Source: an uncultured Desulfomonile sp. (GTDB lineage Bacteria; Desulfobacterota; Desulfomonilia; Desulfomonilales; Desulfomonilaceae). Taken from it: DNA of 56,570 nucleotides. Made by a program: the position numbers and the translations under genes. Under the pieces are notes generated by a model that had not been told where the DNA came from, did not search any database, and saw only the letters and a list, made by a program, of their open reading frames with translations. Below are positions 1-56,570 of the stretch, in pieces; position 1 is the first letter of the stretch; every line of letters starts with the position of its first letter. The stretch lies in NCBI GenBank assembly GCA_903896745.1, contig CAITZA010000035.1, positions 1 through 56,570 on the forward strand, read 5' to 3'.

Positions 1-8
1 CTGTTTTT

Positions 9-84
9 TGGTAGTCCCAAGGGGAATCGAACCCCTGTCTCCGCCGTGAGAGGGCGATGTCCTAGGCCGCTAGACGATGGGACC
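9..84 (-). tRNA. tRNA-Glu (anticodon CTC)
   Basis: Read on the minus strand this folds as a full cloverleaf. The 7-bp acceptor stem (GGTCCCA with TGGGACT) begins with a G-T wobble, the T arm carries GGTTCGATTCC, and the anticodon loop is CTCTCAC, giving CTC. The 3' CCA is encoded (9-11). The body closely resembles bacterial tRNA-Glu. A T-rich tract follows the 3' end at 4-9 and could help termination. Confidence 0.97.
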
Positions 85-120
85 AATCTTTGTACAGATA
101 CCAATTCTGATTAAGGTTTG

Positions 121-945
121 TCAAGCTGTTTGAGACTGTCCAGCAATGTGTCGGGGTAGCCTGAACAAAACGCAGGCGTTTCCAGTTGATGTTTTACCAA
201 TGTTTTCGAGTGTGGTTCCCCGGACTTCCGCAACTTTTTTTGCCGTATGAACGATGAAAGCCGGTTCGTTGTCCTTTCCTCTGAGTGGTTCAGGCGCAAG
301 AAACGGGCAGTCTGTTTCCAGAAGGATGCGATCATCCGGAATTTTCTCGACAATTGATCTAAGCTTATGGTTGTTTTTATAGGTGACAGTGCCCGGGATT
401 GAAATGTATAAGCCCAGATCGAGGGCGCGTCTGGCGTCATCTTCATTCCCGGAGAAACAATGTATTACTCCCGCAGAAGGAAATGGGGCCGATTTTTCTA
501 GCATTGACAAGCCCTTGTCGTAGGCGTCACGCAGATGGATTACCACGGGTTTGTTCAAAGTTCGGGCTATCCTGATCTGCTCGTCAAATATGGAGATTTG
601 AATATCACGCGGTGAATGATTCCTGAAAAAATCCAGCCCTATTTCACCGTATCCTACAACTTTGGTATCAGAAGCCATGTCCTGCATTTGAGCCAATTCA
701 CGAGCGCCTGCGTATTTGGCGTTATGCGGGTGATAACCCATGCAAGCAAAAACATCGTCATATTGATGCGCTATTTGCATTGCCCTTGTGGCGTCCTCTA
801 GATCTATCCCGACGGTGACGATTGCCGCCAGGCCTGCCTGCCTTGCCCTTGTCACAACCCCTTCATAATCCCTGAATAGCGGTTCGAGCTCAAGATGAGC
901 GTGGGCGTCAATAAAGCGCGGGATCGTTGCATTGTCAATCTTCAT
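121..945 (-). CDS. tatD: TatD family Mg-dependent DNase/hydrolase
   Basis: A 274-residue protein of the TatD amidohydrolase family, metal-dependent nucleases acting on DNA ends or oxidised DNA in the cytoplasm. The metal-binding signature is complete: DAHAHLE near the N terminus, GEIGLD in the middle, then HLRD, HCFSG, and LETDCPFLAPEP near the C terminus. Length is slightly above the usual 255-265 residues because of a short C-terminal tail. It lies between tRNA-Glu and a DUF1499 gene on the same strand, 13 nt downstream of the latter, so the two may be co-transcribed. The family call is secure; the exact substrate is not known. Confidence 0.93.
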   Translation of the reverse strand: MKIDNATIPRFIDAHAHLELEPLFRDYEGVVTRARQAGLAAIVTVGIDLEDATRAMQIAHQYDDVFACMGYHPHNAKYAGARELAQMQDMASDTKVVGYGEIGLDFFRNHSPRDIQISIFDEQIRIARTLNKPVVIHLRDAYDKGLSMLEKSAPFPSAGVIHCFSGNEDDARRALDLGLYISIPGTVTYKNNHKLRSIVEKIPDDRILLETDCPFLAPEPLRGKDNEPAFIVHTAKKVAEVRGTTLENIGKTSTGNACVLFRLPRHIAGQSQTA

Positions 946-958
946 TTATGTTATCTTG

Positions 959-1441
959 TCACTTTCCTTGAGTTTTTTCAAAAGCTCTCGCTATGCCTTC
1001 CATCCTCCTGCGGTTCACCCCGAAATCATAATAGCCGGTTCGAGACGCTGACCTGAAATTTATGATCTTCCCAAGATCATCCAAGATAAACTCAACATCG
1101 TCCACAAAACCAAAAATGGTGGAAGTGAAGGTAGCGTGAATATATTCGGGTTCATCTTTAACGATTTCCGATCCACGCATGGAGGCCAATATTGATTTAA
1201 GGGCTAACCGGGCTTCGTCAATCGAACCACGATACTTCAATGGATCAATTTTCGAGCGATCGGCAGAACTCAGGGACGAAACGCAATTCGGACTTTCTGG
1301 ACATTCTTTTATGCGTAAGTTATTGTCAGCCATAGCGCCTCCAGACCAAATCAGAGTGAAGAGAACCGCTAAAATCTGGACTGTCCTTAAGGCTTCGGAG
1401 GAACTGGACAGTTTTGCAAACGTAAACATTCCGTTAATCAT
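959..1441 (-). CDS. DUF1499 family exported protein
   Basis: A 160-residue protein matching DUF1499: a CPxSPNCVSS motif at the start of the mature part and a VDDVEFILDD segment later are typical. A hydrophobic stretch at about residues 20-38 ending in GGAMA looks like a signal peptide, so the mature protein is probably periplasmic. The start is uncertain because two in-frame ATG codons lie close together (residues 1 and 5). Proteins of this family have no established biochemical role. It sits 13 nt upstream of tatD and is divergent from the response regulator at 1615. Confidence 0.8.
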   Translation of the reverse strand: MINGMFTFAKLSSSSEALRTVQILAVLFTLIWSGGAMADNNLRIKECPESPNCVSSLSSADRSKIDPLKYRGSIDEARLALKSILASMRGSEIVKDEPEYIHATFTSTIFGFVDDVEFILDDLGKIINFRSASRTGYYDFGVNRRRMEGIARAFEKTQGK

Positions 1442-1614
1442 GGCAACAGGGTCCGCTATAATATTCGGGCTGGTTTTCTTGATGTTTTCAGCATTGCCTA
1501 ATAAACTGGGCTTTCATTCGCCAATATATCAACGCTGGAAAAAAATTGAAAGCGCTGGCATCCGGGTGGGCCTGCTGCTCTCAAACAAATGTTTCCATTG
1601 AAAGAGAGGGCGCA

Positions 1615-2577
1615 ATGTCGGCTAATGTCCACAGAAAAACCGTGGTATTGGTTGTTGACGATGAACAGATTGTCCAGGAGAGCGTTAAACGGATACTTGA
1701 GGACGAAGAAGGCTGCCTTGTCGATACTGCGTCAGGACACGACGCTGCAATCGCTCTACTAAGAACCAGACACTATGACCTTGCATTTGTTGATTTAATG
1801 ATGCCGGCCCATAATGGAATGAAACTGGTACAGACCATACACGACAATTATACCGGGACCGGCGTAATCATTCTGACAGGCTATCCCTCGGTGGATTCTG
1901 CGGTTGAGGCGATGAAAATGGGAGCGTTAGACTACATGGCCAAGCCGTTTACTCCCGAAGACCTCGTGGGGGTTACCCGCCGATCCCTTCAGACTGTCTC
2001 TCAACAATTAGCTGGAATTACAGGCGCTTTTTCGTTTGAAGATGTTGAAAAGGCCATAAAGTCGAGTTCGGAAATCAAGGAACTGCTCGATCTGATATGC
2101 TCATCGGTTGTAAACGTGCTGAACCTGAAGGGAGCTTCAATACTGGTCAGGATGAGAGACAACAACAAGGCTCGAATCGCATCCTTTTTCGGTTTGAGTG
2201 ATACTTACATAAACAAGGGGGCTGTGGATTGTTCACGAAGCATACCTGCGACCTTCAATTCCAGTGAATGTGTGCTTGTTGAAAATGAATCGTTCAGATC
2301 AAACCTTCATTATCCCGAGGAGGCTCTCGATGAGGGTATATCATCCATACTCAGCGCACCCCTGAAAATCGGGCAAAAGGTAATAGGAGCGCTACGCGTC
2401 TACTCGGGATTACCCCGGACATTTTCTGATGACGACATTGTCATTTTGCAGTTTTTTGCAAACCAGACTGCAAATGCCATAAAAAACGCAATATCCCTGA
2501 GAGAGTTAAAAAATCGATGTGAAAGAATACGGGATGATATTAAGATGAAAGTCGGTGAAACCGGACGAAGCCAATAA
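1615..2577 (+). CDS. Response regulator with REC and GAF domains
   Basis: A 320-residue protein. Residues 8-125 form a receiver domain: the acidic pair DDE at 15-17, the phosphorylatable Asp60 in FVDLMMP, and the Lys of the AKPF motif. Residues about 160-305 look like a GAF domain, which may bind a small ligand or mediate dimerisation. There is no DNA-binding or enzymatic output domain, so it probably relays phosphate or signals within the cluster. I chose the ATG at 1615 because a GAGAGGG Shine-Dalgarno sequence precedes it; an open extension to 1546 lacks this. The next two genes are histidine kinases on the same strand, so the three probably form one signalling unit. Confidence 0.88.
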   Translation: MSANVHRKTVVLVVDDEQIVQESVKRILEDEEGCLVDTASGHDAAIALLRTRHYDLAFVDLMMPAHNGMKLVQTIHDNYTGTGVIILTGYPSVDSAVEAMKMGALDYMAKPFTPEDLVGVTRRSLQTVSQQLAGITGAFSFEDVEKAIKSSSEIKELLDLICSSVVNVLNLKGASILVRMRDNNKARIASFFGLSDTYINKGAVDCSRSIPATFNSSECVLVENESFRSNLHYPEEALDEGISSILSAPLKIGQKVIGALRVYSGLPRTFSDDDIVILQFFANQTANAIKNAISLRELKNRCERIRDDIKMKVGETGRSQ

Positions 2578-2631
2578 AGGGGGCCGGCTGACTCGTCAGC
2601 ATTTTCAGAAAAAGGCAATTTTTACACCCTG

Positions 2632-4377
2632 GTGAATACCATGTTAACAAACGGACAGCATAATAGTTCCGGGAATGTGGAAAAGAGCCGCAGGGAAGCT
2701 GCTGAGGCCCAGAGCCCTATTGAAGACATAAACAATGCTCTCATCGATTATTATACCAAATTATGGCCTTACCGCTGGATCGAGAAGATTCTGTCAAAGG
2801 CGCCCGTTGCTTTAACCTCTCGCATAAAATCGCTATATTCCTTCAAGAACAAACTTCTTGTGTCAACCCTGTTTGTGGTTTCCGGGGTTTTGATCGTGAT
2901 TGGGATAGTCCTGCAATTAATAGTATTCCCTCATGAAAGTCTGGATTCCAGAATAATACTCGATATCAAGGCGATTCATTTTGTATCGAGCGTGGTAATA
3001 ATAGCCCTTGGATGGCTTTTCATTGACAGGTTGTGCAAGATTGTTTCATTACCGCTCCATGAGTTGACCAGGAAGGCCGATGCGGTCAGCCGTGAAAAGT
3101 CTGCCGAAGATTCGCGGGAATCGAACGGGGCCGCGTCATTCCAGCCGGAGCGATCGTTTGAGTCTGCTGAGCCTTTTTCGTCCAATGATGAAATTTACAG
3201 GCTAACAACGTCGTTCAACCGGATGTTGACACGATTAAAGGCTTCTGAGGCTCGAATCAGGGATTCCGAGGCCCGTTACCGGTTTCTCTTTGATCATGGC
3301 CCCTCTCCGATATTTGTTATTGACGAACAGGACACCCGCATACTGGATGTAAATGCCCGAGCCGTTGAAGAGTATCAGTTCTCCAGGGAAGAGTTACTAT
3401 CCATGCGTTTTCCAGATTTGGCGCTGGAAATAGATCGGGATCAAACGAAGATCTCTCTGGAAAAATCAATCTCGTCTCAGGACGAGCTTCTGCCGGTCAT
3501 CCAGCATAAAAGAAAAGACGGTTCTATATTTACCGTCAATTTTCAGGCCACCCGAGGCGCCTATCAGGGTCGTATGGCAATCATAGCAGCCGTTTGGGAT
3601 GCGACTGAAAAACTGGAAAAACAGGCCAGGCTCATTCATTCCAGTAAGATGTCAACTCTGGGGGAAATGGCCACCGGAATAGCGCATGAACTTAATCAGC
3701 CTCTTTACGTGATACGGCTAGGCTGTGATTATCTTGACAAGAGGATAAGATCCGGAAAAGAACTGTCAAACGAAGACCTGAGGAAGATTCTGGTTGAATT
3801 GAGAGGCAGCGTCGAAAGATCCACGCGTATAATCAATCATCTCCGGGAATTCGGACGAAAATCTGATGACACCAAATGTCCCGTAGATATAAATCAGACG
3901 ATCATGAACGCTTTGAACCTCATGGGGAAACAACTTGAATCTAATGCTATCCTGTGTGACCTGAAGCTTGATCAATCTGTTCCCAAGATACTTGCGAACG
4001 CCAACCGGCTTGAACAGGTTTTCGTCAACCTGTTGGTAAATGCCCGCGACGCAATTCTTGGCAAAGAAGATTTCAGCAAAACTCCGTCATGCGAAGGAGG
4101 CGGGAATTTTATAAAAATTCAGAGCGTCAGTGAGGGCAGTAGTGTTATTATAGATTTTTGTGATTCAGGACCAGGGATTCCCGAACATGTTAAGTCAAAA
4201 ATATTTGAACCTTTCTATACCACCAAGAAATCCGGTGAGGGTACGGGTCTGGGTCTTGCCATCAGTTATCAAATTGTCCGAGAACATAAAGGGTCAATTG
4301 AAGTTGTCAATATTGAACAGGGCGGCGCACGCTTTAGATTAACATTTCCTGCAACAGGTTCTGGAGACCGGACATGA
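2632..4377 (+). CDS. Membrane PAS sensor histidine kinase
   Basis: A 581-residue histidine kinase. Two membrane segments at about residues 75-99 and 114-132 enclose only a very short outer loop, so sensing is probably within the membrane or cytoplasm. A linker with HAMP-like ends (132-205) holds a Ser/Glu-rich insertion. A PAS domain spans about 215-330. The phosphoacceptor is His352 in GIAHELNQPL, and the ATPase domain has DSGPGIP and GTGLGLAIS. The start is GTG 2632 or ATG 2641; neither has a strong ribosome site. The stop overlaps the next gene by 4 nt (ATGA), indicating translational coupling. Confidence 0.9.
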   Translation: MNTMLTNGQHNSSGNVEKSRREAAEAQSPIEDINNALIDYYTKLWPYRWIEKILSKAPVALTSRIKSLYSFKNKLLVSTLFVVSGVLIVIGIVLQLIVFPHESLDSRIILDIKAIHFVSSVVIIALGWLFIDRLCKIVSLPLHELTRKADAVSREKSAEDSRESNGAASFQPERSFESAEPFSSNDEIYRLTTSFNRMLTRLKASEARIRDSEARYRFLFDHGPSPIFVIDEQDTRILDVNARAVEEYQFSREELLSMRFPDLALEIDRDQTKISLEKSISSQDELLPVIQHKRKDGSIFTVNFQATRGAYQGRMAIIAAVWDATEKLEKQARLIHSSKMSTLGEMATGIAHELNQPLYVIRLGCDYLDKRIRSGKELSNEDLRKILVELRGSVERSTRIINHLREFGRKSDDTKCPVDINQTIMNALNLMGKQLESNAILCDLKLDQSVPKILANANRLEQVFVNLLVNARDAILGKEDFSKTPSCEGGGNFIKIQSVSEGSSVIIDFCDSGPGIPEHVKSKIFEPFYTTKKSGEGTGLGLAISYQIVREHKGSIEVVNIEQGGARFRLTFPATGSGDRT

Positions 4378-5873
4378 CAAAACTACTTCTCGTAGATGAT
4401 GAAGCCAGCATTCGCAATTTGTTGCGCATGACTCTTGAAATGGACGGCTATGAGGTGTTAGAGGCCACCGATGGTCAAGAGGCCATCAATGTTTTCGAAA
4501 AAGAGTCGCCTGAATTGGCGTTGCTGGATGTCAAGTTGCCGGGAATGAGCGGTATGGAGGTTCTGGAAAGGATAAGACGGATTAATCCAGACGCTGAAGT
4601 CATTATGATTACGGGCCATGGGGACATGGACATGGCCATTGAATGTCTCAGGCGAGAGGCTTCCAACTTTCTGATCAAGCCGGTCAGCGAGGAATTGCTG
4701 TCCCTCTCGTTAAAAAGATCGCTGGAGAAACTAAACCTAAAAAAGAAGTTAAGGCAATATACCCATAATCTCGAAACCCTGGTCAGAGAAGCTAATATAG
4801 AACTCGAAAGGGCTTACACTTTTCGCGAAAACATAATTGAAAATTCTCCGGACGCTCTTGTCAGCATTCGGAAAGGCGGTGAGATCATTCTTTTTAACTC
4901 AGCGGCGGAGAGACTTTTGGGGCATTCCAAAAAAGATGTAGTTGGGAAAATGAATATTGTCGATTTATATCCTCCGGGAGTCGCCAAGAAAATAATGAAG
5001 GATTTGAGATCCGGTGATTTTGGAGGGAAAGGTCTCCTGCAGAAGAGGGAAGTACAGATCCTGCACAAAAGCGGCAAGACGATTCCAGTTTATATTTCGG
5101 CTGCGCTGTTATTCGAGGGCGGTCAGGAAACCGGCTCGGTTGGAATCTTTACGGATCTCTCAGAAAAGAAGAAACTGGAAAAACACTTGATAAGGTCCGA
5201 AAAACTTTCTTCACTCGGAAAACTTGCGGCAGGAATTGCTCATGAAATGAATCAGCCTTTGACAGGCATTCTGACTTTTGCCAGCGTCCTCATGAAGAAA
5301 TTCAGTAAGGACCCTGATACCTGTAAGGACCTTGAAGTCATCATTCGTGAAACAAATCGAGTTAGAGGCATTGTTCAAAACGTACTGGATTTTTCGAGAG
5401 AAACCCCTCCCTCAAAAAAACCGGTTCAGGTTCAGGAAATCGTTCAACGAGCGCTTGACATCATGTCACCACCAACCAATTTCCCCGGCATCGACCTGAA
5501 AACCGGGTTCCAGCCGAATGTCCCTGATATTCTGGTAGATGCAAACCAGATGCAGCAGGTTGTCATGAATATTGTGATCAATGCGGTTGAGGCTATGCAT
5601 GGAAGAGGAAGCCTGACGATCCGAACCCGTTCTTCGGGTTCCAATGTAGAAATTGAACTGAAGGATTCAGGCCCCGGCATGTCCGAGGAAACTCTGGAAA
5701 ATATCTTTGACCCATTCTTTACTGCGAAAACGTCCTTCGATGCCTTGGGAATGGGGCTTGGGCTCGCAATCAGCTATACCATCGTCAAGAATCATGGTGG
5801 AGAAATACTTGTTACGTCCAGGGAAGATACCGGTTCAACCTTTACAATAAGATTACCTCTTTTGTCTGAATAA
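4374..5873 (+). CDS. Hybrid REC-PAS histidine kinase
   Basis: A 499-residue protein with an N-terminal receiver domain (Asp52 in LLDVKLPG, Lys in LIKPV), a coiled-coil linker (about 115-148), a PAS domain (about 150-265), a HisKA domain with His290 in GIAHEMNQPL, and a C-terminal ATPase domain (DSGPGMS, GMGLGLAIS). A receiver placed before the kinase means phosphorylation can control the kinase. Overlap with the preceding kinase suggests the two act together, and the REC-GAF protein upstream could be a further partner. No DNA-binding output exists in this three-gene group, so its target lies elsewhere. Confidence 0.9.
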   Translation: MTKLLLVDDEASIRNLLRMTLEMDGYEVLEATDGQEAINVFEKESPELALLDVKLPGMSGMEVLERIRRINPDAEVIMITGHGDMDMAIECLRREASNFLIKPVSEELLSLSLKRSLEKLNLKKKLRQYTHNLETLVREANIELERAYTFRENIIENSPDALVSIRKGGEIILFNSAAERLLGHSKKDVVGKMNIVDLYPPGVAKKIMKDLRSGDFGGKGLLQKREVQILHKSGKTIPVYISAALLFEGGQETGSVGIFTDLSEKKKLEKHLIRSEKLSSLGKLAAGIAHEMNQPLTGILTFASVLMKKFSKDPDTCKDLEVIIRETNRVRGIVQNVLDFSRETPPSKKPVQVQEIVQRALDIMSPPTNFPGIDLKTGFQPNVPDILVDANQMQQVVMNIVINAVEAMHGRGSLTIRTRSSGSNVEIELKDSGPGMSEETLENIFDPFFTAKTSFDALGMGLGLAISYTIVKNHGGEILVTSREDTGSTFTIRLPLLSE

Positions 5874-5931
5874 AACATTTTCCGAACCGGGTCGCTTGGG
5901 GCGATTCCGGCTAAAAAGAAACGCGTTGGTC

Positions 5932-6576
5932 ATGAAACATAAAGTTGACATATATTGCCCCGATTCAGTGGTTCTTGAAGGACTTTTGGAAACTCCCGAT
6001 TCAACTACCGTCAAACCCTCAGGCTGTGCTCTGGTCTGCCATCCGCATCCATTATATGGCGGGGACATGTACAACAATGTTGTCTCCGAACTGTGCGAGA
6101 CTTTTATCTCCCAGGGAATCGTCACGCTCAGATTTAATTTTCGTGGTGTTGGAAGAAGCACAGGTTCTTATGGAGAGGGTTTATCGGAAATGATCGATGT
6201 GGCTTCGTGTATGGACTTTCTGGCGTCTGACAGCAGGGTGAGTTCATCAAGAATATTGCTTGGCGGATATTCGTTCGGCAGTTGGGTTTCAATGAAAGCG
6301 GCCATGAAGGATGACAGGCCATCAAGTCTGATAATGATATCGCCACCCGTAGATATGTATGATTTCAGCTTCTTGCGGGAAGAAAAACGGCCTAAGCTCA
6401 TGGTGACGGGTGACAGGGATTTTGTGTGCTCGGTAAAAGGATTCAACGAACTGTCCTCAATCGCAGGCGAGCCAAAAATGTCTGCTATACTGAAAGGTCA
6501 TGATCATTTTCATGGCGGGAATGAGGACGCCATATCCAAAATAGTGAGGGAATTTCTTGCGGAATATCCTTTATGA
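5932..6576 (+). CDS. Alpha/beta hydrolase (COG2945-like)
   Basis: A 214-residue alpha/beta hydrolase. Seen: HPHPLYGG near the N terminus, the nucleophile elbow GGYSFGSW with Ser114, an Asp in TGDRDFVC, and a late His in GHDHFHGG. These form the expected Ser-Asp-His triad. Substrate cannot be predicted; the group includes esterases and dienelactone hydrolase-like proteins. I chose the ATG at 5932 because an open extension to a TTG at 5896 begins only 22 nt after the kinase stop and is Arg/Lys-rich, unlike the family. It follows the signalling genes and may be co-transcribed with them. Confidence 0.8.
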   Translation: MKHKVDIYCPDSVVLEGLLETPDSTTVKPSGCALVCHPHPLYGGDMYNNVVSELCETFISQGIVTLRFNFRGVGRSTGSYGEGLSEMIDVASCMDFLASDSRVSSSRILLGGYSFGSWVSMKAAMKDDRPSSLIMISPPVDMYDFSFLREEKRPKLMVTGDRDFVCSVKGFNELSSIAGEPKMSAILKGHDHFHGGNEDAISKIVREFLAEYPL

Positions 6577-6732
6577 AATAGTGAGCCGGTTATCGGTAAG
6601 CGTCAGGAAAACCCGGCATCAGAAGTTAATACCTGTTTAGGGGTGTTCCGGGACATCATTTCGGAAACAGTAATTGCTTGCGACAACGGAAATATGATTT
6701 TTTGAATTATGGCAACACGAGAGGTGGTCTTT

Positions 6733-7356
6733 ATGGGCTTTTTTTCAAGATCAACATCGATGATGAGATATAAAACCAAGGGTGAGATGACCAGTTCCTT
6801 TTGGGAAGCAATTGACTCCGGTGTCAAATCGGGGTCATTTCGGGAAATTGATAGTCCAGGGGAAACGATAGGGCTGGGCTGGACTTCAATTGAAGATTTT
6901 TCCGAATTCGATTTTGCCGGCGCCTCTTATCTGTATGGAAATTATGTGGCGCTTTCTTTGCGTGTTGACACTGTACGGGTTCCACCCCGCATTCTGGAAA
7001 TACAGATCAAGAAAGAAACCAGGAAACTCCTGAAAGAAACGGGCCAAAGAAGGCTTTCGTCAAACCAGCGAAAAGAGCTCAAGGAAAATGTAAAAGAAGC
7101 CCTTAAGAAGCAGGTGCTTCCATCAATTCAGGTTTTTGATTTCGTGTGGGATACATCCAGGTCAATAGTCTATTTTACCAGCCATTCCATCAAGGCGCGT
7201 GAAAGATTCGAAGATCATTTCAAGAGATGTTTCGGGTTAAGTCTGATCCCACTGATAGCTTATCTCAAGGCAGAAGAAATCCTGACCAGTATTGCGGACA
7301 AATCTGGCCTTGAAAAACTAAAGGCATGTGATTTCACACCCAAACCTGTCAAATAA
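6733..7356 (+). CDS. RdgC-like protein (short form)
   Basis: A 207-residue protein resembling RdgC, a ring-forming DNA-binding protein that modulates RecA and protects ends. The similarity lies in the order of features: an N-terminal MGFFSRS segment, a WTS motif, a Lys/Glu-rich helix with ETRKLLKETGQ followed by KELKENVKEAL, then a strand with FVWDTSR. RdgC of enterobacteria is about 300 residues, so the C-terminal third is missing. The ATG at 6733 is preferred to 6709 because GAGAGGTGG sits at Shine-Dalgarno distance. The gene lies 22 nt upstream of an unknown gene that probably works with it. Confidence 0.65.
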   Translation: MGFFSRSTSMMRYKTKGEMTSSFWEAIDSGVKSGSFREIDSPGETIGLGWTSIEDFSEFDFAGASYLYGNYVALSLRVDTVRVPPRILEIQIKKETRKLLKETGQRRLSSNQRKELKENVKEALKKQVLPSIQVFDFVWDTSRSIVYFTSHSIKARERFEDHFKRCFGLSLIPLIAYLKAEEILTSIADKSGLEKLKACDFTPKPVK

Positions 7357-7378
7357 GTTTTAGGCTGAGGCAATTAAT

Positions 7379-7909
7379 ATGGATTTTCTTGATATACTAC
7401 GTGAGAAAGCGTTTTTGGGGAGAGAATTTGTGACCTGGCTCTGGTTCAAATCGGACCAGACTGGTGGAATGATTGAAATTCCCGGTAGAAAGGCTATTCA
7501 GGTCATTTTTCTGGATAGGATGACTTTGGATCTGGCCGACGTCGAAACTCCTCAAACTGTTTCATTAAAAGGCGAATACTCTGAACTTAGAGAGGGACTT
7601 GCAGCTCTTCGTGAAGGCAAGAAAATAGAGGAAGCGAGAATATCTCTGAAGGGGGAAGAAAACGAATTCGTCATGACGCTCAAGGGGACCTGGTTTTCTT
7701 TTGGATCGTTCAAAACCCCTCCAATTTTGCCACCCGATGAGAGGGACTCTGAACTGGAATCCGAAGGTAATTTTCTTGAGAAAATTTCCCTCGTGGAGGA
7801 GGGGATGGGCCTTGTTGACGACCTTTTCGAATATTTTCTGAAATTGAGGATTTCAGACGCATGGGACGCAGTGGAGGTTCCTTTAATCAGAAAATGGGCG
7901 GCTGATTAG
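7379..7909 (+). CDS. Unknown protein paired with RdgC-like gene
   Basis: A 176-residue soluble protein I do not recognise. It has no signal peptide, membrane segment or cysteine. A WLWFKSD motif lies near the N terminus, a beta-rich middle carries alternating charged residues, and the C-terminal part has an acidic helix ending in LIRKWAAD. The ATG follows a GAGG ribosome site, and the gene begins 22 nt after the RdgC-like gene, so the two are probably one operon. The context suggests a role linked to DNA metabolism, but this is inference only. Confidence 0.7.
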   Translation: MDFLDILREKAFLGREFVTWLWFKSDQTGGMIEIPGRKAIQVIFLDRMTLDLADVETPQTVSLKGEYSELREGLAALREGKKIEEARISLKGEENEFVMTLKGTWFSFGSFKTPPILPPDERDSELESEGNFLEKISLVEEGMGLVDDLFEYFLKLRISDAWDAVEVPLIRKWAAD

Positions 7910-8115
7910 ATAGAGCCTGGTAGCGACGGCCGACAATTCTTTATGCAAGCGGTTATAAACAGCCGAGGTAGTCGGTTTTGGAAGTATGTGACCGACGGGA
8001 TGGAAAATTTTTTTGAACATCTATTATTTCAGAATTGACAAAGCATGACTTTTTCGACACAATAGCCGGATTGAATGAATGATTCCAGGATTTGTTCGTT
8101 CATGTCCAGTCCTTT

Positions 8116-8191
8116 TCCCCGATAGCTCAATCGGCAGAGCGGATGGCTGTTAACCATTAGGTTGTAGGTTCGAGTCCTACTCGGGGAGCCA
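8116..8191 (+). tRNA. tRNA-Asn (anticodon GTT)
   Basis: A complete cloverleaf: acceptor TCCCCGA pairs with TCGGGGA, the D arm contains AGCTCAATCGGCAGAGC, the anticodon loop CTGTTAA gives GTT, and the T arm holds GGTTCGAGTCC. G is the discriminator, and the CCA end is encoded at 8189-8191. No integrase or duplicated tRNA end lies nearby, so there is no sign of an attachment site in use. Confidence 0.97.
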
Positions 8192-8225
8192 AACCAATTC
8201 TACTGCCATAATTTGTAAAAACCGC

Positions 8226-8253
8226 TTGACATTGGCGCTCGGAACAGTATCTA
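8226..8253 (+). promoter_or_regulatory. Sigma-70-type promoter of the selenoperoxiredoxin
   Basis: A perfect -35 hexamer TTGACA (8226-8231) is followed after 16 nt by TATCTA (8248-8253), which matches the -10 consensus at four positions. It lies 80 nt upstream of the peroxiredoxin ATG and downstream of tRNA-Asn, so the gene is likely transcribed on its own. Confidence 0.6.
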
Positions 8254-8333
8254 AAGTTATTCACCGGTAAAACTCAGGGGTTTTGTTTGGGTCACGGTTG
8301 TTTCAGCCTGACGATAATCCTGAAAGGGGGAAA

Positions 8334-9143
8334 ATGTTTCTCATGAAATTGTTACGACTTTTTGCAGGTTTGATGCTAGTCGTTTTTTTTATGGCCGGGT
8401 TGTCAGTTCACGCTGCTGACCCCAAAGCGGTAGAATCGTCCAAGGAAGCGGTTGATGGTTGTGTGGAACCGGCCGCTGGCCCGATTCCTGAAAATCAGGC
8501 CGCTACTGCAAAGGCCCAGACGAATGCCGTGTCAGCGAGTCCGGCAATCGCAAGGGTCGGTTCTCCGGCTCCGAATTTTGAAGCTCCATCTTATTTGAAC
8601 GGGAGCTTCAAGAATATCAAGCTGTCAGATTTCAAGGGCAAATGGGTCATTCTGTGCTTCTATCCCGGTGACTTCACGTTTGTCTGACCCACCGAAATTG
8701 CGTCAGTTGGCGCAAAATACGACGAAATTTCCAAATTAAATGCGCAAGTGCTCGCGATGAGCGTTGACAGCCGTTTCTCACACAAGATTTGGGATGAAAC
8801 CGAGCTTTCGAAGATGATTCCCAAGGGGCTTCCTTTTCCGCTTTTGAGCGACGCTGGAGGCAATATTGGCAAGGTTTATGGAGTATATGACTCCAAGGCA
8901 GGGGTTGATATCAGGGGACGCTTCATAATCGATCCTGATGGAGTAATCCAGGCCATTGAAATACTGGCGCCGCCAGTGGGCAGGAATGTTTCCGAATTGA
9001 TTAGACAGCTCCAGGCTTTTCAGCATGTAAGGACCACGGGCGAGGCAACCCCGGCTAGCTGGACACCAGGTCAGCAGACGTTGAAACCAAGGCCCGAACT
9101 TGTGGGAAATGTTTGGAAAGAGTGGAAAGTAAAGGACAAGTAG
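8334..9143 (+). CDS. Exported selenocysteine peroxiredoxin (AhpC/Prx1 type)
   Basis: A 269-residue peroxiredoxin whose catalytic codon is TGA (8685-8687), residue 118. Both sides are open in one frame and continue the family signature: GDFTFV, then TGA, then PTE. In ordinary peroxiredoxins this position is the peroxidatic Cys, so selenocysteine is the natural reading. A signal peptide at residues 1-30 (ending VHAAD) and an Ala/Pro-rich spacer precede the domain, placing it outside the cytoplasm. The C-terminal motif that normally holds the resolving Cys (CPAxWxPG) reads TPASWTPG, and no Cys occurs after residue 118, so a one-Sec mechanism or an external reductant is likely. ATG 8334 follows GAAAGGGGG. 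Homologous selenoperoxiredoxins are known from anaerobes. Confidence 0.92.
8698..8715 (+). promoter_or_regulatory. Bacterial SECIS-like hairpin
   Basis: Ten nt after the TGA codon, TTGCGTC pairs with GGCGCAA (seven pairs, one T-G wobble) around the loop AGTT. Position just 3' of the UGA and a G-U in the apical loop are the hallmarks of bacterial SECIS elements, which recruit SelB. The hairpin lies inside the coding sequence. Confidence 0.7.
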
Positions 9144-9246
9144 TCATCCTTTTTTGATAGGTTCCTGGTATTGATGATCATGTTGTCAGGACATTTTTCA
9201 ATTGACGACCAACCGTGACTCTTTTGTTTTTGTTTGATGATGAATC

Positions 9247-9270
9247 AGGCGCTATCGAAGCGCCTTTTTT
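9247..9270 (+). terminator. Rho-independent terminator of the peroxiredoxin gene
   Basis: AGGCGCT (9247-9253) and AGCGCCT (9259-9265) form a perfect 7-bp stem with loop ATCGA, followed by a T tract (9265-9270). It lies about 100 nt after the peroxiredoxin stop. The rest of the 331-nt gap (9144-9474) is AT-rich and shows no convincing gene; the open frame across 9215-9547 runs through this terminator. Confidence 0.85.
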
Positions 9271-9474
9271 GTTTTTTTTATTCTTGTTTCCGATTAGGAT
9301 GCATATTCGTTTTGGAGACGGGTTAGTCGCTAACGATAGGTCGTCACTCATTTCGCCTGAAATCATGAACTCCGAACGCCCGTTTTCAGGTTTTTTTGCA
9401 GGACTGATTAGAGAATTGCGTCAATGCCCGCTGGCACAATGCAACAATTCCGTTTCATCGATTAGAGGAAAACA

Positions 9475-11277
9475 ATGGCTCAGAAATTTGCGTCGCTACA
9501 AAATATCCACTTTCTTCTTTATGACGTTTTCAAGGTTCAGTCATTGAATGAAATTCCCTACTTTGAAGAACATTCGCGGGAAACATTCGATTTGGTGACA
9601 CAGACCGCTCTGAGAATTTCTTCAGAGACGCTTCATCCTCACCTGTCCGAAATGGACAAGAATCCACCTTGTTATCAAAACTCTGAAGTTTTGGTTCATC
9701 CTATGGTTCGAGCATTTATGAAGGAAAGCGGCGCAGGTGGATGGATATCGGCAAATGCTCCGTTTGATTCAGGTGGTCAGCAACTTCCATTTTGCATAAC
9801 TACCTCCTGTTATTTTCTGTTTGCGGCTGCAAACTATTCGGCTTCGGTTTATCCACTTCTTACATCAGGGGCAGCTCACCTCATTGAGTCCTTTGGATCG
9901 GATTTTCTGAAGGAAACTTTCATTCCGGGAATGTATTCTGGTGAATGGCAAGGGACTATGGCCCTGACCGAGCCTCAGGCGGGAAGTTCACTCGCCGACA
10001 TTACAACCAGGGCGGTTCCTATTGATTCACAGACGTACAGGATCAAGGGTCAGAAAGTTTTTATTTCGGCTGGCGAACATAATGGCGTAGACAACATTGT
10101 TCATTTGCTTCTGGCACGGATTGAAAATGCCCCTGCCGGCACAAAAGGCATCTCATTATTTGTGGTTCCGAAAAGAAGGCATGATTCCCGTGGCGACCTT
10201 GTCTCTAACGATGTTTTATGTTCGGGAGTCTACCACAAGCTCGGCTACAAGGGCGCCCCGATCACGCATCTGATTTTTGGTGATAACGACGATTGCATCG
10301 GCTACCTCGTCGGTGAGCCTAACAAAGGTCTAAGCTACATGTTTCAGATGATGAATGAGGCCAGGCTCGAAGTCGGAACCGGCGCGGCGGCTATCGCTTC
10401 CGCAGCATATTACGCTTCACTCGAATATTCCAGGCAGAGAGCTCAGGGTCGTCATGTTTCCTGCAAGGCCCCATCCACGGCTCCTGTCCAAATAATAGAA
10501 CACGCAGACGTCAAGCGGATGCTTTTGTTTCAGAAAGCAATTGTCGAAGGTTCACTATCACTGATACTCCAGTGCTCGGTATATCACGACCGTTTGCGCT
10601 CGGAATCTCATGATGACAAAAAAAAGGCAGGGTTGTTGCTCGATTTGTTGACCCCAATTGCTAAAACTTTTCCATCCGAAATGGGAATTCTGTCTGTAAG
10701 CGCGGGCCTCCAGATTCTCGGCGGATACGGTTATTGTGACGAGTTCCCGCTTGAGCAACTCTATCGCGACGTGAGAATACATCCAATTCATGAGGGAACA
10801 ACAGGTATACAGGGGATTGACCTTCTTGGCAGAAAGGTTCTTGGGGAAAATGGCGCGGCCATGATGGCTTTCATGGGAGAAGTGGGGATTGCCATCAACA
10901 AGGCCTCAAGCTATTCCGAACTAAAACCTTATTCCGACAGAATGAAGCTCGCTTTGGAAAAGCTTGGAGTCGTTACAATGAAACTCGCGTCAATTGCCGG
11001 TAAAGGGCAGCCCGAACAGTTTTTGGCTGACGCAACCCTGTATCTGGAACTGTTTGGCCTGGTCGCCATAAGCTGGCAGTGGCTATTGCAGGGAATTGCC
11101 GCCTGTGAGGCCCTCAGTTCTTCAGGCCAGGAACCTGATTCAATTTTTTGTCAATCAAAGATTCATACGATGAAATACTTCTTCCATTATGAAACCGGTA
11201 AGATTGACCACCTTAGTGAAAGGCTCCTGGAAGATAACGACATAACCGTTAATGTTCCTGGGGACCTGTTCATCTAG
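9475..11277 (+). CDS. Acyl-CoA dehydrogenase (DmdC-like, long form)
   Basis: A 600-residue flavoprotein of the acyl-CoA dehydrogenase superfamily, which oxidises acyl-CoA to enoyl-CoA and passes electrons to an electron-transfer flavoprotein. Seen: MALTEPQAGSS (flavin/substrate region), a KVFISAGEHN strand, and HEGTTGIQ, where Glu440 is at the usual catalytic base position. The long N-terminal region and extra C-terminal domain (about 460-600) fit the DmdC/long type rather than the 380-residue type. The ATG follows GAGG. A DUF362 gene and an acyl-CoA ligase follow on the same strand, suggesting fatty or aromatic acid use. Confidence 0.9.
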   Translation: MAQKFASLQNIHFLLYDVFKVQSLNEIPYFEEHSRETFDLVTQTALRISSETLHPHLSEMDKNPPCYQNSEVLVHPMVRAFMKESGAGGWISANAPFDSGGQQLPFCITTSCYFLFAAANYSASVYPLLTSGAAHLIESFGSDFLKETFIPGMYSGEWQGTMALTEPQAGSSLADITTRAVPIDSQTYRIKGQKVFISAGEHNGVDNIVHLLLARIENAPAGTKGISLFVVPKRRHDSRGDLVSNDVLCSGVYHKLGYKGAPITHLIFGDNDDCIGYLVGEPNKGLSYMFQMMNEARLEVGTGAAAIASAAYYASLEYSRQRAQGRHVSCKAPSTAPVQIIEHADVKRMLLFQKAIVEGSLSLILQCSVYHDRLRSESHDDKKKAGLLLDLLTPIAKTFPSEMGILSVSAGLQILGGYGYCDEFPLEQLYRDVRIHPIHEGTTGIQGIDLLGRKVLGENGAAMMAFMGEVGIAINKASSYSELKPYSDRMKLALEKLGVVTMKLASIAGKGQPEQFLADATLYLELFGLVAISWQWLLQGIAACEALSSSGQEPDSIFCQSKIHTMKYFFHYETGKIDHLSERLLEDNDITVNVPGDLFI

Positions 11278-11420
11278 CGCCAATTTGCCGGAAGTTAAAA
11301 CGCTATGCGTGAAATGAGCAACTTTTCTGGAATGGAGACAACCGCATCAATGCGCTCTGTGATATAACAGGATCTTCAGATTTGGAGAGAAATCCATATT
11401 AGTTCAGGTGGCTTTAAAAG

Positions 11421-12740
11421 ATGTCAAATTTTGTCGTTTCCGTAAAAAAATTCAATAGGCCGTTGGAATCGGTCAGGGAGTTGGTTGAGCTTACCAGGGG
11501 TTTCGACAGGTTAAGATCGACCGACCATGTTTTCATCAAGCCAAATATAGTCTTTTGGAGTAAGGCTGTGTCGTTTCCGAAATTCGGCGTAATTACTACA
11601 TCCCGAATTGTGGAAGATATGGTTATACTACTCAAGGACATGGGGGTATCAAACATCACTATTGGAGAAGGCACAGTGGTGTTTGACCCAAAAGACAAAC
11701 TGACTCAAAAGGACGCCTATCTGAAGCTGGGTTACGATCTACTCGCAGCCAGATATGGGGTCAAGCTCTTTAATGTGTTTGAAGGCTCTTTCCAAAAAAT
11801 TGAGCTTTGTAATGGGATAAGCCTGAATTTTAGTTCAGAGGTTATGAACAGTGACTTTATTGTCAACATTCCTGTTCTGAAAACGCACGCCCAGACGGTT
11901 GTAAGCCTGGGCATCAAGAATATGAAGGGAACAATAGATATCCAGAGCCGAAAAAAGTGCCATAGCCCCAATCCGGGTACAGATCTTAACTTCATGGTCT
12001 CAATGCTTGCGGATAGACTTCCCCACGGTTTTACACTGATTGACGGCATTTTCACGAACGAGCGAGGACCAGGTTTTGATGGAAAAGCCCATCGTAGCGA
12101 CATCATAGCGGGTTCGACTGATGTTCTTTCCGCAGACCTGGTCGGGGCCAAACTCTTAGGGTACAGCGCCGACCAAGTCCCCCATCTGGCTCAAGCGGCC
12201 AGAAACAGGAACCGGCCTACTGATTTATCCGATATTTCCATAGTGGGTGAGAATATTGAATCTTTAATCAAATTTCATGACTACTCTTTCCCCTACAATC
12301 AGGATAATTCTTTGCCCATGCCGTTACAAAAATTGGGCATTTCCGGAATCTCCTATCCCAAATATGATTTGAGCCTATGCACCTATTGTTCACTCCTGAC
12401 CGGAGCGGTTCTCACATCCATCGCCATGGCATGGAAAGGCAAGAAATGGAATGATGTTGAAATTCTTACCGGAAAGATAATGAAGCCTACGCCAGGCAAA
12501 AAAAGCATCCTCATCGGTAAGTGTTTATACGAGGCTAACAAAGACCACCCTGATAAGGACAACCTCATTTTTGTCAAAACCTGTCCCCCTCAACCCGAAG
12601 CAATATTGGATGCGCTGCACAAATTCGATGTAGATGTGGCCCCGGAGTTGCTCACAAATATGGAAATGGTTCCTGCGCTTTTTTCCAAAAAATACGCGGA
12701 GAAAACAGAATTTGACGATTCATTTTATCAGATCCAATAA
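11421..12740 (+). CDS. DUF362 family protein
   Basis: A 439-residue protein whose first 290 residues fit DUF362: HVFIKPNIVFW near residue 35, VNIPVLKTHAQTVV in the middle, and LTLIDGIF-like segments after it. Many DUF362 proteins carry a ferredoxin domain; this one does not, but the C-terminal third holds spaced cysteines (CTYC, KCLYE, KTCPP) that could bind a metal. The family is linked to anaerobes and has no settled function. It lies 143 nt after the acyl-CoA dehydrogenase and upstream of the acyl-CoA ligase, so a role in the same pathway is possible. Confidence 0.75.
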   Translation: MSNFVVSVKKFNRPLESVRELVELTRGFDRLRSTDHVFIKPNIVFWSKAVSFPKFGVITTSRIVEDMVILLKDMGVSNITIGEGTVVFDPKDKLTQKDAYLKLGYDLLAARYGVKLFNVFEGSFQKIELCNGISLNFSSEVMNSDFIVNIPVLKTHAQTVVSLGIKNMKGTIDIQSRKKCHSPNPGTDLNFMVSMLADRLPHGFTLIDGIFTNERGPGFDGKAHRSDIIAGSTDVLSADLVGAKLLGYSADQVPHLAQAARNRNRPTDLSDISIVGENIESLIKFHDYSFPYNQDNSLPMPLQKLGISGISYPKYDLSLCTYCSLLTGAVLTSIAMAWKGKKWNDVEILTGKIMKPTPGKKSILIGKCLYEANKDHPDKDNLIFVKTCPPQPEAILDALHKFDVDVAPELLTNMEMVPALFSKKYAEKTEFDDSFYQIQ

Positions 12741-12835
12741 TACTGTTTGAAAACCAACGCGGGCGTCCTGTCCGTCTGAAATCTTGTATTGCATGGAATC
12801 TCTTAATTTTTTTGGATGTTTTTTCATGAAATAAG

Positions 12836-12851
12836 TTGACAGGAATGTCAA
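12836..12851. promoter_or_regulatory. Inverted repeat upstream of acyl-CoA ligase
   Basis: TTGACA and TGTCAA flank GGAA as a perfect 6-bp dyad, 120 nt upstream of the ligase ATG. A CATAAT hexamer follows at 12867-12872. The arrangement could be a repressor operator overlapping a promoter, but the spacing between the -35-like TTGACA and CATAAT (25 nt) is too long for a standard promoter, so the call is weak. Confidence 0.3.
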
Positions 12852-12970
12852 TCAAGTTAGGATTGCCATAATAGTCAGTTCTCCTCAGTAACTGAGCTGA
12901 AACTGCGTGGAAAAACGGCTTAATACGGGCCTTCCACTCCAATATCTTTTAGTTTATCAGGAGACTTCAG

Positions 12971-14638
12971 ATGGACCAACCTACCAAACTTATCAGCAAA
13001 ACCCCTTCCGCCTATTCTTACCCACTGTTGATAAAGCAGATTTTGAACACCCCCTTACTGTACGCGCCTGACCAGGAAATAGTTTACCGCGACAGGCTAC
13101 GGTTCACCTATCGTGATTTGTACAAACGCATCAACAAATTGGCAAATGCGTTTAATTCTTTGGGTATAGGGGCGAATGACACTGTAGCTGTAATGGATTG
13201 GGATTCACATCGTTATCTGGAATGTTTTTTTTGTGTGCCCATGATGGGGGCCACCCTTCATACGGTCAATGTAAGGCTTTCTCCAGAGCAGATCGCATTC
13301 ACGGTAAATCACGCGGAAGACACAGTGCTTCTGGTTAACGAGGAATTTCTGCCTTTGGTTGAGTCAATTAGACCGAACTTAACAACAGTCAAAAAAATCA
13401 TACTGTTGAAGGAAGGTGAGGAATCTCCGAAAACTTCTTTGGAGCTTGCGGGTGAATATGAGGAGTTGTTGTTCAGGGCTTCAGACGTGTACGAGTTTCC
13501 TGAGTTTGATGAAAACACCAGGGCTACATTGTTCTATACGACGGGCACTACAGGGGACCCCAAGGGCGTTTATTACAGTCATCGTCAGTTAGTTCTTCAT
13601 ACTTTTGGCATGGCGATGGCTTTGGCTTCGTTCTCTTCGCCTGTGCGGTTCCAGTCAATTGACGTATATATGCCGATCACTCCGATGTTTCACGTTCACG
13701 CATGGGGGATACCGTACCTGGCTACAATAATGGGATGCAAGCAGGTTTATCCCGGACGATATGAACCCGCAATGCTGCTCAAACTCCTGCTCGCTGAAAA
13801 GGTTACTTTTTCACACTGTGTTCCTACAATACTTCACATGCTTGTATCCTCGCCGGTGGCAAAACAGGTTGACCTGAGCAACTGGAAAGTGGTCATCGGT
13901 GGTTCAGCTTTACCAAAGGGACTTGCAAAAGCCGCCATGGATCTTGGAATAGAGATTGTTTCGGCCTACGGCATGTCTGAAACATGTCCGCTGCTTACCG
14001 CAGCCAATCTGAAGCCGAAAATGTTTGACCTGCCTGAAGATGAGAAAGTTGAAATCATTACCAAGACCGGTTTACCCGTGCCACTGGTAAATCTGAAAAT
14101 AGTTGACAGCGATTTCAAGGAAGTCCCTCATGATGGCTCTACAACCGGAGAAGTTGTGGTCAGAGCCCCCTGGCTTACACAGGGCTATTTCAAGAGCGAA
14201 GAAAAGTCCGAAGAGCTTTGGAGCGGCGGTTGGCTGCACACCGGCGACGTCGCCAACATGGACCCCGAAGGTTACGTCAAGATCACGGACCGTTTCAAGG
14301 ATGTCATCAAGACTGGCGGAGAATGGATCTCGTCGCTAGAGCTTGAAAGCCTTATCAGTCAGCATGAATCGGTATCCGAGGTGGCCGTAATTGGAGTCCC
14401 ACACGAAAAATGGGGTGAAAGACCTGTCGCTCTAGTGGTGCCTAAGCCGGGTTTAGAAAGCGCTTATTCTGAAGATGATGTGCGCTCTTTCATGACCGAG
14501 TTTGCAGACAAAGGCGCCATATCCAAATGGGCTATCCCCGACAGATTCTTCAGGGTTACCGAAATACCTAAAACCAGCGTTGGCAAAATAAACAAGAAAT
14601 TAATCAGGGTGAAAGTCGCGGATGGAGATGTGAGCTAG
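12971..14638 (+). CDS. Fatty-acid (acyl)-CoA ligase, AMP-forming
   Basis: A 555-residue member of the adenylate-forming superfamily, activating a carboxylic acid with ATP to an acyl-adenylate and then to acyl-CoA. The P-loop-like motif FYTTGTTGDPKG is at 188-199; AYGMSE, the WLHTGDV motif, the hinge TDRFKDVIKTGGEWISS and the late PKTSVGKINK with the adenylation lysine are all present. The length and sequence fit medium/long-chain acyl-CoA synthetases of the AlkK type. An AGGAGA ribosome site precedes the ATG. Together with the dehydrogenase at 9475 it forms the first two steps of beta-oxidation. Confidence 0.92.
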   Translation: MDQPTKLISKTPSAYSYPLLIKQILNTPLLYAPDQEIVYRDRLRFTYRDLYKRINKLANAFNSLGIGANDTVAVMDWDSHRYLECFFCVPMMGATLHTVNVRLSPEQIAFTVNHAEDTVLLVNEEFLPLVESIRPNLTTVKKIILLKEGEESPKTSLELAGEYEELLFRASDVYEFPEFDENTRATLFYTTGTTGDPKGVYYSHRQLVLHTFGMAMALASFSSPVRFQSIDVYMPITPMFHVHAWGIPYLATIMGCKQVYPGRYEPAMLLKLLLAEKVTFSHCVPTILHMLVSSPVAKQVDLSNWKVVIGGSALPKGLAKAAMDLGIEIVSAYGMSETCPLLTAANLKPKMFDLPEDEKVEIITKTGLPVPLVNLKIVDSDFKEVPHDGSTTGEVVVRAPWLTQGYFKSEEKSEELWSGGWLHTGDVANMDPEGYVKITDRFKDVIKTGGEWISSLELESLISQHESVSEVAVIGVPHEKWGERPVALVVPKPGLESAYSEDDVRSFMTEFADKGAISKWAIPDRFFRVTEIPKTSVGKINKKLIRVKVADGDVS

Positions 14639-14693
14639 AAATAACATTAAATAAAGGCGCCATTTTAGATTAACCTTATTCTGAATCAAAACC

Positions 14694-14794
14694 AGGGCGC
14701 ATGGCTTCGTAATAACATTTTTTGACCGCTTCCCTTTTTTCGCTGTTAAAAGGCTTTAATTTGAGCGGTCCAAGAAAACCATGCGCTCTTTTTT
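14694..14794 (+). terminator. Nested long hairpin ending in a T tract (elaborate terminator or small RNA)
   Basis: Outer arms 14694-14704 and 14779-14789 pair over 11 bp with one G-T wobble (core GCGCATGG/CCATGCGC). Inside, T6 plus GACCGCT (14718-14730) pairs with AGCGGTC plus a C bulge plus AAGAAAA (14764-14778), and within that CCTTTT pairs with AAAAGG. A T6 run follows at 14789-14794. It starts 56 nt after the ligase stop. The rest of the 496-nt gap (14639-15134) is AT-rich and shows no convincing gene. It could be a terminator, a structured small RNA or the remains of a hairpin-type repeat. Confidence 0.55.
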
Positions 14795-15134
14795 CATCTG
14801 TTTTTTCTAATTTTCGATGACTCCAGAGCTTTTCTTTTTCGGGAAAATAGTCGAATATTTCTCGCGTCAGCTACCCTACCATTTCGTCAAACTCACTTAA
14901 TGCTTTAATTACAGCCTGTAACAACTCTATGGATACGAACGACATTCGATATATCAGCAATCATATTATGGTTAAAGGAATATATTATAGAAATGGGAGT
15001 GGACAATTTTTACTGAAAAGACAATTTTTCTTCTTGCATTTCATCGAATCCTCTGCAATTAGTTCCTGCCACAGGACGTCACAATTTTGCTCGAGCTGGT
15101 AGACTTTATTCCTTAAATTGGGGTAAGCAGAGAA

Positions 15135-16409
15135 ATGGGAAAACTTAAGTCATTTAGGTTCATATTGCCGCGATTATTGCAATGGTTTTGTCTAATCCTC
15201 ATAAACTGTTCATTATTATTTGTTATATTAAACGTATTTGTGTGGGGTTATTACAAAGTGGATGAATTGAGGACTAAAAGTCATGATGCGGACAAAACCC
15301 CTCTAAGGTACAAAAAGAGTAATGAAGCGCTCGAGAAACTTTTCCCAAAACTTACTCAACATCAAATTAACGAGTTAATTTCCGACAGTCGGAGAATTCT
15401 TCAGGAGTATGATTCCTACACGCAGTTCAAGGAGGCGCCATATAAAACCAGATTTGTGAATGTGGATTCGAACGGATTCAGACATTCCGTCAATCAGGGA
15501 CCATGGCCCCCCCAGAGAAATGATTTTGTCATTTTCTTTTTCGGGGGATCTACTTCCTTTGGCTACGGTGTGCCTGATCACGAAACAGTCTCGTCTCATT
15601 TACAGATCATTCTGAGTCAGCAGCTTGGGATTCCGGTGAAGGTTTACAATTTTGGTAGGGCCGCCTATTTTTCGTCTCAGGAAAGGATTCTGTTCCAGAA
15701 GCTTTTGGTCGATGGACATGTCCCGGACATGGCTATTTTTATGGATGGCGTTAACGAATTTGCCCTGTATGATGGAGAGCCTGGTTATACAAAACAGTTA
15801 AAGAAGTTCATGCAAGAGGCTGATATTCCTTTGTCCAGGAAACTGTTAAGCGAATTGCCCCTCTTGAAACTTGTCAACCATACAATGCGTCCTGCGAACA
15901 ACAGCGGACTTGGGGCAGTTTTAGAGGGCGCCGATGGGGCGCCTGAAACGGAAATGAAGCTTCTCGCAGGCGTAATCAGGCGATATCAGCGAAATAGGCG
16001 AATAATCGAAGCAATATCCAGGGATTTTGGAGTTGCGAGTGTTTTCGTCTGGCAACCCATGCCGCTGTACCAGTATGATTTGGCGCATCATATTTTCAAG
16101 GATTTTGATTATGGCAAGTTTACGCCTCACCTAAAACGTGGCTACGAGTTTGTTTCGTCAGTTTCCGACTACAGGGAAAATGGGCATAATTTTATATGGC
16201 TAGCGGATATGCAACGAGATGCTGACCGCCCCCTTTATGTATCGGCCTTCCACTATGGTCCCGAGATGTCGCGGTTTGTCGCCAATTCCATCGCCGATAC
16301 CCTCATGGCCCGGAATCTTATCCCGGCCAATTCATCTATAACTCCGAGGGTTCTATCCATGAGCGCAACCCAGCAACCGGAAACATCGCTCGCAACCGCA
16401 GAGCGATGA
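15135..16409 (+). CDS. Membrane-anchored SGNH/GDSL-type hydrolase-like protein
   Basis: A 424-residue protein with one N-terminal membrane segment (about residues 16-39), so the rest is probably periplasmic. The SGNH layout is visible: FFFGGSTSFGYG (nucleophile Ser139), YNFGRAAYFS with a conserved Gly, and MDGVNEF holding the Asn block. The last block, usually DxxH, reads SAFHYG, so the acid residue is Ser and the enzyme may use a dyad. Such proteins often act on cell-surface polysaccharide acyl groups or lipids, but the substrate is unknown. It is transcribed towards the gas vesicle cluster and is isolated by gaps on both sides. Confidence 0.7.
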   Translation: MGKLKSFRFILPRLLQWFCLILINCSLLFVILNVFVWGYYKVDELRTKSHDADKTPLRYKKSNEALEKLFPKLTQHQINELISDSRRILQEYDSYTQFKEAPYKTRFVNVDSNGFRHSVNQGPWPPQRNDFVIFFFGGSTSFGYGVPDHETVSSHLQIILSQQLGIPVKVYNFGRAAYFSSQERILFQKLLVDGHVPDMAIFMDGVNEFALYDGEPGYTKQLKKFMQEADIPLSRKLLSELPLLKLVNHTMRPANNSGLGAVLEGADGAPETEMKLLAGVIRRYQRNRRIIEAISRDFGVASVFVWQPMPLYQYDLAHHIFKDFDYGKFTPHLKRGYEFVSSVSDYRENGHNFIWLADMQRDADRPLYVSAFHYGPEMSRFVANSIADTLMARNLIPANSSITPRVLSMSATQQPETSLATAER

Positions 16410-16522
16410 ATCGACCTTCCCTCTCACGAAGATGAATGTTTGGCTTTTTTATTTTGGAGATGTTGTTACCGGCGCCGTCCAAATTAGGCGATTCGCGTGG
16501 TTTTGCGTCAAAACGGAAATAT

Positions 16523-16552
16523 GGATCAGTCATTTTTTCAAATGATTGATCC
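16523..16552. terminator. Hairpin between convergent genes
   Basis: GGATCAGTCATT (16523-16534) pairs with AATGATTGATCC (16541-16552) over 12 bp with one G-T wobble and loop TTTTCA. It lies between the stop of the SGNH-type gene (+) and the stop of gvpJ (-). There is no clear T tract on either side, so it may stop transcription only weakly or act in RNA stability. Confidence 0.5.
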
Positions 16553-16592
16553 AAACTCTTAATTCATACCGGTTGAGCCGACATATTTGATC

Positions 16593-16615
16593 CCGGTTCA
16601 TTTAATCTGAACCGG
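16593..16615 (-). terminator. Hairpin overlapping the gvpJ stop codon
   Basis: CCGGTTCA (16593-16600) and TGAACCGG (16608-16615) form a perfect 8-bp stem around a 7-nt loop. The gvpJ stop codon (16598-16600) lies within one arm. As the last gene of the gvpA operon, gvpJ could end here, but no T run follows, so an RNA-stabilising role at the 3' end is equally likely. Confidence 0.4.
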
Positions 16616-16846
16616 CGCATCCTGTTTATGAAACGCCGGATTATTGACCCACCAATCAATACCAATCTCTTTGGCCTTGTCCACAGAGCAGACTACAAGC
16701 CGTATCTGAATTGTTAATAGTTCCACGTCAACGAGTTTGATCTTTATGTCACCCGCTATAACTATTCCCTTGTCCAAGACCCGCTCCAGCAGGTCTGCCA
16801 AGTTCGTGCTTTCAACAGAATGTCTGGTGTATTGCTGAACAGCCAT
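16598..16846 (-). CDS. gvpJ: Gas vesicle minor shell protein GvpJ
   Basis: An 82-residue GvpA-like protein. The core follows the GvpA fold pattern: LADLLERVLDKGIVI, then GDIKIKLVDVELL, then QIRLVVCSVDKAKEIG. The changes GDIKIKL instead of DAWAKVSL, and IDWW after the core, fit GvpJ/GvpM rather than the main shell protein GvpA. Minor shell proteins are thought to form the tips or help nucleation. An AAGGAGGA site precedes the ATG by 5-6 nt. It is the last gene of the operon that begins with gvpA. Confidence 0.85.
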   Translation of the reverse strand: MAVQQYTRHSVESTNLADLLERVLDKGIVIAGDIKIKLVDVELLTIQIRLVVCSVDKAKEIGIDWWVNNPAFHKQDAPVQIK

Positions 16847-16857
16847 ACTGGTCCTCC

Positions 16858-17271
16858 TTACAGCAACTTGCCGAGCGGACCGAGGTCGAGATTCAAGTCT
16901 TTTTCTTCAAGATTAAATTCCTTGCGTAATCTCTCGATCTCCTGCGCTTGTTTCATCAAAGTCAATCCAAGATTCTCTATTTCGGTGTCAGTCAGAGACC
17001 CTGCTTCCATTCTACGGATAGCCTGACGCTCGAGCAATTCATGAAGCAGTTTGATCAACGTTAAGACGAGCTGTCCGAGGCCATTTTTTACATTGTCCTT
17101 ATCCAAACTGATCCTGGGCGCGTCGTGTTCCCTATCATGTTGATGCAAAGAACCAACATTCATTATCTTTGCAAAATCAGCGAGGTTTTCGGAGCTGATT
17201 ATCCTGTCATGTGCGCCCAGAGACTCCGAATCACTCTCCGGGTCATTAACCCTGTAAACGGATGTTCCCAA
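16858..17271 (-). CDS. gvpK: Gas vesicle protein GvpK
   Basis: A 137-residue protein whose second half is clearly GvpK: VKNGLGQLVLTLIKLLHELL, ERQAIRRMEAGSLTDTEIE, then MKQAQEIERLRKEF. GvpK is needed for vesicle assembly in several bacteria; its exact role is unclear. The first 48 residues are poorly conserved and Asp/His-rich. The start is a TTG (17271) with AGGAAAG at proper distance; no good ATG lies before the conserved core. It is 11 nt upstream of gvpJ and 82 nt downstream of the gvpS-like gene. Confidence 0.88.
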   Translation of the reverse strand: MGTSVYRVNDPESDSESLGAHDRIISSENLADFAKIMNVGSLHQHDREHDAPRISLDKDNVKNGLGQLVLTLIKLLHELLERQAIRRMEAGSLTDTEIENLGLTLMKQAQEIERLRKEFNLEEKDLNLDLGPLGKLL

Positions 17272-17353
17272 TTAGCTTTCCTGTATCAGGACATTTATGA
17301 TGCCCCGGAATCAATATAGGTTGAAAGATCGGGCTTCACTAACCCGGTTCTCA

Positions 17354-17563
17354 TCATGATTGCGAAAAATAAGGAACACTTTCGGATTCCTTAAGTCCAA
17401 GCCGTCGCCCCGTCTCCACTGAACTCAGGATTATTTGAAGCCCAAGGTAAATGAGATCCACGTTAGCTACAGATATGGTAACATCTCCAACTATAACAGC
17501 GCCTTTGTTCAAAACCCTGTCAAGCACCTCACAGAGAGACACATTCTTGTTTTCATCTTCCAT
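17354..17563 (-). CDS. gvpS: GvpA-family minor gas vesicle protein (GvpS-like)
   Basis: A 69-residue GvpA-family protein. The pattern is CEVLDRVLNKGAVIVGDV, then ISVANVDLIYLGLQIILSSVETG. The GDVTISVANVDLIYL segment and the short tail resemble GvpS of Bacillus more than GvpA or GvpJ. Proteins of this kind are minor shell or assembly factors. An AAGG site lies upstream of the ATG. It sits between gvpG and gvpK, an order also seen in other bacterial clusters. Confidence 0.75.
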   Translation of the reverse strand: MEDENKNVSLCEVLDRVLNKGAVIVGDVTISVANVDLIYLGLQIILSSVETGRRLGLKESESVPYFSQS

Positions 17564-17598
17564 AAGAAACCTTATCCAGTCACAAGCCGAGCGAAGCC

Positions 17599-17982
17599 TC
17601 AGGCGTCAGAAACGTCATCTCCCGGTTCGGAATTCAGTATTTGAATGCTGCTTCCACTTTCAAATTCTTCATCTTCATCGGAATCCTCGTCATCTTCGTC
17701 ATCTTCCTCGTCGTATTCCTCGTCGTATTCGTCATCTTCCTCGTCAATTACAGCGCCTACCTCCTGCAGACTGTCCAGCCTGTCGAGAAGTTGAGCTTCT
17801 CTCTGATCAAACTCCTCTTCACTGATGGCGCCTGATTCCAGCGACATGTAAAGTTTTTGCAGTTCAACGGTTATAGACTCAGTTTCATTTTGACGTTCCT
17901 GCTTGGCCGCCTTGTGGATTTCCTCAAAGACCCATAGAACGCCTTTGAAGGGAGCCATTAAAATGTCGTCAACAATGAACAT
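17599..17982 (-). CDS. gvpG: Gas vesicle protein GvpG with long acidic tail
   Basis: A 127-residue protein. Residues 1-75 are typical GvpG: FIVDDILMAPFKGVLWVFEEI, then a helix with ELQKLYMSLESGAISEEEFD, ending REAQLLDRLD. Residues 80-110 are almost all Asp/Glu with a few Tyr, an unusual acidic extension. GvpG belongs to the accessory proteins that bind GvpA monomers with GvpF/L. The gene lies 23 nt after the third gvpF/L and 35 nt before the gvpS-like gene. A GGGGAAAA site precedes the ATG. Confidence 0.88.
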   Translation of the reverse strand: MFIVDDILMAPFKGVLWVFEEIHKAAKQERQNETESITVELQKLYMSLESGAISEEEFDQREAQLLDRLDSLQEVGAVIDEEDDEYDEEYDEEDDEDDEDSDEDEEFESGSSIQILNSEPGDDVSDA

Positions 17983-18005
17983 GTTTTCCCCGGCGACGAT
18001 CGAGC

Positions 18006-18773
18006 TTATGACTTTATATCAACCTCTACGAAATTATGAGGGGCCCATGGTCCGTTATAATCAAAAGCGAAGTTGTCATCAAAGTGATTGGCCGCCTCAA
18101 AGACTACGGCCTCAAATTTATCGGTCTGTCCACGACCGATGAGGCAGGCCAAATTCATCACTTCTCGCTCATCCTTGCATTTGTTCCTTTTTACTTCGGA
18201 ACAGGCCTTGAGGAGTATTTTTTCCACGAAATCTGTCTGGTCCTCACGTTCTGAGTCCAGGATGTTGGCAAAGAGTCTGCCAAGTTCGATTTTTTCGTCC
18301 TGGGTAGCCTCGCGGCTTCTTCCGATGAGCTGATCACGAGCCGTTCGCAGTTCTTCGTTCCTATTCACAAGGAACTCAAAAATGTTTATGACGTCAAGAT
18401 TCACCTTGAGGCCCATCTCCACTTTTCCGGCCACTCTGGCAAGGCCGTCGATGATGGATTTCTGATGCTTGGCCAGAAACTTTCTCACAGCGGCTGAGCC
18501 CTCTGAAACGTTACCGAACGACATAGGCAAGAGATCGCCCGTTTCAAGGAGTTTCTTAAGGACAGCCTGATGGGCGGCAAAGTTTCGTCGTTCAGGCCTG
18601 ATACGTCCGCTTGGCGCGTCAGAGACTACAGCGGAGACTTCGCCCGATGAAATGGTGTAAACATTGCTGCCGTTGATTCCGATAGTTCCGAATGAACGAT
18701 CTTCAACTCCGGAAGTAATGGCATATATGTAACGCCCAGTCTGTCCCGGAATTTTTTTGGTTCTTTTTTCCAT
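18006..18773 (-). CDS. Gas vesicle protein GvpF/GvpL (copy in gvpA operon)
   Basis: A 255-residue GvpF/L protein. Seen: GRYIYAITSG at the start, a middle stretch with AAHQAVLKKLLE and LLPMSFGNVSEG (the usual P[MF]xFG motif), and the C-terminal FDYNGPWAPHNFV, which is the diagnostic GPWxPYxF-type ending. GvpF and GvpL bind GvpA and are thought to chaperone it or nucleate the shell. ATG 18773 is preferred, since an upstream extension to 18869 encodes a segment with no family likeness. It is the third GvpF/L copy of the locus and the only one within the gvpA operon. Confidence 0.88.
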   Translation of the reverse strand: MEKRTKKIPGQTGRYIYAITSGVEDRSFGTIGINGSNVYTISSGEVSAVVSDAPSGRIRPERRNFAAHQAVLKKLLETGDLLPMSFGNVSEGSAAVRKFLAKHQKSIIDGLARVAGKVEMGLKVNLDVINIFEFLVNRNEELRTARDQLIGRSREATQDEKIELGRLFANILDSEREDQTDFVEKILLKACSEVKRNKCKDEREVMNLACLIGRGQTDKFEAVVFEAANHFDDNFAFDYNGPWAPHNFVEVDIKS

Positions 18774-18942
18774 ATTGCACCAGAGTTCGAGATTGTTTTG
18801 GAAATAATCGATAAAATAGACGCTTCTATAAAAAGAAAGCCGATTGGAAAGTCGGCCTCCAGGTGTCATGAGACACAGCGTCGGGATAGTCCGATTCTCA
18901 CAACGGCATTTTAACTCATTATAAAATATTTACAAGCTCAAC

Positions 18943-19152
18943 TCACGTGGTTTTGTTTTCCTCAAAAATCCTCGGTGGTCTTGCGGCAGCTGGTTGCGGA
19001 GCCTGCGCGAATCTTACGGACTTAACCTTGCCTTCTACGGTCTTGAGTTCAAAGAGACCGCTACAGACGTAGCACCTGACAAGGCCGTCAAAATCGTCAT
19101 AAGCTTCATCCAGATTCAGGCTATGACCACAGGTTATGCAGTTGACTTTCAT
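18943..19152 (-). CDS. Small zinc-ribbon protein in the gas vesicle operon
   Basis: A 69-residue protein with two CxxC knuckles (Cys5/Cys8 and Cys27/Cys30) 18 residues apart, the layout of a zinc ribbon. The remainder is a short basic strand region and an Ala/Pro-rich tail. A GGAAAGGATGATGAG stretch before the ATG provides a ribosome site. It does not match a named Gvp protein I know. Its place between gvpN and gvpF/L, with short spacing on the upstream side, argues for a role in vesicle assembly. The gap to the next gvpF/L is about 170 nt. Confidence 0.7.
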   Translation of the reverse strand: MKVNCITCGHSLNLDEAYDDFDGLVRCYVCSGLFELKTVEGKVKSVRFAQAPQPAAARPPRIFEENKTT

Positions 19153-19156
19153 CTCA

Positions 19157-19357
19157 TCATCCTTTCCTGACACTCGCCCGACATTGACCGCCAAACCATA
19201 TCTTCCATTCGTTGTAGGCGAGCCTAGAGTTTTTTGCATTGCCAATTCGGCCCGTATCCAGCTTCGACTGGGGAGCGGCAGCCGATTTCTTTAATGTCTT
19301 GTAGCCCTTGATCTCTGAGCTTGATATAATTTGTCTGTATGTTTTCACTGGAATCAT
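19157..19357 (-). CDS. Small basic protein of unknown function in the gas vesicle operon
   Basis: A 66-residue Lys/Arg/Ser-rich protein without recognisable domain. Support for it being real: ATG 19357 is preceded by GAGGGGGTTAGG, it ends 4 nt before the zinc-ribbon gene starts, and no other reading of this 280-nt interval is better. The low complexity and lack of recognised homologues leave doubt. If real, it would be a small accessory gas vesicle protein. Confidence 0.5.
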   Translation of the reverse strand: MIPVKTYRQIISSSEIKGYKTLKKSAAAPQSKLDTGRIGNAKNSRLAYNEWKIWFGGQCRASVRKG

Positions 19358-19435
19358 TTACCTAACCCCCTCATCAAGAGTGTTGTCATTCTGGCAGTCA
19401 CCGGATCCCCATAACAGGAGTACTTCCAAGCGCAT

Positions 19436-19804
19436 CTAGTACCTAATTTTAAACCCGTCCTTATCCCTTATAGCCCCTTTACCGGAAATATTGAACTGAT
19501 CCTTGGCCACTGCGCATACAGGTCTGCCTGTCGTCCGTCCCGCAAGTTTTGGAGCATCCTTGTCGGATATTCCCAGTCCCTCGAGAATGGCTCTTTTTTC
19601 GTTTTCAATGTCGCAAATTCTGGCGTCAATGTTTCGGATTCTGGCCAGAGCGCTACTCTTCTCTTTCTCGCGCCGCGCTCTCTCCATCTCAAGACAGCTA
19701 ATCTTCATGAATGCGAGGTATGGGAGTCCTACGGCATCCACGCGCCCTGCATAAGTACGGATTTCTCGAACTCCTCGAATGTCAGCGGTCTTTTTTATTT
19801 CCAT
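19436..19804 (-). CDS. Coiled-coil gas vesicle accessory protein (possibly GvpV-like)
   Basis: A 122-residue protein with an N-terminal basic segment, a central helix rich in Glu/Arg/Lys (about residues 37-78: EMERARREKEKSSALARI, then RICDIENEKRAILEGLG) and a Gly/Lys-rich tail. The helix and the segment PYLAFMKISCLEME before it recall GvpV of cyanobacteria, but similarity is weak. ATG 19804 has AGGAG seven nt upstream. It lies 15 nt downstream of gvpN, so it is co-transcribed. Naming it GvpV is inference. Confidence 0.6.
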   Translation of the reverse strand: MEIKKTADIRGVREIRTYAGRVDAVGLPYLAFMKISCLEMERARREKEKSSALARIRNIDARICDIENEKRAILEGLGISDKDAPKLAGRTTGRPVCAVAKDQFNISGKGAIRDKDGFKIRY

Positions 19805-19819
19805 TGTCAACACTCCTGA

Positions 19820-20821
19820 TTAAAGGTCTGCAAGTTTTGGAGCGGTCTTCCTGACGCTTTTGTTTTGACGGCAAACTTTCTTGATTATTTCATCGACTTT
19901 CTGCTTCATCAATGACTCACCACCGCGTGTAACCTTTACTGTATCAGTGTTTAGCACGTCACGGCAAATCCACTGGAAGGTTTTGTCCGTCTCAGAGGCA
20001 GTAGCGCCGAGATGCTGCAACACGCGACTGATGGCTATGCAGGCCCTGATTGTCGGCCTATGATTGTTCACACCAACCTGTCGCAGTTCCCTTATAATAT
20101 CAACTATTATTTCAGCGTCCTTTCGGGGAACGCCGGATTTGGCCATGGTAATCTGAATTTCTGTTTCCCGGTCATAGTGATTTACATTTATCGTAATTAA
20201 CCTGTCCATTAGAGCGTCCTGGGTTTTGTGGACACCTGCATATTCCTCAGGATTAGACGTAAAAATTGCTCTAAAGTCAGGGTGGACTTCCATATAACCC
20301 TCACCTGTTCTTCTAAGGCTCGGGAGATTCAATATTTTCTCTTCCAGAATGCTCAAAAGCACGTTATTGGCTTCAGGTCTGGATCGGGTAAACTCGTCAT
20401 AAATTAAGGTGTATCCGTCTCTACATGCTGTTGTAAGTCTATTATCGACCCACAGGCTTCGCATTTCCTCTTCGGTTCTTACGACCGAATGGATGAAGTT
20501 ATCAACCAGTTTGGATTTTTTATATCCTGCGTCTCTACCAACCAAGTCTGAGCTTCCAAATTCATCGTCTCCATGGACCAGTATGACAGGTCGACTCAGA
20601 CGCGCCGCTATATGGAATGCTAGAGTCGTCTTTCCGGTGCCTGCTGGTCCGGCGAAATGAACTGAGTACCCAACAGCTAGATAGGCCATCGCCCTTTCGC
20701 TGAGTTCTTTAACGTAGAGCGTGTTAACAAATTGATCACTCGCCTCAGGAAGAACATTGTCCTGATCGGATTTAATTATTTCTGAATCTAGGGCCTCTAT
20801 CTGAGAATCGGGATTTATCAT
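19820..20821 (-). CDS. gvpN: Gas vesicle AAA+ ATPase GvpN
   Basis: A 333-residue MoxR-class AAA+ ATPase. Walker A GPAGTGKTT is at residues 58-66, followed by VILVHGDDEFGSSDLVG, which is typical of GvpN, Walker B YTLIYDEFTR, and the sensor region AIFTSNPEEYAG. GvpN is thought to remodel or recruit shell components during vesicle growth. A GAG-type ribosome site precedes the ATG. The gene lies 105 nt downstream of the six-motif zinc protein, with a GCCGGC hairpin in between, and 15 nt before the coiled-coil gene. Confidence 0.92.
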   Translation of the reverse strand: MINPDSQIEALDSEIIKSDQDNVLPEASDQFVNTLYVKELSERAMAYLAVGYSVHFAGPAGTGKTTLAFHIAARLSRPVILVHGDDEFGSSDLVGRDAGYKKSKLVDNFIHSVVRTEEEMRSLWVDNRLTTACRDGYTLIYDEFTRSRPEANNVLLSILEEKILNLPSLRRTGEGYMEVHPDFRAIFTSNPEEYAGVHKTQDALMDRLITINVNHYDRETEIQITMAKSGVPRKDAEIIVDIIRELRQVGVNNHRPTIRACIAISRVLQHLGATASETDKTFQWICRDVLNTDTVKVTRGGESLMKQKVDEIIKKVCRQNKSVRKTAPKLADL

Positions 20822-20896
20822 GACATCTCACTTTCTAAGCCGCACGTAACTTCTACAGGTTGATAAAAAGTTAACCTGCAACATAATTGGAGTCGG

Positions 20897-20920
20897 GCCG
20901 GCCTTTTTAAAGTAGCCGGC
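20897..20920 (-). promoter_or_regulatory. Hairpin between the zinc-finger gene and gvpN
   Basis: Two GCCGGC hexamers (20897-20902 and 20915-20920) form a perfect 6-bp GC stem with a 12-nt AT-rich loop. No T tract follows on the minus strand. It may set relative expression of the operon's two halves by attenuation or by RNA processing. Confidence 0.4.
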
Positions 20921-20926
20921 GCCAAC

Positions 20927-21298
20927 TCAAGCTAAAATAAAACCTTTGCCGTGGCATCTGATGCAGGCTAGTGCGGGAGCAGAGCCATCATCACCAGATC
21001 CTGCGCATACAGGGCATGATACTATAGGCGCCGAGGGTAACGGCACATGACCCTTGCCACCACAAGTCGTACAGGTGAGCGTCTTCACGGCTCCGGTGCC
21101 ATTACAGTGCGGACAGACTTTATAGGGCGCCTCAATGTTGACGACGCCCCTACCACCGCATATGCAGCACGTGGACAGCCATGACATGACCCCAAAGGGG
21201 TCAGTTCCAGAGCCACCACAAAATGCGCAAGTTATTTCAGTCATGTTTGGTTGATCGACGCCATGCTCAGCTATTAATTTTTCATTTTGCCGTTTCAT
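20927..21298 (-). CDS. Zinc protein with six CxxCxGxG motifs (DnaJ-type)
   Basis: A 123-residue protein made almost only of zinc motifs: CAFCGGSG, CCICGGRG, CPHCNGTG, CTTCGGKG, CPVCAGSG and CIRCHGKG. In DnaJ four such motifs form two zinc sites that bind unfolded protein; here six would form three. There is no J domain or peptide-binding domain. The first 25 residues are a polar lead. ATG 21298 is preferred to a TTG at 21316. Placed between the GvpC-like gene and gvpN, it is probably a holdase for shell proteins, but that is inference. Confidence 0.85.
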   Translation of the reverse strand: MKRQNEKLIAEHGVDQPNMTEITCAFCGGSGTDPFGVMSWLSTCCICGGRGVVNIEAPYKVCPHCNGTGAVKTLTCTTCGGKGHVPLPSAPIVSCPVCAGSGDDGSAPALACIRCHGKGFILA

Positions 21299-21316
21299 GG
21301 CTTTACTCGTTATCAA

Positions 21317-22105
21317 CTATTTCTTGTCTTTCTTTTTTGCTCCCATTCCTGAATCGACCGGAGCGGGGGCTGTTTTCTCTTGTTCCACCGGCTTCGTTTC
21401 TGCAAGCGCTTTTGCTCTGGCTTCCGCCAACAGCTTGGCTTTCATCTCGGCCTCAGCCTTGGCTTTTTGTTCAGCAAGCATCTTGGCTTTTCGTCCAGCT
21501 GGTGACAGTGTATTCCAGGCTTTTCTCGCTCCAGCCATATCATCGGCATTAACCCGCCGCATTGCGCTGACTTCTGCATCCAAAGCGGATACAAACTTCT
21601 TTCGGTCGGCTTTGGCGGCCTTGGCCTTCTTGGCGTGATCAGCCTTGAACCCATCCATCATAACTGCTGTTTCGTTAGCTTTTGCGGTTACGAATTTAAC
21701 GACGTCCTTTACGAATGCCGTGTTTTCCCTTTTGGTCTTAACCGCCATATCCACGCGAGCTTTGTGGTAGCCAGTCAACATATTGGATATGTTGTTCGCT
21801 ATATTTGAAACGAACTCCACATTTGCTTTCTTGGTTTTCTCGGCCATCTCGGCATGGGATTTGTCAAAAGACTTGAGCATGCCGGCGACTTCCGCATCAA
21901 GATTGGACACGAACTTAACTCTGTCGGCCTTCGTACGTTTTGCCATATCCATGTTGGCCTTACGAAAACCGTTCCGCATCGTGGCAACCTCAGACTTCAT
22001 CTCTTTGGTCTCACGATCCAACTGATTGGAAAAAATCTGGCGAGAATCCCTCAGGGCGACTATTTCGTCGCAGAGTCTGGTTATGTCATCGGTCAGATTG
22101 CCCAT
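21317..22105 (-). CDS. gvpC: GvpC-like repeat protein of the gas vesicle shell
   Basis: A 262-residue helical protein. Residues 43-75, 76-108, 109-148 and 149-181 are repeats of one unit: each begins Met-x-x-[GS]-[FY], has a [DEK]MA-x-[KR]TK-type centre and an FV[SK] at positions 23-25. Three units are exactly 33 residues; the third is 40, a 7-residue insertion. GvpC of cyanobacteria is built from 33-residue repeats and stiffens the vesicle from outside. After the repeats comes an Ala/Lys/Glu-rich helix (about 205-240) and a short Lys tail. Position between gvpA and gvpN is typical of gvpC. The sequence itself is not close to cyanobacterial GvpC. Confidence 0.75.
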   Translation of the reverse strand: MGNLTDDITRLCDEIVALRDSRQIFSNQLDRETKEMKSEVATMRNGFRKANMDMAKRTKADRVKFVSNLDAEVAGMLKSFDKSHAEMAEKTKKANVEFVSNIANNISNMLTGYHKARVDMAVKTKRENTAFVKDVVKFVTAKANETAVMMDGFKADHAKKAKAAKADRKKFVSALDAEVSAMRRVNADDMAGARKAWNTLSPAGRKAKMLAEQKAKAEAEMKAKLLAEARAKALAETKPVEQEKTAPAPVDSGMGAKKKDKK

Positions 22106-22202
22106 TAGTCCTCCTTCTCTAAAGCGCCCGACACATTGGACGATAGTCTACATCAAGTAGTCGCCGCTATACAATCGGGCTAGCCAGACGGACTCGGTGC
22201 TT

Positions 22203-22228
22203 CGGGGGGGTTATATTTACCGCCCCCG
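22203..22228 (-). promoter_or_regulatory. GC-rich stem-loop between gvpA and gvpC-like gene
   Basis: CGGGGG (22203-22208) pairs with CCCCCG (22223-22228), and two further G-C pairs form beyond a bulged G. The loop is AT-rich. There is no T tract on the minus strand. Such a structure after gvpA could protect or partly terminate the gvpA message so that the main shell protein is made in excess over the downstream genes. Confidence 0.45.
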
Positions 22229-22258
22229 GCGCAGTAGGAGTCCCAAGTGGCTTCAGCC

Positions 22259-22477
22259 TTATGCAGGAGCGGCGGCGCTGGCAGTAAGACCAATTGCTTC
22301 GGCATATTTTAGATAGGTCTCGACCGATGCGATTACAATTCTCGCCTCGACTGAGAGCAGCTCGATACCAACCAATGAAACCTTCGCCCAAGCGTCGATC
22401 ACGATACCTTTGTCCAAAATCCTGTCCACAACCTCTGCGAGGCTGGATGAATCTGTTGATTTCGCTATCTTGGCCAT
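22259..22477 (-). CDS. gvpA: Major gas vesicle structural protein GvpA
   Basis: A 72-residue protein nearly identical in pattern to Gvp[41 protein letters not shown] and [15 protein letters not shown]. GvpA polymerises into the ribbed wall of the gas-filled vesicle. The tail is short and Ala-rich. ATG 22477 has a GGAGG site 7 nt upstream; an ATG at 22489 lies inside that site. It is the first gene of the operon and is preceded by a sigma-54-type promoter about 72 nt upstream. Confidence 0.97.
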
Positions 22478-22548
22478 TTGACCCTCCATTTATTTTTTGT
22501 TTTTGCCTTTACAGGCTTTTTATGTTTGGCATGCCGACCTTAGTTATT

Positions 22549-22564
22549 GCCATTTCCATGCCAT
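22549..22564 (-). promoter_or_regulatory. Sigma-54 (-24/-12) promoter of the gvpA operon
   Basis: Read on the minus strand the 16-mer is TGGCATGGAAATGGCA. It matches the consensus TGGCACG-N4-TTGCA at all but two positions, with GG and GC exactly 10 nt apart. Transcription would start near 22537, leaving a leader of about 60 nt before gvpA. An NtrC-type activator gene lies at 29247-30680 in the same locus. The whole gap 22478-22982 has no gene. Confidence 0.75.
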
Positions 22565-22688
22565 CTTTTATTTTCAAGGTCAAAATGGGCTTTTTTTCCT
22601 GTATCAAATACCTCCCGCATTGTGTGACCAGCCGGCATACTTCTTTGATCCCGAATAGATAGACAGCGCGGATGCGACGGTCTGCCCT

Positions 22689-22719
22689 TCCAAATCCTTG
22701 GAGTTGGAGCTTGTTGGAG
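22689..22719 (-). promoter_or_regulatory. Candidate activator-binding repeats upstream of gvpA
   Basis: TCCAA-ATCC-TTGGA is a small dyad (22689-22702), and TTGGAG occurs three times (22698, 22704 and 22714). The group lies about 150-180 nt upstream of the predicted start of transcription, the distance at which sigma-54 activators bind. A further imperfect dyad, CAGTAAC-N11-GTAACTG, lies at 22783-22807. Binding is inferred. Confidence 0.35.
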
Positions 22720-22918
22720 AAGGCGTGTGAGATTTCCTGATGCTCTCCTCGCTACTTTATAATCCTGTCGTGGAATTTATTGCAGTAACTATCTGAGTTT
22801 GTAACTGATGTTCTCCAACCGTGTGAAACCTGAGACACAGTCCCTAGAAGGACAGGGGGCGCCAGTGGAACATTTTTGGATTCGTTGTGGCGTAGAAGGT
22901 ATTGGTTCGTGGAATGTG

Positions 22919-22942
22919 ATCTATGGAATGCTTTCCATAGAT
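22919..22942. repeat. Perfect 10-bp inverted repeat
   Basis: ATCTATGGAA and TTCCATAGAT flank TGCT. It lies 40 nt downstream of the response regulator stop (minus strand). It has no T tract, so it is a doubtful terminator; it could be a protein-binding site or a 3'-end hairpin of the regulatory operon. Confidence 0.45.
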
Positions 22943-22982
22943 GTAAGAGACTAAGCCCCATCGTGGTTGGCAAACACTTATT

Positions 22983-23366
22983 TCAGGGGTGCGGGCGCGC
23001 AGATTCGACGAGTTCCAGAAGTTCCATGTGGTCAAAAGGCTTGGCCACGAAACTGGACACCAAACCGGAGGCCACTGCCTTCTGCATGTTGTCATCATCC
23101 CTGTAGTAATAGCCTGAAATCATGATGATGGAAATGTCAGGATTAATTTCCTTTATCTTGACGGCGAGTTCGAGACCTTCCATATCGGGCAGTTTGGCAT
23201 CCAGCAAGGCTATGTCAAACCTCAGGGCATTCATGATTGACAGCGCTTCAAGCGCGCTGTCGGCCTTATGCACGCTGTGTCCATGTTTGAGTAGCACGTT
23301 CTCCAGGGCCCACAGCATGTCGGGTTCGTCATCGATAATTATTATGAGTCCGGGTTCAACTGTCAT
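22983..23366 (-). CDS. Single-domain response regulator
   Basis: A 127-residue receiver domain and nothing else. The acidic pair DDE lies in IIIIDDEPD, the phosphorylatable Asp in LLDAKLPD, and the Lys in FVAKPFD. Such CheY-like proteins pass phosphate or bind a target protein. It begins 14 nt after the stop of the PAS histidine kinase, so the two are a cognate pair. Its output may reach the NtrC-type regulator at 29247 through the same kinase, but this is inference. Confidence 0.9.
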   Translation of the reverse strand: MTVEPGLIIIIDDEPDMLWALENVLLKHGHSVHKADSALEALSIMNALRFDIALLDAKLPDMEGLELAVKIKEINPDISIIMISGYYYRDDDNMQKAVASGLVSSFVAKPFDHMELLELVESARPHP

Positions 23367-23380
23367 TGAAGATATCCTGA

Positions 23381-24895
23381 TCAGAAAGCGGGTAGACGAA
23401 CTGTGAATGTAGAGCCCTGTCCCTCGGCGCTAGATACTTCTATCTTGCCCAAGTGTTGTTTTACAACAATTGTGTGGCAGATAGATAGTCCCAGACCCGT
23501 CCCCTTGCCAACGGGAGGTAAAGTATAGAAAGGATCGAATATTTTTTCAAGATTCTCTTTGGCTATGCCCAGGCCAGTATCGATTATTTGCACAGTGATT
23601 TCCGAGTCTGTTTTATCAAGATGGACCGTGAGAAACCCTCCTTCGGGCATGGAATTGATCCCATTGAGAAACAGATTAAGAAGCGCCTGCTGGAGCAAAT
23701 TTGAATGGCCAAGCACCCAGGCCTTTTCAATCGATGATTCCAATGAAATCGTGACCTTCTGGATCTTGGCCTGATTAACAACCAGCTTGATGGTGTCCTG
23801 AATGACAGGCATAAGGTCCAGATGAGTCATGTCAGTGGTAGATGACGGCCTGGCAAAACGTAAGAGATCCTGAATGATCGTTGAAGCTTTTTCAATGCCT
23901 GAAAGGATTTTCTGGACACAAATCGTTTGGAAGTCCCTCGAAAGATCCTCTTCCATCAAGAATTGCGCGGCGGAATAACTCACTGCCAAAGGATTCCTTA
24001 TTTCATGGGCAATTCCTCCGGCCATTACCCCGAGGGCCGCGAGTTTTTGAGACTTGAGGAGTTGCATTTCCAGCTCTCTACGCTCCCGAAGGTCTCTCCC
24101 AATGGCAACAATTCCGATTGTTTCGCCCGTCTCATCCTGCATTCCAGAGAAAATCCATCCAATTGGAAGCCGCTGATTGGTCTTGGTCCTGATGTCCCAT
24201 TCCCCCGTTTCAGACTTTCCATCGATTCTAACATTTCTGAATACTTGAACTAATTCTTGCCTGTTTTCTTTAGGAAGCCAGTCAAAAACCTGCGTGCCGT
24301 AGACCTCATGCGATCTGAATCCGGTAATCTTTTCGGCTGCCGTATTCCACGTAAGGATCACGCCTTCAGCGTCGGTAGACATAACAATGTCTGCAGCGCT
24401 CTCAACCACCCCGGCTAATCGTCTCTGAGCCCTGAGAACTTCATCGCTCAAGCGTATCTGTTCGGTGACATCGTCCATGAGCAACATCACATGCTCAACC
24501 TGGTTGTTCCAGGAAAATGGCAGAATGCTGTAATAATAAACTCTTAAAGGAACCCCCGGAGCGCGGTAGGTCATACGTCCGCCTCGAATGGCCTGATTAT
24601 ACTTGAAGGTTTGCAAAACCTTTCCGGTAATGTCCATGTTTTCAATCAAGGGCTCCGGCAAGAGTTCCTGGAGTTTTCTCCCGATTGTCTCGTTGCGGGA
24701 TTTTCTATTTTTTAAAAGGAAGTTCTTGTTTGCAGCTACGATTCTTATCTCATCATCAATTAACAGCAACGATGAAGGTATGGCTTCGAGAAGCATCTCG
24801 AAAAGTTTTTCAAATCTGTCAGAACCTTCATGCGCCGGCAATTCAGACTTGAACTCTCCTACTGGTCGTGTTTTCAACAAATCTAGTGGAGACAT
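23381..24895 (-). CDS. Cytoplasmic PAS-PAS histidine kinase of the gas vesicle locus
   Basis: A 504-residue kinase with no membrane segment. Two PAS domains occur at about 30-145 and 155-270, the HisKA domain holds His297 in GIAHEIRNPL, and the ATPase domain has DTGLGIA and GTGLGLSI. PAS domains without a membrane part sense internal signals such as redox state, oxygen or ligands. The kinase resembles NtrB-type partners of sigma-54 activators. It is flanked by gvpF/L (57 nt upstream) and its response regulator (14 nt downstream), so it is embedded in the gas vesicle locus. Confidence 0.9.
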   Translation of the reverse strand: MSPLDLLKTRPVGEFKSELPAHEGSDRFEKLFEMLLEAIPSSLLLIDDEIRIVAANKNFLLKNRKSRNETIGRKLQELLPEPLIENMDITGKVLQTFKYNQAIRGGRMTYRAPGVPLRVYYYSILPFSWNNQVEHVMLLMDDVTEQIRLSDEVLRAQRRLAGVVESAADIVMSTDAEGVILTWNTAAEKITGFRSHEVYGTQVFDWLPKENRQELVQVFRNVRIDGKSETGEWDIRTKTNQRLPIGWIFSGMQDETGETIGIVAIGRDLRERRELEMQLLKSQKLAALGVMAGGIAHEIRNPLAVSYSAAQFLMEEDLSRDFQTICVQKILSGIEKASTIIQDLLRFARPSSTTDMTHLDLMPVIQDTIKLVVNQAKIQKVTISLESSIEKAWVLGHSNLLQQALLNLFLNGINSMPEGGFLTVHLDKTDSEITVQIIDTGLGIAKENLEKIFDPFYTLPPVGKGTGLGLSICHTIVVKQHLGKIEVSSAEGQGSTFTVRLPAF

Positions 24896-24951
24896 TGTGA
24901 CTTCTTTTTTTGCCTAAATCATAACGCGTGGCATCATAAAATTGGAAATTA

Positions 24952-25671
24952 TCATACAAAATTGTATGGAGCCCACGGACCACTTATGAGGACGCGCGCC
25001 CCCAAGGTGGGCCTGATCTCATCAAATATTTCCCTAAACCGCTCAACAGATGACTTGTGGATCAGAAAATGGATTGAAACCAGAATTTCGTTACCCGAGG
25101 AATTCTGGATAGCTTTTGGGGAGGATTCAACCTTGTGCTCGATATAAAGACCTTCCACAGCTTTTCTGGAAGCGTCGATAATCTCCTGACATCTTGAATC
25201 CAGACCGTTCTGGTATGTATAGAGAGTCCTTCGTTTTGCCAGGTACGACTTGCCAGGATTATCACTATCGACTTCGTTGTTTTCGTTTTCTTTCAAATCG
25301 ATTTGTTCCGTTTGGCGCTTATCGAGGATTAGCCTTATTCCCATTTCAATCTTATTGTCCAGCCTGAATAGGGTAGATTCATAATCCGTGCCACGTTGAT
25401 CGAGATGACGCATTACCTCGCTTTCACTGGCAAGAATAGTTTTGAAGCGAAAAGGGATTACGGGGCCACAACGGAAACACAGATCCACAACATTGTGATA
25501 GATTAATAGGTTTTGAATATCCAGGGATATTTCGGAAGGATCGAAATCTGAAATTACAGCGGCAATTTTTCCATGTTCTACAAATTTTATCTGCTGATCC
25601 TGGACACCTTTATTTTGCGGTAAATCTTTAACCGCCCCGGACCATAGGACACAGTATAACAGGCGTTTCAT
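24952..25671 (-). CDS. Gas vesicle protein GvpF/GvpL (second copy)
   Basis: A 239-residue GvpF/L protein. The N-terminal KRLLYCVLWSG strand, the segment VIPFRFKTILASE in the middle (the P-x-RFGT-type motif) and the C-terminal SGPWAPYNFV ending are diagnostic. A charged insertion with repeated Glu/Asn lies at about 125-150. The start overlaps the stop of the upstream gvpF/L (TAATG), so translation is coupled. It is the partner of the copy at 25671-26489 and separate from the copy in the gvpA operon. Confidence 0.87.
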   Translation of the reverse strand: MKRLLYCVLWSGAVKDLPQNKGVQDQQIKFVEHGKIAAVISDFDPSEISLDIQNLLIYHNVVDLCFRCGPVIPFRFKTILASESEVMRHLDQRGTDYESTLFRLDNKIEMGIRLILDKRQTEQIDLKENENNEVDSDNPGKSYLAKRRTLYTYQNGLDSRCQEIIDASRKAVEGLYIEHKVESSPKAIQNSSGNEILVSIHFLIHKSSVERFREIFDEIRPTLGARVLISGPWAPYNFV

Positions 25672-26489
25672 TACCAGTTTTCCATTTCGAGCGGAGGAGC
25701 AAAGCTATAGGGAGGCCAGGGGCCGGATATCGTTAATTCAAGACCATCACAGTCCGAATTGGAATTTGTTGCGAAAACAAGTTCCTGCAATTTTTGAAAA
25801 TCAGATTTATTTAATAACACCGCCCAGTTGGCGACAAGTTCTTTGTTATTTTCGTCAAAAGCGTTTTTGTGAGCTTTTCTCGCTTGCAACTGACTCGATA
25901 TTGAATCCAGGCTGGTCGCTACTTTTTGAATCTTTTCATTTACCCAGGAAGAAATATCCTTTTCAACTTCGGCCTGAATCTGTTTTTCCCGGAAGTACCT
26001 AACCCCCGGAGAGAGACTTGATAAATCGATATCGAGTATGTCAATCCTCTTCTGAAACAGTGTGGCCTTAAGTCTGTCCCGATCCAGATAGACCCTGATA
26101 GCCCACTCATCCTTGTCCCTGATCAATTCCAGGAACTCTATAATCGAGTCGTAGTTGGACTCAGCCAGGGAAATCAGTTTCTGCTCCGACGAAAACAGGG
26201 TTCCGAACCTGGCCGGCAAAACCGGGGAGAGAGCGCACATCTCCTGGACAACCTGGCCGTGTCGCAATGCCCTCGGGGTGACCCATTCGACATTGTTAAG
26301 CCTTTCCTCCGCGCCCGGCCCAGCAAAATCCTCCAGGGGAACCTTGCTCACCACCATTACCAATTCCCTAAATGGTATCCTGAAAAGTTTTTGTCCTTCA
26401 ACAAGACCAAAACCCGGTTCCCCATCCGGCGCCGGGCCACTTTTCGCAAAACAGAAAAAATAATAGGCTTCAGACAATTTTTCACCCAC
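25671..26489 (-). CDS. Gas vesicle protein GvpF/GvpL (first copy)
   Basis: A 272-residue GvpF/L protein: YYFFCFAKSG start, ELVMVVSKVPLEDF, the motif VLPARFGTLFSSEQ, and the C-terminal SGPWPPYSF ending. The start is GTG 26489, directly after an AGGG site. It is the first gene after a strong terminator at 26543, so a promoter probably lies in the 55 nt between them or transcription reads through. GvpF/L proteins bind GvpA in the cytoplasm before assembly. Confidence 0.87.
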   Translation of the reverse strand: MGEKLSEAYYFFCFAKSGPAPDGEPGFGLVEGQKLFRIPFRELVMVVSKVPLEDFAGPGAEERLNNVEWVTPRALRHGQVVQEMCALSPVLPARFGTLFSSEQKLISLAESNYDSIIEFLELIRDKDEWAIRVYLDRDRLKATLFQKRIDILDIDLSSLSPGVRYFREKQIQAEVEKDISSWVNEKIQKVATSLDSISSQLQARKAHKNAFDENNKELVANWAVLLNKSDFQKLQELVFATNSNSDCDGLELTISGPWPPYSFAPPLEMENW

Positions 26490-26542
26490 CCTGAACAGAA
26501 TGCTCTGCTCTTCATTAATAGGTTATGGACTACCTTTCAATG

Positions 26543-26577
26543 AAAAAAGGATGATCCACATATGTGGACCACCCTTT
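26543..26577 (-). terminator. Strong terminator after the Cdc48-like gene
   Basis: On the minus strand a 14-bp stem with two G-U pairs forms around the loop ATAT (core TCCAC/GTGGA, outer AAAGG/CCTTT), followed by six T (26543-26548 on the plus strand as A). It begins 18 nt after the stop of the AAA+ ATPase gene and separates it from gvpF/L. Confidence 0.85.
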
Positions 26578-26594
26578 AAACTAATGATGATATC

Positions 26595-28721
26595 TCATTC
26601 GCTTACTTCATCCAGCGTTTTGAGAAGGTCATCTTTGGTCAATTTAACTTTTATTTTTGCATCAGGATTTTGTTTAAGGGATTCAACCGCTCTCCTGACA
26701 GCCTTGAGCGCGGCTTTCTGACATATTCCAGCTATGTCGGCGCCGCCAAACCCCTCTGTCTGGGAAGCCAACCATTCTGGATTGATACCCTTTTCTAGAG
26801 GTTTGTTGCGTAAATGAACCCCAAAAATCTCGATCCTGTCCTGTTCAGTAGGCATGGGTATCTCGAATATCTCATCGAATCGTCCGGCTCTAAGTATAGC
26901 GGGATCTAATATATCCAAACGGTTGGTAGCTCCTAAAACCAGCACACCTTTGAGTTCTTCTATGCCATCCATTTCCGCCAGGAACTGACTTAGCACCCTT
27001 TCCGCAACATGAGAATCACCTGATGATCCGCCTCGAGCAGGAACGAGCGCATCAATTTCATCAAAAAACATTATACACGGGGAGGCCTGACGAGCTTTAC
27101 GAAAAACATCCCGCACACCTTGCTCGGATTCTCCCACATATTTCGACAACAGGGATGGGCCCTTGACCGATATGAAGTTTACCTTGCTCTCGTTGGCTAT
27201 TGCTTTTGCCAGCAATGTTTTGCCACAACCCGGAGGACCTGCCAGCATTATGCCTTTAGGAGGTTTGGCGCCGGCTTCTGTGAAAACTTCCGGAAACTTT
27301 AGAGGCCACTCAACCGACTCGACCAACCTGGCTTTTAGCTCGCTATGCCCCCCCACATCTTCCCACTTCACGTCCGGAACTTCTACAAACACTTCCCTGA
27401 TCGCCGATGGCTCGACTTCCTTGAGGGCCGACATGAAATCGTCCATCCGGACTTCAAGTTTTGCCAGTTGCTCATAGGGTATTCCCGCCATTGCAAAATC
27501 GATGTTGGGTAATATCCTTCTAAGGCAAATCATGGCCGCTTCCCGGCACAGAGCTTCCAGATCGGCGCCTACAAAGCCATGTGTGATTTCGGCCAAATGC
27601 GGCATTTTGACATCTGACGCCAAGGGCATTCCCCGACTATGTATCTCGAGGATTTCGAGGCGGCCATTTCTATCGGGAATAGGTATGGCAATTTCACGGT
27701 CAAATCTGCCGGGCCTCCTCAGGGCTGGGTCAAGCGCGTTGGGGATGTTCGTGGCGGCTATAACGATCAGGTTTTGACGCTTGTTCAGCCCATCCATCAA
27801 TGCAAGAAGCTGCGCTACAACCCTTTTCTCAACGTCCCCAACCACTTTTTCCCTTTGCGGAGCAATGGCGTCAATCTCATCGAGGAAAACTATGCTAGGA
27901 CCTTTGGCGGCGGCTTCGGCAAAAATTTTTCTCAGGTGGGCTTCACTTTCACCATAAAATTTATGAACTACTTCCGGCCCACTAACCGAATAGAAATTGG
28001 CTTCAGTCTCGTTTGCAATTGATCTTGCGATGAGAGTTTTTCCGCAACCTGGGGGGCCATGTAACAACACTCCCTTGGGCGCATCGATCCCCAGTTTTTC
28101 GAAAACCTCAGGGTATCTCAAAGGAAGCTCTATCATCTCCCTGATTCTGTTTACCTGGGGCCTCAGGCCGCCAATATCCTCGTAGGACATGGCGCCGGGT
28201 GTTGTGGAACGATCTGAGGTCTTTCCAATGACTAGTTGGGTGGTAGGGTTTATAAGAACCGGTTCACCGGGTGAAACACTCTCTACCAGGAAATCTGCCG
28301 ATCTGCTACCAAAGAGAGTGGCTCTGACAGAATCACCGACCACAACGGGCAGTCCATCAAGAAGGCTACCGATATATTCCAGGTCTCTCTCGGAGGTCGT
28401 GACGTTGATTGGGGAAAGAACCACCTTGTCAGCCGGTTTGCAGACTATTTTGGTTACCGTAACGTTTTCGTCAATTCCCGCTTTTGCGTTTTGCCTGGAA
28501 ATCCCGTCCAACTGAATTCTGGACTGACCCCTCATTTCCTTGTAGGCGGGCATAGCCTTGCATACTGTTTTGCGTTTACCGGAAATTTCTACAATATCGC
28601 CAACATTAGCGTTGAGCCTTTCAAGATCCTCCGGACCCATTCTTGCAAAAGCTCGCCCTATATCCTTACCTAAGGCCTCAGAAACTTTAAGTTTTATCTC
28701 AAGCTTCTCTGTTTTTGCCAT
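26595..28721 (-). CDS. Cdc48/VAT-like double AAA+ ATPase
   Basis: A 708-residue protein with a Cdc48 N domain (1-165) and two AAA+ modules. Walker A GPPGCGKT is at 222-230 and 494-502, Walker B FLDEID at 279-284 and FFDEID at 552-557, each followed by RPGRFD or RAGRFD arginine-finger motifs. Archaeal VAT and eukaryotic Cdc48/p97 have this layout and unfold or extract proteins. Bacterial members are uncommon. It lies between the Hsp20-like gene (14 nt upstream) and a terminator, all within the gas vesicle locus, so it may remodel vesicle proteins. Lateral transfer from an archaeon is possible. Confidence 0.93.
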   Translation of the reverse strand: MAKTEKLEIKLKVSEALGKDIGRAFARMGPEDLERLNANVGDIVEISGKRKTVCKAMPAYKEMRGQSRIQLDGISRQNAKAGIDENVTVTKIVCKPADKVVLSPINVTTSERDLEYIGSLLDGLPVVVGDSVRATLFGSRSADFLVESVSPGEPVLINPTTQLVIGKTSDRSTTPGAMSYEDIGGLRPQVNRIREMIELPLRYPEVFEKLGIDAPKGVLLHGPPGCGKTLIARSIANETEANFYSVSGPEVVHKFYGESEAHLRKIFAEAAAKGPSIVFLDEIDAIAPQREKVVGDVEKRVVAQLLALMDGLNKRQNLIVIAATNIPNALDPALRRPGRFDREIAIPIPDRNGRLEILEIHSRGMPLASDVKMPHLAEITHGFVGADLEALCREAAMICLRRILPNIDFAMAGIPYEQLAKLEVRMDDFMSALKEVEPSAIREVFVEVPDVKWEDVGGHSELKARLVESVEWPLKFPEVFTEAGAKPPKGIMLAGPPGCGKTLLAKAIANESKVNFISVKGPSLLSKYVGESEQGVRDVFRKARQASPCIMFFDEIDALVPARGGSSGDSHVAERVLSQFLAEMDGIEELKGVLVLGATNRLDILDPAILRAGRFDEIFEIPMPTEQDRIEIFGVHLRNKPLEKGINPEWLASQTEGFGGADIAGICQKAALKAVRRAVESLKQNPDAKIKVKLTKDDLLKTLDEVSE

Positions 28722-28735
28722 CTGAATCTCCTACA

Positions 28736-29263
28736 TCAATTCTTTAGCTTGATCTCAACCATCCCATTGTTGCAGGAGTAGGACATTTTACTCTTGGGAT
28801 AGGCCTTTGATAAAAGCACCTCTTTGCTGTATTTTTTGTCATCACGTTCTGCAGTTATGGATAAGACATCATCCTTGATATCGAGTTTCACATCTCCCTT
28901 ACTTATTCCGGGCATCTCGGCAACAACCAGAGTGTGATCTTCCTCTTCAAAAACATCCACCAGAGGTTCTCTAACCTCCTGAACGAAGGTGCGTCCCGAC
29001 TCTTTGTCTCTGGCAACATTGCCAAACGGCTCCACTTTTATTTTGTCTTCCCCTTGCTTGCCCCCTCCGAACCTCACATTAAAACCATAGACAGCCTTAA
29101 GGTCCTTTTCTCCGCCAAATTTAGGTATTTCGCCCGAGCTTTTGAGGGCTTGTCCCTTCTCGGCAAGTTCCCCCAACTTGTGTACCAAATCCGCCAGGCC
29201 TCCCAGAATTCCTCCAAAAGGCTGACCTTCACTATCTGAGGTGTCTTTAACTTTCTTCACCAT
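28736..29263 (-). CDS. Hsp20-type chaperone, GvpH-like
   Basis: A 175-residue protein. The C-terminal 90 residues are an alpha-crystallin/Hsp20 domain: PLVDVFEEEDHTLVVAEMPG, DVKLDIKDDVLSI and the strand MVEIKLKN. The N-terminal 85 residues are Gly/Lys-rich and contain FGGILGGLADLVHKLGELA, a pattern seen in GvpH of gas vesicle clusters. Small heat-shock proteins hold unfolded clients; here GvpA is the likely client. ATG 29263 (or 29266) follows GGAGGA. The start overlaps the end of the NtrC-type gene by about 17 nt. Confidence 0.82.
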   Translation of the reverse strand: MVKKVKDTSDSEGQPFGGILGGLADLVHKLGELAEKGQALKSSGEIPKFGGEKDLKAVYGFNVRFGGGKQGEDKIKVEPFGNVARDKESGRTFVQEVREPLVDVFEEEDHTLVVAEMPGISKGDVKLDIKDDVLSITAERDDKKYSKEVLLSKAYPKSKMSYSCNNGMVEIKLKN

Positions 29264-30680
29264 CATCGTCCTCCGAATACAGTCGAATGCTGTATTGCTT
29301 AATTTTGGAATGCATAGTCTTGTAATCAATTTGCAATAACCGCGCCGCCTTTGCTTTGTTGCCTCCTGTCTTTCGGAGGGCTTTGAGTATTACTTTGCTT
29401 TCCACATCCGCAATTGACTTGTGAACAATTTCCCTTAACGACAGGCCTTCCCACTCGCCCGTTTCATCCTTCTTCTGAACCGGTTCATCCCTGGGCTGCT
29501 CAGAATCATGTATGGACAGGTGACGTGGATGAATATAATCGGTGGCCTGCAGCACGGCCCTTCTGATTGCCGCACGAAGCTGTCTGACATTCCCCGGCCA
29601 TTTGTAGGTCGCTATCGCGGAAACACATTCAGCTGAGAAACCAAGGACATTCTTGTTCAACTCCACATTTGTGGCATGGATGAACCTTTCGGCCATGTGC
29701 ATTATATCTTCCTTGCGCTCCCTGATAGGCGGTATAAATATGGTAAATTCACTAAGCCTGTAGAACAGGTCTCTACTGAACTGACCTGCGGCAACCTCAA
29801 GGTTGAGATCCTTGTTGGTTGCCACAATCAACCTGACATCCACTTCTACGGGTTCTCTTCCTCCCACCCTAAAAAAACTTTTCTCCTGAATTGCCCTCAA
29901 CAGCTTGGTTTGGCAACTAACAGGCATATTCGCAACTTCATCGAGGAAGAGAGTCCCTCCCTGAGCCATCTCAAACTTTCCGGGGCGCGAACTCACAGCG
30001 CCGGTAAAAGCTCCTTTCTCGTAACCAAAAAGCTCCGATTCAAAAAGTGTTTCGGGGATTGCCCCGCAATCTACTGGTATTAGCGCCGCCTCTGACCGAA
30101 GACTCGCCTGATGCACCGCCTGTGCAATCAGTTCCTTGCCTGTTCCGGTTTCTCCCTGGATGACTACCGAGAAATCAGACGCTGACACAAGCCTCAGATC
30201 GGAAATTATCCTCGTCACCTCCTGACTAGGCCCCATCATGTCTTTGAGCTGCACTAGAGACAGGTCTTTCTTTTTCAGTAAAGGCGCCTTTTTCTTGCTA
30301 ACAAGTGACCTCGTTGCTAGGGCTCTTCTGATTTTCTCAATCAACACCTGGTTATCAAGGGGTTTGGACAGATAATCGAAAGCCCCGTCCTTAATCGCCT
30401 CCACCGCCCCATGCACTCCGGAATATGCTGTCACCATTATGATAGGCAGCTCAGGACTCATCTGCTTTGCCTTCCTGAGAGCCTCCATTCCATCCATACC
30501 GGGCATTTTTACATCCAGAAGCACTACATCGGGCAATCCTAGACGGATCATATCCAACGCCATTTCCGCATCATGGGCCACCAGAGATGTGAATCCCGCC
30601 CGCTTTAGAACCCGAAACAGTATGTCGCAAAAATCCTTTTCATCATCGACTATTAGGATCTTGGCAAAGCCTGACGTCAT
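29247..30680 (-). CDS. NtrC-family sigma-54 response regulator
   Basis: A 477-residue regulator. Receiver domain 1-125 with Asp56 in LLDVKMPG; AAA+ domain about 145-385 with Walker A GETGTGKE (176-183), the sigma-54 contact loop GAFTGA (223-228) and Walker B TLFLDEV; a C-terminal Fis-type helix-turn-helix (about 430-470, GGNKAKAARLLQ). It should activate -24/-12 promoters once phosphorylated. A matching promoter lies before gvpA, and a PAS kinase is encoded at 23381, so it is most likely the switch for vesicle formation. Confidence 0.95.
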   Translation of the reverse strand: MTSGFAKILIVDDEKDFCDILFRVLKRAGFTSLVAHDAEMALDMIRLGLPDVVLLDVKMPGMDGMEALRKAKQMSPELPIIMVTAYSGVHGAVEAIKDGAFDYLSKPLDNQVLIEKIRRALATRSLVSKKKAPLLKKKDLSLVQLKDMMGPSQEVTRIISDLRLVSASDFSVVIQGETGTGKELIAQAVHQASLRSEAALIPVDCGAIPETLFESELFGYEKGAFTGAVSSRPGKFEMAQGGTLFLDEVANMPVSCQTKLLRAIQEKSFFRVGGREPVEVDVRLIVATNKDLNLEVAAGQFSRDLFYRLSEFTIFIPPIRERKEDIMHMAERFIHATNVELNKNVLGFSAECVSAIATYKWPGNVRQLRAAIRRAVLQATDYIHPRHLSIHDSEQPRDEPVQKKDETGEWEGLSLREIVHKSIADVESKVILKALRKTGGNKAKAARLLQIDYKTMHSKIKQYSIRLYSEDDDGEES

Positions 30681-30771
30681 TTATCCCTCGTTTTCAACAT
30701 TTTTATGACCACCAATCCGGTTCAGAGCTCAGATCAAAATCTACTCCGAAGCTACTTCTAACTCCTGTTTC

Positions 30772-31413
30772 TCACGATGGTCGCCTACCAGCCTCAATCA
30801 AAACAGGAAATACCACTTCAATGTCTTCGGATAACCATGGCTTGATGTCATGGAGCATCCCAAGGAAAATAATTCCCAGTTCACCTTCGCCTAGTGTCTG
30901 ATTAATTCTGGACGCTATAAACTGATCTCTCTTTTTCAAAATGTCGTCCTCAGACTCCCTAATTTTCTTCCCCATCCCTGGCTTTCCTGATGACTGGTTT
31001 TCCAAATGTTTCTTCGTAATGTCGTACTCGGCCATGAGCAAATCAATGGACTCTGTTCCCATTAAAATAGCTCCCCGCTCTACTAACCCCACCACAAGTA
31101 AATGGTTGCGACTCCCTGAGTCCGCAAGCTTCTTAATTATCTCGAACTCTTTCCCATTATTTGTGACGGGTAATCCGTCCTGATAAACCCTGGTCGTTGT
31201 TTCTTCAATTTGTACATTGGAGATAATTTCAGCAACCTGGTCCCAAAACTTATTTACCAGATCAATCTTTCGATTCCATGCGGTACGCCCCATTTTTCGC
31301 AAATACAGGCTCTTGACGGCATCGCCTAGTTTTCCCATATCCGCCGGTGTATGCACTATGGGAAAATATAACAACTTTCTGTCTAATTGCTGAGGCTTTG
31401 GTTCAATTTTCAT
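30772..31413 (-). CDS. Unknown protein at the start of the gas vesicle locus
   Basis: A 213-residue soluble protein I do not recognise. Early motifs are LLYFPIVHTPADMG and SLYLRKMGRTAW; a centre segment NHLLVVGLVERGAIL could be a buried strand pair; the C-terminal end has GELGIIFLGMLHDI and a PVLIEAGRRP tail. No cysteine, signal peptide or membrane segment is present. ATG 31413 is chosen since the extension to 31425 starts at TTG. It lies 91 nt upstream of the NtrC-type regulator, same strand, as the outermost gene of the locus. Confidence 0.7.
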   Translation of the reverse strand: MKIEPKPQQLDRKLLYFPIVHTPADMGKLGDAVKSLYLRKMGRTAWNRKIDLVNKFWDQVAEIISNVQIEETTTRVYQDGLPVTNNGKEFEIIKKLADSGSRNHLLVVGLVERGAILMGTESIDLLMAEYDITKKHLENQSSGKPGMGKKIRESEDDILKKRDQFIASRINQTLGEGELGIIFLGMLHDIKPWLSEDIEVVFPVLIEAGRRPS

Positions 31414-31717
31414 GCTAACGCCCAAATTTTTAGAAAGAACAGGGGAAAGTATTCCATGGATGACAGACCATACGACTATGTAAAGTATACCATACTGATA
31501 TTATTTTCCCTATTTTCGTGAAAAAGTGTTGTTTTTCAGGTATTATTGCAGTCTTATCGGACTTGACAGCGTGCGTGTGATATTTTTTTGGAGGCTTCTT
31601 ATGACCTTTTTGCAATGCTCCGAGTGATTGTAGTTGCATTTCGGACCATTCGGCAGGGGCGCGTTTGTCATATCCGGGGTTCGTCCGACAGCATTTTTTG
31701 CCGGTGATAGACAAAGT

Positions 31718-31769
31718 AAAGCCTCGGGGGGCAGCGTTTGAAGATGGGACATGGAAACCCGAGGCTTTT
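31718..31769. repeat. Long-loop inverted repeat upstream of the metallo-hydrolase gene
   Basis: AAAGCCTCGGG (31718-31728) pairs perfectly with CCCGAGGCTTT (31758-31768) across a 29-nt loop. T4 follows. It lies in the 479-nt gap 31414-31892 between divergent genes, where I see no gene. It may be a terminator or an RNA element in the leader of the gene at 31893; a promoter could not be placed with confidence. Confidence 0.45.
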
Positions 31770-31892
31770 CTGTAGAGCGGTCATGTGACTAAATGGCGAA
31801 CTGACATAATTATTGAGCAAGTTACGTGCCATTAAACGTCATTAGGCCATCACAAAGATGAAATTAGAAGTTCGATTTCCCAACGTGGTATC

Positions 31893-32654
31893 ATGGAAGT
31901 AATAATTTTAGGCAGCGGAACTGCCACGCCTCAGCTTGAAAGAAATGCTTCGGGTACGCTTGTGAGAACATCGTCCCTAAATGTTCTGGTAGACATAGGC
32001 CCTGGAATCATGCGTCGGTTGTGCGAAGCGCGTGTTGATTACAGAGAGATAGATGTTATTCTGCTGACTCACTTCCATCCTGACCACGTTTCCGATCTGG
32101 CGCCTTTTTTGTTCGCCCATAATTATGCGTATGGAACGATGAGATCGGAAGGGTTTTTTCTAATGGGCCCCTGCGGAGTGGAACAACTGTACGGAGGATT
32201 GGTCAATATATATGGCTCATGGATAGTTCCGAGTTCCAACCGACTTATGATTAGGGAACTGAATGAATCCAGGCCTGACGATTTTTTTTTCAAGGGAGTA
32301 GAGATCGTTTCTAGTCCAGCCGAACATTCGAGACCCTGCATCTCGATCAGGATAAATGACCATGGGAAAAGTGTTACTATTTCGGGCGACTCAGCGTATT
32401 CCGACAATCTGGTAACATTGGCATGGACAACAGACGTTTTTGTATGTGAGTGCTCAATGCCTGACGAAAACATGATTTCAGGTCATTCAACTCCATCCAT
32501 CGCCGCCAGAATGGCTTCCCTGGCAGAAGCAAAAAAACTTGTGCTCACACACTTTTATCCGCCCTGTGACCAGGTTGACGTGGTTGCGCAAGCTTCCCTT
32601 TTTTATTCAGGTCCTATTGTTAAATCTGAAGATTTGTTGAAAATAGAGATTTAG
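31893..32654 (+). CDS. Metallo-beta-lactamase-fold hydrolase (RNase Z-like)
   Basis: A 253-residue protein of the metallo-beta-lactamase fold. The dinuclear metal site is complete: His60-x-His62-x-Asp64-His65 in LLTHFHPDHVSDL, a middle His in SPAEHS, the bridging Asp in SGDSAYS, and a late His in LTHFYPP. The N-terminal LGSGTATPQ is typical of the RNase Z/ElaC-like branch. Without the exosite arm it is more likely a phosphodiesterase-type or unknown hydrolase than true tRNase Z. It is divergent from the gas vesicle locus and lies 95 nt upstream of PBP1A. Confidence 0.85.
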   Translation: MEVIILGSGTATPQLERNASGTLVRTSSLNVLVDIGPGIMRRLCEARVDYREIDVILLTHFHPDHVSDLAPFLFAHNYAYGTMRSEGFFLMGPCGVEQLYGGLVNIYGSWIVPSSNRLMIRELNESRPDDFFFKGVEIVSSPAEHSRPCISIRINDHGKSVTISGDSAYSDNLVTLAWTTDVFVCECSMPDENMISGHSTPSIAARMASLAEAKKLVLTHFYPPCDQVDVVAQASLFYSGPIVKSEDLLKIEI

Positions 32655-32749
32655 CCTATGAACCGGCAAACGGGCGCCTTAATTTTTTGACGTGACAATC
32701 CGTATAATGATTAAATGATTTACTCCAATTCACGTTCCAGGAATTTAGA

Positions 32750-35596
32750 ATGAAAGACAGGTTACGCCGTGTCCTGACAAAAAGGGTTTTCACGGTATTC
32801 ATAATAGCGCCGTTAGTAATTCTTGCCCAGATACCGATATTCTTGTTTGGAGCGGTTGCAGGCACGTTTATGGTAATTTCGAGGCAGTTGCCGGAAATTC
32901 CAGAACTTGTCTCTTACCAGCCAAAAACTGTGTCAACCTTCTATTCTGACGACGGGACGGTCATTGGGGTTTTTTACAGGCAGAAAAGGTTTGTAGTAGA
33001 TTTGAATCAAATACCCCCCAATGTGATCAACGCATTTTTGGCGGCGGAAGACTCTCGATTCTTCGAACATCAGGGAGTTGATCACTATGGCATATTGCGA
33101 GCCATGGGTAGAAACATTGTGGCGGGAAGAATTGCCCAAGGCGGTAGCACTATCACGATGCAGGTCACAAGGAATTTTCTACTAACCCGTGAGCGGACTT
33201 TTTCACGAAAATTCAAGGAAATGATTCTGGCTGCGCGACTAGAAAAGGTCTGGGGAAAAGAAAAAATCCTTCATGTATATTTGAATGAGATATACCTCGG
33301 GGAGGGTTGTTACGGAGTTGAAGCGGCTTCGAGAGGCTACTTTGACAAGCCCGTCGAACACCTTACCATTGCTCAGGCCGCCTTGTTGGCCGGTTTGGTG
33401 GCAAGCCCCGCCCGGTTCAATCCTTTCAAGAGTGAGGAGCTTGCGCGTCAGAGACAGATTACAGTGCTCGGTAGAATGCTCCGGGCCGGGTTTATTAATG
33501 AGACTGAATACAACCAGGCCAAAGACGAGCCTTTGACTTTTCGGAAGGCAATTGTCCGTCCATTTGACCTTGCCCCGGATTTTACCGAGGTGGTTCGGCG
33601 TTATGTAATCAGGAAGTACGGAGAAGACAAACTTTACAACGATGGATTAAAAGTATTCACCACCTGCAAGCTGGACTTCCAGAAGAGAGCTCTTGAGGCT
33701 ATGGACAAGGGCCTGGAGGAATTAAAGGTCAGACAAAAGCATCTAGCCATCCTTCGCACCATTCCACAAAACGAGATTTCGGATTTGCTCGGAAGACGTG
33801 TCACTCCGACACTCACAGATAATAAAATATATCAGGGCGTTGTCGTTCGTGTTATCCCGCAGAAAACTGGTGAGGCTTTCCTCGAGGTAGCTATAAGCAA
33901 GAAGCTAAAGGGCAAAGTCAGGGTTGAGAAATCATCCGCATCTGTTTACAAAATTGGTCAAGTGCTGGCCCTCCGGTTCAACAAATTTGTTGACGATGTT
34001 CCCGAGTTTTTTCCTGATGACAATCCAAGGCTTCAGGGAGCGTTAGTCTGCATCGAAAACAAAAATGGAAATGTTCGGGCGCTTGTTGGGGGGTCTTCCG
34101 GAGAACATTTTCAATTCAATAGGGCGGTGCAAGCAAAGCGACAACCTGGAAGCGCGTTCAAGCCGATCATTTACTCCCTGGCTTTTGAGCAAAAAAGCTA
34201 TAGTCCGGCCACGGTCATAGTTGACGAACCCATTGTGGTGGATCTGGACGGCGCAGATGAGGAGTGGGAGCCCAAGAATTCGAGCGGCAATTTCATGGGG
34301 CCTATGAGCCTGAGAAGGGCTCTGGAACTTTCGCGAAATATTTGTACCATAAAGATTCTCATGGATGTGGGGCTGGGGCCAGTTCTGGATTTGGCAAAAA
34401 AGATGGGGATCACATCTCCGATGGGGCGCAATCTCTCTTTGAGCCTGGGAACCTCAGAAATGACCCTCATGGAATTAACCAGCGCTTATACGGTTTTCCC
34501 CAATAACGGGATTCATGTTGAACCCATACTTGTAAGACGTGTCGAAGACAGGTTCGGCAATGTTCTAGAAGACCACTCGGAAACGCCGGTTCTTGATGAA
34601 TCGGAAATACCGGCGCCAACGCCGAGGGATGAGTTCAAGGAACTCTTCGTGCAAAATGTTCAGCGCGTTTCGCAAAACAGCCGTCCCTTGGCAAAACAGG
34701 CATCGGCTAAATCAAATCCTTTTGAAACCTCTGTGGGTGTTCAAACTAAAATGATGTCGCAGGTGGATTGGGAAGAAGACGATCTCCTTCATGAACCATC
34801 ACGGTCCAAGGCGGTTCTTTCGCCACAATCGGCCTACATAATGACATCCTTGCTTCAGGGTGGAGTTCGGCAGGGAACTGGCGCAAGAATGGGGCAGTAT
34901 TTGAAACGAAAAGACCTCGCCGGAAAAACCGGCACGACCAATAATGCCGAAGACACATGGTTCTTGGGATTTAATCCCGATTTCACCACAGGCGTCTGGG
35001 TCGGTTTTGATGAAAAAAGACCCCTTGGACGCAGAGAAGAAGGCTCTCGAGCCGCATTACCGGTCTGGGCTTATTTCATGAGGGAGATATTACAGAACAG
35101 GCCTGAACGTGAATTTGGCATCCCTCCACAAATAACTTTCAAAGACCTGCTTACATTTTCAGCAGACCAAAAGGACAACAACACCCCAAGGCTGGTTAGA
35201 GAGCCCATATATACGCCATTTGACGGTTTGACCCTCGTCATGGCGCCTATGGATGTTCCCGAAGCAATGTCGGCGAATCCCGGAGGAGCAGTCCAGGCGC
35301 TGCTTGGCAACAATTCGGTTTTCGGAGGACCTGTATTTGGTTTCTTTCCAAATACTTCCAGTTCCTCTTTCGTTCCGGTCACTCCTAACACTACCGACGC
35401 GCCCAACACTAATCAGTCCGGCATCAAACCGAGCCAAAGTTTACCTCAACCTGAAAACAAAGCCCCTAACCAAGCCCAGGGCGCCTTGGTCAAGCCAGAG
35501 TTAGCGCCTGTCAGGGGGCCTGTCCATAATCCACAGGCGTCCAATCGTCCAAAGTTACCTGTGTCTGATACTAAAGTCGATCCCAGAACCAGATGA
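32750..35596 (+). CDS. mrcA: Penicillin-binding protein 1A (glycosyltransferase/transpeptidase)
   Basis: A 948-residue bifunctional peptidoglycan synthase. An N-terminal membrane anchor (about 13-45) is followed by a glycosyltransferase family 51 domain with AAEDSRFFEHQG (catalytic Glu) and GGSTITMQ, an OB-like middle, and a transpeptidase domain with GSAFKP (SxxK), SRN and KTGTTN. The last 120 residues are Pro/Asn/Gln/Lys-rich with no fold visible, a tail likely to lie in the periplasm. Length is above the usual 800-850. It builds the wall in the periplasm. AGGAA precedes the ATG. Confidence 0.95.
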   Translation: MKDRLRRVLTKRVFTVFIIAPLVILAQIPIFLFGAVAGTFMVISRQLPEIPELVSYQPKTVSTFYSDDGTVIGVFYRQKRFVVDLNQIPPNVINAFLAAEDSRFFEHQGVDHYGILRAMGRNIVAGRIAQGGSTITMQVTRNFLLTRERTFSRKFKEMILAARLEKVWGKEKILHVYLNEIYLGEGCYGVEAASRGYFDKPVEHLTIAQAALLAGLVASPARFNPFKSEELARQRQITVLGRMLRAGFINETEYNQAKDEPLTFRKAIVRPFDLAPDFTEVVRRYVIRKYGEDKLYNDGLKVFTTCKLDFQKRALEAMDKGLEELKVRQKHLAILRTIPQNEISDLLGRRVTPTLTDNKIYQGVVVRVIPQKTGEAFLEVAISKKLKGKVRVEKSSASVYKIGQVLALRFNKFVDDVPEFFPDDNPRLQGALVCIENKNGNVRALVGGSSGEHFQFNRAVQAKRQPGSAFKPIIYSLAFEQKSYSPATVIVDEPIVVDLDGADEEWEPKNSSGNFMGPMSLRRALELSRNICTIKILMDVGLGPVLDLAKKMGITSPMGRNLSLSLGTSEMTLMELTSAYTVFPNNGIHVEPILVRRVEDRFGNVLEDHSETPVLDESEIPAPTPRDEFKELFVQNVQRVSQNSRPLAKQASAKSNPFETSVGVQTKMMSQVDWEEDDLLHEPSRSKAVLSPQSAYIMTSLLQGGVRQGTGARMGQYLKRKDLAGKTGTTNNAEDTWFLGFNPDFTTGVWVGFDEKRPLGRREEGSRAALPVWAYFMREILQNRPEREFGIPPQITFKDLLTFSADQKDNNTPRLVREPIYTPFDGLTLVMAPMDVPEAMSANPGGAVQALLGNNSVFGGPVFGFFPNTSSSSFVPVTPNTTDAPNTNQSGIKPSQSLPQPENKAPNQAQGALVKPELAPVRGPVHNPQASNRPKLPVSDTKVDPRTR

Positions 35597-35638
35597 GCCA
35601 TTAACATTAGGGAATATTTCACTTAATCGGGAAAACGA

Positions 35639-36670
35639 ATGCGAATAGGAGTGGCGATTAGTGGCGGAATGGATAGCGCAACAGCGGCTCTTTTGCTTCA
35701 GAACGAAGGTCACGATATTGTTGCGCTTTACATGAGACTTGTTGAGGATTCCGAGACCGCAATAGCCAACGCACATAAAGTCGCAGGTTTGATTAAGACG
35801 CCATTGCATGTCATCGACCTGGTCAATGATTTCAGGAAATTAGTGCTGGGGCATTTTGTTCAGGAGTATCAAGTTGGTCGCACCCCGTCACCATGTCCGC
35901 GCTGCAACCGATTCATCAAGTTTGATATTTTGGGTAAACACGCACGGGAGATGGGATGCGAAAAAATTGCTACGGGTCACTATGCGCAAATTTTGGAGAA
36001 AGACGGAAGGCTAAACCTTGTCAAAGCTCGTGACACAACCAAGGACCAATCATACTTCCTGTTTATGTTAACTCCTGAAATTCTTGAGCGCACAATTTTT
36101 CCCCTGGGGAACTGGAAGAAGACACAAGTCAGAAGTTTTCTCAAAGATATCGACCTGGTTTTTTCACAAAGCAAAGAGTCTCAAGAACTTTGTTTTATAG
36201 AAAATAATGACTACGTGAGTTTTCTTCAAGAAATGGGGTGTCGTTCGGCCCCTGGCCCAATTATGGATTCTCGTGGGAACATTCTCGGGGAGCACACCGG
36301 AATAATAAATTACACTGTAGGACAGAGACGCGGTCTTGGTGTTTGTGGTCCGTATCCGCGGTATGTGCTTCGTATAGATCATAAAGCAAACTCGGTCGTG
36401 ATAGGATTCAAGGATGAAACACTGGTTAAAGGGGCAACAATTTGTGACCTCAATATCCTCAGGCCTGATCTGGACTTGTCTAATCAAGATCTTCATGTAA
36501 AAGTCAGGTCCACATCCCGGCCTGTGCCATGCCGGATAAAAAATATCGATCTCGATCAGCTTGATTTTGAGTTTTTTGAACCGCAGTCTTCAGTAGCGCC
36601 CGGCCAGGCGGCGGTATTCTATCTGGAAGATACCGTAGTGATGGGGGGGTGGATTAATGCGACTTTTTAG
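35639..36670 (+). CDS. mnmA: tRNA-specific 2-thiouridylase MnmA
   Basis: A 343-residue enzyme that puts sulfur on U34 of Lys, Glu and Gln tRNAs. PP-loop SGGMDS is at 8-13; the TPSPCPRCN motif with Cys86/Cys89 and the second catalytic Cys184 in SQELCFI are present, as is GQRRGLG near the C-terminal beta-barrel. Length is normal. It follows PBP1A by 42 nt and lies 12 nt before larE, another PP-loop sulfur enzyme. The tRNA-Glu gene at the left edge would be a possible substrate. Confidence 0.93.
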   Translation: MRIGVAISGGMDSATAALLLQNEGHDIVALYMRLVEDSETAIANAHKVAGLIKTPLHVIDLVNDFRKLVLGHFVQEYQVGRTPSPCPRCNRFIKFDILGKHAREMGCEKIATGHYAQILEKDGRLNLVKARDTTKDQSYFLFMLTPEILERTIFPLGNWKKTQVRSFLKDIDLVFSQSKESQELCFIENNDYVSFLQEMGCRSAPGPIMDSRGNILGEHTGIINYTVGQRRGLGVCGPYPRYVLRIDHKANSVVIGFKDETLVKGATICDLNILRPDLDLSNQDLHVKVRSTSRPVPCRIKNIDLDQLDFEFFEPQSSVAPGQAAVFYLEDTVVMGGWINATF

Positions 36671-36682
36671 AGAGGGGCTTTC

Positions 36683-37513
36683 ATGAACCAGGTATCACCA
36701 GACCGGGAATGGCTAAAAAAGGAACAATTGCTGGCCAATACTATTATCACCGCCGCGCATCAGGCGGACTTCGTTTATGTTGGTTTTTCAGGCGGAGTAG
36801 ATTCCAGTTACCTGCTTTTAAAAACTGTTGAAGTTCTTGGGAGCCAAGGGGTGGTGGCGGTCACAGTCAACGCGCCGACCTCGTCGTCCCAAGACATTCA
36901 TGAAGCTACCCGATTTGCCAAACAAATTGGAGTTAAACAAATAGTTCTAGACGCTCCGGAATTCAACAACCCGATATTTATAGAGAATAACCCTCTGAGG
37001 TGCTACCACTGCAAGCGTTCAAGATATGAAGCGATTCTAGGACTCCATGACAACTCTTACCGGATCACCATGTTTGATGGAACCCAGGCAGATGACAACC
37101 CACTTGATCGTCCCGGGTCGGTCGCAATTAAAGAACTTAATGTCGTGACCCCTCTGGCAGACTCTGGGATTACCAAGCAGGAAATACGCGCCGAACTGAT
37201 AAGGCTTGGTTTCAACGCGTTGGCGTCAAAGCAGGCCGAACCATGCCTAGCCACCCGGATTCCTTTCGGAAGACCAATCCTGGAAAAGGAATTGGAAATG
37301 GTAAGGTTCGGGGAGAAAATCCTGAAGGAGCGTGGTCTAAAAATCTCTCGCTTGCGACATCACGGCAATTTGGCCCGAATAGTCACAGACGAATCGGGCA
37401 TACGAATGCTGTTGACTGACAACGTCTTGAGGCGGGAAATATCGCTACACCTGAAGAACCTCGGTTTCATGTTCGTAACAATGGATATGGAAGAATATGG
37501 CAGCGTTGGTTAA
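36683..37513 (+). CDS. larE: Sulfur transferase LarE (three-cysteine type)
   Basis: A 276-residue PP-loop enzyme. SGGVDSS is at 36-42, and RCYHCK plus EPCLATRIP give three cysteines (107, 110 and 188). In LarE enzymes with this pattern the three cysteines hold a [4Fe-4S] cluster that carries the sulfur, whereas single-Cys LarE sacrifices its own Cys. LarE thiolates the nicotinic-acid-derived precursor of the nickel-pincer nucleotide cofactor of LarA-type racemases. No larB or larC lies nearby. Start ATG follows GAGAGGGGC. Confidence 0.9.
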   Translation: MNQVSPDREWLKKEQLLANTIITAAHQADFVYVGFSGGVDSSYLLLKTVEVLGSQGVVAVTVNAPTSSSQDIHEATRFAKQIGVKQIVLDAPEFNNPIFIENNPLRCYHCKRSRYEAILGLHDNSYRITMFDGTQADDNPLDRPGSVAIKELNVVTPLADSGITKQEIRAELIRLGFNALASKQAEPCLATRIPFGRPILEKELEMVRFGEKILKERGLKISRLRHHGNLARIVTDESGIRMLLTDNVLRREISLHLKNLGFMFVTMDMEEYGSVG

Positions 37514-37611
37514 TGGAGAGTGTCGTGACGGATCTCAGGGATCAATAACAGCGACGCATTCAAATAACGTTAAGAAAGGATTTCTATCCCAGCCATGGGA
37601 ACTGGCCAATA

Positions 37612-37637
37612 AAAAACCCGGAATAATCCGGGTTTTT
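37612..37637. terminator. Bidirectional terminator between larE and the Spy-like gene
   Basis: AAAAACCCGGA (37612-37622) and TCCGGGTTTTT (37627-37637) form an 11-bp perfect stem with loop ATAA. A and T tracts flank both arms, so it can stop both the plus-strand larE and the minus-strand gene ending at 37660. Confidence 0.9.
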
Positions 37638-37659
37638 GTCACACGTTATGTGAGATCGA

Positions 37660-38178
37660 TTAGTATCTGTTAAGAGCCATCTTGCCAAGGCCGGCTCCCC
37701 TACCGGCATTCGGGCCGCCGCCAAATCCCTTGCCACAACCGCCACCGACTCCACATCCAAAGCCGCCTGGTCCCAATTTTTCTTTCTGTTCCGGAGTCAG
37801 GATGGATCTAAACTTTGTTCCCATGGTCCTGGCCTCAGCTCTCATCCTGTCCTGAATTGCCCATATTTCTTCTCTTTTCTTGGTAAGAGCGCCCTCATCC
37901 GCCGGTTTCTTTGAAGCCAATTCCATCATTTCGATTTTCTTTTGGGCCGACTCGGCTCGCAGCGCTTCCTGTTTCTTGAGAAATTCTGTTCGCATTACAT
38001 TCATCTGATCTTTTTGTTCTGCTGTTAACTGTAGATTTCCCATCGCAGGACAATTGCCGCAACCTCCCATACCGCCACCCATACCGCAACCGCCACCTGG
38101 TCCCCACGCAAATGCCGTGGTCGCTCCCAAGAAGGCTATCATCGCCACCAAGCCTACGATCGTCTTCGAAAAACTCAT
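37660..38178 (-). CDS. Spy/CpxP-like periplasmic protein, Gly/Met/Cys-rich ends
   Basis: A 172-residue exported protein. Signal peptide 1-24 (ending TTAFA). The centre (about 50-130) fits Spy/CpxP/ZraP-like helices: LTAEQKDQMNVMRTEFLKK, then LTPEQKEKLG. The first 25 mature residues are GPGGGCGMGGGMGGCGNC-like, and the tail is again Gly/Cys-rich, possibly metal-binding. Such proteins chaperone or scavenge metal in the periplasm. A related protein lies at 38650, in the sigma-factor operon. The 471-nt gap to that gene separates them. Confidence 0.78.
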   Translation of the reverse strand: MSFSKTIVGLVAMIAFLGATTAFAWGPGGGCGMGGGMGGCGNCPAMGNLQLTAEQKDQMNVMRTEFLKKQEALRAESAQKKIEMMELASKKPADEGALTKKREEIWAIQDRMRAEARTMGTKFRSILTPEQKEKLGPGGFGCGVGGGCGKGFGGGPNAGRGAGLGKMALNRY

Positions 38179-38547
38179 CTGTATGTCTCCTTTTTCTTTA
38201 GTGGACTTATTGTCCTTTATCTTCTCTGATAGGTATTACACCCCAGATGGAAAAAACTCGCGCGACATTCTTTGTCACGCTAAAATTTCAGTAAAAACAT
38301 GGTCTCAAACCCAGCAATTAAATTAGGGTTTGGGCAATACCCTGTCACTGGCGGCATATTCTACAATATTTTTCAGATTGTAACGCGCTTGAGCCTTTTG
38401 GGATGGATCTACGCACTGATGTGGAAAAAATGCTTGAGAGGCGTTCTTTAAGTATAGAAACTTGGTTGGTATGACAGCGTCTCAATGGTCAAGATTGTTG
38501 GAGCGCCTGGGATATTGTCACACTCTTCACGGAACTTCAAAATTGTG

Positions 38548-38576
38548 AAGATTCCGGCCTTCAGGACCGGAATCTT
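38548..38576 (-). terminator. Hairpin downstream of the metal-sensor gene
   Basis: AAGATTCCGG and CCGGAATCTT form a perfect 10-bp stem around a 9-nt loop, 74 nt after the stop of the sigma operon's last gene. On the minus strand a short AATTTT follows a few nt later. The remainder of the 471-nt gap 38179-38649 shows no gene. Confidence 0.6.
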
Positions 38577-38649
38577 GCGATCGATATTTTTCAAAAGGGT
38601 TTTACTGGACGAAAAGAAGAGTGGCAAAACAGGGCAGGTTTTATTAATT

Positions 38650-39144
38650 TTATTTAATGTCCCCATCGCTTTCCTGGAACATTCGTCCTTTCCCCATGCG
38701 TCCTCCGAACCTCATGGCAGGTCCCATGCATGACCGATTCTTGACGTAAACAATGAGCGCCTGTCTTTTTTCATCAGGAAGTTCAACCAGGGCCTTGCTC
38801 AGCCTGCCCAAAGCTTCTCTCTCCATTTTTTCCCTGAGGGTCATGAGTTCCCTGATCGTATTTTCAGCGGGGGTAAGGTCGCCTGGAGTTTTTGCTATCT
38901 GATCAATTAGTTCTGACTGTTTTTCTCTAATCAATCGTCGCGTCTCTTGAACGCCGGAACGCCCCTGTTTTGACCAAACTTGCGATATCTGCTTGAAATC
39001 ACTTTCGTTAAGCATAGGACATTCTGCGACAGGCGGAGTTACATTTCGACGATCAATCCAGACATGCCACCCTATCACGACAGCCACTGTCAGGTTCAGG
39101 AGCAAAGAAAAAACGAGAATACCTATGAACAAAGCCCTTTTCAT
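38650..39144 (-). CDS. Periplasmic Spy-like / heavy-metal-resistance family protein
   Basis: A 164-residue protein with an N-terminal membrane segment (4-27), so it is anchored with its helices in the periplasm. The helical body has conserved-looking charged stretches (RRLIREKQSELIDQIA, LMTLREKMEREAL), and the end is Met/Gly/Arg-rich. It fits the periplasmic metal-sensor/CnrX-Spy group. Overlap of 4 nt with the upstream anti-sigma gene (ATGA) links it to the ECF sigma factor: it may inform the anti-sigma factor of metal or envelope stress, as CnrX does. Confidence 0.72.
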   Translation of the reverse strand: MKRALFIGILVFSLLLNLTVAVVIGWHVWIDRRNVTPPVAECPMLNESDFKQISQVWSKQGRSGVQETRRLIREKQSELIDQIAKTPGDLTPAENTIRELMTLREKMEREALGRLSKALVELPDEKRQALIVYVKNRSCMGPAMRFGGRMGKGRMFQESDGDIK

Positions 39145-39587
39145 TTTGGCTGATCTCCTTGATTCATATCACCAAAAATATCAGAGACGTATTCAATTCC
39201 ATTTGGTATTAGCAGTTCAAGCGTGGTCTCGGGACTTTGATCAAGGAAAGCCTGGGTTAATGTCTTGCCTGCGATGTTGCCGACTCCGACAGCCAGCAAT
39301 GCTACCAATGCATAAACAGGGACTCGCTTCCAGAATACGGGCGAATGTTCGGGGACGATTCCTTTCCGCTTTTGTGCAATCCTGTCCTTGACACTCTGCG
39401 CCAGCGCCGTATCTGGCGCTACGCGCAGGGCGGCATTCAGGGTCATTTCAATGCGTTCAGCCCTTTCATAAAACCTGGAGCATTCCGAGCACGACTGGAG
39501 GTGATCAAACAACGCATCGCGATAATTACCCGGCAATTCCTTGTCGATCAGTTTCGATATCTGTTTTTGGAATTCTTTACACTTCAT
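39141..39587 (-). CDS. Zinc-finger anti-sigma factor
   Basis: A 148-residue protein. The N-terminal 45 residues are a zf-HC2 anti-sigma domain, with His-x3-Cys-x2-Cys in DHLQSCSEC. One membrane segment (about residues 88-108) follows, and the remaining part is periplasmic. Such proteins hold the ECF sigma factor inactive at the membrane. GGAGGG before ATG 39587 fixes the start; the longer frame to 39647 runs into the sigma factor gene. It is encoded between the sigma factor and the Spy-like sensor. Confidence 0.88.
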   Translation of the reverse strand: MKCKEFQKQISKLIDKELPGNYRDALFDHLQSCSECSRFYERAERIEMTLNAALRVAPDTALAQSVKDRIAQKRKGIVPEHSPVFWKRVPVYALVALLAVGVGNIAGKTLTQAFLDQSPETTLELLIPNGIEYVSDIFGDMNQGDQPK

Positions 39588-39643
39588 TGTCTTTCCCTCC
39601 GTACCTTCATACCTGCCCAAAAGAAAAAACTCGCGAAAATGTT

Positions 39644-40228
39644 TCATTTTTCCATCAATTCGAGCAATTTTTTCCTGCCTCTGAAGATTAGCGATTCTAC
39701 TGACGACACAGAAACTCCCATAATTTTTGCTATCTCGTCGTAACTCATGTTTTCCTGGCTCTTTAGGAGCAAAGCCGTTTTTTGACGTTCGGGAATTTGT
39801 TTTAGCGCCTGGTTTAACATCCCGAATCTTTGTTTGAGTGACAAGATAGTTTCAGCATCTTGCGATTCGGCGGACATTGGATTGAAACTAAATTCGGGTT
39901 CGGGATCGTCTTCGTCTCGGTCTCCAAAAAACTGAAGGGCTTTTCTTTTTATGGACGCCAATGTGTTGATGCTCTGGTTACGGGCAATTGTTAGCGCCCA
40001 TGTCTTGAAATTCGCCTTTTCTGAAGAATATCGGTCCAGGTTTTTAAATATCCTTAAGAAAGTCTCCTGAACCACGTCTTCAGCTTCTGAGTGGGAATTG
40101 GTTATGCCCCGGGCTAATCGGTATACATGTGGAGTAAATCGCTCAACCAGGACATCAAAGTGAGCCTCGGAACCTTTTTGGGCCTCTTCCAGAATCTGCT
40201 CGTCAGTTAATTGTTCAAATCTTGGCAT
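39644..40228 (-). CDS. ECF RNA polymerase sigma factor (RpoE-like)
   Basis: A 194-residue sigma-70 family factor. Region 2 (about 25-95) shows EAEDVVQETFLRIFKNL and NFKTWALTIARNQ; region 4 (about 130-185) shows IPERQKTALLLK, the helix-turn-helix MSYDEIAKIMGVSVSSVES and LIFRGRKKLL. The spacer between the regions is rich in Asp and Glu. It probably directs its own operon together with the anti-sigma and Spy-like genes. The 270-nt region upstream to rarA has no gene. Confidence 0.93.
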   Translation of the reverse strand: MPRFEQLTDEQILEEAQKGSEAHFDVLVERFTPHVYRLARGITNSHSEAEDVVQETFLRIFKNLDRYSSEKANFKTWALTIARNQSINTLASIKRKALQFFGDRDEDDPEPEFSFNPMSAESQDAETILSLKQRFGMLNQALKQIPERQKTALLLKSQENMSYDEIAKIMGVSVSSVESLIFRGRKKLLELMEK

Positions 40229-40498
40229 AATTTGGTATCAGTTGTTCTTGTATTGATTCCTAATGAAGTTAGGTCTTCAAAAGCCGCGCGTTTTGTCAAA
40301 CCCTTGAGTAGTAATATTTCAGTCTATAATAAGAAACATCACGTTTAGCTAACTATATGAGCTTTGACAAATCTCAAATTCCGGAGTTTTGGAGCATCCC
40401 TTTTTATTCCCATGATCAAAGGTCTAAATACAGATGAGTCAATATCCTAAATCATAATTTACCCCATTACAAAAAACATTCAGTCTTACAGTAGGGGT

Positions 40499-41815
40499 TC
40501 AGGATTTTTCGTCCTTGATTTTTCTGTCCAACCGGTCCTTGATAGTTGCTTCAAATCCGCGGTCAGTCGGGAAATAGAATCTCTTGCCGACAAGCTTGTC
40601 GGGGAGATGCTGTTGATCAACCTGAGCATCAGGAAAATCGTGGGCGTACTTATAACCTTTACCGTAACCGATTTCCTTCATAAATTTTGTTGGCGCGTTT
40701 CTGATGCACATAGGAACCGGCAATGCTCCGGAATGCCTGATTTCGTCTTTTAGAGAAATGTATGCGGCTTCCAGACTGTTTGATTTGGGAGAGCATGCCA
40801 GGTAGACGACCGTTTGAGCAAGCGCCAGAGCGCATTCCGGCATACCGATGTACTGACATGCCTGAAAAGCTGCGACGGCCATGTTCAGGCCTTGAGGGGC
40901 CGCTAGTCCAACATCTTCACTAGCAAAGCGAACAAGCCTACGCGCAATGTATAGCGGGTCTTCCCCCCCATCCAGCATTCTGGCCATCCAGTATAATCCA
41001 CCGTCAGGATCGCTATCTCGCAATGATTTGTGCAATGCGCTGATTAAATTGAAATGCTCTTCGCCACCCCTGTCATATCTTATGTTTCTGCCCTGAGCCG
41101 AATCTTGGGTCGTTTTAAGGTCGATTACCGGTCTTTTCCGCAGGTTTGCCTGAGAAGCAGAGACTTCCAGAATGTTAAGGGCTTTTCTGGCATCGCCATC
41201 GCTGACGGAAGCGATGAAATTGGCGGCATCCTCGTTTATTTCCAGATCAAGCCCCCCCAACCCCTTCTCTCTGTTGGTCATGGCATTTTGTATTATTTTC
41301 AGCAAATCATTGTGACTCAATGGTTCGAGGATGAAAACCCCCAACCTGGACAGAAGCGCCGAATTGACCTCGAAACTCGGGTTCTCGGTTGTTGCTCCGA
41401 TCAGTGTTATGGCGCCATTTTCCACATGCGGCAGGAGATAATCCTGCTGAGCTTTGTTAAACCGGTGAATTTCATCAAGAAAAAGTATTGTTCTGGTTCC
41501 CGTGGTTTTTAGGTCAAGACTGGCCTGAATCGCTGATTCCCTGATTTCTTTTACCCCGGCGCTAACAGCCGAGAAAGGAAGAAACCTGGAATTCGAAGAC
41601 TTCGCAACAATTTGTGCAAGAGTCGTCTTCCCGGAACCAGGAGGTCCCCAGAAAAGCATTGAAAAAAGCTTGTCCCTTACAATAGCCAGCCTCAATGGTT
41701 TGTCGGGACCGATGATCGCGTCCTGCCCAACAAATTCGTCAAGGGTTTGCGGTCGCATCCGGTCCGCCAAAGGTTTGCCAGCGTCAACACTCCTGAGATT
41801 TTCGAAGAGTTCCAT
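40499..41815 (-). CDS. rarA: Replication-associated recombination protein RarA (MgsA)
   Basis: A 438-residue AAA+ ATPase. Near the N terminus are [16 protein letters not shown] and Walker [10 protein letters not shown], followed by [14 protein letters not shown] and the sensor region [18 protein letters not shown]. The C-terminal tetramerisation and clamp-loader-like domains are of normal length. RarA acts at stalled replication forks and binds single-stranded DNA. It is divergent from nadK, with 169 nt between. Confidence 0.95.
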
Positions 41816-41984
41816 TCAATCTCTTTATTAAATCAGTGTAGTGACAACAAGCCTACATCAAGAGAAAATGTGGAGCAAGCCCGTTTACTTGTAGCATCTC
41901 AATAAGGGCTAAATTTGATAGATTTTGTATTCGATTCATGGTACTTGAGAAGTCGGTTTCAATATCCTTCCAGATGGAGCGGTC

Positions 41985-42821
41985 ATGCAGGGTGTCGGAC
42001 TTATTATAAAGAGAAGCGCCGATCAGGCATTAGACCTTTCTGAAAAAATTTGCAGATTTCTCAGGCAGCGTGGGGTGAGAATAGTTTTTGAGAAATCCTG
42101 TTCTGATCTTGCGACGGTCTGGGGAGCAGAATCGTCGGATAAACTGGCCGATAGCGTCAATCTGATAGTTTCCCTGGGTGGAGACGGAACTCTGTTACAG
42201 GCTGCTGCGCAACTCGATTCCAGGACTGTTCCTGTTTTAGGGGTAAACCTCGGAAGAGTTGGATTCATGGCAGAAATTGCTCCGGAAGAGGCACTGAACG
42301 AGATTGAACAAGCTCTGGAAGGACGATCATCTCTCGGCAAGAGAATGATGCTGTCAGTTTCAGCTCCTGATGGTAAGATCAGGAAATCCCTGAATGAAGT
42401 AGTGATACATTGGACCGGCATAGCCCGGATTATTGACCTTGGAATCAAGGTGGGATCGGGCAGGGATATGGAACTTCGGGCCGATGGTTTGATAATTTCG
42501 ACCCCCATCGGATCAAGCGCTTATTCCTATGCGGCTGGGGGCCCCCTGGTACATCCCGACGTCGAAGGAATACTACTGACACCTATCTGCCCTTACTCAG
42601 GACTCAAGAGACCCTTGTTGGTTCCTCCGGATCTTCCCATTCAACTAACCCTTAGCAAAGGTGAGAATTTCACTATGACCATTGATGGCCACACACACGT
42701 CTCGATGGCTCAGGGGGCATCCGTAATCATTGAAAAGTCCCTGTTTCCTTTTATTATAGTCAAATCCAGAAAGAGGGATTATTTTGATGTGCTTGACGCA
42801 AAACTAGGCTTGGTGCGTTAA
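41985..42821 (+). CDS. nadK: NAD kinase
   Basis: A 278-residue NAD kinase, which makes NADP from NAD and ATP. The catalytic GGDGT motif is at 65-69, followed by GVNLGRVGFMAE, the NE-type segment (SLNEVVIH), and STPIGSSAYSYAAGGPL in the C-terminal domain. Length is normal. It is followed by recN 92 nt downstream, a common neighbour in bacteria. Confidence 0.95.
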   Translation: MQGVGLIIKRSADQALDLSEKICRFLRQRGVRIVFEKSCSDLATVWGAESSDKLADSVNLIVSLGGDGTLLQAAAQLDSRTVPVLGVNLGRVGFMAEIAPEEALNEIEQALEGRSSLGKRMMLSVSAPDGKIRKSLNEVVIHWTGIARIIDLGIKVGSGRDMELRADGLIISTPIGSSAYSYAAGGPLVHPDVEGILLTPICPYSGLKRPLLVPPDLPIQLTLSKGENFTMTIDGHTHVSMAQGASVIIEKSLFPFIIVKSRKRDYFDVLDAKLGLVR

Positions 42822-42913
42822 TTATCGCCGACAATTGTTCCGTTCAGCGAGATCTTCCAACCGGTTCAAATTTGTTATATAAAGTGGTGGACTAAACCAC
42901 AGTTGAAGTTTTC

Positions 42914-44587
42914 ATGCTTAGATACTTAAAAATCTCCAATTTTGCTATTATCGACAATATTGAGATAGAATTTCGGGAAGGTTTTAATACCCTCACGGGA
43001 GAAACAGGCGCCGGTAAGTCAATACTTATTGGAGCGCTTGGCATCCTGCTGGGGGCAAAGAGTTCTTCTGAAATTATCAGATCAGGCTCGGATGAAGCTC
43101 GGGTCGAAGGGATTTTTGAGCTGCCTGACAACTTTGAATGGCAGGATGAAACTCTCGCCAGTTTAGCAGGCGCCAAAGAAATAATAGTTTCGCGTAGAAT
43201 CAATTCGTCTGGACGTTCCAGGTGCCTGGTCAATGGCGAACTTACCCCCATTACCTTCCTCCAAAAACTTGCGCCGCATCTGGTCAATATTTTTGGGCAG
43301 CATGCAAGCCATGTGTTGCTGAACCCCGAACAACATACGGAAATTCTAGACCGTTGCCAGAACCTGTATCCGCTCAGGGATAAGGTAAGAGAACTTTTCA
43401 CGGAACTCAGGAACTCCCAATCAGCATTTCTTAGGCTGGAGAAAAAATTTCTGGATGCAAAACGCAGAAGCATGGAGGATGCTGAAACAGTCGAGGAACT
43501 GTCATCAGCTCAATTGAAGGAATCTGAAGAAGATAATCTTATAACCGAACGTGATCTGCTCAAGAAGGCAGTTCAAGTCAGGGAACGTTCGTATGAAGCC
43601 TATCAGTCTTTGTACGGAAAGTCGGGTAGTGTTCTCGAGTCTTTGTCCGAGATCAAAAAAAACATTCAGTTTCTGTCATCCGTCAATCCCAAGCTACTGG
43701 ACGTTCAGAACAATTTTGATGAGGCATCTTACAGGCTTGAAGATGTGGCTCTTGAATTGAGAAATATTTCCGAAAATTTTCGCAGCGATCCTAAAAGACT
43801 TGAATGGATAGAAGAACGTCTTGGGCTTATCAGAAAACTAAAGAAAAAACACTCTACAGATTTGCCGGGACTCTTAAAAATTCTCAATGAGCTTTCTCGG
43901 GAGGCCGGAGACATCTTTGAGCTGGAGAAGGCAGTAAAAACAAAAAAAAGTGAGCTAGAAAGCAGCACTAATTCTTATTTGGATGAGGCAAAAAAGCTTT
44001 CTGAATTGCGCGAGCATGGAGCTATCAATCTGAAGAAGTCTATGGATTCTGAGCTAAAAGCTCTGTCGATGGCCGAGGCCAGATTTGAGGTAGTTACTCA
44101 CAGGCTCGAAGCAAATCAAATGTCTCCATCCGGACTCGAGACCGTTGAATTTTATTTGCAATCAAACCCTGGAGAAACAGCCAAACCTTTGTCCAAGATC
44201 GCATCCGGAGGAGAGCTTTCCCGCTTGATGCTCGCATTGAAGGCCCTCGAAATTCAGCAAGGCAAGGGTTCAACGCTAATATTCGATGAGGTGGACGCGG
44301 GCATAGGCGGTCATACGGCGGTAGCGGTAGCCGAACGGCTTGCCAGTATTGCAAGATACCAGCAAACTCTATGCATTACGCACCTTCACCAAATCGCTGC
44401 CAAGGCTGATCATCATCTTGCGGTGCGTAAATCCGTAAAGGATGGTAGAACATATCTTGAGGTTACAGAGTTGAGCCCGGAAGGCCGCGTTGATGAACTC
44501 ACCCGTATGCTTGGAGCTTCATCAGACGCCAAACCGGTGCGAGATCACCTTAAACGGATGATGAAAAGCCGTGGCAATGGAGTTTAA
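42914..44587 (+). CDS. recN: DNA repair protein RecN
   Basis: A 557-residue SMC-like ATPase acting in double-strand break repair. Walker A TGETGAGKS is at 28-36, the coiled coil with a hinge region spans about 160-370, and the C-terminal ATPase half has SGGELSRLMLALK (signature) and LIFDEVDAGIGG (Walker B). Length is normal. The stop overlaps the ribosome site of the following acetyltransferase, pointing to co-expression. Confidence 0.95.
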   Translation: MLRYLKISNFAIIDNIEIEFREGFNTLTGETGAGKSILIGALGILLGAKSSSEIIRSGSDEARVEGIFELPDNFEWQDETLASLAGAKEIIVSRRINSSGRSRCLVNGELTPITFLQKLAPHLVNIFGQHASHVLLNPEQHTEILDRCQNLYPLRDKVRELFTELRNSQSAFLRLEKKFLDAKRRSMEDAETVEELSSAQLKESEEDNLITERDLLKKAVQVRERSYEAYQSLYGKSGSVLESLSEIKKNIQFLSSVNPKLLDVQNNFDEASYRLEDVALELRNISENFRSDPKRLEWIEERLGLIRKLKKKHSTDLPGLLKILNELSREAGDIFELEKAVKTKKSELESSTNSYLDEAKKLSELREHGAINLKKSMDSELKALSMAEARFEVVTHRLEANQMSPSGLETVEFYLQSNPGETAKPLSKIASGGELSRLMLALKALEIQQGKGSTLIFDEVDAGIGGHTAVAVAERLASIARYQQTLCITHLHQIAAKADHHLAVRKSVKDGRTYLEVTELSPEGRVDELTRMLGASSDAKPVRDHLKRMMKSRGNGV

Positions 44588-44590
44588 ATT

Positions 44591-45049
44591 TTGATCCGCA
44601 AGGCAATGTTAAGCGATGTCAAAACTATTCACAAAATAATATCCGGACAGGCGCGTCACGGGCATGTGCTTGCTAGGGCAATGACCGATCTTTACGCTCA
44701 GATAAGGGATTTCACAGTACTTGTCGATGAAAGTTCTGGCGAAATAGTTGGATGTGGAGCTTTGAGAATAGTATGGGAAGATTTGGCCGAGATTCGGTCT
44801 GTTGCGGTTCGGTCTTCATTTCAGAAGACCGGTCTGGGAAGCCGATTGATCGAATCTCTGATTCAGGAAGCAGACGCCATGGGAATAAGGAGAGTATTCG
44901 TCCTGACATACAGGGTCAGGTTGTTTGAGCGGCTTGGCTTTCAACAAATGGATAAAAACATGCTTCCCCACAAGATATGGGCTGATTGCATCAATTGCCC
45001 AAAATTCCCGGAATGCGACGAAATTGCCTTGGTCAGGAATCAGGATTGA
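44591..45049 (+). CDS. GNAT acetyltransferase, short N-acetylglutamate synthase-like
   Basis: A 152-residue GNAT enzyme. The order IRKAMLSDVKTIHKI, GCGALRIVWEDLAEIRSVAV, then QKTGLGSRLIESL (acetyl-CoA loop) and FVLTYRVRLFERLGF matches the short ArgA-type proteins that start arginine synthesis in many bacteria. The tail CINCPKFPECDE with three Cys is also seen in that group. A TTG start at 44591 is likely, since GGAG sits eight nt upstream within recN's end and MIRKA is typical; ATG 44606 is the alternative. Confidence 0.82.
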   Translation: MIRKAMLSDVKTIHKIISGQARHGHVLARAMTDLYAQIRDFTVLVDESSGEIVGCGALRIVWEDLAEIRSVAVRSSFQKTGLGSRLIESLIQEADAMGIRRVFVLTYRVRLFERLGFQQMDKNMLPHKIWADCINCPKFPECDEIALVRNQD

Positions 45050-45108
45050 TAAAAGGTACCATAATTTTCAAAACCACCAGTCTTGTATTGGTGAGAATCA
45101 GGACTTTC

Positions 45109-45603
45109 ATGAAAAAACAATCCTTCTCGTTTGTATTGGTAGCTGGCACATTGACGTTTGTGATGACCCTGATCGTTTGTTCAGGGTGTGGAGTTATCAA
45201 TCCTGGCAAATGGAAAGGCATAGAAACCACATCAAAGGACGAGCAATATTACTTGGTTAAGGATGTTTTTCTGACTCCGGGGTCTTCAGCCGCTGCAAAA
45301 GAGAGTTTCGATCATAATGTAAATGAGACCGTGAATCTGTTTTTCGTGCCCAGGAATGAGACCAACAAATATACCGCGGAATCCATATGGTACGATCCGT
45401 CTGACCAGGAATTTAGAACCATCAGGACTACCTATGATTCCCAGAGTGAAGGCAAAAAGGGAGTGGAGAGAAAATCCGGTGGAACTACGAGAATCCACAC
45501 CATGCCGACGGCTGTTCTCTACAATCATAAGCCTGGTCTGTGGCGAGTTGAACTTCTCCTTGACGGAAAGCTGGCCCGACGCCTCAGTTTCTCCGTGAGG
45601 TAA
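45109..45603 (+). CDS. Exported lipoprotein-like protein of unknown function
   Basis: A 164-residue protein with an N-terminal signal (about 1-27) ending in CSGCGV, probably a lipoprotein signal with Cys as the first mature residue. The mature part is beta-rich: SFDHNVNETVNLFF, then TTRIHTMPTAVLYN and GLWRVELLLDGKLARRL, an immunoglobulin-like pattern. I do not recognise the family. ATG 45109 is preceded by CAGGA. It heads a group of exported proteins (45745-50989). Confidence 0.72.
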   Translation: MKKQSFSFVLVAGTLTFVMTLIVCSGCGVINPGKWKGIETTSKDEQYYLVKDVFLTPGSSAAAKESFDHNVNETVNLFFVPRNETNKYTAESIWYDPSDQEFRTIRTTYDSQSEGKKGVERKSGGTTRIHTMPTAVLYNHKPGLWRVELLLDGKLARRLSFSVR

Positions 45604-45744
45604 ATTAAAGCTTTATTGATCATTTTAGAATCAGCGGGGATCAGCCTGTCCTATCATGTGTCATCACAGCACTCTCAAACACCCTCTTGCGAAGTTAATC
45701 CTAAATTGATAAAATATAAAATAGCCCTAATACTTGGAGGCTTA

Positions 45745-47544
45745 GTGAAAACCTCTAATTTTACAATGAAGTTTTTTCTGTGTATTATTCTGGTTCATTT
45801 CGCTATTTCATCTGCTGTTTCAGATCGCCTGTATGCTCCTGAACATCTCTGGCGCAAAAATATAGCCGAAAAATCTGATCCAGTTGATATCGCTGACACT
45901 CACCTCGGCATTCCCTATAGGGATGATGGGGCATTAGATGATCAGGGAGTTTTCACCACTTTCGACAGCACCAATCGGCGGTTTGACACTCCCGGTCTTA
46001 ACTGCAGCGGACTGGTGGTGTCTGTGGCCAGATACCTCTATAACAAAAACTGGTCATTGCAGGATGTCTCGCGTGACCGTCAGAACAATAGCGGTAATGG
46101 GGCCCCACTTGGTCAAGATTGGGATTTCGGATATGACCTCATTCTAAATCTCGCCGATGGACACAATCCCCGGGTCATCATGCCCGACGGTCGGCCTTAC
46201 GATCTTAAAAACGCCGACGGCGTTTCTCTGAGAGGTTTTGACCTTGATGACACGACATCATGGAACAAGGTCCTTTCAAAGATGAAGCCCGGGAAAGTCT
46301 ATTTTGGTAGCATCAGCAGGCCCACCAACCAAAAGGGCTACAAGTTACTGCATTACCATGTTGTATTGATGATCCCGGACAACAGCGGCGCTGTATGGCT
46401 TTATCATGCCACTAGGCGTAGTAATGCGCATAAAATGAATGTTAAATCCGCTCAGGGCTTGAACAGATTCATGAGTCAGTTCAGAGGAGCCCGCGGGGAC
46501 GAAAAACAAATACTGATCGTAGAAGCTGACCTTCCGGATTTGAGCGCTCCGGTTCAAGCTGTCACAGATAATGCCGGCAAGGCGTTTGTCCAGAATCAGA
46601 CTCAAACGGCCAGCGATGCAGGCGTTGGGACTGAACCGAGGAACATTGCATCAACCCAGAATTTAAACCTGATAGCCCAAAATCCCTCCACCGAGACTCA
46701 ACCCCAAGATTATGCGGCGCAAAAACCAGCGGCCTCAAAAGGGCCGGATATTGAAATAACCCATCTTGCCGGCAAGGTTTTTAAATCTTTCCCGGAATTA
46801 ATGTCCCATGTTCCGAAGTTCGCTGATGACAGGAAAGAATCGATAAAATTCTGGTTCCGTAACCAGGGTAGCGCTCCCAAAAATCTGGAAATAAGACTTA
46901 GGGGGCCCCAGACCGACGTTAACAGAAACCTTGCGATGCCTCCGGGTGGAGTAGATCTGGAGGTTAAGTTTCCGGGTGATTTTGGGTCTGCCAGACGCGG
47001 TTCTCTACTTGAAGGTGAATACCTCATTGAGACAAAAATAGATGGAGCGGACTGGACCGCCAATCTCTTTGAAATCGCAAAACCGCGAGAGGCCTTTCCA
47101 AAGATTCTGAATGTCAAAATCCCTTCTGATGTTCAATCCGGAAAAACTTTCACCGTAACGATTCAGGCCCAGAACCAGGGAGCGGAATCTGATTACGGAG
47201 GCATCACGATATCATCACCTGACCCCTCGGGCTTAAGGATTGCTTCTGCAAAACCCGGAAAGGTATATGCTCCTGGCAGCACCGTGCTCTCTGTTTTGTC
47301 CGATAAAATAAAAACCAAGGTCCCAATGGCCGAGCTCTGGATAGAATTATGGGCTGAAAAAAAGGGTTACGAGATGCAGGTTCAGGTAACCGCCGGACGG
47401 CCTGGAACTTACCCCATTTATGTCAGATGCGCCCTGAGAGGTGTCAACGTAAAAAGTAGCGTCATCCTGATGGATCCCCCAATGAGCAAAACTGTTGACC
47501 AGCAGGGGTTCCCTGTTGATGTTTATATGGTTAATGTAAGATAA
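45745..47544 (+). CDS. Exported NlpC/P60-like protein with C-terminal Ig-like region
   Basis: A 599-residue exported protein. Signal peptide within residues 1-26. Residues 45-300 resemble NlpC/P60 cysteine peptidases: GLNCSGLVVSV with Cys87, then LLHYHVVLMI holding the His, then WLYHATR. These enzymes cut peptidoglycan peptides. A Gln/Asn/Thr-rich linker (about 300-350) leads to a beta-rich part resembling adhesion/CARDB folds (NQGSAPKNLEIRLRG, VTIQAQNQG). GTG 45745 after GGAGG is the preferred start; upstream frames lack a ribosome site. Confidence 0.68.
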   Translation: MKTSNFTMKFFLCIILVHFAISSAVSDRLYAPEHLWRKNIAEKSDPVDIADTHLGIPYRDDGALDDQGVFTTFDSTNRRFDTPGLNCSGLVVSVARYLYNKNWSLQDVSRDRQNNSGNGAPLGQDWDFGYDLILNLADGHNPRVIMPDGRPYDLKNADGVSLRGFDLDDTTSWNKVLSKMKPGKVYFGSISRPTNQKGYKLLHYHVVLMIPDNSGAVWLYHATRRSNAHKMNVKSAQGLNRFMSQFRGARGDEKQILIVEADLPDLSAPVQAVTDNAGKAFVQNQTQTASDAGVGTEPRNIASTQNLNLIAQNPSTETQPQDYAAQKPAASKGPDIEITHLAGKVFKSFPELMSHVPKFADDRKESIKFWFRNQGSAPKNLEIRLRGPQTDVNRNLAMPPGGVDLEVKFPGDFGSARRGSLLEGEYLIETKIDGADWTANLFEIAKPREAFPKILNVKIPSDVQSGKTFTVTIQAQNQGAESDYGGITISSPDPSGLRIASAKPGKVYAPGSTVLSVLSDKIKTKVPMAELWIELWAEKKGYEMQVQVTAGRPGTYPIYVRCALRGVNVKSSVILMDPPMSKTVDQQGFPVDVYMVNVR

Positions 47545-47619
47545 TATATGGTCAGGAATTGTTTAATGACTATTTTCTATCATGGTAATGACCACTTGCA
47601 TATCGTCTGGAGGTTCTTC

Positions 47620-48729
47620 ATGAAAGCGGTGTCGCATCTGTCAGGATTATTACTTGCTGTAACTATTATGTTTCCAATACTTGCAAATGCCGCTGTCAAG
47701 GAAGAGCCATGGTCTGAGATAGAAGCGCGGACAAAATTCCTTCGTACGAAGCATTATATTGAAGTTGTTCGAGTTCATTCCAATGTTTATAAGAGCGCTC
47801 GCGCAAAGGGCGGTCAGGACATTCCAGGACCTTTCCCTGTCCATGTTGTGTTACCGGAAAATTACGAAACAGACCTTAACCGACGTTACGGAGTCGTTTA
47901 CCTCCTTGGTGGAAAATCCGGATGGGACAACGGGCCCGAACTCGGTGGGGCGACATACTGGTCTGTTTGGTGTAAGACACCGTTGGTGATGGACAATCTC
48001 AAGTCCGGAAATCTAACTCCGGCCAGCTTTCAGGAAAATGTTAATGATCGGGAATTGAGAATGTTCAACCAGTGGCTCCGGGAGAACCCGTATGACGACA
48101 TTATTGCGGTATCATTATGGAACCCGGGTGGTGGCGCTACTGCGCAATATGAAAAGTATCTCATTGATGAAGTGATACCGTTTATAGACGCGCATTATCG
48201 TACGGTTCCCGACCGAAGATTCAGGGGCATAGATGGGGCATGCGCCGGCGCCGCTCAGGCCATCATGATATCAGCCAGACGCCCGGACATTTTTGGTTAC
48301 GCTGGTGGGCAACAAACCGATCTCGGTAGCTATCCCATGGTTCCAGACGTCTGGAGAAGTAATGTAGCTCGAATTAAAAAAGCCGGCGGCATCGTTTACA
48401 ATATCAATACGAACACTAAAGATGGATGCAACACATACAGTAATCGCGGGCGTCTGTACGAACTTGTCGAGGACATGAAGGCCGCTGGTTTTCCTGTCAC
48501 AGTAAATGTTTTTGAGAGCTGCGGACATGGATATTGCGCCTACAGGTACCCTAATGGCCATCAGGCGCTCTATTGGTTTTCAAGACAGTTTTCCAACAAC
48601 ATGAAGGCCCTCGGGATTAATCAGAACCTCACACCAGTTGTTAAAAACACCGTCGCCGATGAGGATGCTTCAAAACCAAAACAGGCTAGTTCCGGGGATA
48701 AAGTAAAACCATTCCCCGCTTTGTGGTAG
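47620..48729 (+). CDS. Exported esterase-fold protein with Cys at the nucleophile site
   Basis: A 369-residue protein. Signal peptide 1-24 (ending ANA). The rest has the alpha/beta fold of the esterase D/PF00756 type: FPVHVVLPENY, YGVVYLLGGKSG, LIDEVIPFIDAHYRT, and late His in CGHGY. The nucleophile elbow reads GACAG, so Cys208 replaces Ser. ATG 47620 follows CTGGAGG. The next gene is a paralogue with a normal Ser. Either a Cys nucleophile or a non-enzymatic binding role is possible. Confidence 0.75.
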   Translation: MKAVSHLSGLLLAVTIMFPILANAAVKEEPWSEIEARTKFLRTKHYIEVVRVHSNVYKSARAKGGQDIPGPFPVHVVLPENYETDLNRRYGVVYLLGGKSGWDNGPELGGATYWSVWCKTPLVMDNLKSGNLTPASFQENVNDRELRMFNQWLRENPYDDIIAVSLWNPGGGATAQYEKYLIDEVIPFIDAHYRTVPDRRFRGIDGACAGAAQAIMISARRPDIFGYAGGQQTDLGSYPMVPDVWRSNVARIKKAGGIVYNINTNTKDGCNTYSNRGRLYELVEDMKAAGFPVTVNVFESCGHGYCAYRYPNGHQALYWFSRQFSNNMKALGINQNLTPVVKNTVADEDASKPKQASSGDKVKPFPALW

Positions 48730-48817
48730 CACGTTGAGGAAAAAACAGCTTAATTCGAGGCATCTCCTTATATTCAACTAGTTTCTCTTATGTTTGTTTG
48801 TTTCTTGCGTAGCAGAC

Positions 48818-49891
48818 ATGTCAAATACAAAATCCTGTTGCTTGATGATCTTGCTTCTCGTATTCGGGCCATTGGCCTGTGTTGGATGTTCAGACACTTC
48901 CGAAAAAAAGGCATCCCTGAGTGAACCAATAACAGTTACTGAGAGAGTGGGAAAAGGTCGTGTGATACAAGAGGCCCCATCTGATCCAGGAAAAGAACCA
49001 TACATCCAAGGTTCAAAACAGAAACAGGATCTAGAGGATACCCAACCCGCTATTGAAAAGGTTGGAAATTTCCTGACGCCAACTGAATATTTCTCCATAC
49101 CGTCCCGACACTTTTCTGAAGCAATTTGCGCTGTTAGCCTTCCCCAAGATTACAACAACGATCCCACAAGGAAATATCCATTGGTTGTGGCCTTTGGAGG
49201 CGCAGGGGAATGTATGCGCAGCCCGCGACAGGGAGCTCTGGCCTGGGTTCACTATTACAGGGCCGATGAAGCAGCAAATGCGCTGTCTTCCCAGAATCTT
49301 AAATCGTCAGACTTCAGGGGATTGGTAAACAAGGACCAGTTGGAAAAATTCAATCGGAGTCTTCAAACTTCCCCATACAAAGGCGTTGTTCTAGTTTGTC
49401 CATATTCTCCGGTCTTGGGAATGCAACCCGGACTGGAATTTCCCGAATATGAAAAATATGTTATGGATGAACTGATTCCGGCTCTTTGCAAACACTACAG
49501 GATCGATCCATCCGGAATTGGAGTTGATGGCGTTTCCATGGGTGGCGCTCGATCCATGTATTACGGCTTCAAATATCCTGAAGTGTTTAAGCGAATTGGA
49601 TCTGTCCAGGCCGCTGTTGGCCCGTTCATGGAAACCTACAGGCTTCTGATCAATAGCAATCACGATCAAATAAGTAAATGCTCAATACAGATAGTTTCCA
49701 GTGATGGCGACATATTCCTCAAATCGGTCGATGCATTTTCTTCGATGCTGAATTCTTTGCGTTTGCCTCATTCACTACTGATATTGACTGGGCCGCATGA
49801 TTACATCTTCAATCAAGGCCCCGGATCATTGGCGCTACTCGCTTTTCATGGCCTACCAACACCAAAAACCCCGCAGGGCCCGGTTCGATAG
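48818..49891 (+). CDS. Exported lipoprotein esterase (PF00756-like)
   Basis: A 357-residue protein. A lipoprotein-type signal (1-27, with LACVGC) is followed by a Glu/Lys/Gln-rich spacer and an esterase-fold domain: ISLP-like strand PLVVAFGGAGE, MDELIPALCKHYRI, nucleophile elbow GVSMGG with Ser240, and a late His in TGPHDYIF. It is paralogous to the gene just upstream but has the normal nucleophile. ATG 48818 is chosen, though its ribosome site is weak; an ATG-free extension to 48794 is possible. Substrate unknown. Confidence 0.73.
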   Translation: MSNTKSCCLMILLLVFGPLACVGCSDTSEKKASLSEPITVTERVGKGRVIQEAPSDPGKEPYIQGSKQKQDLEDTQPAIEKVGNFLTPTEYFSIPSRHFSEAICAVSLPQDYNNDPTRKYPLVVAFGGAGECMRSPRQGALAWVHYYRADEAANALSSQNLKSSDFRGLVNKDQLEKFNRSLQTSPYKGVVLVCPYSPVLGMQPGLEFPEYEKYVMDELIPALCKHYRIDPSGIGVDGVSMGGARSMYYGFKYPEVFKRIGSVQAAVGPFMETYRLLINSNHDQISKCSIQIVSSDGDIFLKSVDAFSSMLNSLRLPHSLLILTGPHDYIFNQGPGSLALLAFHGLPTPKTPQGPVR

Positions 49892-49939
49892 CCTCTAGAA
49901 TGTGCTGCGGTTACTGCCAGTCAACCTCAAGGGACTTTC

Positions 49940-50989
49940 ATGCATTCAGACTCTGTTCCAGGAATCATCCGCCAGGCGCTAGATGACAACATGTTCACAG
50001 GCGCCGCCCTGATACTTGTAAGAAAAGGTCACACCGTCCTGGAAGAATATTTTGGGAGGATTGGTATTTCTGATGAAAAGAGAGTCGATAGTCACACGCT
50101 ATTTGACCTGGCATCATTGACCAAAGTCCTGGCGACAACCCCGTGCTGGATGAAACTGCTTGAAAGTCATCCCGAGGCGCTTGATTCTCCAATAAGCAGA
50201 TGGTTTGAACGAATTCCTCATGACAAGACCTCGATCACGCCTCGACTTTTGCTGGCGCATAGTTCTGGTTTACCGGCCTGGCGGCCATATTATCTGTTTA
50301 ACAGGGGGCTAGGACATAGGGACTTTGTAACAGCGCGAATATTAAACGAAAACCTGGCTTATCCAACTGGTGGGGCAAGCGTTTATTCGGACCTCGGTTT
50401 CATCCTTCTGGCACACATACTGGAAAAGCAAACTTCAAAATCACTCGATGAAGTTTGCAAACAGCTTGTTTATGGATATCTAGACCTCTGCGATGAACTC
50501 TTGTTCAATCCTTCCGACAGTTTTAGGGATACGGCTCAAACAAGATCCGGCGATAAACCCGGGACGGTGAATGATCTGAATGCGAGGGCCCTGGGTGGGG
50601 TAGCTGGTCATGCCGGACTTTTTGGAACGGCGAAGGGCGTGGCGCGCCTTTCGTGGGAGTTTGTCAAAAGCCTTCATCATGAAAATAGTTTTTTTGATCA
50701 GGATATGATGAAAATATTTGTTACACCATGTACCCATGTTCCGGGCAGTTCAAGGGCATTAGGATTTGATACAAAATCCGCCGTAGGTTCTTCATGTGGC
50801 TCGTTATTCGGCGCCTCAAGTTTCGGTCATACGGGATTTACCGGAACGTCGGTTTGGACAGACCCTGAACGTGAACTTGTGGCAGTGTTTCTGACAAATC
50901 GTGTAGCCATGGGAGAATCTGACCTGCGAATCAAGATTCTGAGGCCAACGCTTCATGACAAAATTATAAAAATGTTTCAAAGGGAATAA
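49940..50989 (+). CDS. Serine hydrolase, class C beta-lactamase family
   Basis: A 349-residue member of the beta-lactamase/D-alanyl-D-alanine peptidase-like family. The SxxK motif is Ser59-Leu-Thr-Lys62, the YxN-like motif is YSD, and the third motif is HTG in GHTGFTGTS. There is no clear signal peptide, so it may be cytoplasmic or use an unusual export route. It may be a peptidase or an esterase. It follows the esterase pair by 48 nt on the same strand. Confidence 0.85.
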   Translation: MHSDSVPGIIRQALDDNMFTGAALILVRKGHTVLEEYFGRIGISDEKRVDSHTLFDLASLTKVLATTPCWMKLLESHPEALDSPISRWFERIPHDKTSITPRLLLAHSSGLPAWRPYYLFNRGLGHRDFVTARILNENLAYPTGGASVYSDLGFILLAHILEKQTSKSLDEVCKQLVYGYLDLCDELLFNPSDSFRDTAQTRSGDKPGTVNDLNARALGGVAGHAGLFGTAKGVARLSWEFVKSLHHENSFFDQDMMKIFVTPCTHVPGSSRALGFDTKSAVGSSCGSLFGASSFGHTGFTGTSVWTDPERELVAVFLTNRVAMGESDLRIKILRPTLHDKIIKMFQRE

Positions 50990-51406
50990 ACAAAAGGCGC
51001 GTTTGCTGGCAAGGGTTCAAAAGCGATACTGAAGGCTATCACGAAAATCGCCGATAACACTATGGCCGTAAGGAAAAGTGTTCTGCGGGACCATATTTCC
51101 AGCGGGTCTTTGAAAGTATTATCAAGCCTGGCGCATTCTGGACATGATACGCCGCCTCGAGGGTGGTTTGCGTCATCAGTTCTGTTGCGCCCCATGACTT
51201 TGTTACCTGATCATTTCTGTGACAATTCTGGCAGGAACTCAAATGATTGAATACAATACAACGACATGTTCCAAGTTTATCACAACACACATATCGCTCT
51301 TTCAATGTACCATGATTTGTCATCAACAGGCAATTAATATTGATTAGCGCCATGAAGCTTGCCAACTACCCTGTGTTAAGGGATTTCATCCCTGAACGAG
51401 CCTCTT
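50990..51406. other. Gene-free interval
   Basis: This 417-nt stretch lies between the stops of the serine hydrolase (+) and uppP (-). I see no convincing gene. A 6-bp hairpin, AGGGAT/ATCCCT with a 3-nt loop (51379-51393), lies 14 nt past the uppP stop and could be a weak terminator for uppP. Confidence 0.55.
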
Positions 51407-52213
51407 CTAATAAACCATGACGAAATATATAACCGGAGCTATCAGGATGCGGTAGTAGGCGTATGGGGCCAAAGACCATCTCTGAACAAGTCCAATGAAT
51501 GTCTTGATGGCAATCGCCGCAGACACAAATGAAACAACGAAGCCGACGGCAAAAAACATGAAATCCTGAGCCTCGAGCAATCTCCATGATTTCATGAGAT
51601 CATAACCGGTAGCGGCTATCATGACTGGGACAGCGGCCAGGAATGAGTATTCAGTGGCGGCCTTTCGTTCGAGTCCGCTGAATAGTCCACCGATGATAGT
51701 GGATGCTGATCGGGACATTCCCGGCCATAGAGACAGGCATTGAAAACATCCTACCATGAGCGCCTGCACGTATCCCATCTGATCCAGGTCCAACACTCTT
51801 GGCTTTGGTTTATATTTTTCGGCCAAAAGGATGCCTATTCCACCAACCGCGAGGGCCAGGGCTACCGTGTCTGGTCTGAAAAGATACTCCTTGATGATCT
51901 GATGCGACAGATAACCCGAAACCAAGGCAGGTAGAGTAGTCAAACCGAGTAGGATGATGCCGTGAATTCCTGCAAAACCACCTGATTTTTCCGTATTGGC
52001 GCGTGGTATCAGATTGACAAACCGTTGCCAGTACAGAACCAAAACAGCCAATATGGCGCCGAGCTGAATAAAGACGTCGAAACAGGAAGCCTTGTCTCCA
52101 GTAAATTTGAGAAGATCACCGGCTATGATCAAGTGTCCGGTCGATGATACCGGCAGGAACTCCGTGAGGCCTTCCACTATCCCCATTACCACGGCTATCC
52201 ACAGTTCGGACAT
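51407..52213 (-). CDS. uppP: Undecaprenyl-diphosphatase UppP (BacA)
   Basis: A 268-residue membrane enzyme with about eight hydrophobic segments, recycling undecaprenyl diphosphate for wall synthesis and giving bacitracin tolerance. Signatures: EGLTEFLPVSSTGHLI near the N terminus and SLWPGMSRSASTIIGG in the middle, with the catalytic Glu and Arg of the family. Length is normal. It is isolated between two gaps. Confidence 0.95.
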   Translation of the reverse strand: MSELWIAVVMGIVEGLTEFLPVSSTGHLIIAGDLLKFTGDKASCFDVFIQLGAILAVLVLYWQRFVNLIPRANTEKSGGFAGIHGIILLGLTTLPALVSGYLSHQIIKEYLFRPDTVALALAVGGIGILLAEKYKPKPRVLDLDQMGYVQALMVGCFQCLSLWPGMSRSASTIIGGLFSGLERKAATEYSFLAAVPVMIAATGYDLMKSWRLLEAQDFMFFAVGFVVSFVSAAIAIKTFIGLVQRWSLAPYAYYRILIAPVIYFVMVY

Positions 52214-52435
52214 ATTTTCTCCAGTGTTGTTAACCGATCTGGCCTTGAACAGCCATGTTAAATTTTTGGAAATCCAGCATTCTATTCGACCGGATCAGTA
52301 AGTAAATTTTTTTACCGTCAGTTATTGAAGAATACTGTGGGGTAACGGGTGTCAAGAGGGCTCATGATCCTGCCAAACGTTTTTGACAATCAGTAGATTC
52401 AATTTTTTACGCCAGTTTCCTGACACACCGTTTTT

Positions 52436-52861
52436 TTATTTTGCGCCAATCAGTTCTATATCAAAGACAAGGGTAGCGTTTGGCGGGATCACACCACCAG
52501 CCCCTGTTGGCCCATATCCGAGATGAGGTGGGATAGTAACCTTGACCCTACTTCCAATCGGAAGCAGAGAAACCGCTTCATCCCATCCCCGGATGACTTC
52601 ACCCGCGTTTAAGGTAAATGTAAAAGGCTGGTTTCTGTCCCTGGAACTGTCGAATTTCTTTCCTGTCATAAGCGTTCCAGTATAATGAACCGTTACCTTC
52701 TGGCCCGATTTGGGAGTTGGCCCTTTTCCCTCCTGGATAAACTCAATCTTTAGACCGGAAGGGGTTGTGAGTTCCTTGCCGGCTTCTACCGACACTGTCA
52801 GTAAAAGCGTTAAAGCTGTGCAAATAATTAGTGATTCAAGAAAAAAATGATTCGATGGCAT
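52436..52861 (-). CDS. FKBP-type peptidyl-prolyl isomerase, exported
   Basis: A 141-residue protein. A hydrophobic N terminus (about 8-30) acts as a signal or anchor, followed by one FKBP domain: VTVHYTGTLMTGKKFDSS, GEVIRGWDEAVSLLPIG, PPHLGYG and PPNATLVFDIEL. All ligand-site residues expected of an active isomerase are present. ATG 52861 is fixed by AGGAGCGCT. It folds proteins in the periplasm or at the membrane. Confidence 0.92.
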   Translation of the reverse strand: MPSNHFFLESLIICTALTLLLTVSVEAGKELTTPSGLKIEFIQEGKGPTPKSGQKVTVHYTGTLMTGKKFDSSRDRNQPFTFTLNAGEVIRGWDEAVSLLPIGSRVKVTIPPHLGYGPTGAGGVIPPNATLVFDIELIGAK

Positions 52862-53074
52862 AGCGCTCCTCTTGATCAAATAGTGTTTTATCTTTTATCA
52901 AGACTGCACAAATGTGTCCAGTTTTTGGGAGACATCCATGAATTTGTCGAAACCGCCAAATTGTTGACAATTATTTTCGGGTTAAAATCACTGCATATTC
53001 CCCAAGAAAACATTTGTGTTATACTTTACGTTAAGTGTGCAAACCTTGCTTCATCCTGTTTGTGAAAGTTGTTT

Positions 53075-53695
53075 ATGAACGGAAAAATAATTTCGAAAGA
53101 TATACGGTTAATCCTGGCATCGGGTTCACCGCGCAGGCGAGAGCTTCTGGAAAGCCTTGGGATCAGATTTGAGGTAATCCCATCTGACGTAGATGAATCT
53201 TTTTTACCCCTGGAAACGCCCCATGAGGGGGTCATGCGTCTTGCGCTGGAAAAAGCTGGAGAGGTTTCCCAAGCCTTCAGAAATTACTGGACCCTTGGAG
53301 CGGACACCATTGTGGTGATAGAGGGAAAGATACTTGGCAAACCTTTGGACAAAGAAGAGGCGGCTCTAATGCTGGGATCACTGACGGGCAGGACTCATGA
53401 GGTTTACACAGGATACGCCATGCTAAATTCGGCTTGCATGGACCTTGCTGTTTCGGGCTATTCTCGTAGCGAGGTTTTTATAAGAGACCTGAGTTCCGGG
53501 GAAATACAGGAATACGTTGAAACGGGCGAACCCCTCGACAAGGCGGGAGCTTATGCCATACAGGGCCTCGGCGCGGCTATTGTCCAGCGTATTAACGGAT
53601 CTTACACAAATGTGGTAGGGCTTCCGCTATGCGAGGTTGCGCGTGAACTCAAAAGATTGCAGATTTATGATTTTCTGAAAGCGCGAAAGCAATGA
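53075..53695 (+). CDS. maf: Maf family nucleoside triphosphate pyrophosphatase
   Basis: A 206-residue Maf protein: LASGSPRRRELLESLGI, the metal-binding GADTIV, a GRTHEVYTGY motif and a DKAGAYAIQGLGA motif. These enzymes hydrolyse dTTP/UTP or modified nucleotides and restrict cell division. ATG 53075 is chosen over the TTG at 53069. The stop overlaps the next start (ATGA), so it is coupled to yggS. Confidence 0.93.
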   Translation: MNGKIISKDIRLILASGSPRRRELLESLGIRFEVIPSDVDESFLPLETPHEGVMRLALEKAGEVSQAFRNYWTLGADTIVVIEGKILGKPLDKEEAALMLGSLTGRTHEVYTGYAMLNSACMDLAVSGYSRSEVFIRDLSSGEIQEYVETGEPLDKAGAYAIQGLGAAIVQRINGSYTNVVGLPLCEVARELKRLQIYDFLKARKQ

Positions 53696-54435
53696 TATCG
53701 GAGAATTTTGCGGAAATTTGCTCCAAGATAGCCGAAGCGGCTTTACGGTCAGGACGAAACCCGTTGGATATCAAGGTGGTGGCAGCGGTAAAAGGCCAGG
53801 GCCGTCAAAAAATAGAGGAGGCTATTGAGGCGGGTATCAAACTGATCGGACACAATTATATTCAGGAAGCTGCAGCCGAAAAACCATTATACTGTCCTGT
53901 CGATGTAAAATTTCACATGATCGGCCATGTACAGCGGAATAAGGCAAGGAAGGCCTGCGAACTGTTTGATGTAATTGAAACCATTGATGACTCCCGAATA
54001 CTGTCCACCCTGGACTCCGCCTCGAAAGACATGGACAGGAAACTTGAAATAATGGTTCAGGTTAACCTCGCAGGCGAAATACAAAAATCCGGTATAGCCA
54101 GAGAAGAAACGTCACGTCTCATTTCAGCGGTGAAGGGGTTTGAACATTTGCGTCTGACTGGTTTGATGACTATGCCACCCTTTTACGATGATCCGGAAAA
54201 TGCCAGACTTTTTTTTTCCGAACTTAGGGATCTCAGAAATTGTCTGATGGATGAAGGCATTCTCGACATCCAGGCTAATGAGTTGTCCATGGGTATGACG
54301 GGAGACTTCGAAGCAGCCATCGAGGAAGGCGCCACAATAGTCAGGATTGGAACAGCGCTATTTGGGCCCAGATTGAGGCCTCGGCGCCAGGTTCCTGAAC
54401 ACTCCATGGCGTATCGGGCAAAATCAACCGTATGA
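53692..54435 (+). CDS. YggS/PLPBP family pyridoxal-phosphate protein
   Basis: A 247-residue PLP-binding protein that regulates B6 and amino-acid pools. It has the Lys of VVAAVKGQ (the usual VAVSKT position), then GHNYIQEA (cf. GENYVQE), FHMIGHVQRNKAR, and LSMGMTGDFEAAIEEGATIVRIG. The expected fold and phosphate site are complete. It overlaps maf and hypF by 4 nt each, forming a tight three-gene unit. Confidence 0.92.
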   Translation: MISENFAEICSKIAEAALRSGRNPLDIKVVAAVKGQGRQKIEEAIEAGIKLIGHNYIQEAAAEKPLYCPVDVKFHMIGHVQRNKARKACELFDVIETIDDSRILSTLDSASKDMDRKLEIMVQVNLAGEIQKSGIAREETSRLISAVKGFEHLRLTGLMTMPPFYDDPENARLFFSELRDLRNCLMDEGILDIQANELSMGMTGDFEAAIEEGATIVRIGTALFGPRLRPRRQVPEHSMAYRAKSTV

Positions 54436-56570
54436 CGAATATTCGTAACCGTATAATACTTAGCGGAATCCTGCAGGGGATTGGGTGTCGCCCAACCATG
54501 CACAGACTGGCTACCTCCCTTGGACTTGCCGGTTGGGTCATCAACACTTCGGACGCTGTCACCATTGAAATAGAGGGCCCCGAGAAATCGTGCAAAATCT
54601 TTCTGGACAGACTGCCAGAGGTCATCCCCAACCCGGGCAGGATTGATGAAATGCTCGTATCAAGCATCCTGCCACTCGGAGATCAGGATTTCCTGATAAA
54701 GGAAAGCGCTCACGGCGGCAGAAAAAGTCCCCCGATTCCACCCGACGTGAGTATATGTCCCGAATGTGTCAAGGAGCTTTTTGATTCCAACAATCGCAGA
54801 TTTCTCTACCCTTTCACCACCTGCGCGATATGTGGGCCACGTTTCACGGTTGTTCGTTCTTTCCCCTATGACAGGGAGAGAACAAGCATGGCTGATTTCA
54901 AAATGTGCCACGGATGCCTTGGAGAATATGACAATCCTTCGGACAGGCGTTTTCATTCTCAAACCAATTCCTGTGGGAAATGCGGCCCGAGGCTAAGTCT
55001 GTTGCGTACAGACGGCTCAGAGGAAGATGGCGACCCAATTTTGAATATGATCGAATTGCTTGGACAAGGAAAAATCCTTGCCATTAAGGGAATCGGAGGT
55101 TTTCATCTCGCTTGTGACGCTCTGAATGAAGATGCGGTGAAGTTGCTTAGAAGTCGCAAAGGTAGGGCTGAGAAGCCTTTTGCGGTAATGATGTCGGATG
55201 TTGAAGATGTTACACGGTATTGCGTAGTGACTCCAGCGGAAAAACTTGCTTTGGAATCAATGGCGTCGCCGATCGTTTTGCTGGATGCTCAGGGGGCCAG
55301 ACTAGCTGATAGCGTAGCCCCTGGAATGAAAACCCTTGGTGTCATGCTACCCTACTCTCCTATCCATCATATTCTTTTTAAACATCCCTCGTTTGACAGA
55401 AAGGATTTGCCGAGGGTTCTGGTAATGACCTCCGGCAACATGTCAGAAGAACCGATATGCAAGGATAACGAAGAAGCCATAAGTCGCTTGGGAGATTTAG
55501 CCGACGCATTCCTTGTACATGACAGGGAAATCGTCCTGCGTGCTGATGATTCAATAGTGCGGATAATTGACGATATACCGGTAATTTTCAGAAGATCGCG
55601 CGGCTTTGTTCCGGGGGCCCTTGAGCTTTATCCGAACCAACGAGGCACAACCCCTTGCAATTTCCCTGAAAACCCCAAAATAGACGGTGGCAAAGCTGAT
55701 GGATTGTTAGGGACAGGTGGTGACCTCAAGAATGCGCCGGCCATACTCACGGGAAACAGAATCGTCCCCGGTCCTCATGTCGGCGATTTGGCCTCACCCA
55801 TCGCCCAAGATTATTTTACTAAGGCAGTCTCTGTACTCGAGGATTACCTGGAGGCGCAAACCGGTTTCGTGGCCTTTGATCCGCATCCCGAATATTTCAG
55901 CAGCCATTTGGCAAGGCGAACTGATGTTGTCTCCTGGCCCGTTTATCATCATCACGCCCATGCGGTCAGTCTTTTGGTAGAGAAAGGAGTAACCGAGCCT
56001 ACACTGTTTGCGGTGTTTGATGGAACAGGGTACGGGACTGATGGAACAATATGGGGAGGCGAATTTTTACTGGCAGACCGGCGTTCCTTCCGGCGTGTGG
56101 CTCGTTTTTCGCTATTTCCGCTACCTGGCGCTGAAGCGGCTATCAGGGAACCGGCCAGAATTCTCGCCTGCCTCTTATGGTTGACCTACGGCGCTGAGCT
56201 ACCATCTGTATTGCAAAGCTTGTTCGGGAACAATTCAGACAACGCGTGGCTATGGATTGAAGCTTTCAGGAAAGGTATCAACTCACCTCTGACATCTTCC
56301 GCAGGCCGACTCTTTGACGCCGCGGCTGCCCTTGCAGGTTTCAGGAGAAAAATCACCTTCGAAAGTCAGGCGGCAATGTGGTTCGAGGGAATAGCGCTCC
56401 GTGAGGAGTCCGTAAAATATGATATAAAGATAGTTGACGCCGACCTGATCGAGATAGATTCAGCTCATCTGATCAGACAGATGACTGAGGATGCGCTCTG
56501 CGGCGTATCGGCGCCGGTCATGTCAGCCAGGTTCCACAATTCAATGGCATTCATAGTGGCGGAAGTGCTC
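54432..56570 (+). CDS. hypF: Carbamoyltransferase HypF (3' end outside the window)
   Basis: Open over 713 codons to the right edge without a stop; usual length is 750-800, so only the end is missing. HypF makes the thiocarbamate that becomes cyanide ligands of [NiFe] hydrogenases. Seen: an acylphosphatase-like start (QGIGCRP, where most have VGFRP), four CxxC zinc knuckles (CPEC, CAIC, CHGC, CGKC), the YrdC-like KGRAEKPFAVM segment, and the C-terminal DGTGYGTDGTIWGGE kinase-like motif, ending at ARFHN. ATGA overlap couples it to yggS. Hydrogenase genes may follow. Confidence 0.94.
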   Translation, partial: MTNIRNRIILSGILQGIGCRPTMHRLATSLGLAGWVINTSDAVTIEIEGPEKSCKIFLDRLPEVIPNPGRIDEMLVSSILPLGDQDFLIKESAHGGRKSPPIPPDVSICPECVKELFDSNNRRFLYPFTTCAICGPRFTVVRSFPYDRERTSMADFKMCHGCLGEYDNPSDRRFHSQTNSCGKCGPRLSLLRTDGSEEDGDPILNMIELLGQGKILAIKGIGGFHLACDALNEDAVKLLRSRKGRAEKPFAVMMSDVEDVTRYCVVTPAEKLALESMASPIVLLDAQGARLADSVAPGMKTLGVMLPYSPIHHILFKHPSFDRKDLPRVLVMTSGNMSEEPICKDNEEAISRLGDLADAFLVHDREIVLRADDSIVRIIDDIPVIFRRSRGFVPGALELYPNQRGTTPCNFPENPKIDGGKADGLLGTGGDLKNAPAILTGNRIVPGPHVGDLASPIAQDYFTKAVSVLEDYLEAQTGFVAFDPHPEYFSSHLARRTDVVSWPVYHHHAHAVSLLVEKGVTEPTLFAVFDGTGYGTDGTIWGGEFLLADRRSFRRVARFSLFPLPGAEAAIREPARILACLLWLTYGAELPSVLQSLFGNNSDNAWLWIEAFRKGINSPLTSSAGRLFDAAAALAGFRRKITFESQAAMWFEGIALREESVKYDIKIVDADLIEIDSAHLIRQMTEDALCGVSAPVMSARFHNSMAFIVAEVL

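Follow-up and report, generated by a model that had tools for sequence, protein, structure and literature searches.

A predicted exported PrxU selenoperoxiredoxin in an uncultured Desulfomonile and its relatives

Results

The prxU Locus

The window, by which we mean the whole 56,570-nucleotide stretch of DNA analysed here, contains a reading frame of 269 codons whose sole interruption is a TGA at codon 118. Read with selenocysteine (Sec) at this codon, the frame encodes an AhpC/Prx1-type peroxiredoxin. The features of the locus are as follows.

8323..8330, + strand: Shine-Dalgarno-like AAAGGGGG ahead of the ATG at 8334 (5-nt exact match)
8334..9143, + strand: prxU, predicted exported selenoperoxiredoxin, 269 aa, Sec118 (translated with TGA as U)
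8334..8414, + strand: predicted signal peptide, residues 1-27, likely cleaved between VHA and ADP, no twin-arginine
8460..8462, + strand: Cys43, conserved N-terminal Cys, candidate resolving residue
8655..8657, + strand: Cys108, ten residues before Sec, co-occurring with the N-terminal Cys
8685..8687, + strand: TGA codon for Sec118, the peroxidatic residue
8698..8715, + strand: bacterial SECIS hairpin, 7 pairs, loop AGUU at 8705-8708
9048..9050, + strand: Thr239, where the C-terminal resolving Cys usually sits
9247..9265, + strand: terminator-like hairpin followed by a T run, weak alone (2 found vs 1.4 expected)

The start context reads AAAGGGGG-AAA-ATG; an alternative start lies at ATG 8343, and the signal peptide is kept from either. 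The product scores 372 bits against the NCBI PrxU model NF040737, above the cut-off of 270, and 131 bits against Pfam AhpC-TSA. Its AlphaFold model (mean pLDDT 85) has the typical 2-Cys peroxiredoxin fold, matching human Prx2 with a Foldseek E value of 4.5e-21. Selenoperoxiredoxins were already known, as the earlier note had stated: Sec-containing peroxiredoxins are described as an established family in PMC13188914, PMC9312934 and PMC1794560.

The window's prxU is probably monocistronic. When the first 30 kb of the window were compared with 7-15 kb around seven relatives, prxU was the sole match, leaving no conserved neighbourhood, and no second PrxU was found in the window's genome (G000, 94.7% complete). 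Elsewhere in the window, 18006-26489 on the minus strand holds three gas-vesicle genes (GvpL/GvpF) and, lying among them, an AAA protein; a CDC48-like AAA protein adjoins at 26595-28721. The host is a relative of sulfate reducers.

UGA118 Is a Selenocysteine Codon

We assembled 181 distinct PrxU genes readable from related loci and whole genomes. The peroxidatic codon is TGA in 180 of them and Cys in one, and in the window the surrounding residues (GDFTFV-U-PTE) follow the peroxidatic-site pattern TxxU as TFVU. The single Cys-for-Sec gene (L196, G313:C1:2345200-2347000) lies in a genome that has another PrxU region, L193. A further locus, L139 (G007:C87), retains only the 3' half of a PrxU gene, from residue 164, its 5' half missing, and is broken or misassembled.

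Ten nucleotides past the TGA begins the hairpin TTGCGTC-AGTT-GGCGCAA, with seven pairs including one U-G; its loop lies at a distance from the UGA that is within the known range of bacterial SECIS elements. Across 117 distinct homologues, a mean of 6.6 of the 7 pairs can form in this register, compared with 2.6-5.3 when the partners are slid by 1-3 columns. The stem pairs vary in a compensatory manner between U-A, G-C, C-G and A-U, while the loop is constant as AGUU or GGUC. Paired cells numbered 772, against 556 +/- 11 in synonymous recodings that preserve the protein (z = 19). Both the placement of the TGA at the peroxidatic position of a frame open on either side and the hairpin 10 nt beyond it had been claimed in the earlier note, and both are upheld.

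The genome also encodes a tRNA-Sec with anticodon UCA, SelB (394 bits), SelA (581 bits) and SelD (351 bits), the last of which itself contains an internal TGA. With selA, selB, selC and selD all present, a genome lacking the selenocysteine machinery, which had been named as a way for the proposal to fail, is ruled out. The other such way was a sequencing error turning TGC or TGT into TGA, and this is excluded because the TGA is common to 180 of 181 homologues and is accompanied by a covarying SECIS hairpin. Translation with table 11 does yield two separate ORFs, as a true stop in a pseudogene or an error in a Cys codon would; against the conserved TGA and hairpin and the complete Sec machinery, we give this explanation a negligible probability. 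Family, Sec codon, SECIS and machinery are accordingly established on computational grounds.

The Resolving Cysteine Is Replaced

Alignment with human Prx2 places ATP, including Thr239, where Prx2 has VCP. The prxU product therefore has no counterpart of the C-terminal resolving Cys found in typical 2-Cys enzymes; most homologues likewise have Thr at this position, and the replacement is equally a computational observation. A Cys in the N-terminal region, corresponding to Cys43 in a nearly invariant column, and the Cys ten residues before Sec occur together in 175/181 proteins; four have neither, with Tyr at the -10 position, and two have the Cys108 equivalent alone. In the AlphaFold model, residues 41-50 around Cys43 have a mean pLDDT of 84, whereas the flanking blocks have 51 and 65. 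With no Cys at the customary C-terminal site, Cys43 together with Cys108 would most likely take over the resolving step. The pair is not an adaptation to export, because cytosolic PrxU proteins carry the same two cysteines. In some PrxU-like Sec proteins (L140-L143 and L127), the N-terminal Cys is missing and Tyr replaces the Cys at Sec-10; these are naturally occurring versions that have neither of the candidate resolving cysteines.

A Predicted Signal Peptide Seen Only in Desulfomonilaceae

Judged by rule and hydropathy, the N-terminus of the prxU product has the positive n-region, hydrophobic h-region and small -3/-1 residues of a secretory signal, with a mean hydropathy of 2.8 over 12 residues. 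The earlier note had called a signal peptide on such a protein unusual, and the wider set agrees: a signal peptide behind a ribosome site occurs in only 4/181 PrxU genes, all from Desulfomonilaceae. The window's three counterparts each have a good ribosome site, and their predicted cleavage junctions are TASLA/ADPP (L106, in genome G017), MPCLA/ADPP (L134, in G011) and LTGFA/ATSEE (L103, in G005). L103 (G005:C1:804343-805047) belongs to Desulfomonile tiedjei DSM 6799, a cultured organism: in the 26,923-base second contig of G005, the opening 6,000 bases match the D. tiedjei plasmid NC_018026.1 at 100%. Besides the exported copy, a cytosolic PrxU paralogue is present in D. tiedjei (L135) and in G011 (L102). 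Another PrxU of the same family, L108, has an N-terminus matching that of Desulfomonilaceae bacterium Ess09-10 (L022), and the two are identical in the tree.

We strongly infer that the window's PrxU is exported. The hydrophobic segment is long and strong enough that it might instead serve as an uncleaved signal anchor, keeping the enzyme attached to the inner membrane on its periplasmic side, but the small -3/-1 residues and the A/ADP or A/AT junction in all four proteins fit signal peptidase I, and we consider an anchor unlikely.

As for the route, the earlier note had left a choice between export in unfolded form and a folded-protein pathway. To our knowledge, not many bacterial selenoproteins have been found beyond the cytoplasm, and those studied in most detail travel folded through the Tat system, formate dehydrogenase-N being exported in this way after folding and Sec insertion. 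Such precedent would favour Tat export of PrxU as well; however, residues 1-30 of the prxU product contain no RR, none of the four signal peptides has a twin-arginine motif, and in all four the hydrophobic region is stronger than in a typical Tat signal, which makes this route very improbable. Since the twin-arginine motif is absent, unfolded export via the general secretory route appears likeliest, and only that half of the earlier proposal is retained.

Exported Genes Lack the Internal Start

Most PrxU genes have a second in-frame ATG at the start of the peroxiredoxin core, 42-52 codons ahead of the Sec codon. Among the 174 Sec-type genes having the N-terminal Cys, 165 show a Shine-Dalgarno match of at least 5 nt at this internal start, and matches of at least 6 nt are found in 79% of genes vs 28% in synonymous recodings. 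Most PrxU loci (L017-L240), and that of Peptoclostridium acidaminophilum (L242:493-1215), thus possibly give a long and a short selenoprotein per gene. A usable internal start is missing from all four exported genes, which come from one family and are not independent: the window has no ATG at the core start, and at nearby ATGs in the three others the Shine-Dalgarno matches are 0, 0 and 3 nt. Such a loss of the internal ribosome site would fit an enzyme that is never to be made without its signal. The earlier note had remarked neither on this loss nor on the replaced C-terminal resolving Cys or the conserved Cys near the N-terminus.

These observations also bear on whether the window encodes an ordinary cytosolic PrxU, its apparent signal peptide being a chance hydrophobic reading of the 5' leader and its true start lying further in. 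That 177/181 PrxU proteins have no signal peptide speaks for such a reading, but the window offers no ATG at the core start, the later ATG at codon 20 has no ribosome site ahead of it, and three genes of the same family combine a signal peptide and a strong ribosome site with loss of the internal one. We therefore regard a cytosolic window protein as quite unlikely and retain export as the preferred interpretation.

Origin of the Exported Forms

Trees built from the core place the window's protein with cytosolic ones from the same family (support 97/91 in one tree and 93/88 in another), with which it shares a WKVKD-type C-terminus. L106 and L134 form a separate pair, and the best trees part the window from L103, L106 and L134. 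The separation of the window from L106 and L134 points to two or more origins of export, or to movement of the signal peptide between paralogues, although a single clade of exported forms was not rejected by the AU test (p = 0.125).

Discussion

Taken as a whole, we consider it highly probable that the window encodes a PrxU whose UGA is decoded as Sec, which is exported unfolded, and which acts as a periplasmic peroxidase with Cys43 and Cys108 as candidate resolving residues. UGA118 would be read by SelB and tRNA-Sec using the bSECIS hairpin at 8698-8715, and the protein would then pass the inner membrane in unfolded form via the general secretory pathway, with cleavage close to residue 27. 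Once in the periplasm, Sec118 would reduce H2O2 or organic hydroperoxides and be converted to a selenenic acid, which Cys43 of the N-terminal tail, together with Cys108, would most likely resolve. The electron donor would probably be a periplasmic thioredoxin supplied through CcdA; the genome encodes both proteins. A candidate source is found on contig C464 (L246, G000:C464:1954-3134), where an exported thioredoxin with a WCIPC motif immediately precedes a CcdA-type DsbD_TM protein, the unit itself having no link to prxU. The thioredoxin gene is preceded by an ORF of rhodanese-like appearance, and the unit is possibly a periplasmic reducing unit.

More broadly, it is conceivable, though in our view somewhat doubtful, that PrxU genes normally make two products, a long one that bears the resolving Cys, relocated to its N-terminal part, and a short one lacking this Cys, and that Desulfomonilaceae at least twice made from them an exported single-start enzyme, with a signal peptide gained, the internal ribosome site lost and export unfolded through the general secretory route. 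Given nested starts and a moved Cys, studies of the short PrxU alone may miss part of the system.

Export of PrxU probably moved a selenium-based peroxide defence outside the inner membrane. Unfolded export of a selenoperoxiredoxin raises the question of how a reactive selenol can remain reduced and avoid wrong pairing, both while it crosses the membrane and once it is in the periplasm, and the further question of whether strict anaerobes protect the periplasm from peroxide with selenium. Within the partial literature covered, the terms 'periplasmic selenoprotein' and 'exported selenoprotein' were not applied to any bacterial protein and no paper combined Desulfomonile with selenoprotein; word searches of PMC13188914, PMC9312934 and PMC1794560, within this incomplete literature, returned no mention of an exported PrxU form.

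Among the closest known counterparts is the PrxU of Peptoclostridium (Eubacterium) acidaminophilum (Sohling et al., 2001, as cited in PMC13188914). It belongs to the same family as the window's PrxU, with 59.5% identity, Sec at the same place and the same CAGTTGC loop region after the UGA, and it shares the Cys at Sec-10, the N-terminal GC motif and a resolving site without Cys. It has no signal peptide, however, and unlike the window's gene it carries an internal ATG preceded by AAAAAGGAGGAG; starting there yields 203 residues with Sec47, compared with 240 for the long form. The published enzyme is reportedly the 203-residue form. Human Prx4, a secreted/ER typical 2-Cys enzyme, is likewise a peroxiredoxin sent across a membrane and bears an extra N-terminal Cys; it has the same fold as the window's PrxU (TM-score about 0.89 on target) but has Cys for Sec and retains the C-terminal resolving Cys. 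The selenoprotein families in PMC1794560 include Sec-containing DsbA/DsbG-like and thiol:disulfide interchange proteins, which are extracytoplasmic by presumed function, yet these are thiol-disulfide oxidoreductases and not peroxidases. The D. tiedjei protein resembles that of the window in its signal peptide, Sec, N-terminal Cys and lack of an internal ribosome site, and differs in having a core that is not grouped with the window's in the best trees and a cytosolic paralogue alongside it.

Follow-up and report, generated by a model that had tools for sequence, protein, structure and literature searches.

The 56,570 nucleotide stretch of Desulfomonile DNA analyzed here (the window) contains a gas vesicle gene cluster encoding P0001, a 123 amino acid protein with six CxxCxGxG zinc motifs. 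In the genomes surveyed, this zinc protein is found with gas vesicle genes and almost nowhere else. Our surveys gave strong matches at 20 places, 14 in the phylum of the window and six elsewhere in two further taxa, and every one of them has gvpN or gvpA as a neighbor. Because the homologs are confined to gvp clusters in this way, they make up an unnamed gas vesicle accessory family, and it is close to certain that P0001 is a gas vesicle accessory protein of some kind. The suggestion of an earlier note on this DNA that the gene might encode a new gas vesicle factor is therefore strongly supported. The family is missing from about half of the genomes that carry gvpN and is sometimes duplicated.

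The P0001 gene occupies positions 20930..21298 on the minus strand, with an ATG at 21298 and a stop codon at 20927-20929; an in-frame TTG at 21316 is an alternative start that would add six residues. The earlier note described six motifs making up nearly the whole of a protein without a J domain. All six motifs are present, at residues 24, 44, 62, 76, 95 and 112, and "nearly the whole" is right for the motif span (residues 24-119 of 123, or 78%), with the motifs proper accounting for 48 of the 123 residues (39%). When the residues of P0001 were shuffled 20,000 times, no shuffle contained more than two motifs, versus six in the real protein. The only Pfam match above cut-off was to the DnaJ central domain (PF00684; 37.7 bits, cut-off 32.7), which agrees with the absence of a J domain, and the NCBIfam DnaJ_bact model gave 37.2 bits, far below its cut-off of 377.2. 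The anti-TRAP models were also below cut-off in P0001 (NF058604, 43.9 of 65 bits; PF15777, 30.9 of 32 bits). All 23 scanned members of the family matched PF00684, PF15777 and NF058604 at a threshold of E ≤ 0.01, which for PF00684 is not the family cut-off. No Gvp family model in Pfam or NCBIfam matched P0001 or its homologs, and no family in either collection gives the six-motif protein a name.

The zinc gene lies, as had been noted, between a GvpC-like gene (21317..22105), which ends 18 bases before it, and gvpN (19820..20821; AAA ATPase, TIGR02640 356.6 bits, cut-off 266.8), which begins 105 bases after it, and all three share the minus strand with the other cluster genes whose coordinates are given here. 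The GvpC-like gene has no Pfam or NCBIfam model above cut-off and owes its name to its position and its charged repeats; in related clusters, blast located relatives of it immediately upstream of the zinc gene. The shell protein gene gvpA is at 22259..22489 (PF00741 60.1 bits; NF006874 131.9 bits). Other members of the cluster are gvpF/L (18006..18869; PF06386 208.1 bits), gvpG (17599..17982; PF05120 65.7 bits), gvpK (16858..17271; PF05121 114.9 bits), and a second and a third gvpA-family gene (17354..17563 and 16598..16846; PF00741 61.7 and 64.1 bits). The upstream part of the cluster encodes a histidine kinase, a response regulator, two further gvpF/L genes (24952-25671 and 25671-26489; PF06386 154.3 and 153.4 bits), a Cdc48-like AAA ATPase (26595..28721; CDC48_N 82.3 bits, plus a pair of AAA domains), an Hsp20-family protein (28736..29329; PF00011 26.0 bits, cut-off 20.8) and an NtrC-type regulator. 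The response regulator, gvpF/L, AAA and Hsp20 genes were named by Pfam, and the kinase and the NtrC-type regulator by reading the sequence.

Several other features of these clusters were observed. The block of Cdc48-like AAA, Hsp20 and NtrC-type genes (26595-30680, minus strand) recurs in many related clusters. Between gvpN and gvpF there are three small unnamed genes on the minus strand, namely a 125 amino acid gene at 19436-19813, a gene at 19157-19357, and a zinc-ribbon-like gene with two CxxC at 18943-19245 that scored below the cut-offs of Zn_ribbon_4 and MJ0042_CXXC. None of the three has a Pfam or NCBIfam family above cut-off where scanned, and their relatives keep their order in many gas vesicle clusters. 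A G+C-rich inverted repeat at 20880-20930, between the zinc gene stop codon and gvpN, was not called by the terminator scan, and the promoter and terminator scan gave results within the range of chance. A large tandem P-loop ATPase, ArsA/Get3-like by sequence reading, is present among the gas vesicle genes of one related cluster (L007, 3649-5562) and in ten others (L084, L088-L090, L092, L093, L096, L098, L104 and L105), in many of them between gvpG and a gvpA-family gene; blast gave no match to it in the cluster of the window.

To determine how widely the zinc protein occurs, one genome from each of 84,980 species was scanned for exact short words, a search that misses divergent members for that reason, and 35 loci were recovered. 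The best five (L004-L008; 53-57% identity) were all with gas vesicle genes and came from two "Deltaproteobacteria" metagenome genomes, one Acidobacteria, one Crenothrix and one other Methylococcales; in L005 the neighbor on the contig is gvpN, and the gvpA genes of that genome are on another contig. Twenty-two loci (L009-L030) were ordinary DnaJ genes, with frames of 270-422 amino acids, four CxxC and, in 20 of the 22, HPD, and the remaining eight (L031-L038) matched over 18-19 residues only. Plasmids and phages gave no match, and none of the 73 stretches of viral contigs that matched a pattern encodes a relative.

Within the phylum of the window, a six-member profile (A2; E ≤ 1e-15) was used to survey 395 genomes. 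The earlier note had proposed looking for stand-alone six-motif proteins near gvpN; strong homologs were found at 14 places in 12 genomes, the copy in the window included, and each of the 14 adjoins an above-cut-off gvpN on the same contig at a distance of 76-452 bp. By the same TIGR02640 criterion, gvpN is present in 27 of the 395 genomes, and 15 of these 27 have no zinc gene at E ≤ 1e-15. No frame with at least three motifs was present in the fetched gvpN regions of those 15 genomes, of G198, or of the third copy in G102. Of 201 genomes from the order to which the Methylococcales genome belongs, 18 matched at E ≤ 1e-12. Four of these had E ≤ 5.9e-36; the other 14 scored no better than 5.8e-14, their frames being 378-439 amino acids long, and the 11 of these that were examined all had four CxxC and HPD. 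Two of 199 genomes matched in the phylum of the Acidobacteriota genome. All six strong genomes of these two other taxa have GvpA, in five of them on the contig of the zinc gene; in the remaining one (G395) the neighbor of the zinc gene is gvpN. The homologs are thus not mainly located away from gas vesicle genes.

A looser survey of 148 genomes of the phylum, using a 23-row profile (A3; E ≤ 1e-6), matched 102 genomes at 124 places. The scores fell into two sets: the six gas vesicle members all had E ≤ 4.6e-34, and the best of the other matches had 9.3e-12; of the remaining 118 places, 117 were in DnaJ-sized frames of 269-467 amino acids, and the two such matches in the genome of the window itself have four motifs and HPD. 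No six-motif stand-alone protein outside gas vesicle clusters was seen in the surveys. We did observe a stand-alone 79 amino acid frame (L134, 8254-8490; G053:C1) whose four motifs form two nearly identical two-motif CxxCxGxG modules, and its genome, G053, had no PF00741 match and no gvp relative within 17 kb, an empty result that does not prove absence. The G053 frame therefore indicates that stand-alone proteins of such a make-up can exist outside gas vesicle clusters.

Gene order was compared in 21 zinc gene loci (the window, L005-L008, L083-L095 and L130-L132; L083 shares its length and coordinates with L004 and was counted once). In 18 of the 21 the zinc gene immediately precedes gvpN, in L005 it is directly downstream of gvpN, and in L006 and L007 it is elsewhere in the gas vesicle cluster. 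By blast, the gene immediately preceding the zinc gene was a GvpC-like frame in 16 loci, none was detected beside the zinc gene in L132, and no fusion of the zinc protein with a GvpC-like protein occurred in any of the 21. Six clusters (L008, L083, L088, L090, L093 and L094) contained a second six-motif paralog. Among 24 homologous frames, 23 had six CxxC and one, the decayed L087, had five; its genome, G102, also carries an intact second copy (L086). One contig of this set, the Acidobacteria metagenome contig of L005, contains soon after the zinc gene a frame (5542-6177, plus strand) that by eye has a signal-like start followed by near-canonical ubiquitin.

A gvpN tree of 37 rows served to ask whether the zinc gene had been acquired a single time. 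When presence of the gene was placed on this tree, it appeared in both of the larger clades in a patchy fashion, with nine changes, at least five of them forced by well supported branches. The 17 rows without the gene include L111, with a partial gvpN, and L112, the third gvpN-like copy of G102; in L103 the 322 bases upstream of the gvpN match are too little to judge, and in L108, with 390 bases upstream of the gvpN match, a GvpC-like frame abuts gvpN. This distribution could be the outcome of lateral transfer, of loss, or of the two together.

The sequence itself is conserved. All 12 cysteines are invariant in the 23 rows of the A3 alignment, as are several of the motif glycines, and dN/dS was about 0.11-0.34 in four close homolog pairs, so the zinc gene is under purifying selection. 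Between motifs 1 and 2, residues 33-40 (codons at 21179..21202, minus strand, from the residue numbers) form a hydrophobic DPFGVMSW loop that is identical in all six rows of the A2 alignment and has counterparts in more distant members (DPFELLS, DPYGVPS); cysteines and loop alike are kept across phyla. The second paralogs in the same clusters lack this hydrophobic loop. The loop, which falls within the block of the predicted core that has the lowest confidence (mean pLDDT 77), is a candidate client-binding site.

The fold of P0001 was predicted with AlphaFold2 on eight rows (mean pLDDT 83.8, pTM 0.71; the first 15 residues below 50). A Foldseek search with the model gave no match at E ≤ 0.001. 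DnaJ and BSD2 structures aligned to it with TM values of 0.17-0.25 by query length and rmsd of 5.8-15.1, the DnaJ structures 1exk, 2ctt and 7zhs being at 0.21-0.25. Anti-TRAP chains fit the model locally, at 0.7-1.5 A over 29-35 columns, and were placed first by VIA-align, though weakly (Z 2.5-3.3); among the matches listed there, no DnaJ or BSD2 chain had Z above 2.8. As a control, the cysteine-rich domain of an ordinary DnaJ, taken from one of the loci, was carried through the same route with the same number of rows. This control matched E. coli DnaJ 1exk (TM 0.65, rmsd 2.7, E 1.7e-4), had no anti-TRAP among the matches listed, and contained long strands between motifs 1-2 and 3-4. The P0001 model has only short bridges, right after motifs 1, 3 and 5 and right before motifs 2, 4 and 6. 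The predicted fold thus resembles a tandem of three anti-TRAP-type modules, with one zinc each, more than a DnaJ cysteine-rich domain, and the idea that P0001 is DnaJ-like with more motifs holds for its sequence but appears not to hold for its predicted structure.

The motifs also sort into odd and even types in the 19 of 24 proteins usable for this calculation, where the split of 1-3-5 versus 2-4-6 was the best of the ten possible three/three splits (6.04, with the next at 1.96). Together with the predicted secondary structure and the local anti-TRAP match, this odd/even repeat favors zinc pairs 1+2, 3+4 and 5+6. The damage in L087, which hits motifs 1 and 6 together, speaks against that pairing. 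The constant spacings in the family (18 between motifs 2 and 3 in every member, and 18-19 between motifs 4 and 5) could be read as pairs 2+3, 4+5 and 1+6, a scheme we set aside because the ordinary DnaJs in the loci allow the argument to be reversed, their 2-3 spacing being variable (22 or 26) and their 3-4 spacing constant at 14. P0001 is accordingly best read as three tandem two-motif modules, each probably binding one zinc.

Several known systems come close to the zinc protein. Anti-TRAP (AT, RtpA; PF15777, NF058604) is likewise a stand-alone protein built of CxxCxGxG pairs with no J domain, but P0001 carries six motifs in one chain and scores below the anti-TRAP family cut-offs. Anti-TRAP exerts its regulation by binding to a protein ring and is not known as a chaperone. 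It is a trimer of a 53 amino acid protein with two motifs and one zinc (PMC2896485, PMC4027176), the single zinc being held by its four cysteines (PMC4027176). The DnaJ cysteine-rich domain shares the motif and the glycine pattern with P0001 but has four motifs instead of six and is accompanied by J and C-terminal domains that P0001 lacks. BSD2/ZnJ2 of the chloroplast (PF25436) is, like the zinc protein, a stand-alone cysteine-rich protein without a J domain that is tied to one large assembly, although it has four motifs and PF25436 matched only two of the 23 members, weakly. Since the predicted fold mismatches BSD2 as a whole, the likeness to BSD2 concerns motif and life-style rather than fold. 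The known Gvp proteins resemble the zinc protein in being encoded in the gvp operon beside gvpN, but none of their family models matches it. As far as titles, abstracts and term counts show, no paper listed by full-text searches, which covered few subscription papers and no supplements, describes a zinc protein of the DnaJ or anti-TRAP type within a gas vesicle cluster, though a table may mention one. The DnaJ mentions of the Psychromonas and Desulfotignum papers (PMC2405808, PMC4046663) stand in chaperone lists and make no tie to gas vesicles. The zinc modules are known ones; their tandem make-up and gas vesicle setting are new as far as these searches reach.

Since it occurs almost exclusively beside vesicle genes, the zinc protein probably serves vesicle assembly as a dedicated helper. 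Aggregation is reported for GvpA2, GvpA-type shell proteins are described as very hydrophobic and prone to aggregate, and GvpF and perhaps GvpG have been proposed as chaperones of the GvpA type (PMC11445434). ZnJ2, a four-motif stand-alone relative of BSD2, is reported to hold clients and, though it has no J domain, to keep RbcL from aggregating (PMC5818400), and by analogy the zinc protein may plausibly be a stand-alone holdase for GvpA. Setting GvpA aggregation and the ZnJ2 precedent beside the distribution of the zinc gene, we consider the likeliest role to be that of an ATP-independent holding chaperone or docking adaptor in shell assembly, with a putative client and a putative holdase action; we give this a little under an even chance, since the predicted fold resembles ring-binding anti-TRAP more than BSD2. 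The hydrophobic DPFGVMSW loop would bind a gas vesicle protein at a hydrophobic or helical segment that lies exposed, with GvpA the first candidate and GvpC or GvpN the next, and the bound client would be handed to GvpF or GvpN. Other chaperone-type genes in the clusters (Cdc48-like AAA, Hsp20 and three gvpF/L genes, with an ArsA/Get3-like ATPase in several) count for a holder, while the second paralogs without the loop and the best local fold match being a regulator count against it. The zinc protein is no universal need of GvpA, because more than half of the gvpN genomes of the phylum do not have the gene. A broader version, which we advance tentatively and with more doubt, is a family of gas vesicle assembly chaperones present in three phyla or more. 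In this version, triplication of an anti-TRAP-like module within a single chain would have produced an ATP-free holder of shell proteins, which later gave rise to two specialized paralogs in the same operon and was repeatedly gained or lost with the operon.

The local resemblance to anti-TRAP can also be read as a sign that the AAA ring of GvpN is the partner of the three-module protein, which would either couple this ring to GvpA or GvpC or restrain it, much as anti-TRAP attaches to TRAP and so prevents TRAP from binding RNA (PMC4027176). The position of the gene directly upstream of gvpN in most loci is consistent with such an adaptor or regulator of GvpN, but neighborhood in an operon does not by itself show binding, the gene is elsewhere in the cluster in L006 and L007, many gvpN genes have no such partner, and the anti-TRAP match is local, with a poor global alignment; we regard this role as less likely than that of a holder, but as a serious rival to it. 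The frequent GvpC-like frame directly upstream, and the C-terminal zinc-finger motif described for Halobacterium GvpC (PMC9501494), raise the idea of a shell-associated part sitting with GvpC on the vesicle surface, a detached counterpart of the haloarchaeal zinc-finger domain. The absence of any GvpC-like fusion in the 21 loci, and of a detected GvpC-like gene beside the zinc gene in L132, counts against this rival, to which we give a small but real chance.

Anti-TRAP being a regulator, the zinc sites might instead be the switch of a regulator of gvp expression or of a redox or zinc sensor, and the clusters do contain histidine kinase, response regulator and NtrC-type genes. These same genes mean that the cluster already has other regulators, however, and the six-motif protein has no nucleic-acid-binding family over cut-off in Pfam or NCBIfam. 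DnaJ-type cysteine domains can show thiol activity, but ZnJ2 itself is reported to have no reductase activity (PMC5818400), and we consider a regulator or sensor quite improbable. That the gene is a mere passenger, a decayed DnaJ fragment retained by chance, might be argued from the gvp clusters that do without it and from the decay of one of the two copies in G102. This is largely excluded by conservation, given the low dN/dS, motifs that are invariant across phyla, the kept position and a module structure unlike DnaJ, and it deserves hardly any credence.

GvpA aggregates even in detergent, and a small protein that is confined to gas vesicle operons and consists of chaperone-type zinc modules is a testable candidate for keeping it fit for assembly. 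The D. vacuolatum gas vesicle cluster is able to produce vesicles when expressed in E. coli (PMC10344784). Heterologous gas vesicles serve as ultrasound reporters, and the zinc protein might raise their yields. Besides DnaJ/BSD2 and anti-TRAP, the protein would give the zinc module a third use, in tandem.

Follow-up and report, generated by a model that had tools for sequence, protein, structure and literature searches.

What kind of protein is encoded between gvpA and gvpN in a gas vesicle cluster of Desulfomonilaceae, and how does it relate to the GvpC of cyanobacteria? The locus lies in a window of 56,570 nucleotides (the whole stretch of DNA analysed), a single contig out of 497 in the assembly (Desulfomonilaceae, Desulfobacterota). 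A sequence-only reading had placed a divergent GvpC built of 33-residue repeats at 21317-22105. The coordinates proved correct and the strand is minus: the plus strand is interrupted by stops there, and the open reading frame runs from 22105 to 21317.

The gvpC-like gene and its neighbours

In the window and in relatives the gene is found directly after gvpA and before gvpN, inside a complete gvp cluster. The order on the minus strand is gvpA, the gvpC-like gene, a DnaJ-type gene, gvpN, a gene at the gvpO position, a zinc-ribbon gene, gvpF/L, gvpG, a gvpS-type gene, gvpK and a gvpJ-type gene (Table 1). Upstream lie genes for a response regulator, a histidine kinase, two gvpL-type proteins, a CDC48-type ATPase, Hsp20 and a sigma-54 regulator, the last five of which were named by sequence and by their counterparts in relatives.

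Table 1. Features of the gvpC-like gene and of the surrounding gvp cluster (residue numbers refer to the gvpC-like protein)
Feature	Position	Strand	Evidence or remark
gvpA	22259..22489	minus	NF006874, 6.3e-39; start perhaps at internal MAK
gvpA-gvpC intergenic region: G/C hairpin and strong ribosome-binding site (AGAAGGAGG)	22106..22258	minus	sequence comparison
gvpC-like gene	21317..22105	minus	262-residue ORF, open from ATG to stop
N-terminal cap, residues 1-42	21980..22105	minus	conserved MGxLTxDIxRLCxEIxxLRxxR
Unit 1, residues 43-75, 33 aa	21881..21979	minus	repeat HMM 56.5 bits (in seed)
Unit 2, residues 76-108, 33 aa	21782..21880	minus	repeat HMM 52.9 bits (in seed)
Unit 3, residues 109-148, 40 aa (33+7)	21662..21781	minus	anchor interval 40
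Seven extra residues in unit 3, ~135-141 (VVKFVTA)	21683..21703	minus	alignment gap block against 4 x 33 relatives
Unit 4, residues 149-181, 33 aa	21563..21661	minus	repeat HMM 48.1 bits (in seed)
C-terminal cap, residues 182-208 (MRRVNADDMAGARKAWNTLSPAGRKAK)	21482..21562	minus	R183, D189, G192, A193, W197 invariant in 17 sequences
Lys/Glu/Ala tail, residues 209-262	21320..21481	minus	some paralogues without tail
Small DnaJ-type CxxCxGxG zinc protein	20927..21316	minus	PF00684, 2.7e-9; directly follows the gvpC-like gene
gvpN, AAA ATPase	19820..20821	minus	TIGR02640, 7.8e-107
Small protein at gvpO position	19436..19813		without Pfam match; conserved across relatives' clusters
gvpF/L, gvpG, gvpS-type, gvpK, gvpJ-type genes	16598..18869	minus	same cluster

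The GGGG/CCCC stem of the intergenic hairpin is retained in nearly all of 11 sequences with zero covariation, and because covariation is absent no function is claimed for it; such a hairpin could restrict readthrough and so leave GvpA in excess over GvpC. The small DnaJ-type zinc protein has no J domain; its gene follows the gvpC-like gene and precedes gvpN in the Desulfomonilaceae-type loci and in several others. It may act as a chaperone specific to GvpC or GvpN.

Repeat units and their lengths

The four units that had been proposed, three of them of exactly 33 residues, were recovered with the repeat HMM and with an anchor model, as 33, 33, 40 and 33. All four begin with Met, carry an aromatic residue at position 5 (F47, F80, Y113, F153) and have FV at positions 23-24, as had been read from the sequence; the TK-type centre holds for three units, at positions 16-17, and is AK in the remaining one. 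Unit 3 reached 29.3 bits with a repeat HMM built without it. Self-similarity of the protein by offset (BLOSUM62) has its maximum at 33 (mean 0.82; shuffle 99th percentile 0.08), a value attained by none of 1000 shuffles, so the 33-residue period is real, and it is retained in relatives; the second-highest peak is at 40.

The seven extra residues of unit 3 (context FVKD-VVKFVTA-KANETAV, exact placement ambiguous) add a second F-V pair seven residues past the first. Two caps common to relatives had been overlooked: an N-terminal one (MGxLTxDIxRLCxEI), whose end matches the latter half of a 40-type unit, and a C-terminal one (DLxGARxAW). The tail contains no cysteine, and the net charge of the protein is +18.

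Across the family, 69 intervals were obtained from the anchor model, which was set on unit starts only: 33 (45 times), 40 (17 times), 44 (twice) and 18, 26, 54, 65 and 66 (once each), many of them from close relatives and hence not to be counted as independent events. The 40-residue unit occurs in the window genus and, at the same position, in its sister genus, and also in two other bacterial families, each represented by a protein of 40-33-40-40 (L075 and L091); it is thus present in at least three bacterial families. Three loci from two other genera of the window's family (L029, L030, L031) have four units of 33 without the insertion. The N-terminal cap, too, differs between groups by exactly seven residues, 42 against 35, the latter being its length in other families. 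The third unit is therefore longer by one heptad, as had been stated, but it is not a single odd insertion, since 33 and 40 are two recurring types.

Homologues without 33-residue periodicity had been named as the observation that would count against a GvpC. They were looked for, and pooled self-similarity of 17 representatives gave instead z 21.4 at 33, followed by 13.3 at 40, 7.9 at 29 and 7.6 at 36. Offsets of 29 and 36 are those favoured by a plain amphipathic helix, yet 33 and 40 prevail, and the unit length itself is therefore constrained. No description of 33/40 units in proteobacterial GvpC, nor of this length grammar, its recurrence or its fit to the rib spacing, was found in the open-licence literature.

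Occurrence of the family and selection

In a scan of genome contigs, queried with an alignment of the closer relatives, the gene was detected in 12 of the 18 genomes from the same family (Desulfomonilaceae-type) and in 20 of 395 genomes sampled from the phylum; the assemblies of relatives carry the names Deltaproteobacteria, Syntrophaceae and Desulfomonile, and by these relatives the host is placed as Desulfomonilaceae-type. All 20 phylum-sample genomes with the gvpC-like gene also have gvpN, which was above the cut-off in 27 of the 395. Within the same bacterial family, genomes without gvpN are also without the gvpC-like gene, the incomplete genome G013 excepted. In the seven phylum genomes that have gvpN and a gvpC-like match below threshold, and in G233 with a split gvpN, a protein in or beside the pre-gvpN slot retains similarity (E 4e-11 to 5e-5, for a search space of one with filters off), and one of these eight residual slot proteins shows a clear 33 period. 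Among close relatives dN/dS is 0.11-0.25; the gene is under purifying selection.

Pairs of gvpA and a gvpC-like gene are also found beyond the main cluster. The window's own genome has a second gvpA with a two-unit gvpC-like gene adjoining histidine kinases (L021 4673-5439, G000:C294), and genome G004 carries gvpC-like genes on five contigs. Loci of other families (L032, L078, L080, L084, L089, L090) show a tandem arrangement of gvpA, a short gvpC-like gene, gvpA and a gvpC-like gene of two or more units, with very short proteins (72-87 residues) alongside longer ones. The GvpC-like proteins of L075, L086 and L091 have a C-terminal helix-hairpin-helix/DUF4332 domain, unexpected for a vesicle shell protein.

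No match was returned by a plasmid search with the window protein or by searches of PDB sequences with the window protein and with the cyanobacterial consensus. Weak Pfam/NCBIfam matches to PhiKZ gp91, Get5 and EntC, far below the cut-offs and typical of a helical, Lys/Ala-rich sequence, were discarded.

Helix type, GvpA lattice and proposed role

In all sets, that of Nostoc GvpC among them, the hydrophobic moment had its maximum at 97.25-99 degrees per residue, the value of an 11/3 helix. It was significant in six of the eight sets; both window segments were below significance (window protein p 0.21), unlike those of several relatives. AlphaFold2, run with ten sequences, gave a low-confidence model (pLDDT 60) with a helix over residues 59-198, unbroken at the insertion, and this prediction agrees with a long single helix.

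One 33-residue GvpC repeat lies on four GvpA, with 12.1-12.7 Å per subunit (PMC9994262, PMC10185304). At 1.5 Å per residue 33 residues make 49.5 Å, at most 1.3 Å from four subunits, and 40 make 60 Å, 0.5-3.5 Å short of five; on an 11/3 helix 33 residues preserve the phase and 40 shift it by about 33 degrees. The GvpA docking helix alpha2 is nearly identical in Nostoc and in the window lineage, a 13-residue segment of it being identical, and both types of GvpC therefore meet the same lattice.

We regard the protein as the GvpC of Desulfobacterota gas vesicles with a probability of about 0.88, which applies to the GvpC role and not to the register. This identity is well supported by the gene position, the co-occurrence with gvpN, the 33 period in relatives, the 11/3 helix periodicity of the family and the GvpA docking surface. 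We infer that the half unit and the four units would form one long amphipathic helix along the outer face of the GvpA rib, its hydrophobic stripe resting on the exposed alpha2 of successive GvpA subunits, and that the helix bound in this way would stiffen the shell against collapse. Against the GvpC reading stand the missing PF01304 match, the different spacing of the aromatics, the non-significant moment of the window protein, the low confidence of the AlphaFold2 model, the shortfall of a 40-residue unit against five GvpA and the occurrence of other unit lengths (44, 26, 18). Experiments on any family member were not found in the open-licence literature.

The protein could instead be an assembly factor encoded in the gvp cluster, a generic amphipathic helix or coiled coil that acts like a chaperone and is not bound to the rib. 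Such a role would accord with an AlphaFold2 model that yields only a long helix, with the additional C-terminal helix-hairpin-helix domain of some relatives and with sub-threshold apolipoprotein-type matches. We consider it very unlikely: a generic helix would not retain 33 and 40 over 29 and 36, the unit length fits the GvpA spacing, and copies outside the main cluster, too, form pairs with gvpA.

For the GvpC role, each 33-residue unit would cover four GvpA subunits and the 40-residue unit presumably five, placing the window protein in a 4-4-5-4 register. A more speculative proposal, less probable than not, is that the GvpA lattice quantises the length of the units, 33 reading four subunits and 40 five, and that the mixes of different lineages (33-33-40-33; 40-33-40-40) act as a vernier matching the helix to the rib spacing and hence to vesicle diameter. 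A competitor to the four/five register only, with a substantial chance somewhat short of even, is that 33 and 40 reflect insertions neutral to helix phase (plus seven) and unrelated to GvpA spacing. An insertion of seven residues, about two turns of the helix, would roughly retain the hydrophobic face, and the 44 (33+11) of one lineage is better accounted for by phase than by lattice. On phase alone, however, with 98.2 degrees per residue, plus 11 should equal or beat plus seven, yet 40 outnumbers 44 (17 against 2, not all independent), and few of the 14 lengths tabulated (18-51) have both a small lattice misfit and a small phase error, 33 and 40 being among these and 26 similar.

Relation to GvpC of other groups

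A GvpC of this kind is already known, given the proteobacterial GvpC of PMC4982088 and the haloarchaeal repeats of PMC9501494. GvpC is conserved in seven proteobacteria, with the gvp cluster of Desulfomonile tiedjei among those discussed, and in Serratia sp. ATCC 39006 the vesicles of a gvpC mutant had a collapse pressure of 0.1435 MPa instead of 0.4334 MPa (PMC4982088). Both organisms have the cluster type of the window, the Serratia GvpC having been compared by description only. Haloarchaeal GvpC has helical repeats of 32-40 residues (PMC9501494); that of Halobacterium salinarum shares the gvpA-gvpN slot and the helical repeats with the window protein, but is strongly acidic and has a C-terminal zinc-finger domain, whereas the window protein is basic with a cysteine-free tail. 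Against the family model haloarchaeal GvpC scored no higher than shuffles. The helices of apolipoproteins A1/A4/E (PF01442) are likewise 11-residue-based and amphipathic on a curved surface; PF01442 matches were sub-threshold and confined to distant relatives, and the likeness is one of analogy, not kinship.

With cyanobacterial GvpC (PF01304; Anabaena flos-aquae, Nostoc) the window protein has in common the gvpA-gvpN slot, tandem 33-residue helical units, the 11/3 periodicity seen in its family and the GvpA docking helix. It differs in the 40-residue unit, in its caps, in aromatic spacing (18/15, from positions 5 and 23, where Nostoc and the published consensus have 22/11) and in net charge (+18; Nostoc -6). 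The Leu/Phe/Arg face of the published consensus (F11, F33, R19) was not found in the window repeats when their sequence was read against it. Sequence homology is not demonstrated, and the low likeness noted earlier was borne out. The repeat-profile search against GvpC that had been suggested gave no PF01304 match at E up to 10 for five relatives or up to 1 for the window protein, and none in 22 genomes, with Nostoc GvpC as a positive control at 7.5e-48; hhalign against Nostoc GvpC was not significant (P 0.13, probability 0.4 %). The Nostoc HMM score of 13.3 bits was unmatched in a plain shuffle null (0/300), a result that was dropped in favour of the stricter column permutations preserving period and class. 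Since 5 of 300 of these equalled the score, homology to Nostoc GvpC is not claimed.

The slot protein of Methylocella is significantly related to the family, with 26.1 bits (0/300 nulls; hhalign P 1.2e-4). On plasmids of Methylosinus and Methylocella the genes in the gvpA-gvpN slot (L092 4447-4953, L093 4243-4986), annotated as hypothetical, are related to the family. Those of Spartinivicinus and Octadecabacter were rejected as members, having no 33 period or clear family match.

The earlier reading had left two possibilities, an ancient and highly diverged GvpC or a rib spacing that selected the same period twice. Sequence comparison by PF01304, hhalign and the HMM nulls cannot decide between them. 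We favour ancient common descent with cyanobacterial GvpC over convergence, at about 70 to 30, because the slot is occupied in Desulfobacterota, cyanobacteria, haloarchaea and alphaproteobacteria and divergence is fast inside one phylum; position and helix type favour it as well. A separate origin with the same function, the invariant GvpA lattice having twice favoured a 33-residue unit on an 11/3 helix, would explain why PF01304 is negative although its control works, the hhalign result, the nulls that equal the Nostoc score and the different aromatic spacing, as the lattice alone could impose the period. It appears the less probable course, since the four groups share one slot, the alphaproteobacterial Methylocella protein still scores with the family, and members of the family are hardly recognisable as such even inside one phylum, so that lost similarity is to be expected.

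Annotation of the Pfam type overlooks GvpC in Desulfobacterota and in some alphaproteobacteria, whose slot protein is still listed as hypothetical. The family ties GvpC sequence to the rib geometry of GvpA in a way that can be tested: if 33 and 40 do track four and five subunits, the register would be readable from sequence and usable for the design of shell stiffness.
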